Origin: Prevotella sp.
GTDB taxonomy: Bacteria; Bacteroidota; Bacteroidia; Bacteroidales; Bacteroidaceae
Direction of reading: 5' to 3'
Length of the DNA: 55,044 bases
Assembly (NCBI GenBank): GCA_017475265.1
Contig: JAFVFY010000037.1
Coordinates: forward strand, 1-55,044
A program made the position numbers and the translations under genes. The notes beneath the pieces are model-generated. The model saw only the letters and a program-made list of their open reading frames with translations. It ran no database searches and was not told the DNA's origin. Below are positions 1-55,044 of the stretch, piece after piece. The number at the start of each line of letters is the position of its first letter. The stretch's first letter is position 1.

Positions 1-34
1 ATTAAACTCTCGGTGTAACTCTAGAATTACGGTA

Positions 35-66
35 CAAAGGTACAAAAAAAATCTGAAACCACCAAA
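35..66 (-). promoter_or_regulatory. Bacteroidota-type promoter reading out of the left edge
   Basis: On the minus strand a TTTG (66-63) is followed after 20 bp by TACCTTTG (42-35). This matches the Bacteroidota primary sigma consensus of TTTG, 19-22 bp, TAnnTTTG. It would drive a gene lying to the left of the window. Confidence 0.6.
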
Positions 67-318
67 TATTTCAGCCTTTTTCTTCACACTAATTATCACT
101 AATTTTATTTGAAAGAAATAGGAAACAATTAGAAATAATTACATCCAGAAATTATAAGAAATAATTTTTTTTCTCATTGTTGGAAATAATTCTTTCTAAT
201 TCTTGCTAATTTCTTTCATAGAAAAACGCACTCAATCGGTCTTTAGAAACTAATCGCCATAATACGCATAATTCTAACCATAAATTTAAATAATGATGAT
301 GTCAATTTCTGGGATAGG

Positions 319-406
319 TAGAGACAAAACGGCTTTCTCTATGAGACAAAACGGCTTTCTCTGGTAGAGAAAACGGCTTTGTCTATGAGACAAAACCGTT
401 TTCTCT
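319..406. repeat. Repeat cluster with AAACGGCTTT core, ending in a 19-bp hairpin
   Basis: Four related units of about 20 bp, built on GAGACAAAACGGCTTTCTCT, lie just after the end of the leftward gene cluster. The last two face each other: 366-384 and 388-406 form a 19-bp stem with one mismatch and a 3-nt loop, so the site probably acts as a terminator for the minus-strand genes. The rest of 60-318 is AT-rich with many AAATAATT-like words and no gene. The core AAAACGGCTTT recurs at about 15190 and 38785. Confidence 0.6.
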
Positions 407-421
407 TGATGTCATAAACCT

Positions 422-1903
422 TTATCGTTTGTATTCCAGTTTCTCAAATTCACCGTTAGGTAAACGTCGTACCCAGCCCCTTGACACCCAGACGTTTATC
501 ATGTTCTTCGTTTCTTTCTCTGAATCATCCTTTTCCTGACTCTTACGCATTCTCATTGCATCATTGAGCGTGAAGATGTTGTTGGCAATGAGCAGCAGCA
601 TGTTGGGCTTGCCGGGCTTCACTGAGTACTTCAGCTTGCTTTCAGCCTCACGCAGCTTGTCGCCAAATACGTGGAATTTGCACCAGAGACAATAGTGGAA
701 CGACCAGCGGATGAATGGCTCTATGGCTGGTTCCCATTTGCAGCCGTTGGCCGCCCAAAGCACATGAGCCTTCAACATGGCGTGCGTCAGTCCGCGATGG
801 GTCATATAGTCCCACGTACGGTCGAAGTTGGTATCCAAGTAGGCGGCACACTCGTCCTTCAGGTCCTCAATCAGCTTATAGGCTTGTTTGCAATAGATGC
901 GCCCGTCCTTGTCAGCATGTGCATTCTTACGAGTATTCTTCAGGTTGTCGATGAAGGGCTGTAGGCGCATGGCGTAACGCTCGTCGTAGGGCTTATACTT
1001 TCCTTCCTTGGCACCAATGGGCTGGTCGGGTATGAAAGACACTTCCAGGCGGCTGACGCCTCCCTTCGTCATGTCATTCTTGTAGAAGCCGAGGGCGGAA
1101 TCTAAATTCGTCGATACGCAGTAGTTCATGTGGAAAGGCACGTCTACCGTCACGCTCTTCTCGCCCACTCGCCGCTGGCGGATAACTCCGTCGGGATCGT
1201 CGGCCTCGCGCAGCAACACCACAGGTGGGATCCCTCCGGCACCATTTTTGAAACAGTAGAGGTCTTCTATTTCCTTTGCCTCCATGAAACTGGGCAGGCC
1301 GTGGTTCATTTTCATCTGCTTGGCCAAAGCTGGCAGCGTGGTGTTGGGAAATACGATGCGCTGTACCAAATTGTCGGGACGTGCCTCTTTTTTTGTATTG
1401 GCACCTTTCAGATTGTTTCGCTCGTCCACTTCCACCTGTCGTTCCATGTTCTCATGGCTCTCCACCATCACGCTGGCCAGCATATAACGGAACATTTGAT
1501 GTAAAGGATTTTTGCCCACGCCCGATGGACCCACTAACAGGCTGTTAAGCTTGGCTGGGTAGTAAAGGTCGTTTGTGTGCTTGAAGCTGACGTCGTCCAT
1601 CAGCACGGCAGCGCTGGTCAAACCAGGCTGACTAAAGGCCGGCTGGAGGACGGGAGGCGTGTTCCACAGGTAGGCCTTTACAAAGCGTGGCCTCATTTCT
1701 GTCATCACTGGTGGCTCGTCGCTGTTGTAGATAACCTCCATGTCCCTGACGGCACGACGCAGACGTTCCTCGTCATTCAATCCGCGGTAGCTGAAGTCGA
1801 TGACAGGCGGTGTGCTGTCGTTTGTCACTGTCCCCTGGACGGCCTCTTCGGTCGTCGGCAGGGGAATACTCATTTCGTTCTTGTGTTCCATTTTTATTAA
1901 CAT
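422..1903 (-). CDS. DUF3987/VapE-like P-loop ATPase
   Basis: A 493-residue protein with a Walker A-like loop GPSGVGKNP near residue 130, set in a context (SLLVGPSGVGKNPL) typical of the DUF3987 / virulence-protein-E-like proteins common in Bacteroidales genomic islands. Those relatives are related to primase-helicase proteins of mobile elements. Here there is no N-terminal primase domain, and the residue after the Walker lysine is Asn rather than Ser/Thr, which may weaken nucleotide binding. It is the last gene of a leftward cluster of small unknown genes. Two start codons are possible (1903 and 1891); the first is used here. The family call rests on overall resemblance and the P-loop; the molecular function is not known. 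Confidence 0.55.
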   Translation of the reverse strand: MLIKMEHKNEMSIPLPTTEEAVQGTVTNDSTPPVIDFSYRGLNDEERLRRAVRDMEVIYNSDEPPVMTEMRPRFVKAYLWNTPPVLQPAFSQPGLTSAAVLMDDVSFKHTNDLYYPAKLNSLLVGPSGVGKNPLHQMFRYMLASVMVESHENMERQVEVDERNNLKGANTKKEARPDNLVQRIVFPNTTLPALAKQMKMNHGLPSFMEAKEIEDLYCFKNGAGGIPPVVLLREADDPDGVIRQRRVGEKSVTVDVPFHMNYCVSTNLDSALGFYKNDMTKGGVSRLEVSFIPDQPIGAKEGKYKPYDERYAMRLQPFIDNLKNTRKNAHADKDGRIYCKQAYKLIEDLKDECAAYLDTNFDRTWDYMTHRGLTHAMLKAHVLWAANGCKWEPAIEPFIRWSFHYCLWCKFHVFGDKLREAESKLKYSVKPGKPNMLLLIANNIFTLNDAMRMRKSQEKDDSEKETKNMINVWVSRGWVRRLPNGEFEKLEYKR

Positions 1904-2033
1904 TTTTGTTTGTAACTAAAGTTTCGTAATCTTCGCGCGACAGCTCGCCGCGCAGGAGGGCTTCCACGAGGTCGGCCCCCTCTGCAGCGCCCAAGCTGTC
2001 GGTACAGCCTTCAAAAATGGTGGAGCTAATCAT
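1773..2033 (-). CDS. Small ORF coupled to the upstream gene, overlapping the P-loop gene
   Basis: An 86-codon frame whose ATG overlaps the stop of the preceding gene (ATGA at 2030-2033), the usual sign of translational coupling. The first 45 or so residues look protein-like (acidic, amphipathic: LVEALLRGELSREDYETLV). The last 130 bp run in a different frame through the start of the downstream P-loop gene, where the composition becomes less convincing. Either it is a real small protein with an overlapping end, or the reading frame was once shorter. Function unknown. Confidence 0.4.
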   Translation of the reverse strand: MISSTIFEGCTDSLGAAEGADLVEALLRGELSREDYETLVTNKNVNKNGTQERNEYSPADDRRGRPGDSDKRQHTACHRLQLPRIE

Positions 2034-2359
2034 GCGTTCAACATTTTGCCCAGATTCATCATAAAATTACTAGCCTCCTTGCCGCCCTTCAGCATCAGCT
2101 GGCCGCAACGTGCCTCGCCCAAGTTATCGGGAATGCTCACGATGAGCTTGTAGTTGCGACGCGTTTTGCGGACAGTGCCGTGGTCCATACGCATCAACGT
2201 CTGCTCACGGGGACGCTTGGGTTTGCCAGTGCCGTACTCGTAGAAATCGACCTTAAATTGTTCGTTACTCGTCCGCTGTGCGAAAAGCGAACCTGGAATT
2301 CTCTTGCCTGACATCAGGCGCTCGAGCTGCTGCTCGTTCAAATTGATGATGATTCTCAT
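2030..2359 (-). CDS. Small basic protein of unknown function
   Basis: A 109-residue protein if it starts at MRIIINLNEQQ (2359). That start is chosen because a -7 box TACCTTTG lies about 23-30 bp upstream on the minus strand, which makes the longer in-frame start at 2422 unlikely. The N-terminus (INLNEQQLERLMSGKRI) looks helical; the middle is rich in Lys/Arg and the sequence could bind nucleic acid, but no known domain is recognised. It is coupled by ATGA overlap to the next small ORF and sits ahead of the DUF3987-like gene, so it is probably part of the same island module. Confidence 0.55.
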   Translation of the reverse strand: MRIIINLNEQQLERLMSGKRIPGSLFAQRTSNEQFKVDFYEYGTGKPKRPREQTLMRMDHGTVRKTRRNYKLIVSIPDNLGEARCGQLMLKGGKEASNFMMNLGKMLNA

Positions 2360-2469
2360 TGTTTTTAAAATTTGACGAAACAAAGGTACGAAAAATTTCT
2401 CAAAGTCGTTTCGATATGTCAAAATATTTCATAATATTTGTTATATTAATACACTTATTTCTCCCCACT

Positions 2470-2898
2470 TTAATCTTCGCCAATCATGCCTGATAACTGG
2501 CGTTTTAGTGCTTTAAACTTTACGTTTAAGTTGGAGTGATCTGACGAAGAAATGTAACGATAAAATACCATAAGGTTGTGTTCCATTCCCTCTGTGCGTC
2601 CAACCTGAAGGATGAGATCTGCCAGAGCCTGGTAAACATCGTACTTGCAGAACTCGCCTCGGCCATGACGAGCATGTGGGCGGAACTTAAAATTCAGGCA
2701 GGTAATGCTGTCTGGCGTTTCTTCCTCTTTGAGCATTAGCAGCCCACGCTCCTGCTGCGCAGTCACCCACTGGCATACAGTTGGCCAGTGTATTGGCTTG
2801 AATTGGTTCATCACTCGCGAGTTCTTCCTGAACGGAGTCAGTCGCTTTCTACTCTCTAAACGTTTGCGTGACGCAACGGTTAAAATATTTTTTGGCAT
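2470..2898 (-). CDS. Hypothetical protein, 142 aa
   Basis: Starts at MPKNILTVASRKR (2898). A longer in-frame start at 3012 exists, but it would add a hydrophobic stretch unlike the rest. The N-terminal 30 residues are strongly basic, followed by a region with two Trp residues (HWPTVCQWVTAQQERG) and a mixed alpha/beta-looking remainder. No family recognised. It is the first gene of the leftward cluster ending at 422, separated by 110 bp from the next gene, which has its own -7 box. Confidence 0.45.
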   Translation of the reverse strand: MPKNILTVASRKRLESRKRLTPFRKNSRVMNQFKPIHWPTVCQWVTAQQERGLLMLKEEETPDSITCLNFKFRPHARHGRGEFCKYDVYQALADLILQVGRTEGMEHNLMVFYRYISSSDHSNLNVKFKALKRQLSGMIGED

Positions 2899-3106
2899 TG
2901 CCGTTTTTCGTCCGGGGATGTTATCCGGAACTACTATACCGGCAAAAATGCGTCTGAGGTTTACCACGAAAAAAAATTGACAGTCGACAACATAGGCCAT
3001 GGGGGAAACCATTTAAGGAAGGGGGTAAATCAAAAGATGACCCTTCGGCGAAAAAAATGCCGAGAAAAAAAACTTGACAAACATCGCAAGGCAGTCCGAC
3101 AAAGAA

Positions 3107-3264
3107 ATTACAATCATTACAATTACAATTGAGATTACTCGAAGACATAATAAAACCTTGAAAAAATTTTAGTATTATATTTATATAATACTAACCATAA
3201 AAATAGGTATATTTTCAAGAACATGAAGGCAGATAATCTCAATTGTAATTGAAAGAGTTGTAAT
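3107..3264. repeat. Nested inverted repeats (cruciform-like element)
   Basis: Three inverted repeats are nested around a centre near 3182-3188. The outer arms are 3121-3137 and 3234-3250 (AATTACAATTGAGATTA, 17 bp perfect), extendable to about 31 bp with a few mismatches (3107-3137 / 3234-3264). The middle arms are 3157-3164 / 3212-3219 (CTTGAAAA). The inner arms are 3169-3179 / 3184-3194 (TTAGTATTATA, perfect). The enclosed DNA is very AT-rich and has no TAnnTTTG promoter box on either strand. Confidence 0.8.
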
Positions 3265-3271
3265 CGCGTCC

Positions 3272-3334
3272 GGCGTATGGGTGTCACCATACGCCCCCAT
3301 GTAGGTAGTAGTTATAACTACCTACTGGGGGGCG
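3272..3334. other. Two overlapping strong hairpins
   Basis: GGCGTATGG (3272-3280) pairs perfectly with CCATACGCC (3287-3295). A second, longer stem joins CGCCCCCA (3292-3299) with TGGGGGGCG (3326-3334) and GTAGGTAGT (3301-3309) with ACTACCTAC (3317-3325). The two stems share bases 3292-3295, so they cannot both form. This could be a terminator pair or a switch between the nested palindrome and the promoter at 3381. Confidence 0.65.
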
Positions 3335-3380
3335 GGGTTACAGCCTACCGCGGCTCCAAGCTATTTTTTTATGCAATTTC

Positions 3381-3411
3381 TTTGGAGTATCAGAATTATT
3401 TCGTACCTTTG
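3381..3411 (+). promoter_or_regulatory. Consensus promoter of the structured RNA / methylase operon
   Basis: TTTG at 3381-3384, 19-bp spacer, TACCTTTG at 3404-3411: an exact match to the Bacteroidota promoter pattern. Transcription should begin near 3418, leaving more than 300 nt of RNA ahead of the methylase start codon at 3727. Confidence 0.75.
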
Positions 3412-3417
3412 CCGACG

Positions 3418-3676
3418 GTTCGGGGAGAAATCCGGACTATAGTAAGGCATTCGCTATTATTTCGCGTTCAGCCAAGAAAGCCTCGCAAACTATCTATGGT
3501 ATAACAAAACACGAATAATTAGTGATTGTGAACCTGCATAGGTCCTCAATATCCTCCAATTATAGCAATGCACTCGTTTAGGCGTTGTGCATACTATTGG
3601 AGGATAAGAGGTACCAATTGCGAGGCTTCACCTCTTGCTGAACGCAATAAAGGTGCATCATGCCTTTTTGCGTCTT
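3418..3676 (+). ncRNA. Predicted structured RNA with a long closing helix
   Basis: Between the promoter and the methylase gene the sequence has no convincing ORF but a strong fold. Bases 3464-3488 pair with 3618-3645 (GCGTTCAG, CAAGA and AAGCCTCGCAA against their complements, about 24 pairs with small bulges). Inside, ATCCTCCAAT (3551-3560) pairs perfectly with ATTGGAGGAT (3596-3605), and ATGCAC pairs with GTGCAT within that hairpin. A small 5' hairpin (GTTCGG/CCGGAC) precedes it. The 3' end has CGCAATAAAGG (3643-3653) facing CCTTTTTGCG (3663-3672), a terminator-like stem with one bulge. It could be an independent RNA or a regulated leader. The long a1/a2-like arms resemble the layout of a retron ncRNA, but no reverse transcriptase is nearby. 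Confidence 0.55.
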
Positions 3677-3726
3677 GGCGTGATTGATAGTTGATTGCAA
3701 GAACCTTAAAACTATCAATCGCAACT

Positions 3727-4860
3727 ATGGCCAATACTAATTTAGCAAATGCCAAGACGGCGAAGAACGATGAGTTCTACACCCAGTATGCTGACATTCA
3801 GAAGGAGATAAACGCCTATCTGGACTACGACCCGAATGTGTTCAGGGGAAAGACGGTGCTGTTGCCCTGCGACGACCCAGAGTGGAGTAACTTTACTAAG
3901 TTCTTCGCACAGAACTTTGAACTGCTTGGCTTGAAGAAGTTGATTTCCACCAGCTATGCACCAGAGAGCAAAAAGTACAAGATGCCTTATCAGCCCACGC
4001 TCTTTGAGACGCAACAGCCCTACTTCAACCCGGACAAGAGTAAGACGAATGGCAAGATTTTCGTGCTTACCCGCGACGTGACGGGCGACAATCGTATCGA
4101 CATCAACGATTTGGAGTGGCAATACTTGGAGGGCGACGGTGATTTCCGTAGTAAGGAAATTCGGAAACTGCGTGACGAGGCAGACATTATTGTGACTAAT
4201 CCGCCGTTCTCGCTGTTTAGGGAGTTTGTGGTTTGGCTTTTCGAATCAGGAAAGCAATTCTCAATTATTGGTAACGTAAATGCTATTTCTTACAAGGAAG
4301 TCTTTCCCTTGATAAAGGATAATAAAATGTGGATGGGCGTTAGTATTCATAGTGGAGATCGTGAATTTGGAGTGCCAGAAACATATCCGCTTGAGGCAGC
4401 AGGTTGGCGTATTGATGAAAACGGCAATAGATACATTCGCGTTAAAGGTGTGAGGTGGTTTACAAATATTGACCACGGTCGTCGCCATGAACCATTACAG
4501 CTTATGACTATGGATGAGAATTTCAAACATAGTAAGCACAAAGAAATCCGTGGACGTAAGGATTATATACATTTTGAGAATTATGATGCAATAGAGATTC
4601 CATTTACTGATGCAATCCCATCCGACTACGAAGGAGCAATGGGTGTACCTCTAACTTTTTTGGATAAATACTGCCCAGAGCAATTTGAGATAATCGGTCA
4701 TCCTCACGGAGATTATGGACTTGAATTAGGATTAAAGCCCTTCCCTCGGGAACTAAAAGCCAAAAACAAAGGGCTTCGTGGTGGTGATTTGTACTATATG
4801 AAAGATGGTAAGCCTGAATTGCCATATCGTAGAATACTAATCCGTAAAAAGAGATTATAA
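3727..4860 (+). CDS. EcoRI-type adenine-specific DNA methyltransferase
   Basis: Predicted N6-adenine DNA methylase, 377 residues from MANTNLANAK (3727). Longer in-frame extensions back to 3691 fall in the leader and are not used. The catalytic motif TNPPFSLF (NPPF, residues about 158-161) and the motif-I-like LLPCDDPEWSNF (residues 45-56) match the EcoRI-methylase family, in which the order and spacing differ from Dam-type enzymes. Other conserved-looking blocks are NDEFYTQYADI at the N-terminus and WFTNIDHGRR in the C-terminal half. It is the first of four co-directional genes with gaps of 33, 7 and 12 bp. No EcoRI-like endonuclease is adjacent; the downstream DUF262-HNH and GIY-YIG proteins are the possible nuclease partners. 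Confidence 0.85.
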   Translation: MANTNLANAKTAKNDEFYTQYADIQKEINAYLDYDPNVFRGKTVLLPCDDPEWSNFTKFFAQNFELLGLKKLISTSYAPESKKYKMPYQPTLFETQQPYFNPDKSKTNGKIFVLTRDVTGDNRIDINDLEWQYLEGDGDFRSKEIRKLRDEADIIVTNPPFSLFREFVVWLFESGKQFSIIGNVNAISYKEVFPLIKDNKMWMGVSIHSGDREFGVPETYPLEAAGWRIDENGNRYIRVKGVRWFTNIDHGRRHEPLQLMTMDENFKHSKHKEIRGRKDYIHFENYDAIEIPFTDAIPSDYEGAMGVPLTFLDKYCPEQFEIIGHPHGDYGLELGLKPFPRELKAKNKGLRGGDLYYMKDGKPELPYRRILIRKKRL

Positions 4861-4893
4861 TAAATCATTTTAAATAACCAAAAAGAAAGAGAT

Positions 4894-5442
4894 ATGAAAA
4901 AGTTCACTATTACATTAATTACATTAGCATTGATATGTTGTAACCAAGTGAGGGTTAATAATTTTGGTCAAGGAGGGAAGAATGCAGCTCAGTATATACT
5001 TGATCAATTATCAGACGAAAAAGAATTCATAGAAAGCATAGAGGTTACTGCTGAGGATTCATTGTTAACAGACAGAATGTTATCATTTGGACAGGTACAG
5101 TTTGCTATAGCTGGTGCAGATTACTGGCAAGACATAATAAATCGCGAACAATATCAGTATATTATCGATAGCACTTCACAAGTTCTCCAAGATGTTCAGG
5201 ATTCATGGCATTATAGTATTGCCGTAAAAGATTCTCTAAAGAAACTTGAAAAATATAAAGATAATTGGGCAAAAGTGTACACAGTGAAAATACTCTTGAA
5301 AAATGGATATGAAACGAAAATTCGTATACTGATGGATCAAGATGGAACAACTCCTCGTATGACAGAGGACCAATTTAACATGGAGTTGAAAGAATACACA
5401 GACAAAATTTCAGCAGCTCAAAGAGATATCTATAGGAAATAA
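4894..5442 (+). CDS. Putative lipoprotein between the methylase and the HNH gene
   Basis: A 182-residue protein with a short N-terminal signal (MKKFTITLITLALICC) ending in a lipobox-like LICC, so it is probably lipid-anchored. The rest is polar and rich in Asp, Gln and Tyr, with a predicted coiled or helical middle (residues 85-130). No family recognised. It is unusual for an exported lipoprotein to sit inside a restriction/modification-like operon, 33 bp after the methylase and 7 bp before the DUF262-HNH gene. The gene is more AT-rich than its neighbours, which suggests a separate origin. Confidence 0.6.
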   Translation: MKKFTITLITLALICCNQVRVNNFGQGGKNAAQYILDQLSDEKEFIESIEVTAEDSLLTDRMLSFGQVQFAIAGADYWQDIINREQYQYIIDSTSQVLQDVQDSWHYSIAVKDSLKKLEKYKDNWAKVYTVKILLKNGYETKIRILMDQDGTTPRMTEDQFNMELKEYTDKISAAQRDIYRK

Positions 5443-5449
5443 TTCAAGT

Positions 5450-6619
5450 ATGAAAACAGAACTGAAAATATATACTGTTGAGCAAATCTGCGACGGCTTC
5501 GAGTATAACGAACTTGAAGGCAAAGGTCTTTATGGCTTGGCTGGACAGTTAACCATTCAACCAGAGTACCAACGTAACTATATCTATGCAGATGGCAAGA
5601 AGGACGTGGCAGTAATAGAGTCTGTTTTGAAAGGCTATCCACTAGGCCTTATATATTTTAACAAAGTGGATGGTGGACGTTTAGAAGTTCTGGACGGACA
5701 GCAGCGCATTACTTCGCTTGGTCGTTTCCTGAAAAATAAGTTTGCTGTAAAAATAAATGGTTTAGAGCAGATATTCGACGGACTGGATGAAGGCAAACAA
5801 CAGAAGATTCTCAAAACAGAGTTGTTGGTCTATATCTGCGAGGGCGAAGGTGAACATGCCGAGGAAGAAATCAAGGAATGGTTTAAGACCATCAACATTG
5901 CTGGCATTCCGCTCAACCATCAAGAGGAACTGAATGCTGTTTATAGCGGAAAGTTCGTAACACTATGCAAGGCCGAGTTTTCAAACTCACAGAATAAGAA
6001 AACACAGAAATGGGAGTCATACGTTAAAGGCCCAGCTAATCGTCAGATGTTCTTGGCTACAGCTTTGGAATGGGTGAGCAAGGGAAATGTGGACGGCTAC
6101 ATGTCTGCCCATCGTCGTGACGAGAACATCGATGAAATAAAGACGTACTTCAACACCGTCATAGACTGGGTAGATAGCAAGTTCGATGATGTCTATGATG
6201 AAATGCAAGGCTTGAATTGGGGCGAACTTTACGAGCGTTTCCATCACTTGCCTTTGAATCACTCTGAGTTGTCGGCAAAGGTTTATGAACTGATGCACGA
6301 CGACTTTGTTGGGAACCGACGGGGAATCTTTGAGTTTGTGCTTGGCGGCTGTCAGGAGACAAAGCTGTTGAATGTCCGCCTGTTCGATAAGCCCACCATG
6401 CGCAAGGTTTATCAACAGCAGACCGACAAGGCCAAAGCGGAGGGTGTATCGAATTGCCCCTACTGCGCCATCGGTCACGATGCTAACCGTCAGCGTATTT
6501 GGAAACTGGAGGAAATGGATGCCGACCACGTAACCGCTTGGAGCAAGGGAGGCAGCACGGACATTGAGAACTGTCAGATGCTATGCAAGACGCATAACAG
6601 GGCAAAGGGAAACAGATAA
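5450..6619 (+). CDS. DUF262 protein with C-terminal HNH nuclease
   Basis: A 389-residue two-domain protein. The N-terminal DUF262 (ParB/sulfiredoxin-like fold) carries the hallmark DGQQRITSLGRF near residues 82-93 with preceding YQRNYIYADGKK. In GmrSD-type and related defence enzymes this domain is linked to NTP-dependent DNA cleavage. The C-terminal 55 residues form an HNH nuclease: CPYC, then MDADHVTAWSKGG, then the CKTHNRAKG end. The middle is helical. It is placed as the nuclease of an operon with the EcoRI-type methylase and GIY-YIG protein. It probably cuts unmodified or foreign DNA, but this is inferred from domain content and neighbours. Confidence 0.85.
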   Translation: MKTELKIYTVEQICDGFEYNELEGKGLYGLAGQLTIQPEYQRNYIYADGKKDVAVIESVLKGYPLGLIYFNKVDGGRLEVLDGQQRITSLGRFLKNKFAVKINGLEQIFDGLDEGKQQKILKTELLVYICEGEGEHAEEEIKEWFKTINIAGIPLNHQEELNAVYSGKFVTLCKAEFSNSQNKKTQKWESYVKGPANRQMFLATALEWVSKGNVDGYMSAHRRDENIDEIKTYFNTVIDWVDSKFDDVYDEMQGLNWGELYERFHHLPLNHSELSAKVYELMHDDFVGNRRGIFEFVLGGCQETKLLNVRLFDKPTMRKVYQQQTDKAKAEGVSNCPYCAIGHDANRQRIWKLEEMDADHVTAWSKGGSTDIENCQMLCKTHNRAKGNR

Positions 6620-6631
6620 AACTTACGAGAT

Positions 6632-7477
6632 ATGGCACGAGGTAAAGTAATAACCACCCATCTACGTACTGGAGACCCTAACGGCATCCGTACGGTGTTC
6701 ATCAGCAATAAGATTTGCGAGATGATAGTGTTCCCCAAATCGGAGTTCGACATGGTGAGCCAGTTGGAGGAGAGTTCACGCCCGGCACTCTACATACTGC
6801 TGGGTGAGGATGAGAACGGTGCTGCACAGGCATACATCGGCGAGACAACCAACGGCGTGAAGCGAATCAATAATCATAAGGCTCACAAGCTGTTCTGGAA
6901 CAAGTGCCTGATGTTTGTGGCCAAGGACGATAGTATCAATAAAGCCGACGTGCAATATCTGGAGCGCCAATCCATCGACCTGGCCACAGACTGTTCGCAA
7001 TATGGCGTGATGAACGAACAGCAGGGCAAGGAAATATCGTTGTCGAACTACCAGAGAGACATTATGGATGAGTTCTTCGATGACGTGCAGCTGTTGTCAT
7101 CGTTCATTGGTTGTCCTATATTCGAGAAACAGGAAAAGACCAAGACGAAGAAGGGCGAGAACCTGTTCCACATTACCGTTCGCGATTGTAAGGCCCACGG
7201 TATCTTTAACGAAACCGACCACTCTATGCGCATATTAAAAGGCAGTCTGCTGCCGCAGAGCATAGTGCCATCGTATAGGGACGGAGAGAAGCGAAACGCC
7301 ATCATTGCCGCTATGTCGAAACCTACGAAGGACGGCTTCTGGGAACTTCAGCGTGACTATGTGCTTGCCAGTCCAAGCACCGCAGCCAGCTATTGTTCAG
7401 GTCGCAGTTGTAATGGTTGGCTCCATTGGATTAACGATGCAGGACAATCGTTAGATGAGTTGTATAGGAGTGAGTAA
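6632..7477 (+). CDS. GIY-YIG nuclease with DUF4357 domain
   Basis: A 281-residue protein. The N-terminal half contains a GIY-YIG-type core: ALYILLGEDENG followed by AYIGETTNGVKRINNHK (the YIG part at about residue 67), with a downstream Glu in YLERQSIDLA. The C-terminal 50 residues match DUF4357 (AASYCSGRSCNGWLHWIN), a small domain often fused to such nucleases or found in restriction/modification loci. It is the last gene of the methylase operon, 12 bp after the HNH gene. It may act as a second nuclease or DNA-processing partner. A palindrome at 7614-7679 lies 137 bp downstream. Confidence 0.8.
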   Translation: MARGKVITTHLRTGDPNGIRTVFISNKICEMIVFPKSEFDMVSQLEESSRPALYILLGEDENGAAQAYIGETTNGVKRINNHKAHKLFWNKCLMFVAKDDSINKADVQYLERQSIDLATDCSQYGVMNEQQGKEISLSNYQRDIMDEFFDDVQLLSSFIGCPIFEKQEKTKTKKGENLFHITVRDCKAHGIFNETDHSMRILKGSLLPQSIVPSYRDGEKRNAIIAAMSKPTKDGFWELQRDYVLASPSTAASYCSGRSCNGWLHWINDAGQSLDELYRSE

Positions 7478-7613
7478 ATTCCTTATTCCTCTTTATTTTT
7501 CGTCAGTAGGAGCATCAGAATGAAAAAAGATAGTACTTTCTTCATAGTCATTATTAATATTGTGTCAATTCGCGTTTGGCGGCAAAATTACAAAAAAAAT
7601 GCGAACTGGCCAA

Positions 7614-7679
7614 AAATGCGAACCTAATTCTGCCGATTCCGATTGGAAAAGGCATTGCGCTGTCAAAAGGTTCGCATTT
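7614..7679. repeat. 12-bp inverted repeat downstream of the methylase operon
   Basis: AAATGCGAACCT (7614-7625) faces AGGTTCGCATTT (7668-7679), perfect over 12 bp with a 42-nt loop. A third AAATGCGAAC lies at about 7597-7606 in direct orientation. It may be a transcription end or the remains of a recombination site, because a tyrosine recombinase fragment follows 14 bp later. Confidence 0.6.
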
Positions 7680-7692
7680 CTTTTTACTAAGG

Positions 7693-7917
7693 TCATGTCA
7701 TAAACCTGCTTCTGTACATGTCCTGGAGGCTGTCGCCGGGTTTCCAGACAGGCTTGATTTTCCTCACCTCCTCACTTTCTGCGGCCTCCTGTGCCTGTTC
7801 CATCATGCTGCTGGTGTCGATGTAGGTCATGGTGGACTGGATGCACCTGTGCCCCATCTCCCTCTGCACCACGGCGAGCTGCTTTCCCTGCCTGGTCCTC
7901 CTTGTTCCGTAGGCATG
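7693..7917 (-). pseudogene. C-terminal fragment of a tyrosine recombinase
   Basis: Minus-strand frame 7917 to 7693 encodes 74 residues that look like the end of a phage-type integrase: HAYGTRR, then LAVVQREMGHRC and IQSTMTYIDTS, with the GH motif and the presumed nucleophile Tyr in MTYID, followed by a 35-residue tail and a normal stop. An in-frame stop codon (7918-7920) directly precedes the His codon and there is no start, so the gene is truncated. From 7915 to 8004 the plus strand is open and reads MSILLVAVTYDRKTKEHRC, which may be another gene fragment joined at the same breakpoint. No other gene is seen in 7478-8010. Confidence 0.6.
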
Positions 7918-8010
7918 TCAATACTCCTCGTCGCCGTCACCTACGACCGCAAGACCAAGGAGCACCGCTGCGAGATAGAGACCATATCACACTCGACGGC
8001 GTGAAGCATA

Positions 8011-8886
8011 CTAGGCATTTATAGTGACTGAAAGGCGCTGGGGGTCGAAGGTCACCCCTTTGCCTTTCTCAATAAAACGGCCGAGTGCGCCCTGACTGGC
8101 CAGCTCACGGGGAGTGCCCATGAGCAGCCCTTCGCTGCGGGTCATCAGCCAAATGGTGTCGGCGGCCTGGAGGGTGAGCTCCAGGTCGTGGGTGGAGAGG
8201 AAGATGGTCTTGGAGGCTTCGTGACTGATGCGGCGGAGCAGGAGCAGCATGTCCACTTTGCTGGGATAGTCGAGGAAGGCCGTCGGCTCATCGAGGAAGA
8301 TGATGTCTGTCTGCTGGGCCAGTGCCTTGGCAATCATCACTTTCTGCCGCTCGCCATCGCTAAGGGTGCCTACCTGCCGGTCGGCAAGGTGCGGTATGCC
8401 TACTTGGGCGATGGCATCGTTTACAGCCTCATCGTCGGAAGCAGAGAGTCGTCCCCAGAAACCGGTGTAGGGCGAACGGCCCATGGCTACCAGTTCGCGG
8501 GCAGTCATCAGGCCTACGTCGGGCTTCTCCGTAAGCACCACGCCGATGGTTTGTGCCAGCTCCTTAGGACTATAGTCCTCTAAAGATTTGAGATTTGAGG
8601 ATTGAGAATTGAGATTTGAGGATTGAGAATTGAGATTTGAGGATTGAGAATTGAGATTTGAGGATTGAGATTTGAGTTTTATGCTGCCAGAGAGGGGAGG
8701 CTGGAAGCCGGAGAGTGTGCGCAGCAGCGTACTCTTGCCTATGCCGTTCTCGCCCATGAGGCAGGTCAGCTCACCACTATGAATGGTTCCGTTCACACCG
8801 CTGGCTACGATGCGAACGGAACCCTTGGTTTTATATCCGATGCTGAGGTCGGACAGTATTATTTGACTATTGGACAATCTACTCAA
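8011..8886 (-). CDS. ABC transporter ATP-binding protein, siderophore/cobalamin/heme type
   Basis: FecE/BtuD-like ATPase, 291 residues. Walker A GENGIGKST (about residues 45-53), signature LSDGERQKVMIAKAL, Walker B IIFLDEP, and the switch His in LSTHDLELTLQ are all present, so it should be active in powering uptake of an iron complex or corrinoid across the inner membrane. Two oddities. The only usable start is TTG at 8886, with an in-frame stop 15 bp upstream, inside a low-complexity repeat. Residues about 74-100 consist of a SQSSNLN heptapeptide repeat coded by an in-frame 21-bp DNA repeat. Its likely permease partner lies 4 kb away on the other strand (12878-13900). Confidence 0.88.
   Translation of the reverse strand: MSRLSNSQIILSDLSIGYKTKGSVRIVASGVNGTIHSGELTCLMGENGIGKSTLLRTLSGFQPPLSGSIKLKSQSSNLNSQSSNLNSQSSNLNSQSSNLKSLEDYSPKELAQTIGVVLTEKPDVGLMTARELVAMGRSPYTGFWGRLSASDDEAVNDAIAQVGIPHLADRQVGTLSDGERQKVMIAKALAQQTDIIFLDEPTAFLDYPSKVDMLLLLRRISHEASKTIFLSTHDLELTLQAADTIWLMTRSEGLLMGTPRELASQGALGRFIEKGKGVTFDPQRLSVTINA
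8584..8680. repeat. Heptamer array inside the ABC ATPase gene (CTCAANN family)
   Basis: Four or so copies of a 21-bp unit made of three heptamers of the form NNTTGAG (on the minus strand CTCAANN). The period is a multiple of three, so the array is translated as SQSSNLN repeats between Walker A and the signature motif, where the protein tolerates a loop. The same heptamer builds the arrays at 46565-46621 and 49441-49562. Confidence 0.85.
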
Positions 8887-8925
8887 TTTACTATTTGACT
8901 ATTTACTATTTGACAATTGGGTATT
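8861..8925. repeat. ACTATTTG-type degenerate repeat at a gene junction
   Basis: Several 7-8 bp units (ACTATTTG, ACTATTT, ACAATTGG) fill the junction between the decayed protease and the ABC ATPase. They reach into the ATPase start: its TTG start codon and first residues are coded by the repeat. Confidence 0.65.
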
Positions 8926-10528
8926 TACCGATTCAGATACTTGCGGCCTTTGTAGATGACGAGGCCCCTCTGCGACTTGCCGACGCGCTGGCCCATCATG
9001 TTATAGACGGGAGCATCCACAGTGTACATTGTGGCGGGTGTAGCCTCGCGGTGCCCATTAGCGGCTTGAGTGTCAGTGCCGACGTCGGATTATGCATCAC
9101 TTCTCCCAGATAGTTGGTCCACTCGCTACGGGTGACGTAGGCACCGACGCTGATGACGCTCTCGTCGCAGACCGACGTGTTGAAGGCAATGGTGCCGTCG
9201 CCGTTCGTGTAGCCGTTTGCGGCAAAGTCGTAACTGCCATCGACGGAAGGAGGCGCAAAGAAACAGGGTTCGTCATTATTGTCTCCGTTGCACACCATCT
9301 TGATGGTCTGTCCGTCATGTCCCGCCTTGACAATCAGTGCATAGCGGTAGTCTGCATTTTCAATTTCGCATATCCGTAAGTTAAAAGAATAGGTAACTGC
9401 CTCTTCTCCATTCAACCTTACTACTGTCATCATATATCTGTAATAATAAGATACCGTCAAATACGGCTCTTCTGGCGTAGGATAACTGATTGCTCCCAGC
9501 ACCGTCTTCAGCTCTTCGTCCGTGGTGGAGAGGGTCTTAACAATCGACTGGTACCTGGAGCCAGCATTGCCACAACTGCTGATGACTGCGCGGCCTGGCT
9601 TGGTGCCGTTCTCCGTCAGCGTGGCTATGCTCCTGGCCAGCAGGTCACTGCCGTCGTGCAGCCCCAAGTAGTTGCCTAAGCTGATGTTGACCACGGTAGG
9701 CTTACCTACACTGGTGGCATAGTCGAAGATGTCCTTGATACATTCCACGATATTGGAATATGTTGTCCATGAGCCTAACCCACACAAAACGAGGTCGCCC
9801 TCAGGCGCCATGCCCTGCAGTCCGTTGCCCAGGTCGGAACCGCCAGCCGCTGACGAGACATGCGTACCATGCGAACTGCTTTCATAGTCGGTGGTCAGCG
9901 CCTTGATTTCTTCATCGGAGGTGTACTCTTCTTTTTCCCTGATTGGGTGTTCTATCACCTTGACGATGCGGGTGCTGCCGTCATCCTTGCGGAAGGCTGC
10001 GTGGTTGAAGTCAATGCCCTGGTCGATGATGCCCAGCACCACACCCTGACCCGTATATGCCTGGGGCAGTCCGGCCTCTATGCTTAGGGTCTCGTCGGCA
10101 GCCAGGTCAACGTTGGAAGCCTCGCGAGACTTGTCGTTCATCGGGTATAGTATCTCGTCAGCCGCCACGTAGCTGAACGCCTCCACCTGCTCTAATTGCA
10201 ACAGCTTGTCGGCAGGAACATTAAGCGCCACCACGTCGCCCAGCACGAAGCGCACCTTGATGCCCATCTGCTTTAACTGAGCCGTGGGGCACTCGGCACC
10301 CTTCTTCAGCGTGGCAATGGCCGACATGGAGCTTACCGTCCCATCGACGTTCAGTGTCACATCGATGCGGTCGGTCAATGCTTTGTGGTTGATGGCTTGA
10401 GCCTGCGTGCGGTACAGCGCTGCAGGCTGCTGTACCAGCTCAGTCAGCCGCTGGTCTATCTTCTGTGCCTGCATCGTCATGATACTCGTCATGGCGATGC
10501 AGGCCATAATAAACACCTTTCTCATCAT
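8925..10528 (-). pseudogene. Subtilisin-like (S8) secreted protease, catalytic Ser region lost
   Basis: A signal peptide (MMRKVFIMACIAMTSIMTMQA) is followed by a subtilase domain with catalytic Asp169 (LGIIDQGIDFNH), His220 (SSHGTHVSS) and the oxyanion Asn321 (ISSCGNAG), then a beta-rich insert. The block that should follow, with the GTSMA/P nucleophile serine, is absent: after GAYVTRSEWTNYLGEV the frame runs into unrelated residues and stops at 8996. In another frame the DNA just downstream codes a normal Bacteroidales C-terminal tail (YNMMGQRVGKSQRGLVIYKG, then RKYLNR and a stop at 8925). The simplest account is an internal deletion with a frameshift, leaving an inactive protease. Confidence 0.8.
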
Positions 10529-10537
10529 TTATAGAAT

Positions 10538-10663
10538 AACAACGGATTAAGACTGATTACACGGATTTCACGGATGATTTATTGTCTCCCCATCGAATCT
10601 GGAAGAAATCTGTGAAATCCATTATAATCCGTAAAATCCGTGTAATCCGTAAAATCCGTTGTT
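10538..10663. repeat. Interrupted inverted repeat of ACGGATT words
   Basis: GATTACACGGATTT (10555-10568) faces AAATCCGTGTAATC (10634-10647), perfect over 14 bp, and AACAACGGATT (10538-10548) faces AATCCGTTGTT (10653-10663). Each arm is itself made of degenerate 10-11 bp units. It fills the gap between the GH51 gene and the decayed protease and may end transcription. Confidence 0.7.
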
Positions 10664-10686
10664 GAAAAGAGTATGAATAATCCAAG

Positions 10687-12756
10687 TTATAGACTGTAGG
10701 TAAGCATGACCATTGTGTAGGGAGGAAGGTCAAGGGTGAACTTCTTCTGGGCCTTCACCTGCTCAGTCTGCGGGGCGATGGGCTGTGCGTCGTAGTTGTT
10801 CTCGTCGTCGGCCTTTCCTGTAAGGGTGGTCTTCGTTGCCATACCCTTCAGGCCGAAGCGTGAGAGGTTGACGTTGGCTTTTTTTGCATCGGCGCTGGCA
10901 TTGACGAGCTTCACGAAGAGCTGGCGGGTCTTCACGTTGAGGATAACCGACTGTCCGTAGTGCACGTCCTCCTGTGGCTGGACGACACCCTTCTCGTCGC
11001 CCTCGAAGCTGACGCAATCGCCGTAGAAGTACTGTCCGGCACTCTGTCCGAACATCTGCTGTACATAGTACGAACAGGTGAGGTAGGGACGCTCATTGTC
11101 GAAGTAGATGAGGTCGGGATTCCAGTTGGTGTTGTCGCGGCGGGCAAAGAGGGGGGCGTATGAGGTCATGCAGACGACGTCGCCATTGCGCTCCACGTGG
11201 AGCAGGTAGAGACCCTCGGCCAGGGCGTCGATGAGCTTCTTGTCCTTGGCGGCATACTCACCCAGGTAGACCTTCGTCTTGCGGTCGCGGGGGTACTTGT
11301 CATACTGGCGGCTCTTCAGGAAGTAGTCGTTCTTCTCGTAGTAGTGCTCGTCGATGATGGGCATGCCCAGCTCCTCGGCCAGTTTCCATCCTGCCTCATA
11401 GTCAGGGTTTTCCGGGTGCGATCCAGGGCCGGCAGTTCCGACGATGACAATGTCGGGATACTTTTCCGTCACCTTATTATATATATAGCGGAAGCGCTCA
11501 ATGAATTCCGGCGATATTTTCTCCTCGTTACCCAGGCCCAGGTACTTCAGGTTGAAAGGCTGAGGGTGTCCGGCGTCGGCACGCATTTTTGCCCACTTCG
11601 ACGTGGCGGGGTCGCCATTGGCCCACTCAATGAGGTCGAGGGCGTCCTGCACCCACTCGTCCATCTGGTCCATGGGTACTACCTCCTGTGCCTGTTTGGG
11701 CCACATGCCCCAGCCGCCGTTGGTTCCCTGACAGCTGACGCCACAAGGCAGGATGGGCACGGGCTGCATGCCGAGGTCTTCGCAGAACTGGAAGTACTCA
11801 TAGTAGCCAAGCCCCATCGACTGGTGGTAGCCCCAAGTGTTCTTCAGTCCCTGGCGCTTGTGGCGCGGGCCGATGGTGTTCTTCCAACGATAGGTGTCCC
11901 AGAAGCCGTCGCCGCCGCCATGCACCACACATCCACCGGGGAAGCGCATGAACTTCGGCTGCAGGTCGGCGAGTGCCTGTGCCAGGTCTTTGCGCAGGCC
12001 GTGGCCCTTGTAGGTGTCCTGAGGCATAAGCGAGATATCGTCGAGACGCACTTCGCCCTCGTTGAGCACGAGCAGCTGCAGGGCAGCTTTCTTGCTGTCG
12101 GCATTGGGCGTAAGGGTGGCCTTGTACTCGTGCCAAAGGTCCTCAGCCGACAGCTTGCCGTCCTTGAGTTCCGGTTTCTGATAGGCGACGGTTTCAAAGA
12201 TGGTGTCGGCCAGCAGCTTAGCTTCCTTGCCCCATCCCTGCGGCTCGACGAGAGCCACGCGGATCTGCTTGGGCTGGCCTATATTGACCAGACGCATGGA
12301 GAAGTCGTACTTGGCACCGGCCTTGAGCACAATGCCGTCGAAGCCGTCGTTCTGCAGTCCGAAGCCCCTCCAGCCTTTATAGTCGTAGAACTCCTTAGCA
12401 CGCTCCACATGCAGCTGCAATTCTGTATTTGAGATGTAGGGCCGGGTGTAGCTCTGAAGTCCGGGGATGCCTGTTGTGGTGGGGCGTACGTAGCCGAGGG
12501 AGTGGCCCGGGCGTATGATCTTCCATGCCGTCATCGGTCCCCATCCGTCCTTTTCGTTGGCGTTGTACTCAAAGCCTCCGTTCTGGATGAGTTCGGCATA
12601 GAGACCGCCGTCGGCACTTGACGAGATGTCTTCAAAGAAGATGCCGATAAGTTCGTCACTAATGGCCTTGCCACCGGCAGGGGCCTTCATCGTTTTCTGG
12701 GCGCTCAGTCCCAGGGTTGCTGCTGATAGTGCAGCGCAAAGCAGTAGTCGTTTCAT
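10687..12756 (-). CDS. Alpha-L-arabinofuranosidase, GH51
   Basis: A 689-residue secreted or periplasmic glycosidase removing terminal arabinofuranose from arabinoxylan or arabinan side chains. It has a signal peptide (MKRLLLCAALSAATLGLSAQ), an N-terminal carbohydrate-binding-like beta domain (to about residue 250), the TIM barrel, and a C-terminal beta domain. GH51 marks are FMRFPGGCVVHG (about 269-280), the acid/base Glu411 in LGLGNEE, and the nucleophile Glu500 in VYLGEYAA. Length fits the Bacteroidales GH51 group with an added N-terminal domain. A -7 box (TATCTTTG) lies at 12792-12799 on the minus strand. There are no SusC/D genes nearby, so this is not part of a visible polysaccharide utilisation locus. 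Confidence 0.92.
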   Translation of the reverse strand: MKRLLLCAALSAATLGLSAQKTMKAPAGGKAISDELIGIFFEDISSSADGGLYAELIQNGGFEYNANEKDGWGPMTAWKIIRPGHSLGYVRPTTTGIPGLQSYTRPYISNTELQLHVERAKEFYDYKGWRGFGLQNDGFDGIVLKAGAKYDFSMRLVNIGQPKQIRVALVEPQGWGKEAKLLADTIFETVAYQKPELKDGKLSAEDLWHEYKATLTPNADSKKAALQLLVLNEGEVRLDDISLMPQDTYKGHGLRKDLAQALADLQPKFMRFPGGCVVHGGGDGFWDTYRWKNTIGPRHKRQGLKNTWGYHQSMGLGYYEYFQFCEDLGMQPVPILPCGVSCQGTNGGWGMWPKQAQEVVPMDQMDEWVQDALDLIEWANGDPATSKWAKMRADAGHPQPFNLKYLGLGNEEKISPEFIERFRYIYNKVTEKYPDIVIVGTAGPGSHPENPDYEAGWKLAEELGMPIIDEHYYEKNDYFLKSRQYDKYPRDRKTKVYLGEYAAKDKKLIDALAEGLYLLHVERNGDVVCMTSYAPLFARRDNTNWNPDLIYFDNERPYLTCSYYVQQMFGQSAGQYFYGDCVSFEGDEKGVVQPQEDVHYGQSVILNVKTRQLFVKLVNASADAKKANVNLSRFGLKGMATKTTLTGKADDENNYDAQPIAPQTEQVKAQKKFTLDLPPYTMVMLTYSL

Positions 12757-12877
12757 GATAGTAATAAACTTAAAGTATCGTAATTTTTGGGCAAAGATAC
12801 AACTTTTCTTTGGATTTTAAGTAATTTTGCCTTCGGTTTTTAATATTGTTTGTGAATTTTGGTCTATCCGCCTGATA

Positions 12878-13900
12878 ATGAAAGCTAAGACAATAGCCCT
12901 TCTGGCCCTGTTGATAATCATCTGCGGACTGTTTGCGCTCAACCTGTTTGAGGGCAGCATACACATCCCCGCCGGCGATGTGCTCAGCATCTTGCTGGGG
13001 CGTGGTGAAGGGCTTAAACCTTCGTGGCAGTATATTGTCTTGGAGAACCGTCTGCCCCAGGCTGTCACGGCGCTGCTCTGTGGTAGTGCGCTGGCCGTTG
13101 CCGGTCTGCTGCTTCAGACGGCTTTCCGCAACCCCTTGGCCGACCCTTCCATCTTTGGAATCAGCAGCGGCGCAGGACTCTGCGTGGCTCTTACCATGTT
13201 TGTTCTGGGAGGAAGCATCGGCGTGGGGGCGTTGCAGCTGAGCGGTTTCGTAGCTGTCATCACGGCGGCCTTCTTGGGAGCGATGACGGTAACGGCCATC
13301 ATCTTTTTCTTCTCCACGATGGTACGTAGTCACGTCATGCTGCTCATCATCGGAATCATGGTGGGCTATCTCTCGGCTTCAGCCATTACGCTGCTCAATT
13401 TCTTCGCCACCGACGAGGGGGTGAAGTCGTACATGGTGTGGGGCATGGGGTCGTTCAGTGGTGTCTCAATGGCCAACCTTCCACTTTTCTCCACGGCCAC
13501 ATTGCTGGGACTCGTGGGGGCTATGCTGCTCATCAAACCGCTGAACGCGCTGATGCTCGGCGACCGTTATGCCGAGAACCTGGGGGTGAACATCGGACGT
13601 CTGCGTCGTTGGCTCCTCATCATTACCGGCTTACTTACGGCCATTACAACAGCTTTCTGCGGGCCTATTACCTTCATCGGTCTGGCCGTGCCCCACATTG
13701 CCCGCCTTCTATTCCGTACTGATGACCATCGGCTGCTGCTTCCTGCCACGATGCTCTGCGGAGCCACCATCGCTTTGCTCTGCAACGCCATCTGTCATCT
13801 GCCGGGCGAGAACGGAATAATCCCCCTAGGGGCCATCACCCCTCTCATGGGTGCCCCGGTTATCATTTACATTGTGGTAAAAGGTATGAAGGGAGAGTGA
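12878..13900 (+). CDS. ABC transporter permease, FecCD/BtuC family
   Basis: A 340-residue inner-membrane permease for an iron siderophore, heme or cobalamin. Starts at MKAKTIALLALL (12878); an in-frame start at 12827 would add a non-conserved stretch. Typical family marks are RLPQAVTALLCGSALAVAG, LADPSIFGISSGAG, SYMVWGMGSFSG, TAFCGPITFIGLAVPHIARL and the C-terminal GAPVIIYIVVKG. About ten transmembrane helices are expected. A -7 box TAATTTTG is at 12822-12829. The ATPase of the same type lies 4 kb away in the opposite orientation (8011-8886), and no periplasmic binding protein is present, so the usual binding protein-permease-ATPase operon has been broken up. Confidence 0.92.
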   Translation: MKAKTIALLALLIIICGLFALNLFEGSIHIPAGDVLSILLGRGEGLKPSWQYIVLENRLPQAVTALLCGSALAVAGLLLQTAFRNPLADPSIFGISSGAGLCVALTMFVLGGSIGVGALQLSGFVAVITAAFLGAMTVTAIIFFFSTMVRSHVMLLIIGIMVGYLSASAITLLNFFATDEGVKSYMVWGMGSFSGVSMANLPLFSTATLLGLVGAMLLIKPLNALMLGDRYAENLGVNIGRLRRWLLIITGLLTAITTAFCGPITFIGLAVPHIARLLFRTDDHRLLLPATMLCGATIALLCNAICHLPGENGIIPLGAITPLMGAPVIIYIVVKGMKGE

Positions 13901-13908
13901 GGGAAGGC

Positions 13909-14901
13909 CTACAGCCATCCGTTATCCTTGTACCATTGTATGGTGATGGGTACTCCCTGTTCCAGCGTGTATTGTGGCTTATAGCCCAGCTCATCGATGG
14001 CGGGCTGGATGTCACACCGCCAGTTGCGCTGCTTCAATATGTGGTACTTGTCGTTGTTGAGGGCTGTAATCTTTCCCGTGAGGTGCCCAATCTTGTCGCC
14101 GAAGAAGGTGATGATGCGCAACACCCAGATGGGAGCCTTTACACGTATCCACCAGGGGGTTCCCAGTTCACGACGTATAAGGTTGGAGAATGTTGACGAC
14201 TGGTATACCTGTCCGTCGCTGAGGAAATATTTCCGTCCTGTCTGCCCACGTTCACAGGCAAGGAATACGGCTTGCACGACATCCAGCACATAGACGAAGG
14301 TGATGTCCTGCCGACGATAGCCAACGGCGAAATCAGTATGCTGCTTGATGCTCTGCGCCATAAGGAAATAATCTCGTTCACGTGGACCGTAAACGCCCGT
14401 GGGACGGAGCACTACGTAGGGAAAAGTGATAGAGTCCAGCCACTGCTCTGCCTCCAGTTTACTGCGGCCGTAGTGGGTGTTGGGCTTCGGCGTGTCGGTC
14501 TCGCGAATCTCCTCGTAGGGTTGCTTCTCCCGGATGGCTCCGAAGATGCTCAGAGAACTGATGTATACGAAGCGCTTCAAGGGCATCTTCAGCGTGAGGA
14601 GTGCGTTGACGAGATTCTTTGTCCCCTCGGTATTGATGCGGTAGAAGTCCTTCGGGTCCAGGCACTTGGTGACTCCGGCGGCGTGAACCACATAGTCAAA
14701 CTCATGGTCACGAAGCTGTTCCGTGAGCCTTTCCTGCGACGAGAGGTCCAGTTCGATGAAGTTGATACGCGGGTCGGTAAGGAAGTCTTTCTTACTGCTT
14801 CGCCGCATGGCTGCCCATGTGTCGAAACCACGCCGCAAGGCCTCCTCAACAATGAACGAGCCAATGAACCCACTGGCTCCGGTAATGAGAATCTTTTCCA
14901 T
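13909..14901 (-). CDS. NAD-dependent epimerase/dehydratase (extended SDR)
   Basis: A 330-residue extended short-chain dehydrogenase. The dinucleotide-binding motif GASGFIG is at residues 8-14, with the downstream Asp (ELDLSS), VVHAAGVT, the catalytic YGRSK (YxxxK) and RPTGVYGPRERD. Substrate is probably a nucleotide sugar or a related small molecule; the C-terminal part that decides it is not diagnostic. It faces the permease gene tail to tail with an 8-bp gap. Two tandem copies of a consensus promoter precede it at 14921-15033. Confidence 0.85.
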   Translation of the reverse strand: MEKILITGASGFIGSFIVEEALRRGFDTWAAMRRSSKKDFLTDPRINFIELDLSSQERLTEQLRDHEFDYVVHAAGVTKCLDPKDFYRINTEGTKNLVNALLTLKMPLKRFVYISSLSIFGAIREKQPYEEIRETDTPKPNTHYGRSKLEAEQWLDSITFPYVVLRPTGVYGPRERDYFLMAQSIKQHTDFAVGYRRQDITFVYVLDVVQAVFLACERGQTGRKYFLSDGQVYQSSTFSNLIRRELGTPWWIRVKAPIWVLRIITFFGDKIGHLTGKITALNNDKYHILKQRNWRCDIQPAIDELGYKPQYTLEQGVPITIQWYKDNGWL

Positions 14902-14920
14902 ATCTTGTCAATTTCGTGTG

Positions 14921-15033
14921 CAAAGTTACGAAAAGTCGAGAGCAAAACAAAAGAATTCATTCTTTTTTTTGCCGAGACGGAGTAACTTCGCCATTTTCAT
15001 GGCAAAGTTACGAAAAGTCAAGCACAAAACAAA
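14921..15033 (-). promoter_or_regulatory. Tandemly duplicated promoter with palindrome
   Basis: An 82-bp unit is repeated twice. Each copy carries, on the minus strand, TTTG-N19-TAACTTTG (copy 1: 14951-14948 and 14928-14921; copy 2: 15033-15030 and 15010-15003). Beyond each -33 box is a small palindrome with a T-run (AAAAGAAT/ATTCTTTT in copy 1, AAAGAAAC/GTTTCTTT in copy 2). The proximal copy starts transcription about 14 bp before the epimerase start codon. The palindromes sit upstream of each promoter, so they may block read-through. Confidence 0.7.
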
Positions 15034-15136
15034 GAAACACGTTTCTTTTTTTGTTGAGACGGAGAAGTTTCCTTGAAACAGCCGTTCATGAACAGCACGA
15101 GTGCCGAGCTAACTGATGGACAGAATAGAACCTGTA

Positions 15137-15227
15137 GAAGTAAAACAAGTTGTTTTACCCCAGAGAAGTCCGTCATAACCCTCAGAAAAAACGGCTTTTT
15201 CCATACCAAAACAACTTGTTTTACTTC
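15137..15227. repeat. Perfect 20-bp inverted repeat
   Basis: GAAGTAAAACAAGTTGTTTT (15137-15156) faces its exact complement at 15208-15227, separated by 51 bp. Each arm contains its own palindrome, AAAACAA-G-TTGTTTT. The loop contains AAAAAACGGCTTTTT, the core also seen at 319-380 and about 38785. No promoter box is seen in the loop. Confidence 0.8.
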
Positions 15228-15312
15228 GGTGAAACTTAGTGATACTTTCAGAGAAAGCCGTACCTTCCTTAACCAACAATAGTTCAGACGGTTACGACAA
15301 ACAGCTTTGGTC

Positions 15313-15402
15313 TTATGTCAACCTCTGTCAACCTCTGACAACCTCTAAGAGGTTGCAACCCCAGTGTTTATCGGCATTCTGTCAACCTGACAACCTAAAA
15401 TC
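15313..15402. repeat. CAACCTCTG-type degenerate tandem repeat
   Basis: Three adjacent copies of a TCAACCTCTG/ACAACCTCT unit (10-11 bp) followed by AAGAGGTTG, which is the same word inverted, and two further copies about 50 bp on (TCAACCTGACAACCT). Lies in gene-free DNA between the epimerase promoter and the decayed gene at 15451. Confidence 0.6.
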
Positions 15403-15450
15403 AAAAAATCTCTATATGAAATAAAAAAAGCGCTGGTTTGCAGCATCGCC

Positions 15451-15815
15451 TCAAGCTGTAACGAACACTATTTCTACTCCCTTCGTGCTCCTGTCCGCCT
15501 CTGTGGTGACGTCGTAATACAGGCTATTCAGTCCTTCGTGTGCCCGTCCGTCGCCGGCAGACGGGGCAGGACCTTCTGGAACATCAGCACTAGGATGGGC
15601 ACGCGTCTGCTCCCTGCTGCCAGGGATTCGTTTTCTGTTGTTATAGATTCGTTATCCTCAACAATGGCAGCTATATCGTCGATCACTTCCTCGTCGTCGT
15701 AAAAGTCACCATCGTGTAGTAGCCCACGCTTCCAAGCTGCCGGATACTGAACTAAGGAATTGGATGTCGGGCCAGAAATGCTTCACGATGTCGTCCTGTA
15801 GCATACGATAGTCAA
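15451..15815 (-). pseudogene. Decayed gene of unknown family, frameshifted
   Basis: Protein-like stretches are found on the minus strand in successive frames: MLQDDIVKHFWPDIQFLS (about 15750-15800), then LLHDGDFYDDEEVIDDIAAI with SRRVPILVLMFQKVLPRL up to a stop at 15528-15530, then LNSLYYDVTTEADRSTKGVE and a stop at 15451-15453. They read as one gene broken by at least two frameshifts. Family unknown. On the plus strand a short tail (EYMLEIQGKQ, stop near 15870) may belong to another lost gene. Confidence 0.4.
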
Positions 15816-15886
15816 CGAATCAGGATTGCCGACGAGTACATGCTGGAGATTCAGGGCAAGCAGTAGCACCAATAGTCGTTCCTCAT

Positions 15887-15976
15887 ATTTCATACAGTCA
15901 GGCGGGTATTTCGTACATCAGGCACGAAATTATCCGCATCATTTCTTGCCCGTTTCAAAACAATTCACTATCTTTG
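15887..15976 (+). promoter_or_regulatory. Predicted LytTR operator and promoter of unit 1
   Basis: ATTTCATACA (15887-15896) and ATTTCGTACA (15908-15917) form a direct repeat with a 21-bp period. The -7 box TATCTTTG is at 15969-15976, 51 bp after the second repeat, and no good TTTG -33 box is present, as expected for an activator-dependent promoter. Two near-identical sites precede the units starting at 21378 and 23296, the latter coding a LytTR-domain protein. LytTR regulators bind pairs of short direct repeats two helical turns apart. Confidence 0.7.
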
Positions 15977-15982
15977 CACCGT

Positions 15983-16264
15983 CTTTCCGAATAACGGGGG
16001 GACACATACATACAAAAGGCGTTTTCTGGACGCTTTGGGTTTGACGCTTTGAGAATCTCGCAAATTCAATCTGATTGTCAAAAACAAAGCAACGGGAACG
16101 CCCCTTGGAAGTATAGTATTCGTATGCATTATATAATAATGTGTAAGTTTACATACATCCACGTGGGGCTTTCAGCGTTGCTCGGTTAGACAATCAGGGC
16201 GATGCGAGAGCCTTCAAAGCGTGGACCGGGCACAGAACTGGCTCCACGTTTTTTGTGTGTATGT
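15983..16264 (+). ncRNA. Predicted structured leader RNA of the vWA-PP2C-kinase unit
   Basis: About 340 nt separate the -7 box from the vWA start codon and code no convincing protein. Helices seen: GCTTTGGGTTTGAC (16032-16045) with GTCAAAAACAAAGC (16077-16090), 12 pairs around a 2x2 internal loop; TATGCATTAT (16123-16132) with ATAATGTGTA (16136-16145), 10 pairs; GCGTTGCTC (16175-16183) with GGGCGATGC (16197-16205), 9 pairs; and the terminator at 16219-16254. ACATACATACAAAA (16004-16017) can pair over 14 bases with TTTTGTGTGTATGT (16251-16264), which includes the terminator T-run. A switch between termination and read-through is therefore possible. It does not match RNase P, tmRNA or SRP RNA by eye. 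Confidence 0.55.
16219..16254 (+). terminator. Intrinsic terminator inside the leader, upstream of the vWA gene
   Basis: CGTGGA (16220-16225) pairs with TCCACG (16243-16248), followed directly by six T. It would end the leader as a separate RNA of about 270 nt unless bypassed. Confidence 0.65.
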
Positions 16265-16326
16265 AACAGAACCTATAACTAAGAACATCTGCCAAAGGGG
16301 CTGGGCGGAAAAAAAGATGTAATATT

Positions 16327-17013
16327 ATGGCTGGACAAGGTTTGAAGTACAATGTAGACATTGTGATGTGCATTGATTGCACAGGAAGTATGGGGTCATT
16401 ACTTGACACTGTAAAGACAAAAGCTTTGAGATTCTATCCGGATTTGCGAGAAAGGTGTGACGAAAAGGGAAAGGATATTTCAGAACTTCGTATTCGGGTG
16501 ATAGGTTTTCGTGACTTCTATGCAGACGGGGCGAGAGCCATTGAAGATTCAGGCTTTTTCAATATCCCAGACAAAGAAACTGAGTTCAAGAGTTTCGTCA
16601 ACAAGTTAGAACCAGATGGTGGAGGTGACGAGCCAGAAAATGGGTTGGAAGCACTTGCTATGGCTATAAACTCCGATTGGACAAAAGGAGGTGACAAACG
16701 ACGTCACGTCATCGTTGTATGGTCAGATGCATCTACGCATCCTGTCGGTCTTGAAAAGTGTAAAAACGAATACTATCCTCAGAATATGCCGAAAGACTTT
16801 GATGAACTTACGAACTGGTGGGAAGATGAGCAAGGCGAAGGAAAAACGAAAAAGTCTGCAAAGAGGTTGGTGCTATTTGCACCTGATGCAAGTGCATGGT
16901 CAGAAATTGGTATCAATTGGAACAACACCATACATCATCCGGCCAAAGCAGGGCAGGGACTTGAAGATGTGGATTATGAGACGATTCTTTCAACTATTGT
17001 CAATTCCATTTAA
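16327..17013 (+). CDS. von Willebrand factor A (TerY-like) protein
   Basis: A 228-residue single-domain vWA protein. The metal-ion-dependent adhesion site is complete at the N-terminus: DIVMCIDCTGSMGSLLD, with Asp17, Ser21 and Ser24 positions fitting DxTGS/DxSxS, and a later Asp in VIVVWSDASTHP. No signal peptide or membrane helix, so cytoplasmic. It is followed by a PP2C phosphatase (7 bp) and a Ser/Thr kinase (4 bp); vWA-PP2C-kinase triads of this kind are known from comparative genomics as TerY-P modules linked to stress and tellurite-resistance-type systems. The vWA protein is probably the scaffold or phosphorylated target. Confidence 0.88.
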   Translation: MAGQGLKYNVDIVMCIDCTGSMGSLLDTVKTKALRFYPDLRERCDEKGKDISELRIRVIGFRDFYADGARAIEDSGFFNIPDKETEFKSFVNKLEPDGGGDEPENGLEALAMAINSDWTKGGDKRRHVIVVWSDASTHPVGLEKCKNEYYPQNMPKDFDELTNWWEDEQGEGKTKKSAKRLVLFAPDASAWSEIGINWNNTIHHPAKAGQGLEDVDYETILSTIVNSI

Positions 17014-17020
17014 GAGGAGC

Positions 17021-18010
17021 ATGATTAACGATGGGCTTATCTCTGTCAGTTTTATGACTGAAAAGATCGTGGGTCATGGTGAGGACGCTCCGCCCATACT
17101 TATGGCTAAAGGACAATCGTATGCAGTAGGTGTATTCGATGGTATGGGCGGAGCTGGGGCAGCCACATGCAAGTCTGATTATGGGGAGGGGTTAACGAAA
17201 GCCTATGTGGCTTCGCGAATAACAGCATCTTCAGTTGAACTATATCTTTCGAATCATCTCAACACCGAAGATGTTTCAACTGAAGATTTGAAGCAAATCA
17301 TCATGCAAAGGCTGAAAGAAGAGATACAGAAATATCCTCCTCAGACAAAATCCATTTTAAGGAGCAAGCTGGTTCGTGACTATCCCACAACAATGGCACT
17401 CGTTGTCTTGACGAAAGGCAATGATAATATTTCCATCGATAGCTACTGGGCAGGTGATTCTCATTGTTACCTTTGGACTCTGAAAGGCTTCTTTCAGATA
17501 AGCAAAGATGACTTGGAAGAAAAAAACGACCCGATGGAGAATCTGCATAACGATTCACCCATATCCAATTGTATTTGTGCCGACCGCGATTTTACTATCA
17601 ACCATCAGCATATTGAATTGCCGAAGGAACCTACAATAATCTTGGTGGCTTCAGATGGCTGTTTCGGCTACTATCCTACACCCATGCATTTTGAGTACGT
17701 CCTGAGCAGTACGCTTCAAAAAGCAAATAACGAGAAGGACTGGGAATGTCTGATAAAAGAGAATATTATGAAAGTTACTGGTGATGATTGTTCTTTTTCA
17801 TTAATTGCCATAGGCTTCTCATCGTTCGAGGATTTCAAGAAATCTATGAAAGCATATAAGGTTGAGGGATTCCCTATATTATTGGAACAGGAGGAAACCA
17901 TTGCATATTTTGAGAAGGAACTTGCCAAAGAGAAAGAGATGTACGAGCAGAATGTTACAGCAAGATGGGAAAAATACAAATCGAATTACATGAAGTTCAT
18001 AAACGATTGA
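17021..18010 (+). CDS. PP2C-family Ser/Thr protein phosphatase
   Basis: 329 residues from MINDGLISVSF (17021), chosen because AGGAG lies just upstream and the frame before it overlaps the vWA gene. The metal-binding motif VGVFDGMGGAG (Asp40) and the C-terminal DDCSFSLIAI block, with a further Asp-containing motif (ILVASDGCFGYY), fit a catalytically complete PP2C. The last 50 residues form a charged, probably coiled-coil tail (EKELAKEKEMYEQNVTARWE). It should reverse phosphorylation made by the kinase coded 4 bp downstream. Confidence 0.88.
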   Translation: MINDGLISVSFMTEKIVGHGEDAPPILMAKGQSYAVGVFDGMGGAGAATCKSDYGEGLTKAYVASRITASSVELYLSNHLNTEDVSTEDLKQIIMQRLKEEIQKYPPQTKSILRSKLVRDYPTTMALVVLTKGNDNISIDSYWAGDSHCYLWTLKGFFQISKDDLEEKNDPMENLHNDSPISNCICADRDFTINHQHIELPKEPTIILVASDGCFGYYPTPMHFEYVLSSTLQKANNEKDWECLIKENIMKVTGDDCSFSLIAIGFSSFEDFKKSMKAYKVEGFPILLEQEETIAYFEKELAKEKEMYEQNVTARWEKYKSNYMKFIND

Positions 18011-18014
18011 TAAT

Positions 18015-19076
18015 ATGCCAGAGTACACACCAATGTTAGAAGGAAATACCATCAAGGGCTATAGAATTCTCAAGGATTTTATAGTAGCAGGTGGAATGAG
18101 CAAAATCTCTTTTGCAGAAAAGGGTGGTAAGGAATACTTCATCAAGGAATTTCTTTCCCCAAAATATCCTTTGCCCGAAAGTCCAGGAAGTGAAAAGATA
18201 AAAGCACAGAAACGTAAAGAATGTGAAGTATTTGAGAAACATCATCAGGAATTGAATAGGAAGATTGGCACGAAAGTGTCTCTTGGTGGCAATCTTGTGT
18301 TTGCTGTCGATTTCTTCCGTTGGGGCACATGCTACTATAAGGTAACAGAGAAGATAGACACGACATCACTCTCGTGCGAAGAAATCGCCGAACTACCCTT
18401 CGACAAGATAATCCTTATTGCAAAGTCTGTTTGTCATAGTGTGCGTATTCTTCATGATCTCAATATTGTTCATGGCGACTTGAAACCTGACAATATTCTT
18501 ATAAAGAAAACTTCCATGGGCTATTCTGGTAAACTGATAGACTTTGATGACAGCTATTTTAGTGGCAACCCACCAACTGACCATGAAAGTCTTGTAGGTA
18601 CACCGGAATACTATTCACCTGAACAAGCAGCCTATATCATGGATGAAGAGGAAGAGATAGCTGGTAACACATTAACGTTGAAGTCTGATGTCTTTACACT
18701 TGGAATAATCTTATGTGAATACTTTACAGGCAAGAAACCTGTTCTTCCATCAGATTGTGGTAGCACATGGATATGCGTAAAGAATGGCAATTGTTTCTCT
18801 TATGCCAAAAACATTCCAGTAGGAATAAGGGATCTCATTAATCGAATGCTGAAAAAGAATCCCAGTGAGCGGCCAACCATCAATGAAGTGTTTGAAATCC
18901 TAAAAGGGATGAAGTCTTCTGATATGGAAACGATAGGGCCAACATTTACATCAGATTCACCTTCTAAACCAACAGAAAAGGTGGAATTGCGCAGTACTTT
19001 CAAAAAAGAAGCACCGGTTTCAACAAAGACAGAAACAAAATCTACGCTTCGTAGTAAGACGTGGAATGTTAGTTAG
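18015..19076 (+). CDS. Ser/Thr protein kinase (Hanks type)
   Basis: 353 residues. Kinase landmarks: the glycine loop region VAGGMSKISFAEKGG, Lys44 in EYFIKEF, the catalytic loop HGDLKPDNILI (Asp155, Lys157, Asn160), the metal-binding loop LIDFDDSYF (Asp176), and the activation-segment end TPEYYSPEQA. The usual DFG is DFD, a change that many bacterial and atypical kinases tolerate. There is no transmembrane segment and no PASTA domain; the C-terminal 70 residues are Thr/Ser/Lys-rich and could be an autophosphorylated tail. It forms a tight operon with the PP2C and vWA genes. Confidence 0.88.
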   Translation: MPEYTPMLEGNTIKGYRILKDFIVAGGMSKISFAEKGGKEYFIKEFLSPKYPLPESPGSEKIKAQKRKECEVFEKHHQELNRKIGTKVSLGGNLVFAVDFFRWGTCYYKVTEKIDTTSLSCEEIAELPFDKIILIAKSVCHSVRILHDLNIVHGDLKPDNILIKKTSMGYSGKLIDFDDSYFSGNPPTDHESLVGTPEYYSPEQAAYIMDEEEEIAGNTLTLKSDVFTLGIILCEYFTGKKPVLPSDCGSTWICVKNGNCFSYAKNIPVGIRDLINRMLKKNPSERPTINEVFEILKGMKSSDMETIGPTFTSDSPSKPTEKVELRSTFKKEAPVSTKTETKSTLRSKTWNVS

Positions 19077-19105
19077 CCAATTTTTAATTACTAAGATAAT
19101 AGTCT

Positions 19106-19507
19106 ATGTGTAAATTCAATTCAAATCTAAAAGGGATGGACTTGGCCTTTTTCTATAGTATTCTATATCAGTATGAAAAGGAAAAGGAGCATAAAGGTTA
19201 TGATTATAATAAGATAGACAAACAAATTAAGAAATCAATAACTATAATTAACAGGACACGAACGAAGAAGGTTGTCTTTGTTATGCCGAATAGTCCTAAT
19301 ACTATAGTAATCAATAGCAGAAGTATATGTGTTCCATTGTTAACTCATCTTAGACATGCTTTAGCACATGCATGTATTGAAAAAGTGGGTAATGAATACA
19401 TCATTAATCAGCATTGCAATTCAAAATGCAAGATTTGTGGCCGAGTAAATGTACCACTTTTCAAAAGATTTATAAATGCGATGACGGCAACTAGGACGTT
19501 CAAATAA
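19106..19507 (+). CDS. HEPN-like protein (possible RNase)
   Basis: A 133-residue protein whose helix LLTHLRHALAHACIEK carries an R-x4-H motif (Arg83, His88). This is the catalytic signature of HEPN domains, many of which are metal-independent RNases in toxin-antitoxin and defence systems. Layout resembles the small pEK499_p136-type HEPN proteins. A CKIC pair near the C-terminus could bind metal. The gene is clearly more AT-rich than the flanking genes. Lying between the kinase and the Sel1 protein, it is a plausible effector controlled by the kinase/phosphatase/vWA module. The family call comes from the motif and its surroundings only. Confidence 0.6.
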   Translation: MCKFNSNLKGMDLAFFYSILYQYEKEKEHKGYDYNKIDKQIKKSITIINRTRTKKVVFVMPNSPNTIVINSRSICVPLLTHLRHALAHACIEKVGNEYIINQHCNSKCKICGRVNVPLFKRFINAMTATRTFK

Positions 19508-19526
19508 TTAACGGATTCTTGCTATT

Positions 19527-21029
19527 ATGAGCTGGCTCTGCCCAAAATGTGAGACGGAGAATCCTGATAGGTTGAAGGTTTGCGAGGTGTGCGATTCACC
19601 CCGCGAGATTTCACCTGTAGACGAGTTGAAGGAGAAATTGAAGGAGAAATATAGCGATGCTGCATACAAATCTTTCATTCGATATCACTATGAACTTTTA
19701 GAATCTGCTGACAAAGGATATGCAAGTGCCCAGGCCCAGTACCGAGTGGCTGAATGGTTCAATCGTGGCGGAAGCTCAGGATCATCAAACGACTATATCA
19801 AGATTGCTGTATCATGGTATCAAAAGGCGGCGATGAAAGGGCATATAGATGCACAATTAAAGCTTGCTTCATGCTATGAGGAAGGACGTGGTGTTCCAAA
19901 AATTAAAGAAGAAGCTCTGAAATGGTACAAAAAAGCTGCTAACGTAGGAAATGTAATTGCCTGGAATAAATATCTTAGATTAAAGTATAACAATAAGACA
20001 TACGAAAGTGTAATAAAATACAAATTTGACTTGCTATCGGCAGCAGACAAAGGTGAACGAAACTCTCAATACTTACTTGGTGAATGGTTTAGTAACCATA
20101 AAAGTAAATCAGAATATAGGGAAGAAGCTGTCGTTTGGTATACAAAAGCTGCAAATAATGGGCACGGGGGTGCCATGTATAAATTAGGTAAATGTTATGA
20201 GATAGGATTTGGCGTTTATACAAATCTTGATGAGGCTTTCAAATGGTATAAAAAGTCGGCAAATAGCGGTAACAAGTCTGCCTGCATGATAATTGCACAA
20301 TCATACTTATACGGGTGGCAGAAGAAAAACGTTGATGAAGCTATAAAATGGTATGAGAAGGCTGGAAATGACATAAGCGGGACTGACTTACGCAACATAG
20401 GCCATGCATACGATGTCGGAGATGGTGTCACCCAAAATAAAATCAAGGCAGCTGAATATTACAGGAGGGCAGCAGACAAAGGCGATATGGTGGCACAATA
20501 CCATTTAGGGGTATGCTTTGAAAATGGAGATGGTGTAAACGGAAACAAGAAAACTGCCATATATTGGTATGAGAAAGCAGCTTCGCAAGGCCATGAACAG
20601 GCTAAAGCTGCATTATCAAGGCTGAATAGCAGAGTAGTAAAAATACATTTTAATTCAGATTGGATTTGGTATTTCATCTTTGGAATGATGGAAACCGTTG
20701 GCTTTATATACTACACGAATGAACCACAATATAGTTGGATTCATTACCGTTTAGTGTCCTTATTCACAACAGAATTGTGGGTTGAGACTGGGGCTGTCAT
20801 TTTAATTGCAGGTGCTTGGTTGATGAGTCTGGTTAAAGGAGGACCTTTGTTGACCCTTTTGTACGGATGTTTTGCATTTGGTTTCTATTTGAACCAACCA
20901 GAGAATAGCTGGTTACATCGTGAGATTCTGTCACTAAGCGTTTCTAAACACACAAATGTCGTATTTGAATGGGGAACAACCCTATTAGCTGTAGGAACTT
21001 GGTTGGTTTGTCTAATTGATGATGACTGA
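19527..21029 (+). CDS. Zinc-ribbon, Sel1-repeat, membrane-anchored protein
   Basis: 500 residues in three parts. The N-terminus is a short zinc ribbon of the RanBP2-like type (WLCPKCETENPDRLKVCEVC, residues 3-22). Residues about 55-365 hold roughly eight Sel1-like repeats with the pattern A..WY.KAA..G...A...LG.CY..G.GV, a protein-interaction solenoid. The C-terminal 130 residues contain about four hydrophobic segments (WYFIFGMMETVGFIYY, GAVILIAGAWLMSL and others), so the solenoid is cytoplasmic and membrane-tethered. It is the fifth protein gene of unit 1 and could link the kinase module to the membrane. Confidence 0.85.
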   Translation: MSWLCPKCETENPDRLKVCEVCDSPREISPVDELKEKLKEKYSDAAYKSFIRYHYELLESADKGYASAQAQYRVAEWFNRGGSSGSSNDYIKIAVSWYQKAAMKGHIDAQLKLASCYEEGRGVPKIKEEALKWYKKAANVGNVIAWNKYLRLKYNNKTYESVIKYKFDLLSAADKGERNSQYLLGEWFSNHKSKSEYREEAVVWYTKAANNGHGGAMYKLGKCYEIGFGVYTNLDEAFKWYKKSANSGNKSACMIIAQSYLYGWQKKNVDEAIKWYEKAGNDISGTDLRNIGHAYDVGDGVTQNKIKAAEYYRRAADKGDMVAQYHLGVCFENGDGVNGNKKTAIYWYEKAASQGHEQAKAALSRLNSRVVKIHFNSDWIWYFIFGMMETVGFIYYTNEPQYSWIHYRLVSLFTTELWVETGAVILIAGAWLMSLVKGGPLLTLLYGCFAFGFYLNQPENSWLHREILSLSVSKHTNVVFEWGTTLLAVGTWLVCLIDDD

Positions 21030-21097
21030 CAAATGACATAAGTAAAATACAGACAAGTAAATACAAGGTAATGACTTCGAAAAATAAGGATATAATA

Positions 21098-21271
21098 ATG
21101 AACAAGAGATCAACTCCCATCCCCGGCCTCAGTTTCTCACTCAAACGGGCACTGGGCATCACTCAGACAAAACAGAAGATTGCCAAAGCGACGGGCATCC
21201 CGACCTCGAAGGCAGGACTAGAACGGAAAATCGGCAGCGTGATTGTGAAAATGTTGGTGGGGAAAAAGTAA
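21098..21271 (+). CDS. Small basic conserved protein, copy 1
   Basis: 57 residues from MNKRSTPIPGLSFS (21098); a longer in-frame start at 21071 is possible. The core PIPGLSFSLKRALGITQ, then KQKIAKATGIPTSKAGLERK, is nearly identical to the ORF at 23013-23180. Over the 50 shared codons the copies differ at 15 sense codons: 11 changes are silent and only 4 alter the residue. This shows both copies were kept for their protein. The protein is small, basic and without a membrane segment. It ends 6 bp before the LytTR-type operator of the next unit, so it is the last gene of unit 1. Similar short ORFs are common in Prevotella; function unknown. Confidence 0.7.
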   Translation: MNKRSTPIPGLSFSLKRALGITQTKQKIAKATGIPTSKAGLERKIGSVIVKMLVGKK

Positions 21272-21277
21272 GTCTTC

Positions 21278-21355
21278 ATTTCGTACAACAATCAAGGTGT
21301 TTTGTACAATTATAGAATAAAAGACGTGGCGTTTCGAAAAAGAATAGTACTTTTG
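21278..21355 (+). promoter_or_regulatory. Predicted LytTR operator and promoter of unit 2
   Basis: ATTTCGTACA (21278-21287) and GTTTTGTACA (21299-21308) form a 21-bp-period direct repeat. The -7 box TACTTTTG is at 21348-21355, 39 bp after the second repeat, and there is no TTTG -33 box at the right distance. Same layout as 23187-23264. Confidence 0.7.
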
Positions 21356-21377
21356 CAGAGACAAATTAAATATCGAA

Positions 21378-21884
21378 ATGAAAAACAAGTGGAAGGACAA
21401 ACTAACAATTACTGCTCTTGCTGTTATTGGTGTTGTACTCATATGGAATCATCTGCCATATTACTATAGTAACGAAAGGACAGTTGATTACATTACCAAT
21501 CATGCAGAAGAGCATTCCAGACGTATGTGTGCTGGCTATGTCGTAATGGCAATGTGGCATGGCAGATGCCCGATTGGGCCTGTTGTATTGCCTGCTTACG
21601 CCTACAGTAAGATCCTGCCGCAGATAGGGTTTGAAGAAGTTCCTGCAGAAGGATACAATCCTCGGAAAGGAGACATATCGGTTCTGCCTCAAAACAGCCG
21701 ACATGTTTTCGGGCATATCGCCGTATATGACGGCAAGCAATGGGTGTCTGACTTCAAGCAGAAATCATTATTCCCCTCTAAGGCATATCAGGAAAATGGC
21801 AAATACCAAGTGTTTTCGTGCTTCGGATGGCTGGCACTGGAAGCACGTGTGGATTTCGCCAATCGACTGGTACGAATTGGCTGA
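21378..21884 (+). CDS. Membrane-anchored CHAP/NlpC-like cysteine amidase
   Basis: 168 residues. An N-terminal hydrophobic segment (LTITALAVIGVVLIW) anchors or exports the protein. The rest matches a compact papain-like peptidase: Cys51 in RRMCAGYVVMAMW, and His113 in FGHIAVYDGKQW, preceded by the typical PRKGDISVLP strand. Enzymes of this fold cut peptidoglycan peptides. Here it is the first gene of LytTR-operator unit 2 and shares it with an alpha/beta hydrolase, which supports a role in wall remodelling or in attack on neighbours. No immunity gene is obvious. Confidence 0.7.
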   Translation: MKNKWKDKLTITALAVIGVVLIWNHLPYYYSNERTVDYITNHAEEHSRRMCAGYVVMAMWHGRCPIGPVVLPAYAYSKILPQIGFEEVPAEGYNPRKGDISVLPQNSRHVFGHIAVYDGKQWVSDFKQKSLFPSKAYQENGKYQVFSCFGWLALEARVDFANRLVRIG

Positions 21885-21924
21885 AGTGGGAATCAAAGGT
21901 TGGAAAACTATTTCTTTTTTGCAG

Positions 21925-23010
21925 ATGAAGAAGATAATAACTGTGATTCTAATATTGTGCGCTATCATGGTCTTTGCCACATGGCAATATAGACTATTAT
22001 GCCTTTTACTGGCTGTGCTGTTAAACCGTAGTTGGATTAAACAGAGGTGGCCGAAGGCGTGTCCGTTTGTCACGTGGGGACTTGTGATTGCTATCTTTAT
22101 TGCCATTCCGAACTATTTCCAGCATGGGCGGTCGCAACTGATATATCTAAATGACAAGGGTGAGCGTATTGGTACGCCGTTGCCAGTATATGCCATAAAC
22201 GCATTGTTGCCAGAGGAGGAATTGATGAATGTAGGGATGAAACTGACGGCTGTTTTGCCGCCAGCCTCATTGAGTCCTGTCTTCAAAAATCTGGGCATTC
22301 GGTTTATCCGTGATGCGCAGCACGATTTCTGGAACGGTATGGCGCTAACGTTTTACGCCCCTTATAACAGATTGTCATTGCAAGGCAGCAATCCTGGCTC
22401 ATTTGCCATTGCACAGGCCATGAACGAAACTTTGGGAACGGACTATGACGGCATTTATGTTACAAAACCGATAAGCTACGATGACTCCAAAGCTTATCCT
22501 GTGGTGTTCTTCGCGCATGGCTTCTTGGGCAGTTGGGAGTTGTATCAAGGTCTGCTGTCTCGATTGGAGGATTGTCTGGTAGTGAGCATCGGGACAAAAG
22601 ACCTTTCGGGTATCTTTGGCTATAACGACATTCAAAGAATCTTCACTAAGTATTTGCCTTATTTAGAGCAAGAGGGATTCCATATAGACAAAAAACAACT
22701 TCACCTAATGGGGCTGAGCAATGGCGGAACAGCATCCAATGTGGGTTTGCGTAGCTTCTCAAGCAAGCTCAAGACCATCACCTATATCTCTACTTCCTGC
22801 GATGTAACCAAGAAAGTGAAAACGAAAGTCATCATGATTGGAGGAGGAAAAGATGCCAGTTCTTCTGGTCTGCCAAATGTTGCACAACGTCTGCGCAGCT
22901 GCGGGACAAATGTCGCTCTGCTATTCGACCAGAATGATAATCACTACATATTGGTACATCAAACAGAGGAAATCTTTAACTTTCTAAACAAAGAAATAAA
23001 AGATGTGTGA
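21925..23010 (+). CDS. Alpha/beta hydrolase with N-terminal membrane segments
   Basis: 361 residues from MKKIITVILILCAI (21925); the upstream open frame overlaps the CHAP gene and is ignored. Residues 1-65 include two or three hydrophobic helices, so the catalytic domain is outside or membrane-bound. The fold is shown by YPVVFFAHGFLGSWELY (oxyanion region, HGF), the nucleophile elbow GLSNGGTAS (Ser), and a final His near NDNHYILVH. Substrate unknown; an esterase or lipase acting on the envelope is plausible. The small ORF at 23013 begins 2 bp after its stop. Confidence 0.75.
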   Translation: MKKIITVILILCAIMVFATWQYRLLCLLLAVLLNRSWIKQRWPKACPFVTWGLVIAIFIAIPNYFQHGRSQLIYLNDKGERIGTPLPVYAINALLPEEELMNVGMKLTAVLPPASLSPVFKNLGIRFIRDAQHDFWNGMALTFYAPYNRLSLQGSNPGSFAIAQAMNETLGTDYDGIYVTKPISYDDSKAYPVVFFAHGFLGSWELYQGLLSRLEDCLVVSIGTKDLSGIFGYNDIQRIFTKYLPYLEQEGFHIDKKQLHLMGLSNGGTASNVGLRSFSSKLKTITYISTSCDVTKKVKTKVIMIGGGKDASSSGLPNVAQRLRSCGTNVALLFDQNDNHYILVHQTEEIFNFLNKEIKDV

Positions 23011-23012
23011 AC

Positions 23013-23180
23013 ATGAAAGCATATCCCATCCCCGGCCTCAGTTTCTCACTCAAACGGGCGTTGGGTATCACTCAAGCAAAGCAGAAGATTGCCAAAGCAA
23101 CGGGCATCCCGACCTCGAAGGCAGGACTGGAGCGGAAAATCGGCAGTATGATTCTGAAAACGCTGGTGGGGAAGAAGTGA
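23013..23180 (+). CDS. Small basic conserved protein, copy 2
   Basis: 55 residues, MKAYPIPGLSFSLKRALG at the start and LERKIGSMILKTLVGKK at the end. It is the second copy of the ORF at 21098-21271, with mostly silent differences. It starts 2 bp after the hydrolase stop codon and ends 6 bp before the LytTR-type operator of unit 3. Small ORF and operator were therefore duplicated together, as a block of about 200 bp. It is too short for most gene finders. Confidence 0.7.
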   Translation: MKAYPIPGLSFSLKRALGITQAKQKIAKATGIPTSKAGLERKIGSMILKTLVGKK

Positions 23181-23186
23181 GTCTTC

Positions 23187-23264
23187 ATTTCGTACATCAA
23201 TTGGGGTATTTCATACAGACATAGAAGAAAATGTAGGTAGTCTCGAAAAGTTTATGTAATTTTG
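23187..23264 (+). promoter_or_regulatory. Predicted LytTR operator and promoter of unit 3 (autoregulation)
   Basis: ATTTCGTACA (23187-23196) and ATTTCATACA (23208-23217), period 21 bp. The -7 box TAATTTTG at 23257-23264 follows 39 bp after the second repeat, exactly as in unit 2. The first gene of this unit codes the LytTR regulator itself, so autoregulation is likely. Confidence 0.7.
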
Positions 23265-23295
23265 CAGCGTTCAAAGACTACATGATGAGAAGGCT

Positions 23296-23679
23296 ATGAG
23301 TAGCAGGGGGCTGATTATATCAAACTCTAACGAGTTGGTGAGGGTGAAGCCGGAGCGGGTAGTTTACGTGGAGTCGGACGGTAACTACTCAACGATGGTG
23401 CTGCACGACAAGACGGAGCATGTGTTCACGATGAATCTTGCCCATTGCCAGGAGCTGATAGAGCGTCAGTTAGGCAAGGAGGCAGAGACGTTCATCCGCA
23501 TAGGCAAGCAACTGATTATCAACCGGGAGTATATCTTCAAGATTAACGTGAACAAACAGACGCTGGTGATGTCGGACATGGCACTCAACCAGGCCTTTAC
23601 CTTGCAGGCATCGAAAGAAGCACTTAAGCAGCTAAAGGCATACATGGAATCAAAGGCAGGAAAGGAGGGAAAACTATGA
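23296..23679 (+). CDS. Stand-alone LytTR DNA-binding regulator
   Basis: 127 residues that are nearly all one LytTR domain: residues 12-110 include VKPERVVYVESDGNYSTMVL, EAETFIRIGKQLIINREYIF and the closing strand TLVMSDMALNQAFTL. There is no receiver domain and no membrane segment, so it is not a standard two-component regulator. Its stop overlaps the start of the transpeptidase gene (ATGA). In LytTR regulatory systems of Gram-positives a LytTR protein is held inactive by a co-transcribed membrane protein; the coupled membrane-anchored transpeptidase could do that here (inference). It is the best candidate to bind the three direct-repeat sites at 15887, 21278 and 23187. Confidence 0.85.
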   Translation: MSSRGLIISNSNELVRVKPERVVYVESDGNYSTMVLHDKTEHVFTMNLAHCQELIERQLGKEAETFIRIGKQLIINREYIFKINVNKQTLVMSDMALNQAFTLQASKEALKQLKAYMESKAGKEGKL

Positions 23680-24872
23680 TGGAGGACGAACTGCAAGTTT
23701 TAGGGAAACAGCAAGAAATGAGTAAGCGCAAGAAATGGACCATTGGCGTTTTTTCCGTAATTGCAGCTGTAATGTTTGTTTTTATCGGTTTCTTTATCCA
23801 TAAGAATTTAGTCTCTCATTCCCCTGAATGGGAGGAGAAGGAGGGTACGACCATCATACCTGCTTTGCAAGAAGTTGTTGACTCGCTGCTGAATGACAAG
23901 CTAACAGAGATGTCAGGCTTGCAAGGACAGGTGATTGTAATGGAAGTAAATACTGGAGCCATTAGGACTATGGTCGGCTTTGAACGCAGGTTCGACGGAA
24001 AATTCCAGCATTGCTCAAACTTTGCTTTTCAACAGGAGCCTGGCTCAACTATGAAGACAGCAGCACTACTGGCTTTGTTGGAAACAGGTGAGGTTAAGTT
24101 GACGGATGAGGTCGATACGGGAGAAGGTGTGTGGGCTCTTGACGATGAGGACATCATAAAAGATCATAACTGGCACCGTGGCGGCTATGGGAAGATTACC
24201 TTGGAACGCGCTTTGGAGATAAGTTCCAATATCGGCATCAGTAAAACCATCCGCAAGGTGTTCGATGGCAAGGAGCAACGCTATTTTGAACTGCTTGACA
24301 AGATGAGCCTCGGACAGCCGGACAGTATTGAAGGCATAGCAGAACTGAAGCCAATGGTGTATAGCTCGCCAAAAGATAGCACCTGGGCAAGCAGACAACT
24401 GCTTTGGAACTCCATCGGTTATGAAAGGAAGATGGCTCCTATCCAGACGCTTACTTTCTACAACGCTATTGCCAATGATGGCAAGATGGTGAAGCCAATG
24501 CTCAGACCAGGCAATACTGAGGTGATAAACGAGCAAATTGCCAGTAAAGAGAACATTGCCAAGATACAGCAGGCGTTGTACAATGTGGTGTGTCGCGGAT
24601 TAGGAAAGAAGGCAGGAAGCGAAATCATTCCTGTAGCAGGAAAGACAGGAACAACTCAGGTGAACAACTGCGAATGGCTAACTGATGAAGGCCTCGATGA
24701 GTATCATATATCTTTTTGTGGCTATTTCCCTGCCATGTCTCCAAAGTATAGCATCATTGTCAGCATGAACAAGCTGGGAATTCCCGCCAGTGGCGGTTCT
24801 ATGGCAGGTCCAGTATTTCGCGATATCATGGAGTGGATGGTTGCGCATGGGATGGTTGATTCCTGCCATTGA
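23676..24872 (+). CDS. Membrane-anchored penicillin-binding transpeptidase
   Basis: 398 residues: a short cytoplasmic N-terminus, one transmembrane helix (IGVFSVIAAVMFVFIGFFI, residues 23-41), then a transpeptidase domain with all three active-site motifs: SxxK at Ser124 (EPGSTMKT), SxN (ISSNIGIS) and KTG (VAGKTGTTQ). It lacks the N-terminal pedestal of FtsI/PBP2-type enzymes, so it is short for a class B PBP. It overlaps the LytTR gene by 4 bp, which ties cell-wall synthesis to the regulator. It could be a stress-induced or beta-lactam-insensitive transpeptidase, or a sensor that reads wall state. Confidence 0.85.
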   Translation: MMEDELQVLGKQQEMSKRKKWTIGVFSVIAAVMFVFIGFFIHKNLVSHSPEWEEKEGTTIIPALQEVVDSLLNDKLTEMSGLQGQVIVMEVNTGAIRTMVGFERRFDGKFQHCSNFAFQQEPGSTMKTAALLALLETGEVKLTDEVDTGEGVWALDDEDIIKDHNWHRGGYGKITLERALEISSNIGISKTIRKVFDGKEQRYFELLDKMSLGQPDSIEGIAELKPMVYSSPKDSTWASRQLLWNSIGYERKMAPIQTLTFYNAIANDGKMVKPMLRPGNTEVINEQIASKENIAKIQQALYNVVCRGLGKKAGSEIIPVAGKTGTTQVNNCEWLTDEGLDEYHISFCGYFPAMSPKYSIIVSMNKLGIPASGGSMAGPVFRDIMEWMVAHGMVDSCH

Positions 24873-24935
24873 TGAAATGGTGTTGGGCATGCTGCAGTCG
24901 GACATGCTTGTGGAAGGCGACGTAGAAAACATCGT

Positions 24936-25017
24936 AGAAAACATCGTAGGAAGCCATACAGATAACCATACAGATAACCATACAGAAAACCATACAGAAA
25001 ACCATACAGAAAAGCAA
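24936..25017. repeat. 12-bp tandem repeat after the transpeptidase gene
   Basis: Five copies of a 12-bp unit (AACCATACAGAA/T) with two related AACATCGTAGAA units before them. The period is in frame with a possible ORF reading NHTENHTEN, but there is no start or context to suggest a gene. It lies between the PBP gene and the terminator at 25108. Confidence 0.75.
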
Positions 25018-25107
25018 CTATATCTATCCTATTCATTGTATAAGAAATTCTTATTAGTTCGTCAAGAGGGTAAACGACAAGTGCGTCTCAGCCAGAATTA
25101 CCGAATA

Positions 25108-25146
25108 TGATAAAAGCCGAAAGTGTTGTGCTTCCGGCTTTTATCA
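25108..25146. terminator. Bidirectional terminator between the LytTR unit and nuo operon
   Basis: TGATAAAAGCCG (25108-25119) pairs with CGGCTTTTATCA (25135-25146); inner AAG/CTT extends the stem. A/T-rich arms give a T-run on both strands, so it can end unit 3 and the converging nuo transcript. Confidence 0.85.
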
Positions 25147-25164
25147 TTACGTGTGAGACGTGGA

Positions 25165-26658
25165 TTACATCGAGGCGACGGCAGCTTTGTCAATCCATGC
25201 ATAGATGCAGGAACAGATGCCGAAGAGGAGGATGCCGGCGGTGCAGATGGCGAGGCTCCAGTTGATAGCGCGGCCGTTGGCGAAGAAGGGTAGGGGATTG
25301 TCCTCCTTGGTGATGTACATAGCCTTGACGATGAGCAGGTAGTAGTAGAGGGAGATGACCGTGTTGACCAGGGCCACCAACACTACGAAGTAAGGCCAGA
25401 AGGGTGCACTCTCGTGACCACCAACGGCTGCCATGAAGACGAAGAACTTCGAGAACATACCTGCAAAGGGCGGGATGCCAGCCAGCGAGAAGAGAGCCAG
25501 CGTCATGAGCAGGGCCAGCTTCGGGTTGGTTTGGTACAATCCATTATAAGCACTCATCTGTGTATTGCCTCCATTGTGCTCAACTGCCGAAATCACAGTG
25601 AAGACGGCGAGGTTGGCGGCTACGTAGACAAGAACATAGAACGTCAGGGCGGTGAGGCCCATGGTGCTATTACCCACAACGGCGAGCATGATGTAACCGG
25701 CCTGAGAGATAGAGGAGAAGGCCATGAAGCGCTTCAGCTCAGTCTGACGGATGGCGAAGAGGTTACCCACGGTGATGGTGAGCATGATGACAATCCAGAG
25801 CAACGGCTCCCACATATCGACCATAGCGGCAAAGACCTTCATCAGGATGATGGCCAGCGTCAGCGTGGCGGCACCCTTGGAGACAACGCTCAGATAACCC
25901 GTGACGGGAGTGGGGGCACCCTGGTAGGTGTCGGCCGTCCAGAAGTGGAAGGGAACGAGCGAAATCTTGAAGCCCAGTCCGCTGAAGAAGAACACCATAC
26001 CCATGATGAGCAGGGGCGACTGCGAGAACACCATGCCGATCATGGCAGCCCAGGCATTTGGACGGTAATTCTGTGTAATGATAGCGGCCATGTCGTCGAA
26101 GTAAAGTGTGCCGGTAGCTCCGTAGAGCATGGAAATTCCGTAGAGCATCACACCACTGGAGAACGTGGCGGTGAGGATGTACTTCGCAGCAGCCTCGGCG
26201 GAGTCGCGTTTGTACTTATCGAAAGCCACAAGGCAAGCCATGGGAACGGAGGCCATCTCCAGTCCGAGGAAGAACAGGAGAAAGTGACCGCTGGACATCA
26301 TGACGTACATGCCGAGGAGCGTACTCAATATCAACATGTAGTATTCTCCTGACAGTTTGTTGGCAGGGCCTTCTAACCATTTCTGTGACATCACCACAAC
26401 GATAAAAGTACCGAGGGTGAGGATGGTCTTCATCACGTTCACGATGGGTGAGGTGACGTAGAGACCGCCAAAGGCAGAAGACGGGCCAGCCATGAAGCAA
26501 GGCACAATCTGGCAGAGCAGCAGGGCACCCGTGAGCATGCCCAACACGAAAGTCTTCCTTTCGCTCTTAAGCAAAGCGAAGTCTGCAAAGAAAACAATCA
26601 CTAAGGCCAACACTAAGGTTGCCTCTGGAATCATATTAAGAAACTGTGAATAGTTCAT
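25165..26658 (-). CDS. nuoN: NADH-quinone oxidoreductase subunit N
   Basis: A 497-residue antiporter-like membrane subunit of complex I, last gene of the leftward nuo operon. It has about 14 hydrophobic helices. The conserved proton-pumping Glu (GLEMASVPM) and Lys residues (AAKYILTATFSSG) are present, as is the LVPFHFWTADTYQGAPTPVT loop. It follows nuoM after a 40-bp spacer made of ATTTACG heptamers. Length and motifs are normal. Confidence 0.95.
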   Translation of the reverse strand: MNYSQFLNMIPEATLVLALVIVFFADFALLKSERKTFVLGMLTGALLLCQIVPCFMAGPSSAFGGLYVTSPIVNVMKTILTLGTFIVVVMSQKWLEGPANKLSGEYYMLILSTLLGMYVMMSSGHFLLFFLGLEMASVPMACLVAFDKYKRDSAEAAAKYILTATFSSGVMLYGISMLYGATGTLYFDDMAAIITQNYRPNAWAAMIGMVFSQSPLLIMGMVFFFSGLGFKISLVPFHFWTADTYQGAPTPVTGYLSVVSKGAATLTLAIILMKVFAAMVDMWEPLLWIVIMLTITVGNLFAIRQTELKRFMAFSSISQAGYIMLAVVGNSTMGLTALTFYVLVYVAANLAVFTVISAVEHNGGNTQMSAYNGLYQTNPKLALLMTLALFSLAGIPPFAGMFSKFFVFMAAVGGHESAPFWPYFVVLVALVNTVISLYYYLLIVKAMYITKEDNPLPFFANGRAINWSLAICTAGILLFGICSCIYAWIDKAAVASM

Positions 26659-26698
26659 AATGGTATTTACGATTTACAAATTTTCGATTTACGATTTG
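26659..26698. repeat. ATTTACG heptamer spacer between nuoM and nuoN
   Basis: The 40-bp gap is almost entirely copies of the heptamer ATTTACG and close variants. The reverse complement CGTAAAT builds the spacer at 50553-50593 between two unrelated genes. Confidence 0.75.
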
Positions 26699-28207
26699 TT
26701 ACATGACTCCAATTGAACTAAGGATGTTTCCGACTGACGGCGAAATCATGTCGCTGAAGAGGAAGGGGAAGAGACCCAGTCCTGCCACACAGAAGATGAG
26801 GCAGATGACAGCAACGCGCTCGTCCCAGGTAGCATCGGTAAGCTCCAGGTAGTGCTTGTTCTCCACTTCGCCATACAGAATCTTGCCGACAACACGCAGG
26901 ATATAGACTGCGGTGACGACAATCGACATACAGGCAATGATGGTAGCCACCATGCGGAATGACGAACTGGGGTCGCCTGCCACAGGATGAGCACCGAAGG
27001 AACCTACGAAGATGGTCATCTCAGCAATGAAGCCCGAGAAGCCCGGCAGACCGAGGTTGGCCAGACCAGCAATGACATAACCGACAGCGAGGAACGGCAT
27101 AATCTTCATCAGACCGGCCAGCTCGCGGATGTCGCGGGTGTGGGTGCGACCGTAGATCATACCGATGAGGGCGAAGAAGAGGGCCGTCATCAAACCGTGC
27201 GAGAGCATTTGCAGGATAGCACCGGTAGCAGCCGTCTGATTCATCATCAGCAGGGCGAAGAGCACCAGTCCGCAGTGGCTCACCGAGGAGTAGGCGTTGA
27301 TGTACTTCAAGTCAGTCTGAACGCAAGCCGACAGGGCACCGTAAACCACAGAGATAGTAGTCAGGATGATGAAAATCCATGCCAGGTTCTGTGAGGCTTC
27401 GGGCAGGAGATACATGGCGAGACGGAAGCAGCCATAGCCTCCCAGCTTCATCAGCACACCTGCATGGAGCATCGATACTGCCGTGGGGGCCGAGGCATGA
27501 CCGTCGGGCGACCATGTGTGGAACGGGAAGAGAGCACCCAACACACCGAAACCGATGAAAATGAACGGGAAGAAAGCGTTCTGAATATTCTCAGGAATGT
27601 TGTGCATAGCAGCAATCTCGTTGACGTTCATCGTGGTGTGACCACTGAAGTAGTAGATGCCCAGGACGCCGAGAATCAACAGGGCCGAGCCGCCCATCAG
27701 CATGAGGGTCAGTTTCATGGCCGAGTACTCCTTATGGCCGCTACCCCAGACACCGATGAGCAGGTACATGGGGATGAGGGCCACCTCGTAGAACATGAAC
27801 ATGGTGAACATATCGGTGCAGATGAAGAAACCGAACACACCCGTAGAGAGGAGGGTGAACCAGAGGAAATACTCCTTGGTGAGGGGCTTCAGCTGCCAGG
27901 AGGCGAAGGTGCCTGTGAACACGATAATGCTGGAGAGGAGCAGCATGACGACGCTAATGCCATCTACACCCACGCTATAGGCAATGTTGAGCGGCTTGAA
28001 CCAAGGGGTCGATGCCACAAGCAGCATCTCGTCGGTGTTGCCGCCGTCGCGCTGCTGAATGAAATAGACAGTCAGCCAAATTGAGAGGGCGAGCAGACAA
28101 GAAGCACCTGCCACCATCACACCACGCACCTGATTGAGGTTGCGGGCAATCCAGAGACCGAGCAACATCAGGGCAGGGATAAGGACAAATAATGATAATA
28201 TATTCAT
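26699..28207 (-). CDS. nuoM: NADH-quinone oxidoreductase subunit M
   Basis: 502 residues, antiporter-like proton-pumping subunit. Conserved features: the Glu of FMFYEVALIPMYLLIG, the broken-helix Lys in MKLTLMLMGGSALLILG, and FPFHTWSPDGHASAPTAVSM. About 14 helices. It lies between nuoL and nuoN, with repeat-filled gaps on both sides. Confidence 0.95.
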   Translation of the reverse strand: MNILSLFVLIPALMLLGLWIARNLNQVRGVMVAGASCLLALSIWLTVYFIQQRDGGNTDEMLLVASTPWFKPLNIAYSVGVDGISVVMLLLSSIIVFTGTFASWQLKPLTKEYFLWFTLLSTGVFGFFICTDMFTMFMFYEVALIPMYLLIGVWGSGHKEYSAMKLTLMLMGGSALLILGVLGIYYFSGHTTMNVNEIAAMHNIPENIQNAFFPFIFIGFGVLGALFPFHTWSPDGHASAPTAVSMLHAGVLMKLGGYGCFRLAMYLLPEASQNLAWIFIILTTISVVYGALSACVQTDLKYINAYSSVSHCGLVLFALLMMNQTAATGAILQMLSHGLMTALFFALIGMIYGRTHTRDIRELAGLMKIMPFLAVGYVIAGLANLGLPGFSGFIAEMTIFVGSFGAHPVAGDPSSSFRMVATIIACMSIVVTAVYILRVVGKILYGEVENKHYLELTDATWDERVAVICLIFCVAGLGLFPFLFSDMISPSVGNILSSIGVM

Positions 28208-28289
28208 TGTCGTTATATCGTTATTACGTTATTTCGTTATCACGTTACTTTTCGTTATATCGTTATTACGTTATCACGTTATTACGCTA
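28204..28289. repeat. CGTTATNN octamer array between nuoL and nuoM
   Basis: Nine or so 8-bp units of the form CGTTAT(A/T/C)(A/T), plus one longer variant, fill the 82-bp gap and touch the nuoM start codon. Such an array between two genes of one operon may affect nuoM translation. Confidence 0.75.
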
Positions 28290-30278
28290 TTATAACGCGA
28301 GAAGAACGAGCGTTAGGGCCACGGTGCCGGTAAGGAACCAGACAGCGTATTTGCGCACATCGCCGCTCTGCCATACACGCAACGACTCGCCGGTCTCGTT
28401 GGCCCCCCAAGCCAGGAAGTTGAACGTGCCGTCAACGACGTGGCGGTCGAACCAGGCGATAGGTGTGGAAACGCAGCGGAAAATGATGCGGTGGGTGACA
28501 TACTGCCAAATCTCGTCTTGATAGAAACGCTTGTAGGCAGCGCGGTGCAGCTTCGGGAATGTCTTGTAGAGACGGTCGGCGATGGGCTGGCTCTCACCTT
28601 TATATATATAGGTGGCGAGGCAGATGCTCAGGATGGCAATAATCGTCGAGGTGGCAGCAATCTGCGTGTTGAAGTGGATGGTGTAGTCGGTGCCAGCGGC
28701 TGAGACATACGAACCGAACGAACCACCCCAGCCAAGGAAGCCTCCTAATGTGGAATAGATACCTACGCCCATGGTGATGACGCAAAGCACGATGAGGGGA
28801 ATGGTCATCGTCAGCGGAGCCTCGTGCGGCGTGTGGTGCTCGTGAGCCTCCTTGTTCTCAGTACCCCAGAAGATGCCGTAGTACAGGCGGAACATGTAGA
28901 AGGCGGTCATGGCGGCGATACCCGTCATAATCCAGCCCACCACAGGACTGTACTCCATGCAGGCGGTGATAATCTCGTCCTTCGAGCTGAAACCCGAGAA
29001 GAAGGGTATACCGGCAATGGCGAGGCAAGAGATAAGGAACGTGATGTGCGTCACAGGCATGTACTTGCGCAGACCTCCCATCAGGGCCATCTCGTTGCTG
29101 TGAACGGCGTGGATGATACATCCGGCACCGAGGAACAGACAAGCCTTGAACATGGCGTGGGTGAAGAGGTGGAACATACCAGCCATGTAGCCTAACTGCG
29201 TGTGGTTGTCGAGCACAGCCTCATGTCCGGGCAGGCTGACGCCGAGAGCCACCATCATAAAGGCAATCTGAGAGATGGTGGAGAAGGCGAGCACACGCTT
29301 AATGTCAGTCTGGGCGCAAGCCACGGCGGCAGCATAGAAAGCGGTGATGACACCCACCCACACGACGATGCTCATGGCCTGGGGAGCATACTCGATCCAC
29401 AGGGGGAACATACGTGCAATTTGGAACACACCGGCGACCACCATCGTGGCGGCATGGATGAGGGCCGACACAGGCGTCGGGCCTTCCATGGCGTCGGGCA
29501 GCCAGATGTGCAACGGGAACATGGCACTCTTACCGGCACCACCGATGAACATCAGCGTCAGGGCGGTGGGGATGATGCATGCTCCGGCCGTGACGGCCTT
29601 GGCCATGTTGCCCTCGATGAACGGCGTGGTGCCCTGTCCCATCACGATGTCGCCGGCAAACGAGAAGCTGAACGAATCGGTGAAGTAGCCAAAGGTCAGG
29701 ATGCCGATGAGGAAGAACATATCGGCGAAGCGCGTCACGATGAAAGCCTTCTTAGAGGCGGCAATGGCGGGCTTCAGCGGATAGTAGAATCCGATGAGCA
29801 GGTACGAGCTGACACCCACCAGCTCCCAGAACATGTACATCTGGAAGATGTTAGTGGCGAGCACCAGACCCAGCATCGACATGGTGAAGAGGCTCAGGAA
29901 GGCATAGTAGCGCTGGAAGCCCTTCTCGCCGTGCATATAGCCAAACGAATAGATGTGCACCATGAGCGACACCGTGGAGATGACGATGAGCATCATCACC
30001 GAGATGGGATCAAGCAGGATACCCATGTCGAAGTGGAGGTTGCCAAGGGGCAGCCACGTGAAGTTGTAGGGAACAATCGTCTGGAAGATACCCTCAGCAG
30101 TACGGTCGGCCGTGAAATAAGTGTAAGCCGTCCAATAGGAGAGTATCGTGACGAGTGCCAGCGAGCACGTGCCGATGAGTCCGGCAGTCTTGTGCTGCAT
30201 CTTCATGCCAGCCAGTCCTAACACAATGAAGGACAGAAGCGGCAGAAGCAGAATCAAATATGATAATTCGTAAACCAT
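28290..30278 (-). CDS. nuoL: NADH-quinone oxidoreductase subunit L
   Basis: 662 residues, the largest antiporter-like subunit with the long lateral helix expected at the C-terminus. Motifs: FMFWELVGVSSYLLIGFYY (pumping Glu), GAGKSAMFPLHIWLPDAM and GPTPVSALIHAATMVVAGV. 8 bp after nuoK. Full length. Confidence 0.96.
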   Translation of the reverse strand: MVYELSYLILLLPLLSFIVLGLAGMKMQHKTAGLIGTCSLALVTILSYWTAYTYFTADRTAEGIFQTIVPYNFTWLPLGNLHFDMGILLDPISVMMLIVISTVSLMVHIYSFGYMHGEKGFQRYYAFLSLFTMSMLGLVLATNIFQMYMFWELVGVSSYLLIGFYYPLKPAIAASKKAFIVTRFADMFFLIGILTFGYFTDSFSFSFAGDIVMGQGTTPFIEGNMAKAVTAGACIIPTALTLMFIGGAGKSAMFPLHIWLPDAMEGPTPVSALIHAATMVVAGVFQIARMFPLWIEYAPQAMSIVVWVGVITAFYAAAVACAQTDIKRVLAFSTISQIAFMMVALGVSLPGHEAVLDNHTQLGYMAGMFHLFTHAMFKACLFLGAGCIIHAVHSNEMALMGGLRKYMPVTHITFLISCLAIAGIPFFSGFSSKDEIITACMEYSPVVGWIMTGIAAMTAFYMFRLYYGIFWGTENKEAHEHHTPHEAPLTMTIPLIVLCVITMGVGIYSTLGGFLGWGGSFGSYVSAAGTDYTIHFNTQIAATSTIIAILSICLATYIYKGESQPIADRLYKTFPKLHRAAYKRFYQDEIWQYVTHRIIFRCVSTPIAWFDRHVVDGTFNFLAWGANETGESLRVWQSGDVRKYAVWFLTGTVALTLVLLAL

Positions 30279-30286
30279 AGTGTCGT

Positions 30287-30598
30287 TTATCCTTTCAAGT
30301 TAGTAATACTTTCCACGCTATCGCTCTTGAAAAGACGATAGACATTGATGATGATTGCGATGGCCACGGCACTCTCGGCAGCACTGACACCGATGGAGAA
30401 GAGGGTCATGAAGAAGCCCTCAAAGTGTCCGTCGGGGAAGAGCAGCCGGTTGAACGCGGCGAAATTGATGTCGACGGCGTTGAGCACCAGCTCAATGCTG
30501 ATGAGCATGGCAATCAGGTTGCGGCGGGTGATGAAGCCGAATACGCCGATGAAGAACAGGAGTGCTGAGAGCACGAAATAACATTCTACAGGTACCAT
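30287..30598 (-). CDS. nuoK: NADH-quinone oxidoreductase subunit K
   Basis: 103 residues with three transmembrane helices. The two conserved buried Glu residues are present (MLISIELVLNAVDINF and GVSAAESAVAIAI). It lies 3 bp after the nuoJ stop. Size and motifs are normal. Confidence 0.95.
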   Translation of the reverse strand: MVPVECYFVLSALLFFIGVFGFITRRNLIAMLISIELVLNAVDINFAAFNRLLFPDGHFEGFFMTLFSIGVSAAESAVAIAIIINVYRLFKSDSVESITNLKG

Positions 30599-30601
30599 AG
30601 C

Positions 30602-31120
30602 TTAATCCTCGTTTTTACGTGAGACAACCAAACCGCCGATGATACATGCCAGCAGGAACACTGAGATGAACTCAAACGGCAACACATACTGATACTTGTC
30701 GGCACCGACGAGGGCCTGGCCGATGGCGTGCATTGACTCCTCGGTGTCGGCCACTTCACAGGCGCGATAGACGAAATTGTTCTTCAGGAAAACGAGAACC
30801 ACGGTGGCCAGTCCGGCAAGGGTGGCCAAAGCGCCCCAGATCATCCGCGAGCAGCTTACGCGCTCGATGAGTCCCTGCAGGGTGCGCTTGCTCACCAGTT
30901 GGATGGCAAACACGTAGATCATCGTCACACCGCCAGCATAGACAGCTATCTGGGCGGCGCCTAAGTAGGTGTAGTCGAGCAGGAAGTAAAGACCTGCCAC
31001 GCCAAAGAGCACGAACAACATGAATGTTGCGGCCCGCATGATGCGCTTAGTCATCACGCACATAATGGCAGAGCCGATGATGACCACCGCAAGAATACAA
31101 AACATGATTATATTTCCCAT
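30602..31120 (-). CDS. nuoJ: NADH-quinone oxidoreductase subunit J
   Basis: 172 residues, five hydrophobic helices, with the conserved YLGAAQIAVYAGGVTMIYVF motif of the third helix that links quinone chemistry to pumping. Placed between nuoI (5 bp) and nuoK (3 bp). Confidence 0.94.
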   Translation of the reverse strand: MGNIIMFCILAVVIIGSAIMCVMTKRIMRAATFMLFVLFGVAGLYFLLDYTYLGAAQIAVYAGGVTMIYVFAIQLVSKRTLQGLIERVSCSRMIWGALATLAGLATVVLVFLKNNFVYRACEVADTEESMHAIGQALVGADKYQYVLPFEFISVFLLACIIGGLVVSRKNED

Positions 31121-31125
31121 AATCT

Positions 31126-31671
31126 TTACTTCTTCTTAGTGTTGAACTTTCCGACCTGCCACTCGGCACCGCCGTCGAGGAGGTTGGGCAGGGAGCCACC
31201 CTGGTAGACCTCCTTGTCGAGGTGGAGCACCAGACTGTCACGCTTGAACGTGGCATTCTCGAAATCGTTGGTAAACTCAATGGCATCGAAGTTGCAGGCG
31301 TTGGTACAGAGCTGGCAGAACATGCAGTCGCCCAGGTCGTACTGATAGTCGTCGAGCACCTTCTTCTTCTTGCCCGTCTCGGGATCCTCGGCCATGTGGG
31401 CCGTAATCTTGATGGTTCCGTTGGGGCAAGCCTTCTCGCAGAGCGTACAGGCGGTGCACTTGTATGTACCGTCGTCATTGCGCTTGAAGACCAGACGGCC
31501 ACGATGACGCTTAGCCACGTGGAGGGTGGTCTTACGGTTCTCGGGGTATTGCTCCGTACACTTGTTGGTCCAGTAGTCCTTGCAGTATTCCTTCAAGGTG
31601 GTCTTCATGCCAACAGCAAGTGTCTTGATGCCGTGCCCGAGTTCGCTGAAATATCCTTGTTCTTTTTCCAT
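31126..31671 (-). CDS. nuoI: NADH-quinone oxidoreductase subunit I (two 4Fe-4S ferredoxin)
   Basis: 181 residues. Two ferredoxin motifs, CTACTLCEKACPNGTI and CMFCQLCTNACNFDAIEF, hold clusters N6a and N6b, which pass electrons from the peripheral arm to NuoB. The N-terminus is amphipathic for membrane contact. Because NuoEFG are missing, the electron entry to this subunit must differ from the NADH-linked enzyme. Confidence 0.95.
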   Translation of the reverse strand: MEKEQGYFSELGHGIKTLAVGMKTTLKEYCKDYWTNKCTEQYPENRKTTLHVAKRHRGRLVFKRNDDGTYKCTACTLCEKACPNGTIKITAHMAEDPETGKKKKVLDDYQYDLGDCMFCQLCTNACNFDAIEFTNDFENATFKRDSLVLHLDKEVYQGGSLPNLLDGGAEWQVGKFNTKKK

Positions 31672-31675
31672 ATTT

Positions 31676-31731
31676 CTTTTTCTTTTTTATAGTTGCTATA
31701 GAAGCTATAGTTCCTATAGATGCTATAGATA
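31676..31731. repeat. CTATAGATN nonamer array between nuoH and nuoI
   Basis: Five copies of a 9-bp unit CTATAGATG/A with variants fill the spacer and run into the nuoH stop region. The AT-rich palindromic CTATAG core repeats each 8-10 bp. Confidence 0.7.
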
Positions 31732-32817
31732 CTATAGATGTAAGCCGAAGGCCACGATGACGGTCATCAGCACTAGGTTGATGAGGGCGAGGGGCATCAG
31801 GTATTTCCACTCTAACTTCAGAATCTGGTCGATACGCAGGCGGGGGAACGTCCACTTAATCCACATCAGTAGCCAGACGAGCAGGAAGGCCTTGCCCATG
31901 AACCATACGATGCCGGGGATGTACTGCATCACCTGGTCGAAGCCCTCCACGCCAATCTGAATGGGTGCCCAACCTCCGAGGAATACCGTGGCGGCGATTC
32001 CGGCAATAATAAAGAGGTTGAGGAACTCGGCCAGATAGAAGAAGCCGAAGCCCATGCCTGAGTACTCCGTGTGGTGACCGGCTGTCAGCTCACTCTCAGC
32101 CTCGGCCATGTCGAAGGGACCACGGTTGGCCTCGGCATTACCAGCGATGAGGAACACGATAAAGGCGATGATAGCGGGCACATGACCCTGCACGATGAGC
32201 CACCCCCAGGGGCCACTCTGCGACTCGACAATGCCAGATACCTGCATCGTGCCTGTCAGGATGACAGCGGTAATGAGGCAGAGGCAAAGCGACATCTCGT
32301 AGGAAATCATCTGCACGGCGGCACGCATGGCCGAAACAACTGAATACTTGTTGTTAGAGGCCCATCCTGCCATGAAGATACCCACCACGCCGATTGACGA
32401 GATGGCCGTCAGCAGGAAGATGCCCACGTTGAAATCGAGGATGTGTGCGCCCTTGTTCCACGGTAGGAAGCAGAAAGCACCTACCGAGCCGAAGATGACG
32501 AGGAACGGGGCGACGGCATAGAGCAGCTTGTCGGCCTTGTCGACGAAGAAGATCTCCTTGATGAGCATCTTTAGCACGTCGGCCACCACCTGCAGCAGTC
32601 CCCACGGACCCACACGCACGGGGCCTATACGGCACTGGAAGTAGGCACAGACCTTGCGCTCCATGAATATCAGTATCATTGCGATGACGGCATAGGCTCC
32701 CAAGACGACAGCCCCAACCAGCACGCACTCAATCAATATCGCCAACCAGTCGGGGCAGCCTAACGTTACCCGAAGTAGTTGGTCTATCCATGTAGTTACA
32801 ATACTAAAATCAAACAT
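31732..32817 (-). CDS. nuoH: NADH-quinone oxidoreductase subunit H
   Basis: 361 residues, about eight transmembrane helices, forming the quinone chamber with NuoB and NuoD. Diagnostic segments: FMERKVCAYFQCRIGPVRVG, NRGPFDMAEAESELTAGHHT (acidic E-channel) and the C-terminal RLRIDQILKLEWKYLMPLAL. Separated from nuoCD by a 150-bp MITE-like repeat. Confidence 0.96.
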   Translation of the reverse strand: MFDFSIVTTWIDQLLRVTLGCPDWLAILIECVLVGAVVLGAYAVIAMILIFMERKVCAYFQCRIGPVRVGPWGLLQVVADVLKMLIKEIFFVDKADKLLYAVAPFLVIFGSVGAFCFLPWNKGAHILDFNVGIFLLTAISSIGVVGIFMAGWASNNKYSVVSAMRAAVQMISYEMSLCLCLITAVILTGTMQVSGIVESQSGPWGWLIVQGHVPAIIAFIVFLIAGNAEANRGPFDMAEAESELTAGHHTEYSGMGFGFFYLAEFLNLFIIAGIAATVFLGGWAPIQIGVEGFDQVMQYIPGIVWFMGKAFLLVWLLMWIKWTFPRLRIDQILKLEWKYLMPLALINLVLMTVIVAFGLHL

Positions 32818-32820
32818 AAG

Positions 32821-32971
32821 AACCCACCCCCATCCCCTCCCAATGGGAGGGGCGTTTAGTTACTTTTGGGGGTCTCCTTTTATTAGTTGTTATACATTTA
32901 AATTATTAATACAGATTGTTCCACTTGTCATTCTTGACTCCCCTCCCCTCGGGAGGGGTGGGGGGTGGGTT
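32821..32971. mobile_element. MITE-like element inside the nuo operon
   Basis: A 151-bp element with G/C-rich terminal inverted repeats: 32821-32841 and 32951-32971 match at 19 of 21 positions. Each end also folds on itself (CCCCTCCCaaTGGGAGGGG and CCCCTCCCctcGGGAGGGG). The interior is AT-rich with no ORF. Dispersed repeats of this CCCCTCCC/GGGGTGGG type are common in Bacteroidota genomes. It sits between nuoCD and nuoH and lies just outside both genes; its right end abuts the nuoCD stop codon. Confidence 0.75.
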
Positions 32972-34582
32972 TTACCTGTCAATATCGGGTATTACGATGT
33001 CAACTGCAGCACCTGTGGTAACGAGGTCGGCAATCTTCTGTCCGCGCAGCATCGGGTCGAGGGCGCCTACGAGGGTAAGGCCCATTGGGCGCATCTTCAT
33101 GCGGTAGGGACTCTTGTCGCCTCGAGAGTCGAGGTAGACACCGAACTCGCCGGCGGCACCCTCCACGGAGAAGAACCACTGTCCCTCGGGCACCTTGATG
33201 ATAGGCTTCTGCTTCACGTAGAAGTCGCCCTCGGGGATGTTGTCGATGAGTTGCTCGATGATGTTCAGGCTCTGGTACATCTCATTGATGTGTACCAGGT
33301 AGCGGCCCATGCTGTCGCACGAGGTTTCGACACATTGCTCAAACTCCACCTTGTCGTACATGTCGTAGGGATGATTCTTGCGAACATCGTTCTTCCAACC
33401 GCTGGCACGTCCGGCAGGACCGGTCACACCATAGCTGATACAGTCTTCAAGCGACATTGGACCGACGTTCTCTAAACGGTTGTGGGTGATGATGTTATCA
33501 CCAAACACATCCATGTACTCCTGAATCATCGGACGCAGGTACTTCACGAGGTCTTTACAGTTCTTCACGAAGTTCGGGTCGATGTCATCCTGCAAGCCGC
33601 CGATGCGGTAATAGTTCTGAATCAGGCGTCCGCCGGTGGTCTCCTCCATGACGTTGAGCACATGTTCGCGGTCGCGCATGCCGTAGAGGAAGGCGGTAAG
33701 GGCACCGAGGTCCTGAGCGCAGCAAGAAGTAAACAACAGGTGGCTGTCCAGACGCTGCAACTCGTCCATTATCGTGCGTACATATTTAATACGGTCGGTG
33801 AGCTCCACGCCGAGGCCCTCCTCAATGACACCTACGAGTGCATGGCGCTGCATCATAGCGCAGAGGTAGTTCAGTCGGTCGGTAAGAGCGAGCGTCTGCG
33901 GGTATGTCATCGACTCCCACATCTTTTCTATACCACGGTGGATATACCCCAGATGCGGATAGACGCGCTTGACGGTTTCGCCGTCAAGAACAGTCTGCAG
34001 ACGGAGCACGCCGTGGGTTGACGGGTGCTGCGGGCCGATGTTCACCACGTAGTCATCATCGGTGAAGAGGCGGTTCTGCTTTGACTGCAGGTAGCCGTCC
34101 TTGTCAATGAAGTATTCCAGACCGTAGTTAGGCTCCTCGTCATCTATAAGCGTGTATTTGTCGTTATACTTCCAGTCCTTGCGGAAGGGATAGCCCTCGA
34201 AGTCCGAGCGCAGGAAGAGGCGGCGCATGTCGGGATGACCGAGGAACACGATGCCGTAGAAGTCAAAGACCTCACGCTCTAGGAGGTCAGCATCCTTCCA
34301 GATATTGATGACAGAGGGGATATAAGCCAGCGTCTGGCCGTCGGTGTCGCCTGTGCCGTTGGCGGCGGAGCTATCGCCGCATACCTGACATTTGGTCATC
34401 ATCTTCACAGCGCAACGCTCGTGGTTTTCGGTGTTCTCAAGGATGTAGATGCAGCCGAGGCCCTCCTCGCCAAAGTCCTCACCAACGATAGTGACGAGAT
34501 AGTCGAAGTGCTTCTTCTCCTTCAAGTCCTGCATCTCCTGAGCGAACTTGTCAAAGTCAAAAGACAGGAACTCTAATTTCAT
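32972..34582 (-). CDS. nuoCD: Fused NADH-quinone oxidoreductase subunit C/D
   Basis: 536 residues from MKLEFLSFDFDKF (34582), with GGAGG a few bases upstream and an ATGA overlap with nuoB. The NuoC part (residues 1-155) ends with LEREVFDFYGIVFLGHPDMR; the NuoD part starts at about residue 180 (VVNIGPQHPSTHGVLRL) and carries the quinone-site His and Tyr regions and GGRLIQNYYRIGG. A fused C/D subunit is typical of Bacteroidota. The C part holds an extra CQVCGDSSAANGTGDTDG loop, not usual in NuoC. Confidence 0.95.
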   Translation of the reverse strand: MKLEFLSFDFDKFAQEMQDLKEKKHFDYLVTIVGEDFGEEGLGCIYILENTENHERCAVKMMTKCQVCGDSSAANGTGDTDGQTLAYIPSVINIWKDADLLEREVFDFYGIVFLGHPDMRRLFLRSDFEGYPFRKDWKYNDKYTLIDDEEPNYGLEYFIDKDGYLQSKQNRLFTDDDYVVNIGPQHPSTHGVLRLQTVLDGETVKRVYPHLGYIHRGIEKMWESMTYPQTLALTDRLNYLCAMMQRHALVGVIEEGLGVELTDRIKYVRTIMDELQRLDSHLLFTSCCAQDLGALTAFLYGMRDREHVLNVMEETTGGRLIQNYYRIGGLQDDIDPNFVKNCKDLVKYLRPMIQEYMDVFGDNIITHNRLENVGPMSLEDCISYGVTGPAGRASGWKNDVRKNHPYDMYDKVEFEQCVETSCDSMGRYLVHINEMYQSLNIIEQLIDNIPEGDFYVKQKPIIKVPEGQWFFSVEGAAGEFGVYLDSRGDKSPYRMKMRPMGLTLVGALDPMLRGQKIADLVTTGAAVDIVIPDIDR

Positions 34583-35358
34583 ACGGCAGCCTCCTCTTTC
34601 TTTGATTGAACATTGACCATTGAACATTGACCATTATTTGCTGCGCCATTGGCCTCAGAATGGTCAATGGTCAATGTTGAATGGTCAATGGGAACATCGG
34701 TTACCACGATAGGCTCACGGCGATGGTCACCATGCTTCTCGCGGAATGTCAATTCCTCGTTAGATACACCCAGCTCCTTCTCGGCAGCACTCTGCTTGTG
34801 GTTAGCGCCACCAAAGAACTTTTCGGCCTTCACCTTACGCTGCAACTGCATCATGCCGTAGAGGATAGCCTCCGGGCGAGGGGGACAGCCAGGGATAAAG
34901 ACATCAACAGGAACGATTTCCTCAATGCCCTTCACCACGTGGTACGAAGACTTGAACGGGCCTCCGCTGATGGCACAGCCACCCACGGCGATAACATACT
35001 TCGGCTCGGCCATCTCGTCGTAGAGACGTTTCAGGGCCGGAGCCATCTTGTGTGTAATCGTTCCGGCACACATGATCAAGTCGGCCTGGCGGGGAGAGTT
35101 ACGTGTCACCTCGAAGCCGAACCGCGCAAAGTCGTAACGGGCACAACCACAGGCCATGAACTCGATACCACAACACGACGTGGCAAACGTCAGCGACCAC
35201 AGGGAGTTTGCACGTCCCCAGTTAATCAACGCATCCAGATTGCCCGTCACCACATTGACGCCCCCCTCATGGAGTTCGTCAACAATCTGCTCCAGCGACT
35301 CATTGTCTTTCCACTCGTCGTAGGGCAGAGCTTTGATTTTCGGTTTCCTTACTTCCAT
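34579..35358 (-). CDS. nuoB: NADH-quinone oxidoreductase subunit B, with repeat-coded tail
   Basis: 259 residues. The N2 cluster ligands are present: tandem Cys (FATSCCGIEF), a Cys in VIAVGGCAISGG and in FIPGCPPRPEAI. The conserved domain ends near residue 185. The remaining tail is unusual: it contains the peptide TDVPIDHSTLTIDHSEANGA, encoded by CATTGAC heptamers in both orientations. The stop overlaps the nuoCD start and the start overlaps nuoA by 10 bp. Confidence 0.94.
   Translation of the reverse strand: MEVRKPKIKALPYDEWKDNESLEQIVDELHEGGVNVVTGNLDALINWGRANSLWSLTFATSCCGIEFMACGCARYDFARFGFEVTRNSPRQADLIMCAGTITHKMAPALKRLYDEMAEPKYVIAVGGCAISGGPFKSSYHVVKGIEEIVPVDVFIPGCPPRPEAILYGMMQLQRKVKAEKFFGGANHKQSAAEKELGVSNEELTFREKHGDHRREPIVVTDVPIDHSTLTIDHSEANGAANNGQCSMVNVQSKKEEAAV
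34605..34690. repeat. CATTGAC heptamers forming an inverted repeat inside nuoB
   Basis: On the plus strand CATTGAC-CATTGAA-CATTGAC-CATT (34614-34635) faces GTCAATG-GTCAATG-TTGAATG-GTCAATG (34663-34690). The two arms can form a hairpin of about 20 bp in the nuoB mRNA, 20-100 nt before the nuoCD start codon. Confidence 0.75.
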
Positions 35359-35699
35359 TCCAGTGCTCCTTTCCGCCAGGCGTAGGCCAAGCCAAATACT
35401 AATACTAACAAGAAGAAGCCGATGCTAAGCAATGCTGCCGCACCGAACTGCTTCACTACTACAGCCCATGGATAGAGGAAAACCGTTTCCACATCGAACA
35501 TGAGGAACAAGATGGCAAACAAATAATAGCCCACATTGATGGGAATCCAGCTGGAGCCGCGCGTTGGAATACCGCACTCGAAGGGCTCTCCCTTCACGGC
35601 GTTATAGGAACGCGGACCCAGCAGCTTCGCAAGGATGTAAGCCGCTGCCACCAGTGTAATAGCCGTCACGAGGACGGTAATTAACATTGTGAAATTCAT
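35349..35699 (-). CDS. nuoA: NADH-quinone oxidoreductase subunit A
   Basis: 116 residues from MNFTMLITVLVTAIT (35699); the longer in-frame start at 35786 lies inside the divergent promoter region. Three helices, with the conserved loop EPFECGIPTRGSSWIPINVG and FDVETVFLYPWAVV, the family signature. First gene of the 10-gene leftward operon. A -7 box TAATTTTG (35752-35745) lies about 46 bp upstream. Confidence 0.93.
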   Translation of the reverse strand: MNFTMLITVLVTAITLVAAAYILAKLLGPRSYNAVKGEPFECGIPTRGSSWIPINVGYYLFAILFLMFDVETVFLYPWAVVVKQFGAAALLSIGFFLLVLVFGLAYAWRKGALEWK

Positions 35700-35744
35700 A
35701 AAATAATTATTGTTATAACAAATATAATGCTCTTTAAGGCGGTG

Positions 35745-35752
35745 CAAAATTA
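35745..35752 (-). promoter_or_regulatory. -7 box of the nuo operon
   Basis: Minus-strand TAATTTTG; a TTTG lies 15 bp further upstream (35771-35768), shorter than the normal spacer, so the -33 element is weak or different. The divergent activase gene has its own -7 box TACTTTTG at about 35795. Confidence 0.45.
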
Positions 35753-35806
35753 CAAAAAAAATAAAAACAAACGAAACTTTTTGCAAAAAAAATGTACTTT
35801 TGCAGC

Positions 35807-36727
35807 ATGAAACTCATAATATTTGACATAAAACGCTATGCCATCAACGATGGACCGGGCATTCGAACCACAATTTTCTTCTCTGGTTGCCCCCTTCGTT
35901 GCGTGTGGTGCCACAATCCTGAGTCGTGGAAAATGAAGCCACACCTCACCTACAAACACAACCGCTGTATAGGTTGCCAAAGCTGCGTAACAGCCTGTCC
36001 ACAGGGATTGCTGCGCCTTACGTCCGATGGAATCGTGAAAAATGAAGAGTGTGGGGTAGGGGAGAGCTACTGTATTGATGCCTGTCCCACTACCGCCTTG
36101 GAGATTTGTGGGCGTGAATGGACGATAGAAGAACTATTGGCCGAGGTGGAGAAGGAGCGCGACGTAATGGAGGACAGCGGTGGTGGCGTGACCCTCTGTG
36201 GTGGTGAGCCATTGATGCAAGGAGAGGCCGCGCTGGAGTTGTTGCATGAACTGAAGGGTAGGGGAGTGCATCGTACTGTGGACACGACGCTCTATGCAAC
36301 CCCGGATCTGGTACGCGAGGTGGCAGAGAACTGCGAGCTGCTTCTCGTAGACCTGAAGATGATGGACTCACGTAAACATCAACTTTATACATGTGTTTAC
36401 AATGAACTGATAATAAACAATATACAACTTATAAACACGCTTCATACACCTTACTATATCCGCATACCACTTATTGAGGGAATCAACGCCGATGAAACCA
36501 ATATTGAAGCTACGGCAAAGTTTCTAGCTTCTCTGAAGCAAAGCAAAGAAATACTGCTGGGTGTGAATCTGTTACCCTACCATGATGTTGGTCGAGACAA
36601 GCATCGTCGTCTATGGTCGGTCTATAATCCTGATAATATCCCCATGTCTTCACCCTCTGAGGCTGTTCAGCAGCGTTGTGTGGAGCAGTTTGCCTCATAC
36701 GGTATTACTGCTACGATAGGGGGCTGA
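35807..36727 (+). CDS. Glycyl-radical enzyme activating enzyme (radical SAM)
   Basis: 306 residues from MKLIIFDIKRYAINDGPG (35807). The radical SAM motif CPLRCVWC (CxxxCxxC) is at residues 30-37, followed by a ferredoxin-like insert with CIGCQSCVTACPQG and CIDACPTTAL, and the GGEPLMQ motif. The insert with two extra clusters marks the activases of non-formate-lyase glycyl-radical enzymes (choline, glycerol or hydroxyproline dehydratase-like) as well as some PflA-like proteins. No glycyl-radical enzyme gene is adjacent, so its partner is elsewhere. Divergent from nuoA. Confidence 0.88.
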   Translation: MKLIIFDIKRYAINDGPGIRTTIFFSGCPLRCVWCHNPESWKMKPHLTYKHNRCIGCQSCVTACPQGLLRLTSDGIVKNEECGVGESYCIDACPTTALEICGREWTIEELLAEVEKERDVMEDSGGGVTLCGGEPLMQGEAALELLHELKGRGVHRTVDTTLYATPDLVREVAENCELLLVDLKMMDSRKHQLYTCVYNELIINNIQLINTLHTPYYIRIPLIEGINADETNIEATAKFLASLKQSKEILLGVNLLPYHDVGRDKHRRLWSVYNPDNIPMSSPSEAVQQRCVEQFASYGITATIGG

Positions 36728-36736
36728 AAACTATCA

Positions 36737-36823
36737 AATACCGACGGGATTTTAACAAATACCGACGGTATTTTTGTGAATACCGACGTGATTTTAATGA
36801 ATACCGTCGGTATTTTAACTTTG
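36737..36823. repeat. Four 21-bp iterons covering a -7 box
   Basis: AATACCGACGGNATTTT-type units start at 36737, 36758, 36779 and 36800, an exact 21-bp period. The core AATACCGTCGGTATT of the last copy is itself a palindrome. TAACTTTG (36816-36823, plus strand) follows directly, so the array overlies a possible promoter. That promoter would read into the antisense strand of the VanZ-like gene. Confidence 0.75.
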
Positions 36824-36896
36824 CAACGTACCTTTCAGAGAGACATGTTAGTCTTCTACCTCCTTTTAAACGTACCTCTGTCAAGAAAAGAACGTA

Positions 36897-37289
36897 CTAC
36901 TTCTTCTTCCACCTTTGCAGTATGCATATTCCAACAAGGGCTCCAAGCGTACAACCTGTGGTGTTTGCTGCAAAGTCGAGCCATTCTCCGGCGCGGTTTG
37001 TTGTACAGTAGGCCTGTATCAGTTCCAATAAACCGCTCATCAGTACAGGAGCTAGCCATGCAAATAAAAACAACCGCCAGCCGTTAATGTGATGATGACT
37101 ACGCAGATATTCAAACCAGATGACCGAGCATGTGCCACCATACATCACAAAGTGTGTCCACTTGTCTATGAATTTCACGTCATTAAGCGGTGACTCGAAG
37201 GGCACGAACCAGACAGAAAGATACCAGATAAGGGCTATACACAATAGAGACAGCGGATAGCGCTTGGCAAAAGAAAACAATTTATTCAT
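36897..37289 (-). CDS. VanZ-like membrane protein
   Basis: 130 residues from MNKLFSFAKRYPLSLL (37289). Four hydrophobic helices with the VanZ-family pattern: FIDKWTHFVMYGGTCSV in the second helix region and ELIQAYCTTNRAGEWLDFAAN before the last helix. VanZ proteins give low-level teicoplanin resistance in Enterococcus; chromosomal relatives in Bacteroidota have no proven role. It has its own consensus promoter starting transcription within a few bases of the start codon, so the mRNA is nearly leaderless. Confidence 0.82.
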   Translation of the reverse strand: MNKLFSFAKRYPLSLLCIALIWYLSVWFVPFESPLNDVKFIDKWTHFVMYGGTCSVIWFEYLRSHHHINGWRLFLFAWLAPVLMSGLLELIQAYCTTNRAGEWLDFAANTTGCTLGALVGICILQRWKKK

Positions 37290-37298
37290 ATCGGGGCG

Positions 37299-37330
37299 CA
37301 AAAGTAACGAAATTGACTGATATATGCAAA
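37299..37330 (-). promoter_or_regulatory. Promoter of the VanZ-like gene
   Basis: Minus strand TTTG (37330-37327), 20-bp spacer, TACTTTTG (37306-37299), a consensus match. The ATG at 37289 lies only about 10 bp after the -7 box. Confidence 0.65.
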
Positions 37331-37407
37331 AATATGTTGCAAAAGTGTCTTAATAAAAATAAAATGAGTAATTTTGCAGCCTATTACAACACCAAAAGGC
37401 TTCTGGA

Positions 37408-38775
37408 ATGAATAACAGCAGTACGAGGGCCAATTTTAGCAGCCGTCTGGGCATTGTCCTTGCGACGGCGGGTTCTGCCGTGGGACTTGGCAATGTGTGG
37501 CGATTTCCCTTCATGACCGGGCAGAATGGCGGTGCGGCGTTCCTCATTGTCTATATAGGTTGTGTAGTGCTGCTCGGCATACCGTGCATGATTAACGAAT
37601 TCATTATTGGCCGACGTGCACAGACCAACACGGCGCGTGCTTACTCCAAGCTGGCCAAAGGTGGCATTTGGAGCGGGGTAGGGTACTTGGGAGTGCTAAC
37701 AGGCTTCCTCATAACTGGTTATTATGCAGTGGTTTCCGGCTGGTGCCTACAGTATATCTACGCCTCGCTAATGGGTCATCTGGATGGCGATGTTGCCTAT
37801 ATCACCGAATATTTCGGCGAGTTCGTTAGCCACCCGTGGAAACCTATTCTTTGGATGGTTGCCTTCTTTGCTATTACCCATGTGGTCATTGTCTGCGGCG
37901 TGCAGAAGGGTATCGAACGAGCCTCCAAGCTGCTTATGCCCACATTATTTATATTATTACTTATTATTGTCGTTGCCTCCTGTCTGTTGCCAGGAGCTGG
38001 CGAGGGCATCAAGTTCCTCTTCATGCCCGACTTCTCGAAGATGAACAGTGACGTGTTCCTAGGTGCTCTTGGGCAGTCGTTCTTCTCGTTGTCTCTGGCC
38101 ATGGGCTGCATCTGCACTTACGCCAGCTATTTCAGCCGCCACACGAACCTCATCCAGTCGGCCATACAGATAAGCCTTGTAGACAGTTTCGTGGCCATTC
38201 TGGCAGGTCTTATGATATTCCCAGCTGCTTTCTCCGTGGGTGTCAGCCCTGACAGCGGTGCCTCGCTGGTGTTCATCACCTTGCCCAACGTGTTCCAGCA
38301 AGCCTTTGCCGCCATGCCTTTGGTGGGCTACGTCATTGCATTGGCTTTCTACGCGCTGTTAGCCTTGGCAGCACTTACATCGCTCATTTCACTCCACGAA
38401 GTGAGCACGGCCTTTTTCCACGAGGAACTTCACATACGCCGGCACTGGGGAGCACTTATTGTTACCGTTTCGTGCGCTGTAATCGGCTGTTTTTGTTCCT
38501 TGTCGTTCTCACATGCCGAACTTTCGCTTTTCGGTATGTCGCTATTCGACCTTTTCGATTTTGTCACGGGTCAGCTGTTCCTGCCCATAGGAGGATTCCT
38601 AACATGTCTCTTCCTTGGCTGGGTGGTTCCGCGTCATATAGTCACCGATGAGTTCACCAACCGTGGAACGCTCCATGTGAAGCCCTGGGTACTGCGTGCT
38701 TATCTTTTCAGTGTGCGCTACGTTTGTCCAACCTGCATCTTGCTCATCTTCCTACATCAGTTTGGGGTTATATAA
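37408..38775 (+). CDS. Sodium-dependent transporter, neurotransmitter:sodium symporter family
   Basis: 455 residues, about 11-12 transmembrane helices. The family signature SRLGIVLATAGSAVGLGNVW, then RFPFMTGQNGGAAFL, covers the Na+ and substrate sites of helix 1, and PCMINEFIIGRR marks helix 2. Relatives (LeuT, MhsT) import hydrophobic or aromatic amino acids with sodium; the exact substrate cannot be read. A -7 box TAATTTTG is at 37369-37376. The stop is followed by the AAAACGGCTTTTT motif. Confidence 0.92.
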   Translation: MNNSSTRANFSSRLGIVLATAGSAVGLGNVWRFPFMTGQNGGAAFLIVYIGCVVLLGIPCMINEFIIGRRAQTNTARAYSKLAKGGIWSGVGYLGVLTGFLITGYYAVVSGWCLQYIYASLMGHLDGDVAYITEYFGEFVSHPWKPILWMVAFFAITHVVIVCGVQKGIERASKLLMPTLFILLLIIVVASCLLPGAGEGIKFLFMPDFSKMNSDVFLGALGQSFFSLSLAMGCICTYASYFSRHTNLIQSAIQISLVDSFVAILAGLMIFPAAFSVGVSPDSGASLVFITLPNVFQQAFAAMPLVGYVIALAFYALLALAALTSLISLHEVSTAFFHEELHIRRHWGALIVTVSCAVIGCFCSLSFSHAELSLFGMSLFDLFDFVTGQLFLPIGGFLTCLFLGWVVPRHIVTDEFTNRGTLHVKPWVLRAYLFSVRYVCPTCILLIFLHQFGVI

Positions 38776-38872
38776 AACGGAAAACGGCTTTTTACTAGAA
38801 TCGCGATTATGATAAATAAAATATATTCTATACACTTTACCTTTTAACTAATAATTGACTAATCTATTATCT

Positions 38873-39883
38873 ATGGGATTAATTGAACAAATCATTGCGC
38901 GTGCTAAGAGCAATAAGCAGCGCATCGTGCTCCCCGAAGCTGAGGAGGAACGTACACTTTGTGCAGCCGACCGGGTGCTGCAGGACGACATTGCTGATCT
39001 AATCCTTATTGGCAATCCTGATAAGGTACATGCACTGGCTGCTGAGAAAGGACTGAAGAACATCGACAAGGCCACGCTCATCGACCCGCTGAACTGCGAA
39101 AAGAGCGAGGAGTATGCCCAGCTGCTGACGAAGCTGCGCGAGAAGAAAGGCATGACTATCGAGAAGGCTCGTGAGCTGGTAAAGGATCCGCTCTTCCTGG
39201 GTTGCATGATTATCAAGACTGAAGGTGCTGACGGCCAGATTTCTGGTGCCCTGAGCACTACTGGTGAGACGCTGCGCCCAGCCCTGCAGATTATCAAGTG
39301 TGCTCCAGGCATAAGCTGCGTGAGCGGAGCCATGTTGATGATTACTGACAAGCCTGAGTATGGCGAGAATGGCGTTCTCGTCTTTGGCGATGTGGCCGTA
39401 ACGCCCATGCCCGATGCCAACCAGCTCAGTCAGATTGCAGTATGCACGGCACAAACCGCCCGTTCAGTGGCTGGCTTTGCTGAGCCTCGCGTGGCCATGC
39501 TGTCGTTCTCGACGAAAGGAAGCGCCTCTCATGAGGTGGTCGACAAGGTGATAGAGGCCACCAAGCTGGCCAAGGAACTCGACCCCAGTCTGAAGATTGA
39601 CGGCGAACTGCAGGCCGATGCCGCCCTTGTTCCTAGTGTTGGAAAGAAGAAGGCTCCAGGTAGCGACATTGCCGGCAGCGCCAACGTCCTCGTCATGCCG
39701 TGCCTCGAGGTTGGCAACATCGCCTATAAACTCGTCCAGCGTCTGGCAGGTGCCACCGCCATCGGCCCCATCCTGCAAGGCATCGCCCGTCCCGTGAACG
39801 ACCTTTCACGCGGCTGCTCCGTCGATGACATCTATTATTTAGTAGCAATTACAGCGTGCCAGGCAATGGATGCGAAGAAATAG
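38873..39883 (+). CDS. pta: Phosphate acetyltransferase
   Basis: 336 residues from MGLIEQIIARAKSNKQRIVL (38873). Converts acetyl-CoA and phosphate to acetyl phosphate. It is the short form with only the PTA_PTB domain: PEAEEERTLCAADRVLQDD, GGxxSTT-like ISGALSTTGETLRPALQI, and SFSTKGSASHEVVDKVIEA, ending with GCSVDDIYYLVAITA. 71 bp upstream of ackA, with which it forms the acetate-producing ATP pathway. Confidence 0.96.
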   Translation: MGLIEQIIARAKSNKQRIVLPEAEEERTLCAADRVLQDDIADLILIGNPDKVHALAAEKGLKNIDKATLIDPLNCEKSEEYAQLLTKLREKKGMTIEKARELVKDPLFLGCMIIKTEGADGQISGALSTTGETLRPALQIIKCAPGISCVSGAMLMITDKPEYGENGVLVFGDVAVTPMPDANQLSQIAVCTAQTARSVAGFAEPRVAMLSFSTKGSASHEVVDKVIEATKLAKELDPSLKIDGELQADAALVPSVGKKKAPGSDIAGSANVLVMPCLEVGNIAYKLVQRLAGATAIGPILQGIARPVNDLSRGCSVDDIYYLVAITACQAMDAKK

Positions 39884-39954
39884 AAGTATTTTTTAAAGAA
39901 ACAAATTACTGAACATTACGGTAATTTGGTTCATATAAAACCAAAAGAAAAACA

Positions 39955-41145
39955 ATGAAAATTCTTGTATTAAATTGTGGCAGTTCGTCCATCAAGTATG
40001 CCCTTTACAACATGGACGACAAGAGTGTGATGACCAGCGGCGGTGCTGAGCGTGTGGGCTTAGAGGGCAGCTTTGTAAAGGTGAAGCTGGCGAATGGCGA
40101 GAAGAAGCAGATCATGCACGATATCCCCGAGCATACTGAGGGTGTGAAGTTTATCTTCTCCTTGTTGACCGACCCTGAGATTGGTGTCATCAAGGACCTG
40201 AAGGAAATTGATGCCGTGGGCCACCGTATGGTGCATGGCGGTGAAAAGTTCAACAAGAGCGTTGTGCTTACCGACGAGGTGCTGAAGGAATTCGAGAAAT
40301 GTTCCGACCTGGCTCCGCTACACAACCCCGCAAACCTGAAGGGTGTGAACGCCGTGAAGGAGCTGATGCCCGGTCTGCCTCAGGTGGGTGTATTCGACAC
40401 CGCCTTCCATCAGACCATGCCGCCAAAGGCCTTTATGTATGCTATTCCCTATGAGCTGTACGAGAAGTACGGCATCCGTCGTTATGGTTTCCACGGCACT
40501 AGCCACCGCTATGTAAGTGCTCGTGCCTGTGAGTTCCTGGGCATCAAGGCCGAGGGCACGAAGATGGTGACCTGCCACGTGGGCAACGGCGGTTCTATCG
40601 CTGCTGTGAAGGATGGCAAGTGCATTGACACCTCGATGGGTCTCACCCCGTTAGAGGGCCTGATGATGGGTACCCGTGCCGGCGACATCGACGGTGGTGC
40701 CGTGACGTTTATCGAAAAGAAGCTCGGTCTTGATGCCGACGGCATGAGCAACCTGCTGAACAAGAAGAGCGGCGTGGCTGGTCTGACGGGCGGTTTGAGC
40801 GACATGCGCGACGTGGAGAACGCAGCCAAGAGTGGCGACGAGCGTGCAAAGCTTGCCCAGGATATGTATTTCTACCGTATCAAGAAGTACATCGGTGCTT
40901 ACGCAGCTGCCATGGGTGGCCTGGATGTTATCGTCTTCACAGCTGGTGTGGGCGAGAACCAAATCGGTATGCGCTCTGAGGTTTGCAAGGACATGGAGTT
41001 CCTTGGTGTGAAGTTCGACGAAGAGAAGAACAAGGTGCGCGGCGAGGAGGCCATCATCTCTGCCGATGACAGTCGTGTGAAAGTTGTTGTCATCCCCACC
41101 GACGAGGAGCTGATGATTGCCACCGACACGATGAACCTGCTCTAG
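39955..41145 (+). CDS. ackA: Acetate kinase
   Basis: 396 residues, full length. Transfers phosphate from acetyl phosphate to ADP, giving ATP and acetate. Motifs: LVLNCGSSSIKYALY, GHRMVHGGEKF, RRYGFHGTSHRYVS, GNGGSIAAVKDGKCIDTSMG and FTAGVGENQIGMR. Partner of pta in fermentative energy conservation. Confidence 0.97.
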   Translation: MKILVLNCGSSSIKYALYNMDDKSVMTSGGAERVGLEGSFVKVKLANGEKKQIMHDIPEHTEGVKFIFSLLTDPEIGVIKDLKEIDAVGHRMVHGGEKFNKSVVLTDEVLKEFEKCSDLAPLHNPANLKGVNAVKELMPGLPQVGVFDTAFHQTMPPKAFMYAIPYELYEKYGIRRYGFHGTSHRYVSARACEFLGIKAEGTKMVTCHVGNGGSIAAVKDGKCIDTSMGLTPLEGLMMGTRAGDIDGGAVTFIEKKLGLDADGMSNLLNKKSGVAGLTGGLSDMRDVENAAKSGDERAKLAQDMYFYRIKKYIGAYAAAMGGLDVIVFTAGVGENQIGMRSEVCKDMEFLGVKFDEEKNKVRGEEAIISADDSRVKVVVIPTDEELMIATDTMNLL

Positions 41146-41304
41146 CTATCTTCTTGAATATCAAGTTTTTCTACTTACGGTGAAGGTAGTGAAGGAAAAT
41201 ACGCAACAGTTGCTATTTCAACCTTCGCTACCTTCATCATTTTCATTAACTGGGTTATGCGCTCAAAGAAAATTCAACGCAGATGACAAAAAAACGTCTG
41301 CTTT

Positions 41305-41336
41305 TTTGGTAGTTTCACAATTTTACACTACCTTTG
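41305..41336 (+). promoter_or_regulatory. Promoter of the DUF5715 gene
   Basis: TTTG (41305-41308), 20-bp spacer, TACCTTTG (41329-41336): a consensus Bacteroidota promoter, 48 bp ahead of the start codon. Confidence 0.7.
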
Positions 41337-41383
41337 CAACAAATTGAAGAGAGGCCGTAAGCATTACGGCAAAAATCAGAAAC

Positions 41384-42136
41384 ATGAAACCTAAAAGAAG
41401 GAAACGCCCTTTTATTAATATATATACTATAATAGTCACCGTGCTTGCACTCACACGGGTGGTTTTTCCTAGCTTGGCTAATAACGAGCCGGTGATGACT
41501 ATTGTTCCGGCGGCATCTGAGGAAAACCTGGCATACGCCAGTCAATACAGTAATGGCACTACCCTCCCCCACCCCATTCTGAGTGTTCCAAGCTACGATG
41601 AGTGTTTCCCCGACAGTAATCATGTGCAGCTTACGGCTGCCCAACGCTGGGGCGTGGCTCCCGTACGTGACCGCCAAGAGGCCGAGGCCAGGAAAAGTGA
41701 CCTGGTGTATGTGGGTAGTTCACCATTCTATCATGTAGACCCGCTCTACCAGAGCATACCCTATCTCGTGCCACGTGCCGCCATCCTGCTGCAGGATATC
41801 GGTCAGGCGTTCTACGACAGCCTTCACGTGAAAGGACTGCCATTGCAGCAATTCATCGTCACAAGTGTGCTGCGTACCAAGGCTGACATCTCGCGACTGA
41901 GACAGTTCAACGGTAATGCCACGGAAAACTCGTGCCACCTCTTTGGTACGACGTTCGACATCAGCTACACCCGCTACGGTGCTCTCAAAGTACCTGGTGA
42001 AAGGAAACGTTGGGAAGTGCGTGACGACACCCTGAAATATATCCTCAGTGAGGTGCTCCATGATGCCCGGCAGCAAGGGCGATGCTACATCAAGTACGAG
42101 AAAAAACAGAAATGTTTCCACATAACAGTAAGATAA
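41384..42136 (+). CDS. DUF5715 family exported protein (M15-peptidase-like)
   Basis: 250 residues with a basic N-terminus and one hydrophobic helix (IYTIIVTVLALTRVVF), probably anchored and facing the periplasm. The segment SRLRQFNGNATENSCHLFGT, followed by TFDISYTRY, resembles the S..SxHxxGxAxD active-site region of M15 D-Ala-D-Ala carboxypeptidases, with His and Asp metal ligands conserved. A role in trimming peptidoglycan peptides is inferred from this likeness. Own consensus promoter. Confidence 0.8.
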   Translation: MKPKRRKRPFINIYTIIVTVLALTRVVFPSLANNEPVMTIVPAASEENLAYASQYSNGTTLPHPILSVPSYDECFPDSNHVQLTAAQRWGVAPVRDRQEAEARKSDLVYVGSSPFYHVDPLYQSIPYLVPRAAILLQDIGQAFYDSLHVKGLPLQQFIVTSVLRTKADISRLRQFNGNATENSCHLFGTTFDISYTRYGALKVPGERKRWEVRDDTLKYILSEVLHDARQQGRCYIKYEKKQKCFHITVR

Positions 42137-42168
42137 TTTAGCTATAACTTTTAAAAAATCAAAGAACT

Positions 42169-43053
42169 ATGAAAATTGCAGGAAGACGCGAAAGCACAAA
42201 CGTAGAAGACCGTCGTGGTCTGTCTACAGGAGCCAAAGCCGGTATCGGCGGCATCGGTGGTATCATCATCATCGCCCTCATGACCTTCATGAGCGGTGGT
42301 AACCTGGGTGACGTTGTGAGCAACGTGGTGCAGAACGGTGGTCTCTCGGGCATGCAGACTGAGACAGCAGAGGGACAGCGCGAGTTTACAGAAGAAGAAC
42401 AGCAACTGGCACAGGAATGTAAGATTATCCTTGCCAGCACCGAGGACGTGTGGGCAAAGGTGTTCCGTGAGAATGGCTTCGGCGAGTACAAGGCCCCGAC
42501 GCTGGTGCTCTTCACCGGAAGCGTGCAGTCGGCCTGTGGCTCTGCCACGGCATCTGTAGGACCGTTCTACTGCTCCGGCGACCAGAAGCTCTACATTGAC
42601 CTCTCGTTCTTCACCGAGATGAAGAAGCAGCTCGGCGTGGAAGGTAACACGTTCGCCTACGCCTACGTTATTGCCCATGAAATCGGTCACCACGTGGAGT
42701 ACTCACTAGGTATCCTTGACAAGGCCCACTCTCAGATGGCCCGCCTGGATCAGACGGAAGCCAACAAGGTAAGCGTGCGCCTGGAGCTGCTGGCTGACTA
42801 CTATGCCGGTGTATGGGCTCATTATGAGGACGAGATGAATCACTCGCTGGAGTATGGCGACATGGAGCGTGGACTGGAGCTGGCAAAGGCCATCGGCGAC
42901 GACTGGCTGCAGAAGAATGCCCGTGGTTATGCCCAGCCTGAGTCGTTCACTCATGGCACCAGCGCCCAGCGTAAGCGTTGGCTGAAGAGAGGTTTTGACA
43001 CTGGCGACATGCGTACCTCGACCTTCAATGTAGCAAACTACGATGAATTGTAA
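42169..43053 (+). CDS. Neutral zinc metallopeptidase (YpfJ family)
   Basis: 294 residues. The N-terminal part is soluble and basic (ESTNVEDRRGLSTG), then one Gly/Ile-rich membrane helix (GIGGIGGIIIIALMTFMSGG), then the metallopeptidase domain with YVIAHEIGHHVEYSLG (HExxH zinc motif) and the third ligand region ELLADYYAGVWAH. The CGSATASVGPFYCSGDQKLY segment is typical of this family. Substrate unknown. 32 bp after the DUF5715 gene, so possibly co-transcribed. Confidence 0.9.
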   Translation: MKIAGRRESTNVEDRRGLSTGAKAGIGGIGGIIIIALMTFMSGGNLGDVVSNVVQNGGLSGMQTETAEGQREFTEEEQQLAQECKIILASTEDVWAKVFRENGFGEYKAPTLVLFTGSVQSACGSATASVGPFYCSGDQKLYIDLSFFTEMKKQLGVEGNTFAYAYVIAHEIGHHVEYSLGILDKAHSQMARLDQTEANKVSVRLELLADYYAGVWAHYEDEMNHSLEYGDMERGLELAKAIGDDWLQKNARGYAQPESFTHGTSAQRKRWLKRGFDTGDMRTSTFNVANYDEL

Positions 43054-43093
43054 TTCTTTTTTCTACAACGAATTACACGAATTTTACGAATGA

Positions 43094-43975
43094 ATGGCTA
43101 ACCAAAAGAAACGCCGCTGGCACTGCCTTCCCGGGCAGCCACCAACGGAACTGGACAAGCAAATCATGGCGTGGGAACAGAAAGGTAAACTTGTTCCCAC
43201 GCGTGACCTTATCAAGACCCCTGAACAGATAGAGGGCATACGCCGGGCTGGAGTAGTAAACACCGGTGTGCTCGATGCCGTGGCCGCTGCCATACACGAA
43301 GGCATGAACACGCTGGAGATAGACCGCATCTGCCGACAGTACTGTGCCGACCACAACGCCATACCCGCCTGTCTGGGTTATGGTGGAGACGAGGAGACAC
43401 TGCCCTTCCCCGCCAGTGTGTGCACGAGCATCAACGAGGTTGTGGCTCATGGCATACCCAAGGAGGAGGACGTGCTAAAAGAGGGCGACATCATTAATGT
43501 GGACTTCACCACCATCCTCGATGGCTACTATGCAGATGCCTCGCGCATGTTCATTATAGGTAAGACAACACCCGAAAAGGAACAACTGGTGCGTGTAGCT
43601 AAAGAGTGCCTCGAGATAGGCATGGAGGCTGCCAAGCCCTGGGGCTTCGTAGGCGACATCGGCCACGCTATCAAAAAGCATTGCAAGAAGTACGGCTACG
43701 GTATTGTGAAAGACTTGGCCGGACACGGCGTAGGCCTGAAGTTCCACGAGGAACCCGACGTAGACCATGATGCATACCGTGGAACGGGTATGTTGCTCGT
43801 ACCAGGCATGGTGTTCACCATCGAGCCGATGATTAACATGGGAACATGGAAGGTCTTCATTGATGAGGACGACCCCTACCAATGGGAGGTCATCACCGAG
43901 GACGAGCTGCCTAGTGCTCAGTGGGAGCACACGCTGCTCATGACAGAGCATGGCGTGGAAGTATTGACATATTAA
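43094..43975 (+). CDS. map: Methionine aminopeptidase, type I
   Basis: 293 residues. Removes the N-terminal Met of new proteins. Metal ligands are all visible: Asp in INVDFTTILDGYYADASR (two Asp), His in DLAGHGVGLKFHEEP, Glu in VFTIEPMINMG and Glu in SAQWEHTLLMTEHG. The 40-residue N-terminal extension is typical of the longer type I forms; it contains only one Cys (RWHCLPGQPP), so no complete zinc motif. Confidence 0.95.
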   Translation: MANQKKRRWHCLPGQPPTELDKQIMAWEQKGKLVPTRDLIKTPEQIEGIRRAGVVNTGVLDAVAAAIHEGMNTLEIDRICRQYCADHNAIPACLGYGGDEETLPFPASVCTSINEVVAHGIPKEEDVLKEGDIINVDFTTILDGYYADASRMFIIGKTTPEKEQLVRVAKECLEIGMEAAKPWGFVGDIGHAIKKHCKKYGYGIVKDLAGHGVGLKFHEEPDVDHDAYRGTGMLLVPGMVFTIEPMINMGTWKVFIDEDDPYQWEVITEDELPSAQWEHTLLMTEHGVEVLTY

Positions 43976-43990
43976 TTATAAGAGAATACG

Positions 43991-44671
43991 ATGGAAAACA
44001 AATTGTTGCTTTTCGTGCTCCTGCTGACCTCTTTGTCGGCAGGTGCCCAGACCAAGACCGTTTCGGTGCTTGGCGACTCCTATTCTACCTTCGAGGGCTA
44101 CCTTACACCAAGTACCAACGAGGTGTGGTATTACTTAAAGCATGCAGCTAACAAGACTGACGTAGAGAGTGTTACGCAGACATGGTGGCATCAGTTGATT
44201 CGCAAGAATGGCTGGAGGTTGTGTGTCAACAACTCTTACAGCGGCTCCACCATCTGTAACACAGGTTACGACGGCAACGATTATAGCGGCCGTTCGTTCA
44301 CTACCCGTATGGACAACCTGGGCTGCCCCGACATCATCTTCATCTTCGGTGCTACTAACGACAGTTGGTGTGGAGCGCCGATAGGTGATTACCAGTATGA
44401 CGGCATCCGTCCTGACCAGCTGTGGCAGTTCCGTCCTGCGCTGGCACACTTGCTTGCCTGGATGAAAGACCGTTACATAAATACGGAGCTTTACTTCATC
44501 CTGAACAACGAGCTGAAGCAGGAAATCAACGAGTCGGTAAACATCATCTGTGAGCATTACGGTGTTCCAGTCATTACGCTGAAGGATATTGACAAGAAGT
44601 CGGGCCATCCCTCCGTGAAAGGTATGGAGCAGATAGCCACTCAGATACAAGAAGCAATAACCAAGAAATAA
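43991..44671 (+). CDS. Secreted SGNH/GDSL hydrolase
   Basis: 226 residues with a signal peptide (MENKLLLFVLLLTSLSAGAQ). SGNH blocks: SVLGDSYSTFEG (Ser30), the Gly block NNSYSGSTIC, IFGATNDSW (Asn) and DKKSGHPSVKGMEQI (catalytic His). Probably an esterase that removes acetyl or other acyl groups from carbohydrates. 16 bp after map and 13 bp before rhaT. Confidence 0.88.
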   Translation: MENKLLLFVLLLTSLSAGAQTKTVSVLGDSYSTFEGYLTPSTNEVWYYLKHAANKTDVESVTQTWWHQLIRKNGWRLCVNNSYSGSTICNTGYDGNDYSGRSFTTRMDNLGCPDIIFIFGATNDSWCGAPIGDYQYDGIRPDQLWQFRPALAHLLAWMKDRYINTELYFILNNELKQEINESVNIICEHYGVPVITLKDIDKKSGHPSVKGMEQIATQIQEAITKK

Positions 44672-44683
44672 AACAGTAACAAT

Positions 44684-45748
44684 ATGGAAATTGTAATAGG
44701 ACTACTAATCATTGCCATTGGTGCGTTCTGCCAGAGCAGCTGTTACGTGCCCATCAACAAAATCAAGGACTGGTCGTGGGAGAGTTTCTGGCTCACTCAG
44801 GGCATCTTTGCCTACGTGCTGTTCCCGCTCATCGGTGCTTTCCTAGCCGTGCCCGAAGGTGAATCGCTCTTTGCCCTCATCGGCAGTCACCCGCAGGAAG
44901 CTTGGCTGACACTCTTCTTCGGTATGCTTTGGGGTGTGGGCGGACTTACCTTCGGCCTCTCCATGCGCTACCTTGGTGTGGCCCTTGGCCAGTCATTGGC
45001 TCTTGGCACCTGTGCCGGACTGGGTGTCATCCTGCCGCCTTTTATCAAGCCGCTCTTCGGAAAGACACTCAGCGAGTCAGACCACATCACCGTTGCCGTA
45101 CTCGTGGGTGTGATTGTGACCCTCATCGGTATTGCCATCATTGGAGTGGCTGGTGCCATGAAGTCGGCATCGCTCAGCGAGGAGGAGAAGCGTGAGGCCG
45201 TCAAGGACTTCAACTTCCCCAAGGGAATTGCCATCGCCCTGCTGGCAGGTTTCATGAGCGGTTGTTTTGCCATTGGCCTGTCCATGGGCGACGTTATCTG
45301 CTTCGAGAACAGCGACCCGCTTTTTGCCACATTGCCCACCACCTTGGTAGTCACCTTCGGCGGATTCCTGGTGAACGCTGCCTACTGTCTCTTCCAGAAC
45401 CAGAAAAACAAGACCTGGGGCGACTATGGCAAGACCTCGCTCTACGCCAACAACATCTTCTTTTGTGCCCTGGCCGGCCTTTTGTGGTACAGCCAGTTCT
45501 TCGGACTGAGCGTAGGCAAGGGATTCCTGCAAGAGAGCACTACGCTGCTCGCCTTCTCCTGGTGTATCCTCATGGCCCTCAACGTGACGTTCAGCAATGT
45601 CTGGGGCATCATCCTCAAGGAGTGGAAAGGCTGTAAGCAGAACGTCATCACGGTGCTCATCATCGGCCTCGTCATCCTTATTGCCTCCTGTTTCCTGCCG
45701 CAGCTTTTGCGTGAGGCCGGAGATGTGTTCCTGAAGGTTCTCGTATAA
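44684..45748 (+). CDS. rhaT: L-rhamnose/proton symporter RhaT
   Basis: 354 residues, about ten transmembrane helices. RhaT features include the N-terminal GAFCQSSCYVPINKIKDWSW, the helix-loop GVGGLTFGLSMRYLGVALGQ, LGTCAGLGVILPPF and the C-terminal NVWGIILKEWKGC. No rhamnose isomerase, kinase or aldolase gene is near, so the transporter may act with a distant pathway or import another deoxysugar. Confidence 0.92.
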   Translation: MEIVIGLLIIAIGAFCQSSCYVPINKIKDWSWESFWLTQGIFAYVLFPLIGAFLAVPEGESLFALIGSHPQEAWLTLFFGMLWGVGGLTFGLSMRYLGVALGQSLALGTCAGLGVILPPFIKPLFGKTLSESDHITVAVLVGVIVTLIGIAIIGVAGAMKSASLSEEEKREAVKDFNFPKGIAIALLAGFMSGCFAIGLSMGDVICFENSDPLFATLPTTLVVTFGGFLVNAAYCLFQNQKNKTWGDYGKTSLYANNIFFCALAGLLWYSQFFGLSVGKGFLQESTTLLAFSWCILMALNVTFSNVWGIILKEWKGCKQNVITVLIIGLVILIASCFLPQLLREAGDVFLKVLV

Positions 45749-45761
45749 TAAAACTTAGACT

Positions 45762-46547
45762 ATGGGCAAAGGAAAGCTGGCCAAGTTTGCCGACATGGAG
45801 ACCTACGGCAACGTCTTTCAGTACCCTTACTCGGTGGTGAGCGACGTGCCTTTCTCCATGCGTGGCCATTGGCGAGAGGAGTATTTCAAGAACGAGAATC
45901 CCATCGTGCTGGAGCTTGGCTGTGGCAAAGGCGAGTACACCGTGGGTCTGGCACGCCGCCACCAAGAGATGAACTTCATCGGCGTGGACATCAAGGGAGC
46001 CCGCATGTGGACAGGAGCGACGATGGCTCTCAAAGAGGAGTTGCCGAACGTCGCCTTCCTCCGTACGAACATTGAAATCATCGACCGTTTCTTCTCCGAG
46101 GACGAGGTTCAGGAGCTGTGGCTCACTTTCAGCGACCCCCAGATGAAGAACCCGCGCAAGCGTCTCACCTCCACCTGGTTCCTGAATCGCTACCGTCACT
46201 TCCTCACCGATGGCGGCATCGTCCACCTCAAGACCGATTCCAACTTCCTCTACACCTACACCAGCCTCCTTGTCGAGAAGAACGCCCTTCCCGTCGAGCT
46301 TCAAACGGCCGACCTCTACGGTTCCAAAAGTAGTGGTGGCTCCACCGCACCCTCCGCCCTTGCCGAGGCCGCTGCCATACAGACCTACTACGAGCAAATG
46401 TGGCTCGACCGTGGTCTGGCCATCAAGTACCTGAAGTTTCTCCTGCCTCGTGAAGGCGAACTCCTAGAGCCCGACGTGGAAATACCTCTCGATGACTATC
46501 GTTCCTATCACCGCTCGAAGCGTACCCCAAGGGAAACAGCAAAATAA
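45762..46547 (+). CDS. trmB: tRNA (guanine(46)-N7)-methyltransferase
   Basis: 261 residues. SAM-dependent enzyme forming m7G46 in the tRNA variable loop. Motif [19 protein letters not shown], then [24 protein letters not shown] and the signature [20 protein letters not shown]-terminus is slightly extended relative to E. coli TrmB. Confidence 0.95.
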
Positions 46548-46564
46548 ATCACAGATTTGAAATG

Positions 46565-46621
46565 CTCAACCCTCAACCCTCAAATCTCAAATCTCAAATC
46601 TCAAACCTCAAATCTCAAACC
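46565..46621. repeat. CTCAANN heptamer array upstream of the LRR gene
   Basis: Eight or so heptamers CTCAAAT, CTCAAAC and CTCAACC lie between trmB and the LRR start codon. The same heptamer family occurs in frame within the ABC ATPase (8584-8680) and the MtaB-like gene (49441-49562). Confidence 0.85.
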
Positions 46622-46628
46622 TTATACT

Positions 46629-48377
46629 ATGATTAAGAAACTAGCATTATCCTTTATTATTTGTCAATTATCATTTAGCCCTATAGGGGCGCAGTCGCTT
46701 ACCGTCACTAACGAAGGCCCTGGCCGTCTAGGGCAACAGCTCACTGAGGACGTGCGCTTCACATTGGAAGAACTGAGTGTGGGCGGTTCACTTAACAATG
46801 CCGACCTCAAGCTTATCCAGCAGATAGCCGACCGCTCGAAAGCCAAGAAGAAAGGAGACCGCCTACTTACCACCCTCGACATGAGCAAGGCTCGTATCGT
46901 GGACGACAAGCTGAATACCGTTACCAATGAACTACCCACCAGCTTCCTGTCTGGCTGCGAGAAATTGGAGCAGCTGGTCTTGCCCGATTCGCTTGTGACC
47001 ATCGGCCGTAACAGTTTATCGGGCTGCACGTCATTGACAGACGTAAGTATACCCGCCACAGTAAAAGTCATCGACGACAACGCCTTCACCAAGTGTACCG
47101 CCCTGGAGAAAGTGGAGCTGCCAGCAGAGCTGACCAAGATTGGCAAGGGAGCCTTCAAGGGCTGCAAGATGCTGAAGTCCATCACTATTCCTGAGAACTT
47201 GACGGAAATGGAGGATGACATCTTCGGTGGCTGTATAGAACTGGAGCAGGTGAACATCGAGTGCAAGCTGGGCATCATTCCCGATGGCACCTTTGCCGGC
47301 TGCGAGAAGCTTTCGACCATAGTCCTGCCACCGTCTGTAAAGGAGATTGGCAACGACACTTTCCAGGACTGCACCGCCCTGGAGAAGGTGGAAACTGAAG
47401 AAGGAAAAGGAATCAGGAAGATTGGTAAGGAAGCCTTCGATGGTTGCAAGATGCTCACTGAGATAGACTTTAGCGAGATTATCGACCTGGGAATATCGGC
47501 GTTCAAGGATTGCATTAGCCTGACCAGTGCTGTCATGCCAAAGATTACTCATCTGGACAACGATGCCTTCAATGGCTGCACTAGTCTGGAAACGGTTGAG
47601 CTGGGTGAAGGTCTCAAGGAGATAGAAAATGAAGCCTTCCTTGGATGTCAGAACCTCATGTCGATAAAAATGCCAGTACGGCTGGCTACTATCGGAAAAT
47701 CGGCTTTCCGAGGCTGTAAATCATTGACAAGTATTGAGTTACCTCAGTCTCTTACGCGCATCAACGACCGTGCCTTTGAGGGTTGCTCCAGCATTAAGAA
47801 TATCACCATCCCCATGCTGGTGAAGCAGATGGGCAGCAGTACCTTCAAGGAGTGCGCCCTTCTGGACAGCGTGACAATTCAGGGACAGATAGAAAAACTG
47901 GAGAGCGAAGTGTTCCAGAGATGCCAGTCACTACGTTCGGTGATTCTTCCCATTTCACTCCGCAACATTGGCGACAAGGCTTTTCAGGATTGCATCTCCC
48001 TGCAGAGCACCAGACTGCCCGTCTCTGTGAACACTATTGGAGACAATGCTTTCGAGCGTTGCTTGTCGATTTCCGAGGCCATCATCCCATCGGCATGTAC
48101 CACCATTGGCAGCGATGCCTATCGCGAGTGTAGCGGATTAAAGACCGTGGAGATTCCTGTAGGACTGAAGAAGATTGGCAGCAATGCTTTTAACAAGTGC
48201 GTCTCGCTTCAGGACTTCTACCTGAAGTCGCCAGTACCGCCCAGCATCTCGTCGAATACTTTCAAAGGTGTCACCGGTGGTTTGTGCCGCTTCTACGTCC
48301 CCGCTGGTTCCAAGGTTCGCTACTATGCCGACAAGAACTGGAACAAGGCTGTCATCCTTTTCATAGAGCAGAAGTAA
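46629..48377 (+). CDS. BspA-type leucine-rich repeat secreted protein
   Basis: 582 residues from MIKKLALSFIICQLSF (46629); the open frame upstream of this is the heptamer array. A signal peptide is followed by a short unique region (to about residue 90) and about eighteen LRR_5 repeats of about 23 residues with the consensus C..L..V.LP..L..IG..AF.GC. BspA-like proteins of oral and gut Bacteroidales are surface adhesins that bind fibronectin or fibrinogen. The C-terminal 50 residues (CRFYVPAGSKVRYYADKNW) close the solenoid; no clear sorting domain is seen. Confidence 0.9.
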   Translation: MIKKLALSFIICQLSFSPIGAQSLTVTNEGPGRLGQQLTEDVRFTLEELSVGGSLNNADLKLIQQIADRSKAKKKGDRLLTTLDMSKARIVDDKLNTVTNELPTSFLSGCEKLEQLVLPDSLVTIGRNSLSGCTSLTDVSIPATVKVIDDNAFTKCTALEKVELPAELTKIGKGAFKGCKMLKSITIPENLTEMEDDIFGGCIELEQVNIECKLGIIPDGTFAGCEKLSTIVLPPSVKEIGNDTFQDCTALEKVETEEGKGIRKIGKEAFDGCKMLTEIDFSEIIDLGISAFKDCISLTSAVMPKITHLDNDAFNGCTSLETVELGEGLKEIENEAFLGCQNLMSIKMPVRLATIGKSAFRGCKSLTSIELPQSLTRINDRAFEGCSSIKNITIPMLVKQMGSSTFKECALLDSVTIQGQIEKLESEVFQRCQSLRSVILPISLRNIGDKAFQDCISLQSTRLPVSVNTIGDNAFERCLSISEAIIPSACTTIGSDAYRECSGLKTVEIPVGLKKIGSNAFNKCVSLQDFYLKSPVPPSISSNTFKGVTGGLCRFYVPAGSKVRYYADKNWNKAVILFIEQK

Positions 48378-48388
48378 GGGAATAAAAT

Positions 48389-48420
48389 AAATACCACTGG
48401 ACATTTGCCCAGTGGTATTT
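48389..48420. terminator. Bidirectional terminator between LRR and lipoprotein genes
   Basis: AAATACCACTGG (48389-48400) pairs with CCAGTGGTATTT (48409-48420). It ends the two converging genes. Confidence 0.85.
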
Positions 48421-48453
48421 AAAAATTTCGTTTGGCGTTTGAACGCTTGAGTA

Positions 48454-48789
48454 CTATTGCTGGACAGCTTCCTTAGCAGCGTCGATGGCGTCGCCAGCAG
48501 CGTCGATAGCGTCACCAGCAGCGTCCTTCAAGCTCTGAGCCTTAGCCTTGATGTCGTTCAGAACACTGTCAACAGCGGCGGCATAGTTCTCAGCCTCTTC
48601 AGCAATACCGAGTTCAGCTACAGCAGCTTTAGCGGCGATAGAATCCTCAGCGGTCGGAACATAGTCCTCGACAACCTCTACAACCTCCTCAACGGGAACT
48701 TCAACTTCCTCAGCAGCGGGTTTGGTCTGGGTGTTACCGCAAGCTACGAACATAGCAGCGGCTGCGAACATAAATGTAATCTTTTTCAT
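48454..48789 (-). CDS. Small acidic lipoprotein
   Basis: 111 residues from MKKITFMFAAAAMFVACG (48789), with lipobox VACG. The longer in-frame start at 48861 lies upstream of the -7 box (TACCTTTG at 48848-48841) and is rejected. The mature part is acidic and Ala/Glu/Val-rich, then a helical C-terminus with repeated DAAGDAIDAA units, resembling a coiled-coil lipoprotein. Function unknown; such small abundant lipoproteins may structure the envelope. Confidence 0.8.
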   Translation of the reverse strand: MKKITFMFAAAAMFVACGNTQTKPAAEEVEVPVEEVVEVVEDYVPTAEDSIAAKAAVAELGIAEEAENYAAAVDSVLNDIKAKAQSLKDAAGDAIDAAGDAIDAAKEAVQQ

Positions 48790-48996
48790 TTCTTTGCTTT
48801 TTAAAATCTGTAAAACAATCATTAGTTTATTAAATCGCTGCAAAGGTAGACATTTTTTCAATACGATGATACTTTTTTTTAGATTTTTTTACTATATATT
48901 TTGTAACTTTTTGGCAAACCACTGAAACACAATATTATACAGAAAGTTAAAAATAGTATAGTTTTTTAGTCTTAAACTTTTTTTGCATAAAAAGCC

Positions 48997-49027
48997 TTTA
49001 CTACGATAATTATTTTGTGTACCTTTG
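48997..49027 (+). promoter_or_regulatory. Promoter of the mtaB-like gene
   Basis: TTTA (48997-49000) in the -33 position, 19-bp spacer, TACCTTTG (49020-49027). 48 bp before the start codon. Confidence 0.6.
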
Positions 49028-49075
49028 CAGTCACAAAACATAGCAGGAGCACATCGTCCCGCACATTATTAATAT

Positions 49076-50551
<1,476 letters not shown>

Positions 50552-50552
50552 A

Positions 50553-50593
50553 AGTAACAAATCGTAAATCGTAAATTGGTAAATCGTAAATCA
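50553..50593. repeat. CGTAAAT heptamer spacer between mtaB and the GT2 gene
   Basis: Four copies of CGTAAAT with one TGGTAAAT variant fill the 43-bp gap. It is the reverse complement of the heptamer in the nuoM-nuoN spacer (26659-26698). Confidence 0.75.
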
Positions 50594-50594
50594 A

Positions 50595-51617
50595 ATGAAA
50601 AGGCTTGCCATAGTAATCCTCAACTGGAACGGCGAGGCCATGCTGCGCCAATATCTTCCCAGCGTCCTACAGTATTCCCGTGATGAGGCTACCATTTACG
50701 TTGCCGACAATGGTTCCACCGACAATAGCCTCGACCTGCTGCGACATCATTTCCCTGACTGCCACATCATAGAGCTGGGACAGAACTGGGGATTCGCGGA
50801 AGGCTATAATCGCGCCTTGGCTCAGATAGACGCCGAATACTACCTGCTCCTTAACAGCGACATTGAGGCCACCCACCATTGGCTCACCCCGCTCCTGGAG
50901 TTCATGGACACCCACCCAAACGTTGCAGCCTGTCAGCCTAAGCTACTCTCTATGGCCGACCATGACCGCTTTGAGTATGCCGGAGCCTGTGGAGGATTCC
51001 TTGACCGCTATGGCTATCCCTTCTGCCGAGGAAGGTTGTTCGAGACTGTAGAGAACGACAATGGACAATACGACGAAGCCTCCCCTACCCTATGGGCCAC
51101 GGGAGCTGCCCTTCTCGTGCGCGCGCGTATATATAAAGAGGTGGGAGGTCTCGATGCCCGTTTCTTTGCCCACAACGAGGAAATAGACCTTTGCTGGCGC
51201 ATGCGTATCAAGGGCTATGAGGTGTGGTGCCTACCCGACTCCCACGTCTACCATCTTGGAGGCGGCACCCTGCCCAAGGGCAACCCCATGAAGACCTTCC
51301 TCAATTTCCGCAACAACCTGACGATGCTCTACAAATGCCTGCCCCAGCGTGACCTTCGCCGCGTGATGCTCGTTCGCTGGCTACTCGACTATGTGGCAGC
51401 TTGGCAGATGCTGTTGCTACAGCACAACCTCGGTGACTTCCTGGCCGTCTACCGTGCCCGTCGTGCCTTCCGTCGATGGCGTAAGGACTTCGACAAAGAC
51501 CGACAAGAGATTCAGCAATGGCGGAAGGCAGGGCAGACCGACGAGCGCTCACCGCTGTTCCTGCTCTGTCAGTACTACGCCAAAGGAAGGAAAACCTTCT
51601 TAACCCTTACGTTGTAA
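50595..51617 (+). CDS. Family 2 glycosyltransferase
   Basis: 340 residues, cytoplasmic GT-A fold. The nucleotide-sugar binding part starts with AIVILNWNGEAMLRQYLPSV; VADNGSTDNSLDLL, LLLNSDIEATHHWL (DxD-like NSD) and the acceptor-side WATGAALLVRARIY and FFAHNEEIDLCWRMR (general base region) follow. This pattern fits rhamnosyltransferase-like members of GT2 that build surface polysaccharide or lipopolysaccharide. No other glycan gene is adjacent. Confidence 0.88.
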   Translation: MKRLAIVILNWNGEAMLRQYLPSVLQYSRDEATIYVADNGSTDNSLDLLRHHFPDCHIIELGQNWGFAEGYNRALAQIDAEYYLLLNSDIEATHHWLTPLLEFMDTHPNVAACQPKLLSMADHDRFEYAGACGGFLDRYGYPFCRGRLFETVENDNGQYDEASPTLWATGAALLVRARIYKEVGGLDARFFAHNEEIDLCWRMRIKGYEVWCLPDSHVYHLGGGTLPKGNPMKTFLNFRNNLTMLYKCLPQRDLRRVMLVRWLLDYVAAWQMLLLQHNLGDFLAVYRARRAFRRWRKDFDKDRQEIQQWRKAGQTDERSPLFLLCQYYAKGRKTFLTLTL

Positions 51618-51647
51618 TACTTGATTTGTCTGTCAGATAGCTGGGGC

Positions 51648-52121
51648 ATGAAAGTGCTGGGCTGTCTTGGTAAGGGATTCCTCATCTATCTTTGTTTGGT
51701 TACGTTTGCTTACGTTAAGAATTGTTCGAGAGCCCGAGTGAGAGAGTCTTATGAAAGCCAAAGATCCTATGTTTCTACGGAAAGTGCCGATTCTAAACTG
51801 AGGCATTTTGCTGCGGAAAAGAATGCAATGCTTCCACAAGATATGGATGAGAATATTACAACCCAAGAAGTTTTGATTGAAAGTGATGCACTTGTATATG
51901 TTTATAATGTAGATGATGATTTCTTCGCAGAGTTCAAAAATCATGCACAGTCTCGTGAAATTCAACTGGGCAATTTGAGAATGGTTTATAAGGAAATAAA
52001 ACCAATGATTGATTTGCTGACAGAAACACATCGCGGAATTTACTACAGATATATATGTAGAAAATCTGGAGAGACAACAGAGCTTAAAATCTATTATAGC
52101 GATTTATTGGACTTACAATGA
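51648..52121 (+). CDS. Membrane-anchored protein of unknown function
   Basis: 157 residues from MKVLGCLGKGFLIYLCL (51648); a TTG start at 51621 is possible but unlikely. One N-terminal hydrophobic helix (GFLIYLCLVTFAYV), then a polar, acidic domain with a mix of predicted helices and strands (EVLIESDALVYVYNVDDDFF) that faces the periplasm. No family recognised. AT-rich compared with the preceding GT2 gene, suggesting later arrival. Followed by a strong terminator. Confidence 0.55.
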   Translation: MKVLGCLGKGFLIYLCLVTFAYVKNCSRARVRESYESQRSYVSTESADSKLRHFAAEKNAMLPQDMDENITTQEVLIESDALVYVYNVDDDFFAEFKNHAQSREIQLGNLRMVYKEIKPMIDLLTETHRGIYYRYICRKSGETTELKIYYSDLLDLQ

Positions 52122-52131
52122 ATCCAAAGAG

Positions 52132-52184
52132 ATTCGGGAGGCCGACGCTGAATCGCCAGTGTCGGCCTCCCGAATATTTTTTTC
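52132..52184. terminator. Strong terminator after the unknown membrane protein
   Basis: ATTCGGGAGGCCGAC (52132-52146) pairs perfectly with GTCGGCCTCCCGAAT (52161-52175), followed by seven T on the plus strand. The DNA from 52185 to 52311 codes no recognised gene; it has GC-rich short inverted words but no clear feature. Confidence 0.9.
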
Positions 52185-52311
52185 GTCTTTATATTCCTCA
52201 GCCACGAACTTGCCTGTTCCCTCCCATCGAGGCCAGGCCGCTTGGCCCAAAGGGACGCTTGCCAGAGCAAGAAGTTTTCCGTATTCCCGTTCGTGTTCCC
52301 TACATTATATA

Positions 52312-52719
52312 TTATAGTGCTTCGATTTCCCAGGAGTTTAGGCCAGTAATCTCCGCGATGACTTCGATAGCAATACCATTGGCCTTCATGCGGGAGGCCA
52401 TTCCCTTGCGCTTTCCTCTCCTGTATGCACTTTGAATGACGGCGTTGTAATCCCACCAAGTGTGCTGCCTCTTCTCAAAGTCTTTCAGGTCTTCGTCTGA
52501 ATCAAGCGCAAACTCCTCCGATGGCAGGAAGTGATACTCTCCTTTGCTGTCAGTGATGACCAACGAGGGTCTTGTAGCATCCTTTTCATAGAACACCAAG
52601 CCGAAATAACTGGTGCCGCCGTAAGTGCCCAAGTACATCGCATCGGCCAAATCTTCGCCATAGACTTTTTGGGCAAACTCCAAGGCTCCCTTCTCGGTCT
52701 GCTTGATTTCCTCTGTCAT
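52312..52719 (-). CDS. Small protein sharing the helical tail of the Rpn nuclease
   Basis: 135 residues. The first 85 residues are unlike the neighbour (EFAQKVYGEDLADAMYLGTY), while the last 25 (MKANGIAIEVIAEITGLNSW) match the C-terminus of the adjacent nuclease (MKADGMTVEMIAKYTGLTAE). It begins 7 bp after the nuclease stop and is read in the same direction. In Rpn nucleases of enterobacteria a C-terminal fragment made from within the gene acts as antitoxin. A separate protein with the same tail could bind and restrain the nuclease here (inference). Confidence 0.65.
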   Translation of the reverse strand: MTEEIKQTEKGALEFAQKVYGEDLADAMYLGTYGGTSYFGLVFYEKDATRPSLVITDSKGEYHFLPSEEFALDSDEDLKDFEKRQHTWWDYNAVIQSAYRRGKRKGMASRMKANGIAIEVIAEITGLNSWEIEAL

Positions 52720-52725
52720 GATGGG

Positions 52726-53610
52726 CTATAGTTTTTCGATTTCCTCGGCAGTGAGGCCGGTGTACTTCGCAATCATTTCCACCGTCATGCCGTCAGCCTT
52801 CATGTTGAGGGCAATTTCACGCTTTTTTTCCTCCCGGCCTTCTTCCTTTCCTTCGCGCTTGGCTGATGCTAATGTGTTGTTCATATCCCTATAATGTTTT
52901 AAACTTTCTTCGTAGATTCTTGCCTCGTCAGGATCGAAGCGGGCTATCTCGGCCAGGTCGAACACGCGCTGGAAGATTCGCTCCTGCAAGGCTGCGGGGC
53001 GCTCGAACAGGCGCGAGAGGTTCTTCAGAACGAAAAGCCACTTGTCGTACATGGAAACGAGTTCGTCCTCAGTCTTGTTGAACTTCGGCATTTCCAGATA
53101 GACGTAGGTCAGCTTGTCGTAGAACACGTGCTTGTCCTTCGTGTCCATCAGCTTCACCTCGTGGTGGAAGCAGTCGTCGTCGTATTCGTTGCCGGGGAAG
53201 ACGAAGTTCAAGATGCCTATGGTATAGACATTGTTCAAACGGAAGTCCCAGTCATCGCCGACCTTGCCCTGCTCAATAATTGGGAAGGCAGAATAGAACA
53301 CGGAACGGTCTTTGAAGAAGTCCTGGCTGGCCTTTTGCATCTCGACTATGAAGCGCTCGCCGTTCGCCCCCTCGCAATAGACATCGAAAATGGCGCGGCG
53401 CTCGCCGTAGGATTCCAATTTCTCCGTGGGCAGGTATCTCAGGTTTTTCACTACTTGCTTCGGTTCGCCGGGCGACTGCTGGGCAGAGTGGTCGAACAGG
53501 GCGTTAAGCAGGCTGATAAGCAAGTCCTTGTTCAGCTCCGTGCCGAAAAGCTTCTTGAATCCGAAATCGGTATAGGGATTCACGTATTTCTGGTGTTTCT
53601 GTTCTTCCAT
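52726..53610 (-). CDS. Rpn-family PD-(D/E)XK nuclease/transposase-like protein
   Basis: 294 residues from MEEQKHQKYVNPYTDFGFKK (53610). The N-terminal PD-(D/E)XK core includes YTDFGFKKLFG, RRAIFDVYCEGANGERFIVE (catalytic Asp, then E-x-Q in VEMQKA), characteristic of the Bacteroidales branch of recombination-promoting nucleases. The C-terminal region (residues 240-294) is a charged helix with KREGKEEGREEKKREIA and a short helical end. Relatives have been reported as recombination-promoting and anti-phage nucleases. A -7 box TAACTTTG (53645-53638, minus) precedes it. Confidence 0.88.
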   Translation of the reverse strand: MEEQKHQKYVNPYTDFGFKKLFGTELNKDLLISLLNALFDHSAQQSPGEPKQVVKNLRYLPTEKLESYGERRAIFDVYCEGANGERFIVEMQKASQDFFKDRSVFYSAFPIIEQGKVGDDWDFRLNNVYTIGILNFVFPGNEYDDDCFHHEVKLMDTKDKHVFYDKLTYVYLEMPKFNKTEDELVSMYDKWLFVLKNLSRLFERPAALQERIFQRVFDLAEIARFDPDEARIYEESLKHYRDMNNTLASAKREGKEEGREEKKREIALNMKADGMTVEMIAKYTGLTAEEIEKL

Positions 53611-53728
53611 AATTGTTTTGTATTTGAAATGATGGCGCAAAGTTACGAATAATTTTGCACATTATCGTAGAATCATCTGTTTTTTCTATATTTTTTATGA
53701 TTTGTGACTTGCGTTCTGAGGTCGAGCG

Positions 53729-54357
53729 GTGGCCAACCGCCTGACGATGGACGGCGAGATGCAGGACACGCACAAATGCAAGGAGCGGGCGAAGATGGCG
53801 GCTGACATCATCGCGGAGAAATACGGGTGGATGAAGGCCGAGAGTGACCGTCGGACAGCTATCTGGCTTGCGCTGAATGCCATCAAACGCTTTGTGAAGA
53901 GTCCGTTCAGGACGGAGTTCTTTGCAGAGCAAAGCGACCAAAGGTCGAGCGTAGCCCGCTTGATAGGGAGGACATCCTGCCAGAAGGCATCGTTGCAAAA
54001 GTTATTGATATGGGTGAGCACGAAGGCTCTTCGTTCAGCGAGGAAAACCTGAAGAGTGCTGCAATGGAATTGCTTGATCAGTTTGAATGCAGTGCCGAGC
54101 GTGCAGGTGATGCAGCCGAAGTGATGCTTGATGTCGTTGCTAACCTTGCCTTGCCGGAAACGCAGCCGTCCCTTGGAGGTGGTCAGAGCAATAATGACCT
54201 GCCGAAGAAGGGTGGCCGAGACTACCGAGTGTCTCGTGCCGGGCCCCAGGACGAGGAATGGTATTGGTGGAAGGGTGGCCGAGACTACCGAGTGTCTCGT
54301 GCCGGGTCCCAGAACGGATTCATCAGACAGCAGTATAATAGAGGACGAAAGAGATAG
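53729..54357 (+). pseudogene. Relaxase (mobilisation protein) remnant
   Basis: From 53729 the plus strand reads VANRLTMDGEMQDTHKCKER and AKMAADIIAEKYGW, resembling the region after the HxH motif of Bacteroidota relaxases (H.V.NRL..DG....D...ER...IEKEYG). The frame changes around 53900-53990; from about 53965 another frame continues (ILPEGIVAKVIDMGEHEGSS, then ENLKSAAMELLDQFECSAER) to a basic tail and stop at 54357. No start codon or HUH motif is present. It is a truncated, frameshifted piece of a mobilisable element. Confidence 0.5.
54208..54313. repeat. 63-bp tandem duplication with a hairpin core
   Basis: AAGGGTGGCCGAGACTACCG starts at 54208 and again at 54271, and about 40 bp match in each copy. 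The core CGAGAC-N8-GTCTCG (54217-54236 and 54280-54299) is a hairpin. The period of 63 bp keeps the frame, giving GGRDYRVSRAG twice in the relaxase-remnant tail. Confidence 0.8.
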
Positions 54358-54365
54358 TGTTTTTT

Positions 54366-54836
54366 ATGAGAAGTAAATACGACAGCATGCTTCCCTCTGG
54401 CGATAGTCAGATGCGGGGAGGCAACCGTGAGACTGGGGGACGGCACGACAGCCCCCACAAGCAGGAGAAGCCGCCAATCAGGACATGGACGTCGTGCCGC
54501 TGGAAGAGATGAACCTATATGCGGAACGCATCCTGCGGCAAGTGGCTGAGAACATGCACGACTCGAAACTTATGAGCCGCTACGTCGATGAACTGACGAA
54601 GAAAGACCGCGAGAAATGGCAGCAGTATCACCTGAACGACACCATGACGTTAACTTCGTTGACTTTCTTCACGCTCGGCAGAGTTCAAGCGAGCTTGACT
54701 CTGCTCTCCCTTACTCAGAAAGTTCCTTTGGGCGATGGCCTTTATGCCGATCTTTGTCTTGTCAGCCATCTGGGGTATCAATGAACTGGCGGCGTACTTG
54801 GAGCGCAGAAAGAAGAAGCCGGAGTCCCGCCGATAA
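54366..54836 (+). pseudogene. Mobilisation-type membrane protein remnant, frameshifted
   Basis: From 54486 one frame reads MDVVPLEEMNLYAERILRQV and AENMHDSKLMSRYVDELTKK; after a short low-complexity stretch around 54650-54715 the rest is found in another frame as RKFLWAMAFMPIFVLSAIWG (a membrane helix) and [16 protein letters not shown] with a stop at 54834-54836. Helical soluble part plus a C-terminal membrane anchor fits small accessory proteins next to relaxases. Broken by at least one frameshift. Confidence 0.45.
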
Positions 54837-54952
54837 GCCCATCTGACTCGAATTTCTCAGCAAAGATACGAGGGTCGGGCAAAAAGAGAGAAAAATCCCA
54901 AAGAAATATCGCGTTTTACATATTTTCTTCGTATCTTTGGACGCGAATTGGT

Positions 54953-55044
54953 ATGAAAGTCATTCACGTGGATATGGACCAGTTTTTCGCGGCTGTAGAG
55001 CAGCGCGACAATCCTGAGCTTCGTGGCAAGCCGATAGCGGTGGG
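54953..55044 (+). CDS. dinB: DNA polymerase IV, start only (cut by window end)
   Basis: The first 30 codons read [20 protein letters not shown] and then [11 protein letters not shown], the unmistakable N-terminus of the Y-family polymerase DinB, including the catalytic Asp pair region [10 protein letters not shown] -7 box TATCTTTG at 54932-54939 precedes it; a TTTG -33 box is not seen at the right spacing. The rest of the gene lies beyond the window. Confidence 0.92.

Follow-up and report, generated by a model that had tools for sequence, protein, structure and literature searches.

Streptococcal LytTR Regulatory Systems (LRS) such as HdrRM and BrsRM consist of a receiver-less LytTR protein and an adjacent downstream gene for a membrane protein, with autoregulatory direct repeats located just upstream of the promoter (PMC6193735). 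The operator of E. coli YpdB is a direct repeat of GGCATTTCAT, and the same work describes 9-11 nt repeats separated by 11-13 nt spacers for LytTR regulators generally (PMC4847170). The locus analyzed here, from a relative of Prevotella, is LRS-like in that a receiver-less LytTR gene is followed by a gene for a membrane protein and direct repeats precede its own promoter (12 of 13 orthologs). Unlike in LRS, the partner is a single-pass protein of penicillin-binding protein (PBP) fold, and the regulator is predicted to act on wall enzymes together with an operon for phospho-signalling. The operator has the ATTTCAT core in common with that of YpdB. However, the two diverge in the bases around the core (ATTTCRTACA here), and YpdB is a two-component response regulator, whereas the LytTR protein of this locus has no receiver.

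In BlaR1/MecR1, a membrane sensor of penicillin-binding fold is paired with a DNA-binding protein, the systems including a metalloprotease domain and a BlaI/MecI-type repressor. No metalloprotease domain was detected in the partner studied here, for which Pfam reported Transpeptidase only, and the regulator, LytTR only by Pfam, is not of the BlaI/MecI type. In the TerY-P phosphorylation triad, genes for a vWA protein, a PP2C phosphatase and a Ser/Thr kinase follow one another, as they do here. Membership in TerY-P was nevertheless rejected, as the vWA and PP2C proteins gave 0 matches in PADLOC, which may not include TerY-P models; the kinase matched other PADLOC kinase models. Rfam leaders share with the RNA described below a conserved, structured 5' position with covariation, while this RNA has no Rfam match. 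Among the papers listed by literature searches, we recognized none that describes the RNA, the operator or the pairing of LytTR with a PBP-like protein. Pieces of the RNA may be contained in the lists of a study that reports thousands of candidate RNAs from human microbiomes, some of them from Bacteroidetes, near TPR or radical-SAM genes (PMC8040213).

The operator in the window, the genome and the genus

The window (the whole stretch of 55,044 nt that was analyzed) was scanned for ATTTCRTACA-N11-ATTTCRTACA and contains exactly three matches at up to three mismatches; these and all window features below lie on the forward (+) strand. Operator 1 (15887..15917) and operator 3 (23187..23217), the presumed autoregulatory site before the LytTR gene, have no mismatch. 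Operator 2 (21278..21308) has two, its second half reading GTTTTGTACA. The shuffled window gave an expectation of 0.03 matches, and none of 100 shuffles contained three. The repeat period was measured as 21 bp, and the -7 boxes TATCTTTG (15969..15976), TACTTTTG (21348-21355) and TAATTTTG (23257-23264) start 51 bp behind operator 1 and 39 bp behind operators 2 and 3, respectively. Positions, period and box spacings agree with a preliminary description of this DNA, which had proposed that one LytTR-type operator unites three transcription units in a single autoregulated response.

The genome-wide scan suggested there yielded six matches at up to three mismatches in 4.75 Mb, as against two for the reversed pattern. 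Two of them, the three-mismatch matches L005 and L006, were regarded as chance. The fourth convincing site (one mismatch) is found outside the window on another contig (C74:23422-23452, minus strand), 76 bp upstream of membrane-protein and M23 peptidase genes; it is followed by no clean -7 box, the sequence at distance 39 being TAAAATCG. Extension to related genomes, likewise suggested, revealed 64 matches at up to one mismatch in 299 genomes of the genus and 0 for the reversed control, which also matches when two mismatches are allowed (5 compared to 34 for the operator, 60 genomes). A LytTR homolog was detected in 36 of the 45 genomes with a site, compared to 97 of 299 overall (Fisher p 1.1e-12), and 33 of the 64 sites are located within 10 kb of one. 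The other nine site genomes had no detected LytTR homolog; in two of these the site resembles conserved coding sequence (2/64 matches). Conservation upstream of orthologous units, named at the outset as support for the claim, was observed for the LytTR gene, the operator preceding 12 of 13 orthologs (up to three mismatches); the 219 nt available upstream of the remaining one, L091, contain no site. These data lend good support to an autoregulated LytTR regulon, with binding and direction of control inferred.

The operator is also present before caspase/FHA/PP2C/kinase operons adjoining a LytTR-FHA pair. Further LytTR homologs in the genus likewise have it in their vicinity, so that it is not exclusive to the regulon of the window. 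The original proposal is partly supported, the shared LytTR-type operator and the autoregulation of the LytTR unit being borne out by the comparison. The genus sample contained 123 further LytTR matches (23-52% identity, most in frames below 190 aa) and this genome encodes four other LytTR proteins, so that a paralog could read some of the sites. Taken further, the operator would serve many LytTR proteins as a genus-wide signal; several paralogs responding to different stimuli would then read the four sites, without a single regulon being formed. We regard this alternative as unlikely, as genome sites with at most two mismatches are confined to contigs C56 and C74, whereas the other four LytTR genes all lie on different contigs.

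The LytTR regulator and its probable membrane partner

The third unit does encode a LytTR protein, as had been described. This 127-aa protein (23296..23679) lacks a receiver domain, its sole Pfam domain being LytTR (residues 13-117, 4.6e-10). The reading frame shares 4 bp with that of a membrane-anchored, penicillin-binding-type transpeptidase-like protein (23676..24872; Pfam Transpeptidase, 4e-43), which is the next gene after LytTR in 13 of 13 orthologs and has a single N-terminal membrane segment in all of them. The SxxK motif is intact in four of these proteins; in the other nine Ser, Lys or both are lost, and by this motif they retain the fold but not the catalysis. Of 19 partner homologs elsewhere, with no LytTR found in the surrounding DNA available, 17 were read at this motif and all carry PGSTFK. 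Based on the constant adjacency, the single membrane segment and the loss of SxxK, the "transpeptidase" is probably the membrane partner of the regulator rather than an output of wall synthesis. It had been counted among the cell-wall enzymes of the response but looks instead like a regulator partner, often a pseudoenzyme. The window copy has kept SxxK, SxN and KTG; it is catalytically intact by these motifs and may therefore also be an enzyme.

We propose that the LytTR protein and its single-pass PBP-fold partner form a membrane-coupled regulatory pair similar to streptococcal LRS. In the resting state, the partner would keep LytTR inactive. Once the partner has sensed an altered wall or the presence of a wall-active compound, LytTR would bind to the operator, whose position just upstream of -33 and phasing are observed, and switch transcription on. 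Besides the operon that encodes it, LytTR would activate at least three more units: that of the amidase-like protein and the hydrolase, that of the membrane protein and M23 peptidase on the other contig, and that which runs from the RNA leader through vWA, PP2C and kinase to Sel1. In this last unit, the RNA of about 280 nt would act in cis as a second gate. That such a pair controls the four units, one of them also gated by RNA, is in our view reasonably probable. If true, this would provide a testable circuit from signal to output (regulator, candidate wall sensor, operator and four operons) in poorly studied gut bacteria, and a pseudo-PBP as a partner in gene control would be an unusual use of the fold.

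It is doubtful that the PBP-like protein is instead an output enzyme of wall synthesis or repair, with LytTR being controlled otherwise, for instance through phosphorylation by the neighbouring kinase. Such a role would fit the three motifs of the window copy and the presence of a kinase and a PP2C phosphatase among the controlled genes, but nine of the 13 partners have lost catalytic residues and still kept their pairing with LytTR.

The putative target genes and the leader RNA

Downstream of the leader RNA, the first unit encodes a vWA-domain protein of 228 aa (16327..17013; Pfam VWA_4, 5e-9), a PP2C-type phosphatase (17021..18010; PP2C_2, 4e-9; start set at an in-frame ATG with the frame checked, domain scan on 16991-18010), a Ser/Thr protein kinase of 353 aa (18015..19076; Pkinase, 2.4e-26), a 133-aa protein (19106..19507) and a Zn-ribbon/Sel1-repeat protein with C-terminal hydrophobic segments by hydropathy (19527..21029; Sel1, 1.4e-54). 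HEPN RNases are characterized by an R-x4-6-H motif. The 133-aa protein contains LRHALAH and is HEPN-like at most, its match to Pfam BA_2335-like (E 0.005, 17.3 bits) falling below the cut-off of 27; the possible RNase of the preliminary description is thus only weakly indicated. Behind operator 2 are encoded a membrane-anchored amidase-like protein of 168 aa (21378..21884), without a Pfam match and with 4hz9 as PDB relative, and a membrane protein with a hydrolase-like domain (21925..23010; Peptidase_S9 9.6e-4, below its cut-off; start set at an in-frame ATG, frame checked), for which a transmembrane segment is predicted. Two copies of a small ORF lie directly upstream of operators 2 and 3 (21098..21271, 57 aa, beginning with PIPGLSFSLKRALGIT, and 23013..23180, 55 aa); neither has a Pfam match. 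The comparison agrees with the earlier notion that phospho-signalling genes are joined with peptidoglycan enzymes, and the fourth unit adds the M23 peptidase.

The leader of the first unit (15998..16274) is a rod-like RNA scoring 290.8 bits with model R1, and the MFE z-score for 15985-16285 is -10.3. Alignment A1 comprised 30 of 44 loci, 14 truncated or near-duplicate loci being left out. The 46 pairs are formed in 98.2% of alignment cells, compensatory double changes occur in 19 of them, and the covariation score was reached by 0 of 500 shuffles. One-sided changes within pairs lead mostly to G-U wobbles and therefore fit an RNA. When outer stems were compared, one of the 30 arms was empty and contributed only a constant. 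Rfam 15 gave no match to the window copy at E<=1, and six other loci, searched at E<=0.1, likewise lacked an Rfam match across the RNA. By its covariation the leader is a conserved, structured RNA family without Rfam match. The structured leader noted at the outset was thus confirmed as an RNA, but its family occurs mostly without the operator, which accompanies 5 of 33 copies among the loci listed.

Of 151 sampled genomes of the family, 99 contain the RNA, with 11 copies in this genome and up to at least 11 in others (best 11 candidates scored). Most copies form the 5' leader of an operon, among them kinase, Hsp70 and DISARM-type operons. Wide presence in the phylum was rejected (this genome and one other out of 247, based on the best seven candidates per genome, so that weak copies may be missed), and so was a plasmid or phage home, the window copy having no match in plasmid and phage collections. 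Positions were counted for 69 of 86 model matches, omitting reverse-strand echoes, duplicate loci and weak, partial or second matches. A TAnnTTTG box is located 15-60 nt upstream in 50 of the 69 copies, and an ATG frame of at least 100 aa follows within 200 nt in 54 of 67, at a distance of 39-65 nt in 41 of these; on the other side, read divergently, a comparable frame is found in 4 of 67. That the RNA acts in trans, or is a mobile hairpin, instead of regulating in cis would fit the rod-like fold, the many copies with unrelated cargo and the 37% of random draws within RNA loci that also have such an ATG frame within 200 nt, mostly inside genes. The one-sided arrangement of frames, the upstream box and the wobble changes make this unlikely.

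A simple intrinsic terminator was rejected as the sole role of the 3' end: column 286 of the CGUGG arm covaries with rod column 53. The CCACG arm facing CGUGG is nearly invariant. The 3' end possibly switches between two folds. Tentatively, the leader might represent a novel cis-regulatory RNA class within the family (probably Bacteroidaceae), serving as a two-state leader or processive antiterminator common to long kinase, chaperone and defence-type operons. Here it would act in series with a wall sensor of a new kind, in which a PBP homolog that is membrane-bound and often catalytically dead holds the LytTR regulator. If true, it would be a widespread regulatory RNA preceding DISARM-type, chaperone and kinase operons.

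Promoter phasing and the direction of control

In the fetched loci, a TAnnTTTG box is located at exactly 39-41 or 50-51 bp from the operator in 60 of 74 distinct sites (background 0.4%) and is missing at this phase in 14. Eight of 82 distinct sites, all sharing TTCAC-N-AC-YTC, had been removed before counting because this motif was read as a conserved coding stretch. If the proposal is true, operator and phased box together could serve to predict LytTR regulons genus-wide. Repression of these promoters by LytTR seems improbable, for although direction is not readable from the letters alone, the sites are positioned upstream of -33 and helically phased to -7 rather than placed over the start, and promoters of the 39-41 bp class often have no -33 element (28 of 51 carry TTG). 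Promoter 1 carries TTG at the -33 place typical of its spacing class, in which 9 of 9 promoters do so. The initial statement that none of the three promoters has a good -33 TTTG is correct as worded, but promoter 1 has this TTG, whereas promoters 2 and 3 have neither.

A conserved operator and its promoter phasing

The preliminary description had proposed that a direct repeat, ATTTCRTACA-N11-ATTTCRTACA, unites three transcription units. The repeats at 15887, 21278 and 23187 were confirmed, with 0, 2 and 0 mismatches, respectively; shuffling predicts 0.03 sites, and three occurred in no shuffle. TAnnTTTG boxes follow the second repeat half at 51 bp (15887), 39 bp (21278) and 39 bp (23187). A pattern scan of the whole genome, one of the checks suggested there, revealed one more convincing operator on the reverse strand of contig C74 (23422-23452, 1 mismatch), with a poor -7 box (TAAAATCG) at 39 bp. 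This site lies 76 bp upstream of the gene for a protein of 208 aa in which two segments are hydrophobic; the last gene of this fourth unit encodes an M23 peptidase with one hydrophobic segment (Pfam Peptidase_M23, 1.8e-19), which strengthens the cell-wall theme.

The scan of related genomes, also suggested there, gave 64 matches with at most one mismatch in 45 of 299 genus genomes, and none for the reversed pattern. Two of the 64 (genomes G048 and G174) appear instead to belong to a conserved coding sequence. At up to two mismatches, 34 matches were listed in 60 genomes versus 5 for the control; hence the stricter count was relied on. Of the 45 operator-bearing genomes, 36 have a homolog of the window LytTR protein; in the whole sample 97 of 299 do (p 1.1e-12). 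For 33 of the 64 strict operators, such a homolog is no more than 10 kb away. In a wider family sample, the operator was matched with at most one mismatch in 16 of 151 genomes, at least one of which (G352) carries a coding look-alike, and the control in 0.

The fetched loci contained 82 distinct operators at up to two mismatches, of which 8 were left out as coding sequence and 74 counted. TAnnTTTG is phased to 60 of the 74: 51 have it at 39-41 bp and 9 at 50-51 bp, distances about one helical turn apart; the background at random places is 0.4%. Conservation in the phased operators extends to the spacer (A at position 14 in 54/60, G at position 19 in 43/60) and to an A after the second half (47/60). 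A TTG is found in the -33 region of 28/51 promoters of the shorter class and 9/9 of the longer.

The conserved, apparently coding look-alike, ATTTCGTTCACNAC.., occurs in several genus genomes (e.g. loci L012, L024 and L030), differs from the operator by one or two mismatches and swells loose pattern counts. In five loci (L044, L045, L047, L100, L101) an inverted repeat resembling a terminator (CCCGCC..GGCGGG, with variants) has the second half of the operator in its loop, as if, judging by the primary sequence, upstream terminator and operator had merged.

The LytTR regulator and its probable membrane partner

The window LytTR protein has no receiver domain. Copies with at least 76% identity occur in 13 genomes, the window's included, and an operator (up to three mismatches) lies upstream of 12 of these 13 orthologs, a conservation that had been named as a check on the proposal. 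The exception is L091, where no operator was found in the 219 nt upstream. The Prevotellaceae genome RUG195 (L131) has the same arrangement of LytTR (93%) and PBP-like gene (58%) with two perfect operators. On these comparative grounds, autoregulation of the LytTR unit is well supported. LytTR would bind the operator and activate transcription. The single regulon originally claimed is borne out in part, and in part revised; which LytTR protein reads which operator is the strongest doubt about the mechanism, since the window's own genome encodes five LytTR proteins and the genus sample contains 123 further matches to the one in the window (23-52% identity).

Directly after LytTR, all 13 orthologous loci encode a PBP-like protein with one N-terminal membrane segment. 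Its SxxK pair is intact in 4/13 (window, STMK; L091 and L100, SLMK; L096, SVMK) and changed in 9/13, either at the lysine only (L090, SVME; L093, SIML; L094, SLMM; L097, SVMQ) or at both serine and lysine (L092, TLMH; L095, L098 and L099, ALTM; L101, ALMH). The KTG and SxN motifs are likewise variable. Among 20 PBP relatives from public genomes, a LytTR gene was present in the available DNA, which for L133 includes almost nothing upstream, only of L131, the best named relative, with an intact SLTK; judged by this Prevotellaceae relative, the genus is probably Prevotella-like and the family probably Bacteroidaceae in GTDB terms. Of the other 19, 17 carry PGSTFK; L132 and L139 were left out of the motif reading. 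With SxxK changed in 9/13 LytTR-linked partners and PGSTFK carried by 17/19 others, the PBP fold is retained though catalysis is dispensable, as would be expected of a sensor or inhibitor. The gene described as a transpeptidase is present, but is recast as a likely sensor or inhibitor partner, which would restrain LytTR and sense the wall.

In streptococcal LytTR Regulatory Systems (PMC6193735), a membrane inhibitor is encoded downstream of the LytTR regulator, and direct repeats just upstream of the -35 element lead to positive autoregulation. The LytTR-PBP pair has the same pattern of regulator, downstream membrane protein and promoter-proximal repeats. By analogy, the pair seems to work like a LytTR Regulatory System, inhibition by the partner being putative, and is a variant, so far new, of a known regulatory-system type.

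A structured RNA leader

Folding of 15985-16285 gave -122.4 kcal/mol versus -74.6 kcal/mol for shuffled sequence (z -10.3; as good in 0 of 100 shuffles), and similar DNA was found in 91/299 genus genomes. An alignment of 30 copies, out of 44 loci in hand, yielded a consensus of 46 pairs. Although biased in favour, the structure being derived from the same alignment, the pair statistics exceeded the shuffled values: 98.2% of cells are paired (87.4 shuffled), 19 pairs show double changes (12.3 shuffled), and the covariation score of 0.381 (0.164 shuffled) was reached in none of 500 shuffles, the measure of further pair types in 24 of 500. Slid structures score far lower, and the outer stem covaries, its matched arms pairing better on average than all 5000 arm permutations. 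Rfam held no match, and no paper on this RNA was recognised in the literature searched. A covariance model finds it in 99/151 genomes and 23/30 genera of the family, with 11 copies in the window's own genome (weakest 32 bits); in the phylum sample it occurs in 2/247 genomes, the own genome among them.

An ATG frame of at least 100 aa begins within 200 nt downstream in 54/67 copies (41 of these at 39-65 nt) and on the other side in 4/67, random places, mostly inside genes, giving 37%; a TAnnTTTG box lies 15-60 nt upstream in 50/69. By its position, therefore, the RNA sits as a 5' leader. In unit 1 it would gate elongation or translation of the operon.

RNA cargo includes DISARM-type DrmD (helicase) with a type III-like methyltransferase (L214), a DNA methylase (L288), tubulin-like proteins (L300; weak in L203), LytTR-FHA operons themselves (L048, L052, L053), Hsp70 together with a kinase-AAA protein (L205) and, within the own genome, Hsp70 (L282) and kinases (L281). 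An operator precedes full-length RNA in the window, L092, L131, L154, L165 and L206, and partial or divergent RNA matches in L093, L094 and L153. Since an operator (up to two mismatches) was found at 5 of 33 RNA loci among those listed, the RNA is mostly independent of LytTR, both controls being joined in the unit 1 operon.

In L214, L221, L227 and L228 the leader stands before operons grouped by clustering of their first two proteins, which in L214 are the DrmD helicase and the methyltransferase. A second leader type, common to L094 (12152-12303), L153 (8230-8375) and L155, matches RNA model positions 50-244 weakly in L094 and L153 and not in L155; possibly this type represents a diverged branch of the same RNA family.

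Proposed output units and cargo

Unit 1 encodes vWA, PP2C, kinase, weakly HEPN-like and Sel1 proteins. The first protein of unit 2 is membrane-anchored, amidase-like and related to PDB 4hz9 (E 6e-12), described in the database as a putative cytoplasmic protein and which we take to be a Tae3-type amidase; the second is a membrane protein with a hydrolase-like match under the Pfam cut-off. Cargo behind the operator varies, with WG repeats in L096. The order operator, RNA, vWA, PP2C, kinase, kinase, DUF4407, 194-aa protein, operator, LytTR, PBP recurs in genome G172 (L092), where blastp at 1e-4 matched none of the window's vWA, PP2C and kinase proteins. For the kinase genes upstream of LytTR in L100 and L101, no operator of their own was detected.

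A sister set of LytTR loci, represented by L106 (9743-19901), the only such cluster searched for Pfam domains, reads LytTR, an FHA protein bearing hydrophobic segments, operator, unknown, caspase, FHA, PP2C, kinases. Similarly, L052, L053, L168 and L169 encode LytTR and FHA protein, with an operator before unknown, FHA, PP2C and kinase genes; a caspase-like gene occurs in L052, L053 and L106. Together, these clusters look like a phospho-signalling system that has this operator and a LytTR of its own.

In RUG195 (L131, 3386-9283), operator and RNA leader are followed by genes for two Cys-rich peptides carrying twin-arginine-like leaders, a radical-SAM protein and an FHA/CD225 protein; this may be a gene cluster for a peptide natural product.

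An ORF of 55-57 aa (PIPGLSFSLKRALGIT..GIPTSKAGLERKIGS..LVGKK), without a match in a Pfam search, occurs twice in the window (21098-21271 and 23013-23180), its copies stopping immediately upstream of operators 2 and 3. A degenerate remnant lies ahead of the C74 operator, and a short similar tail ahead of an operator in L157.
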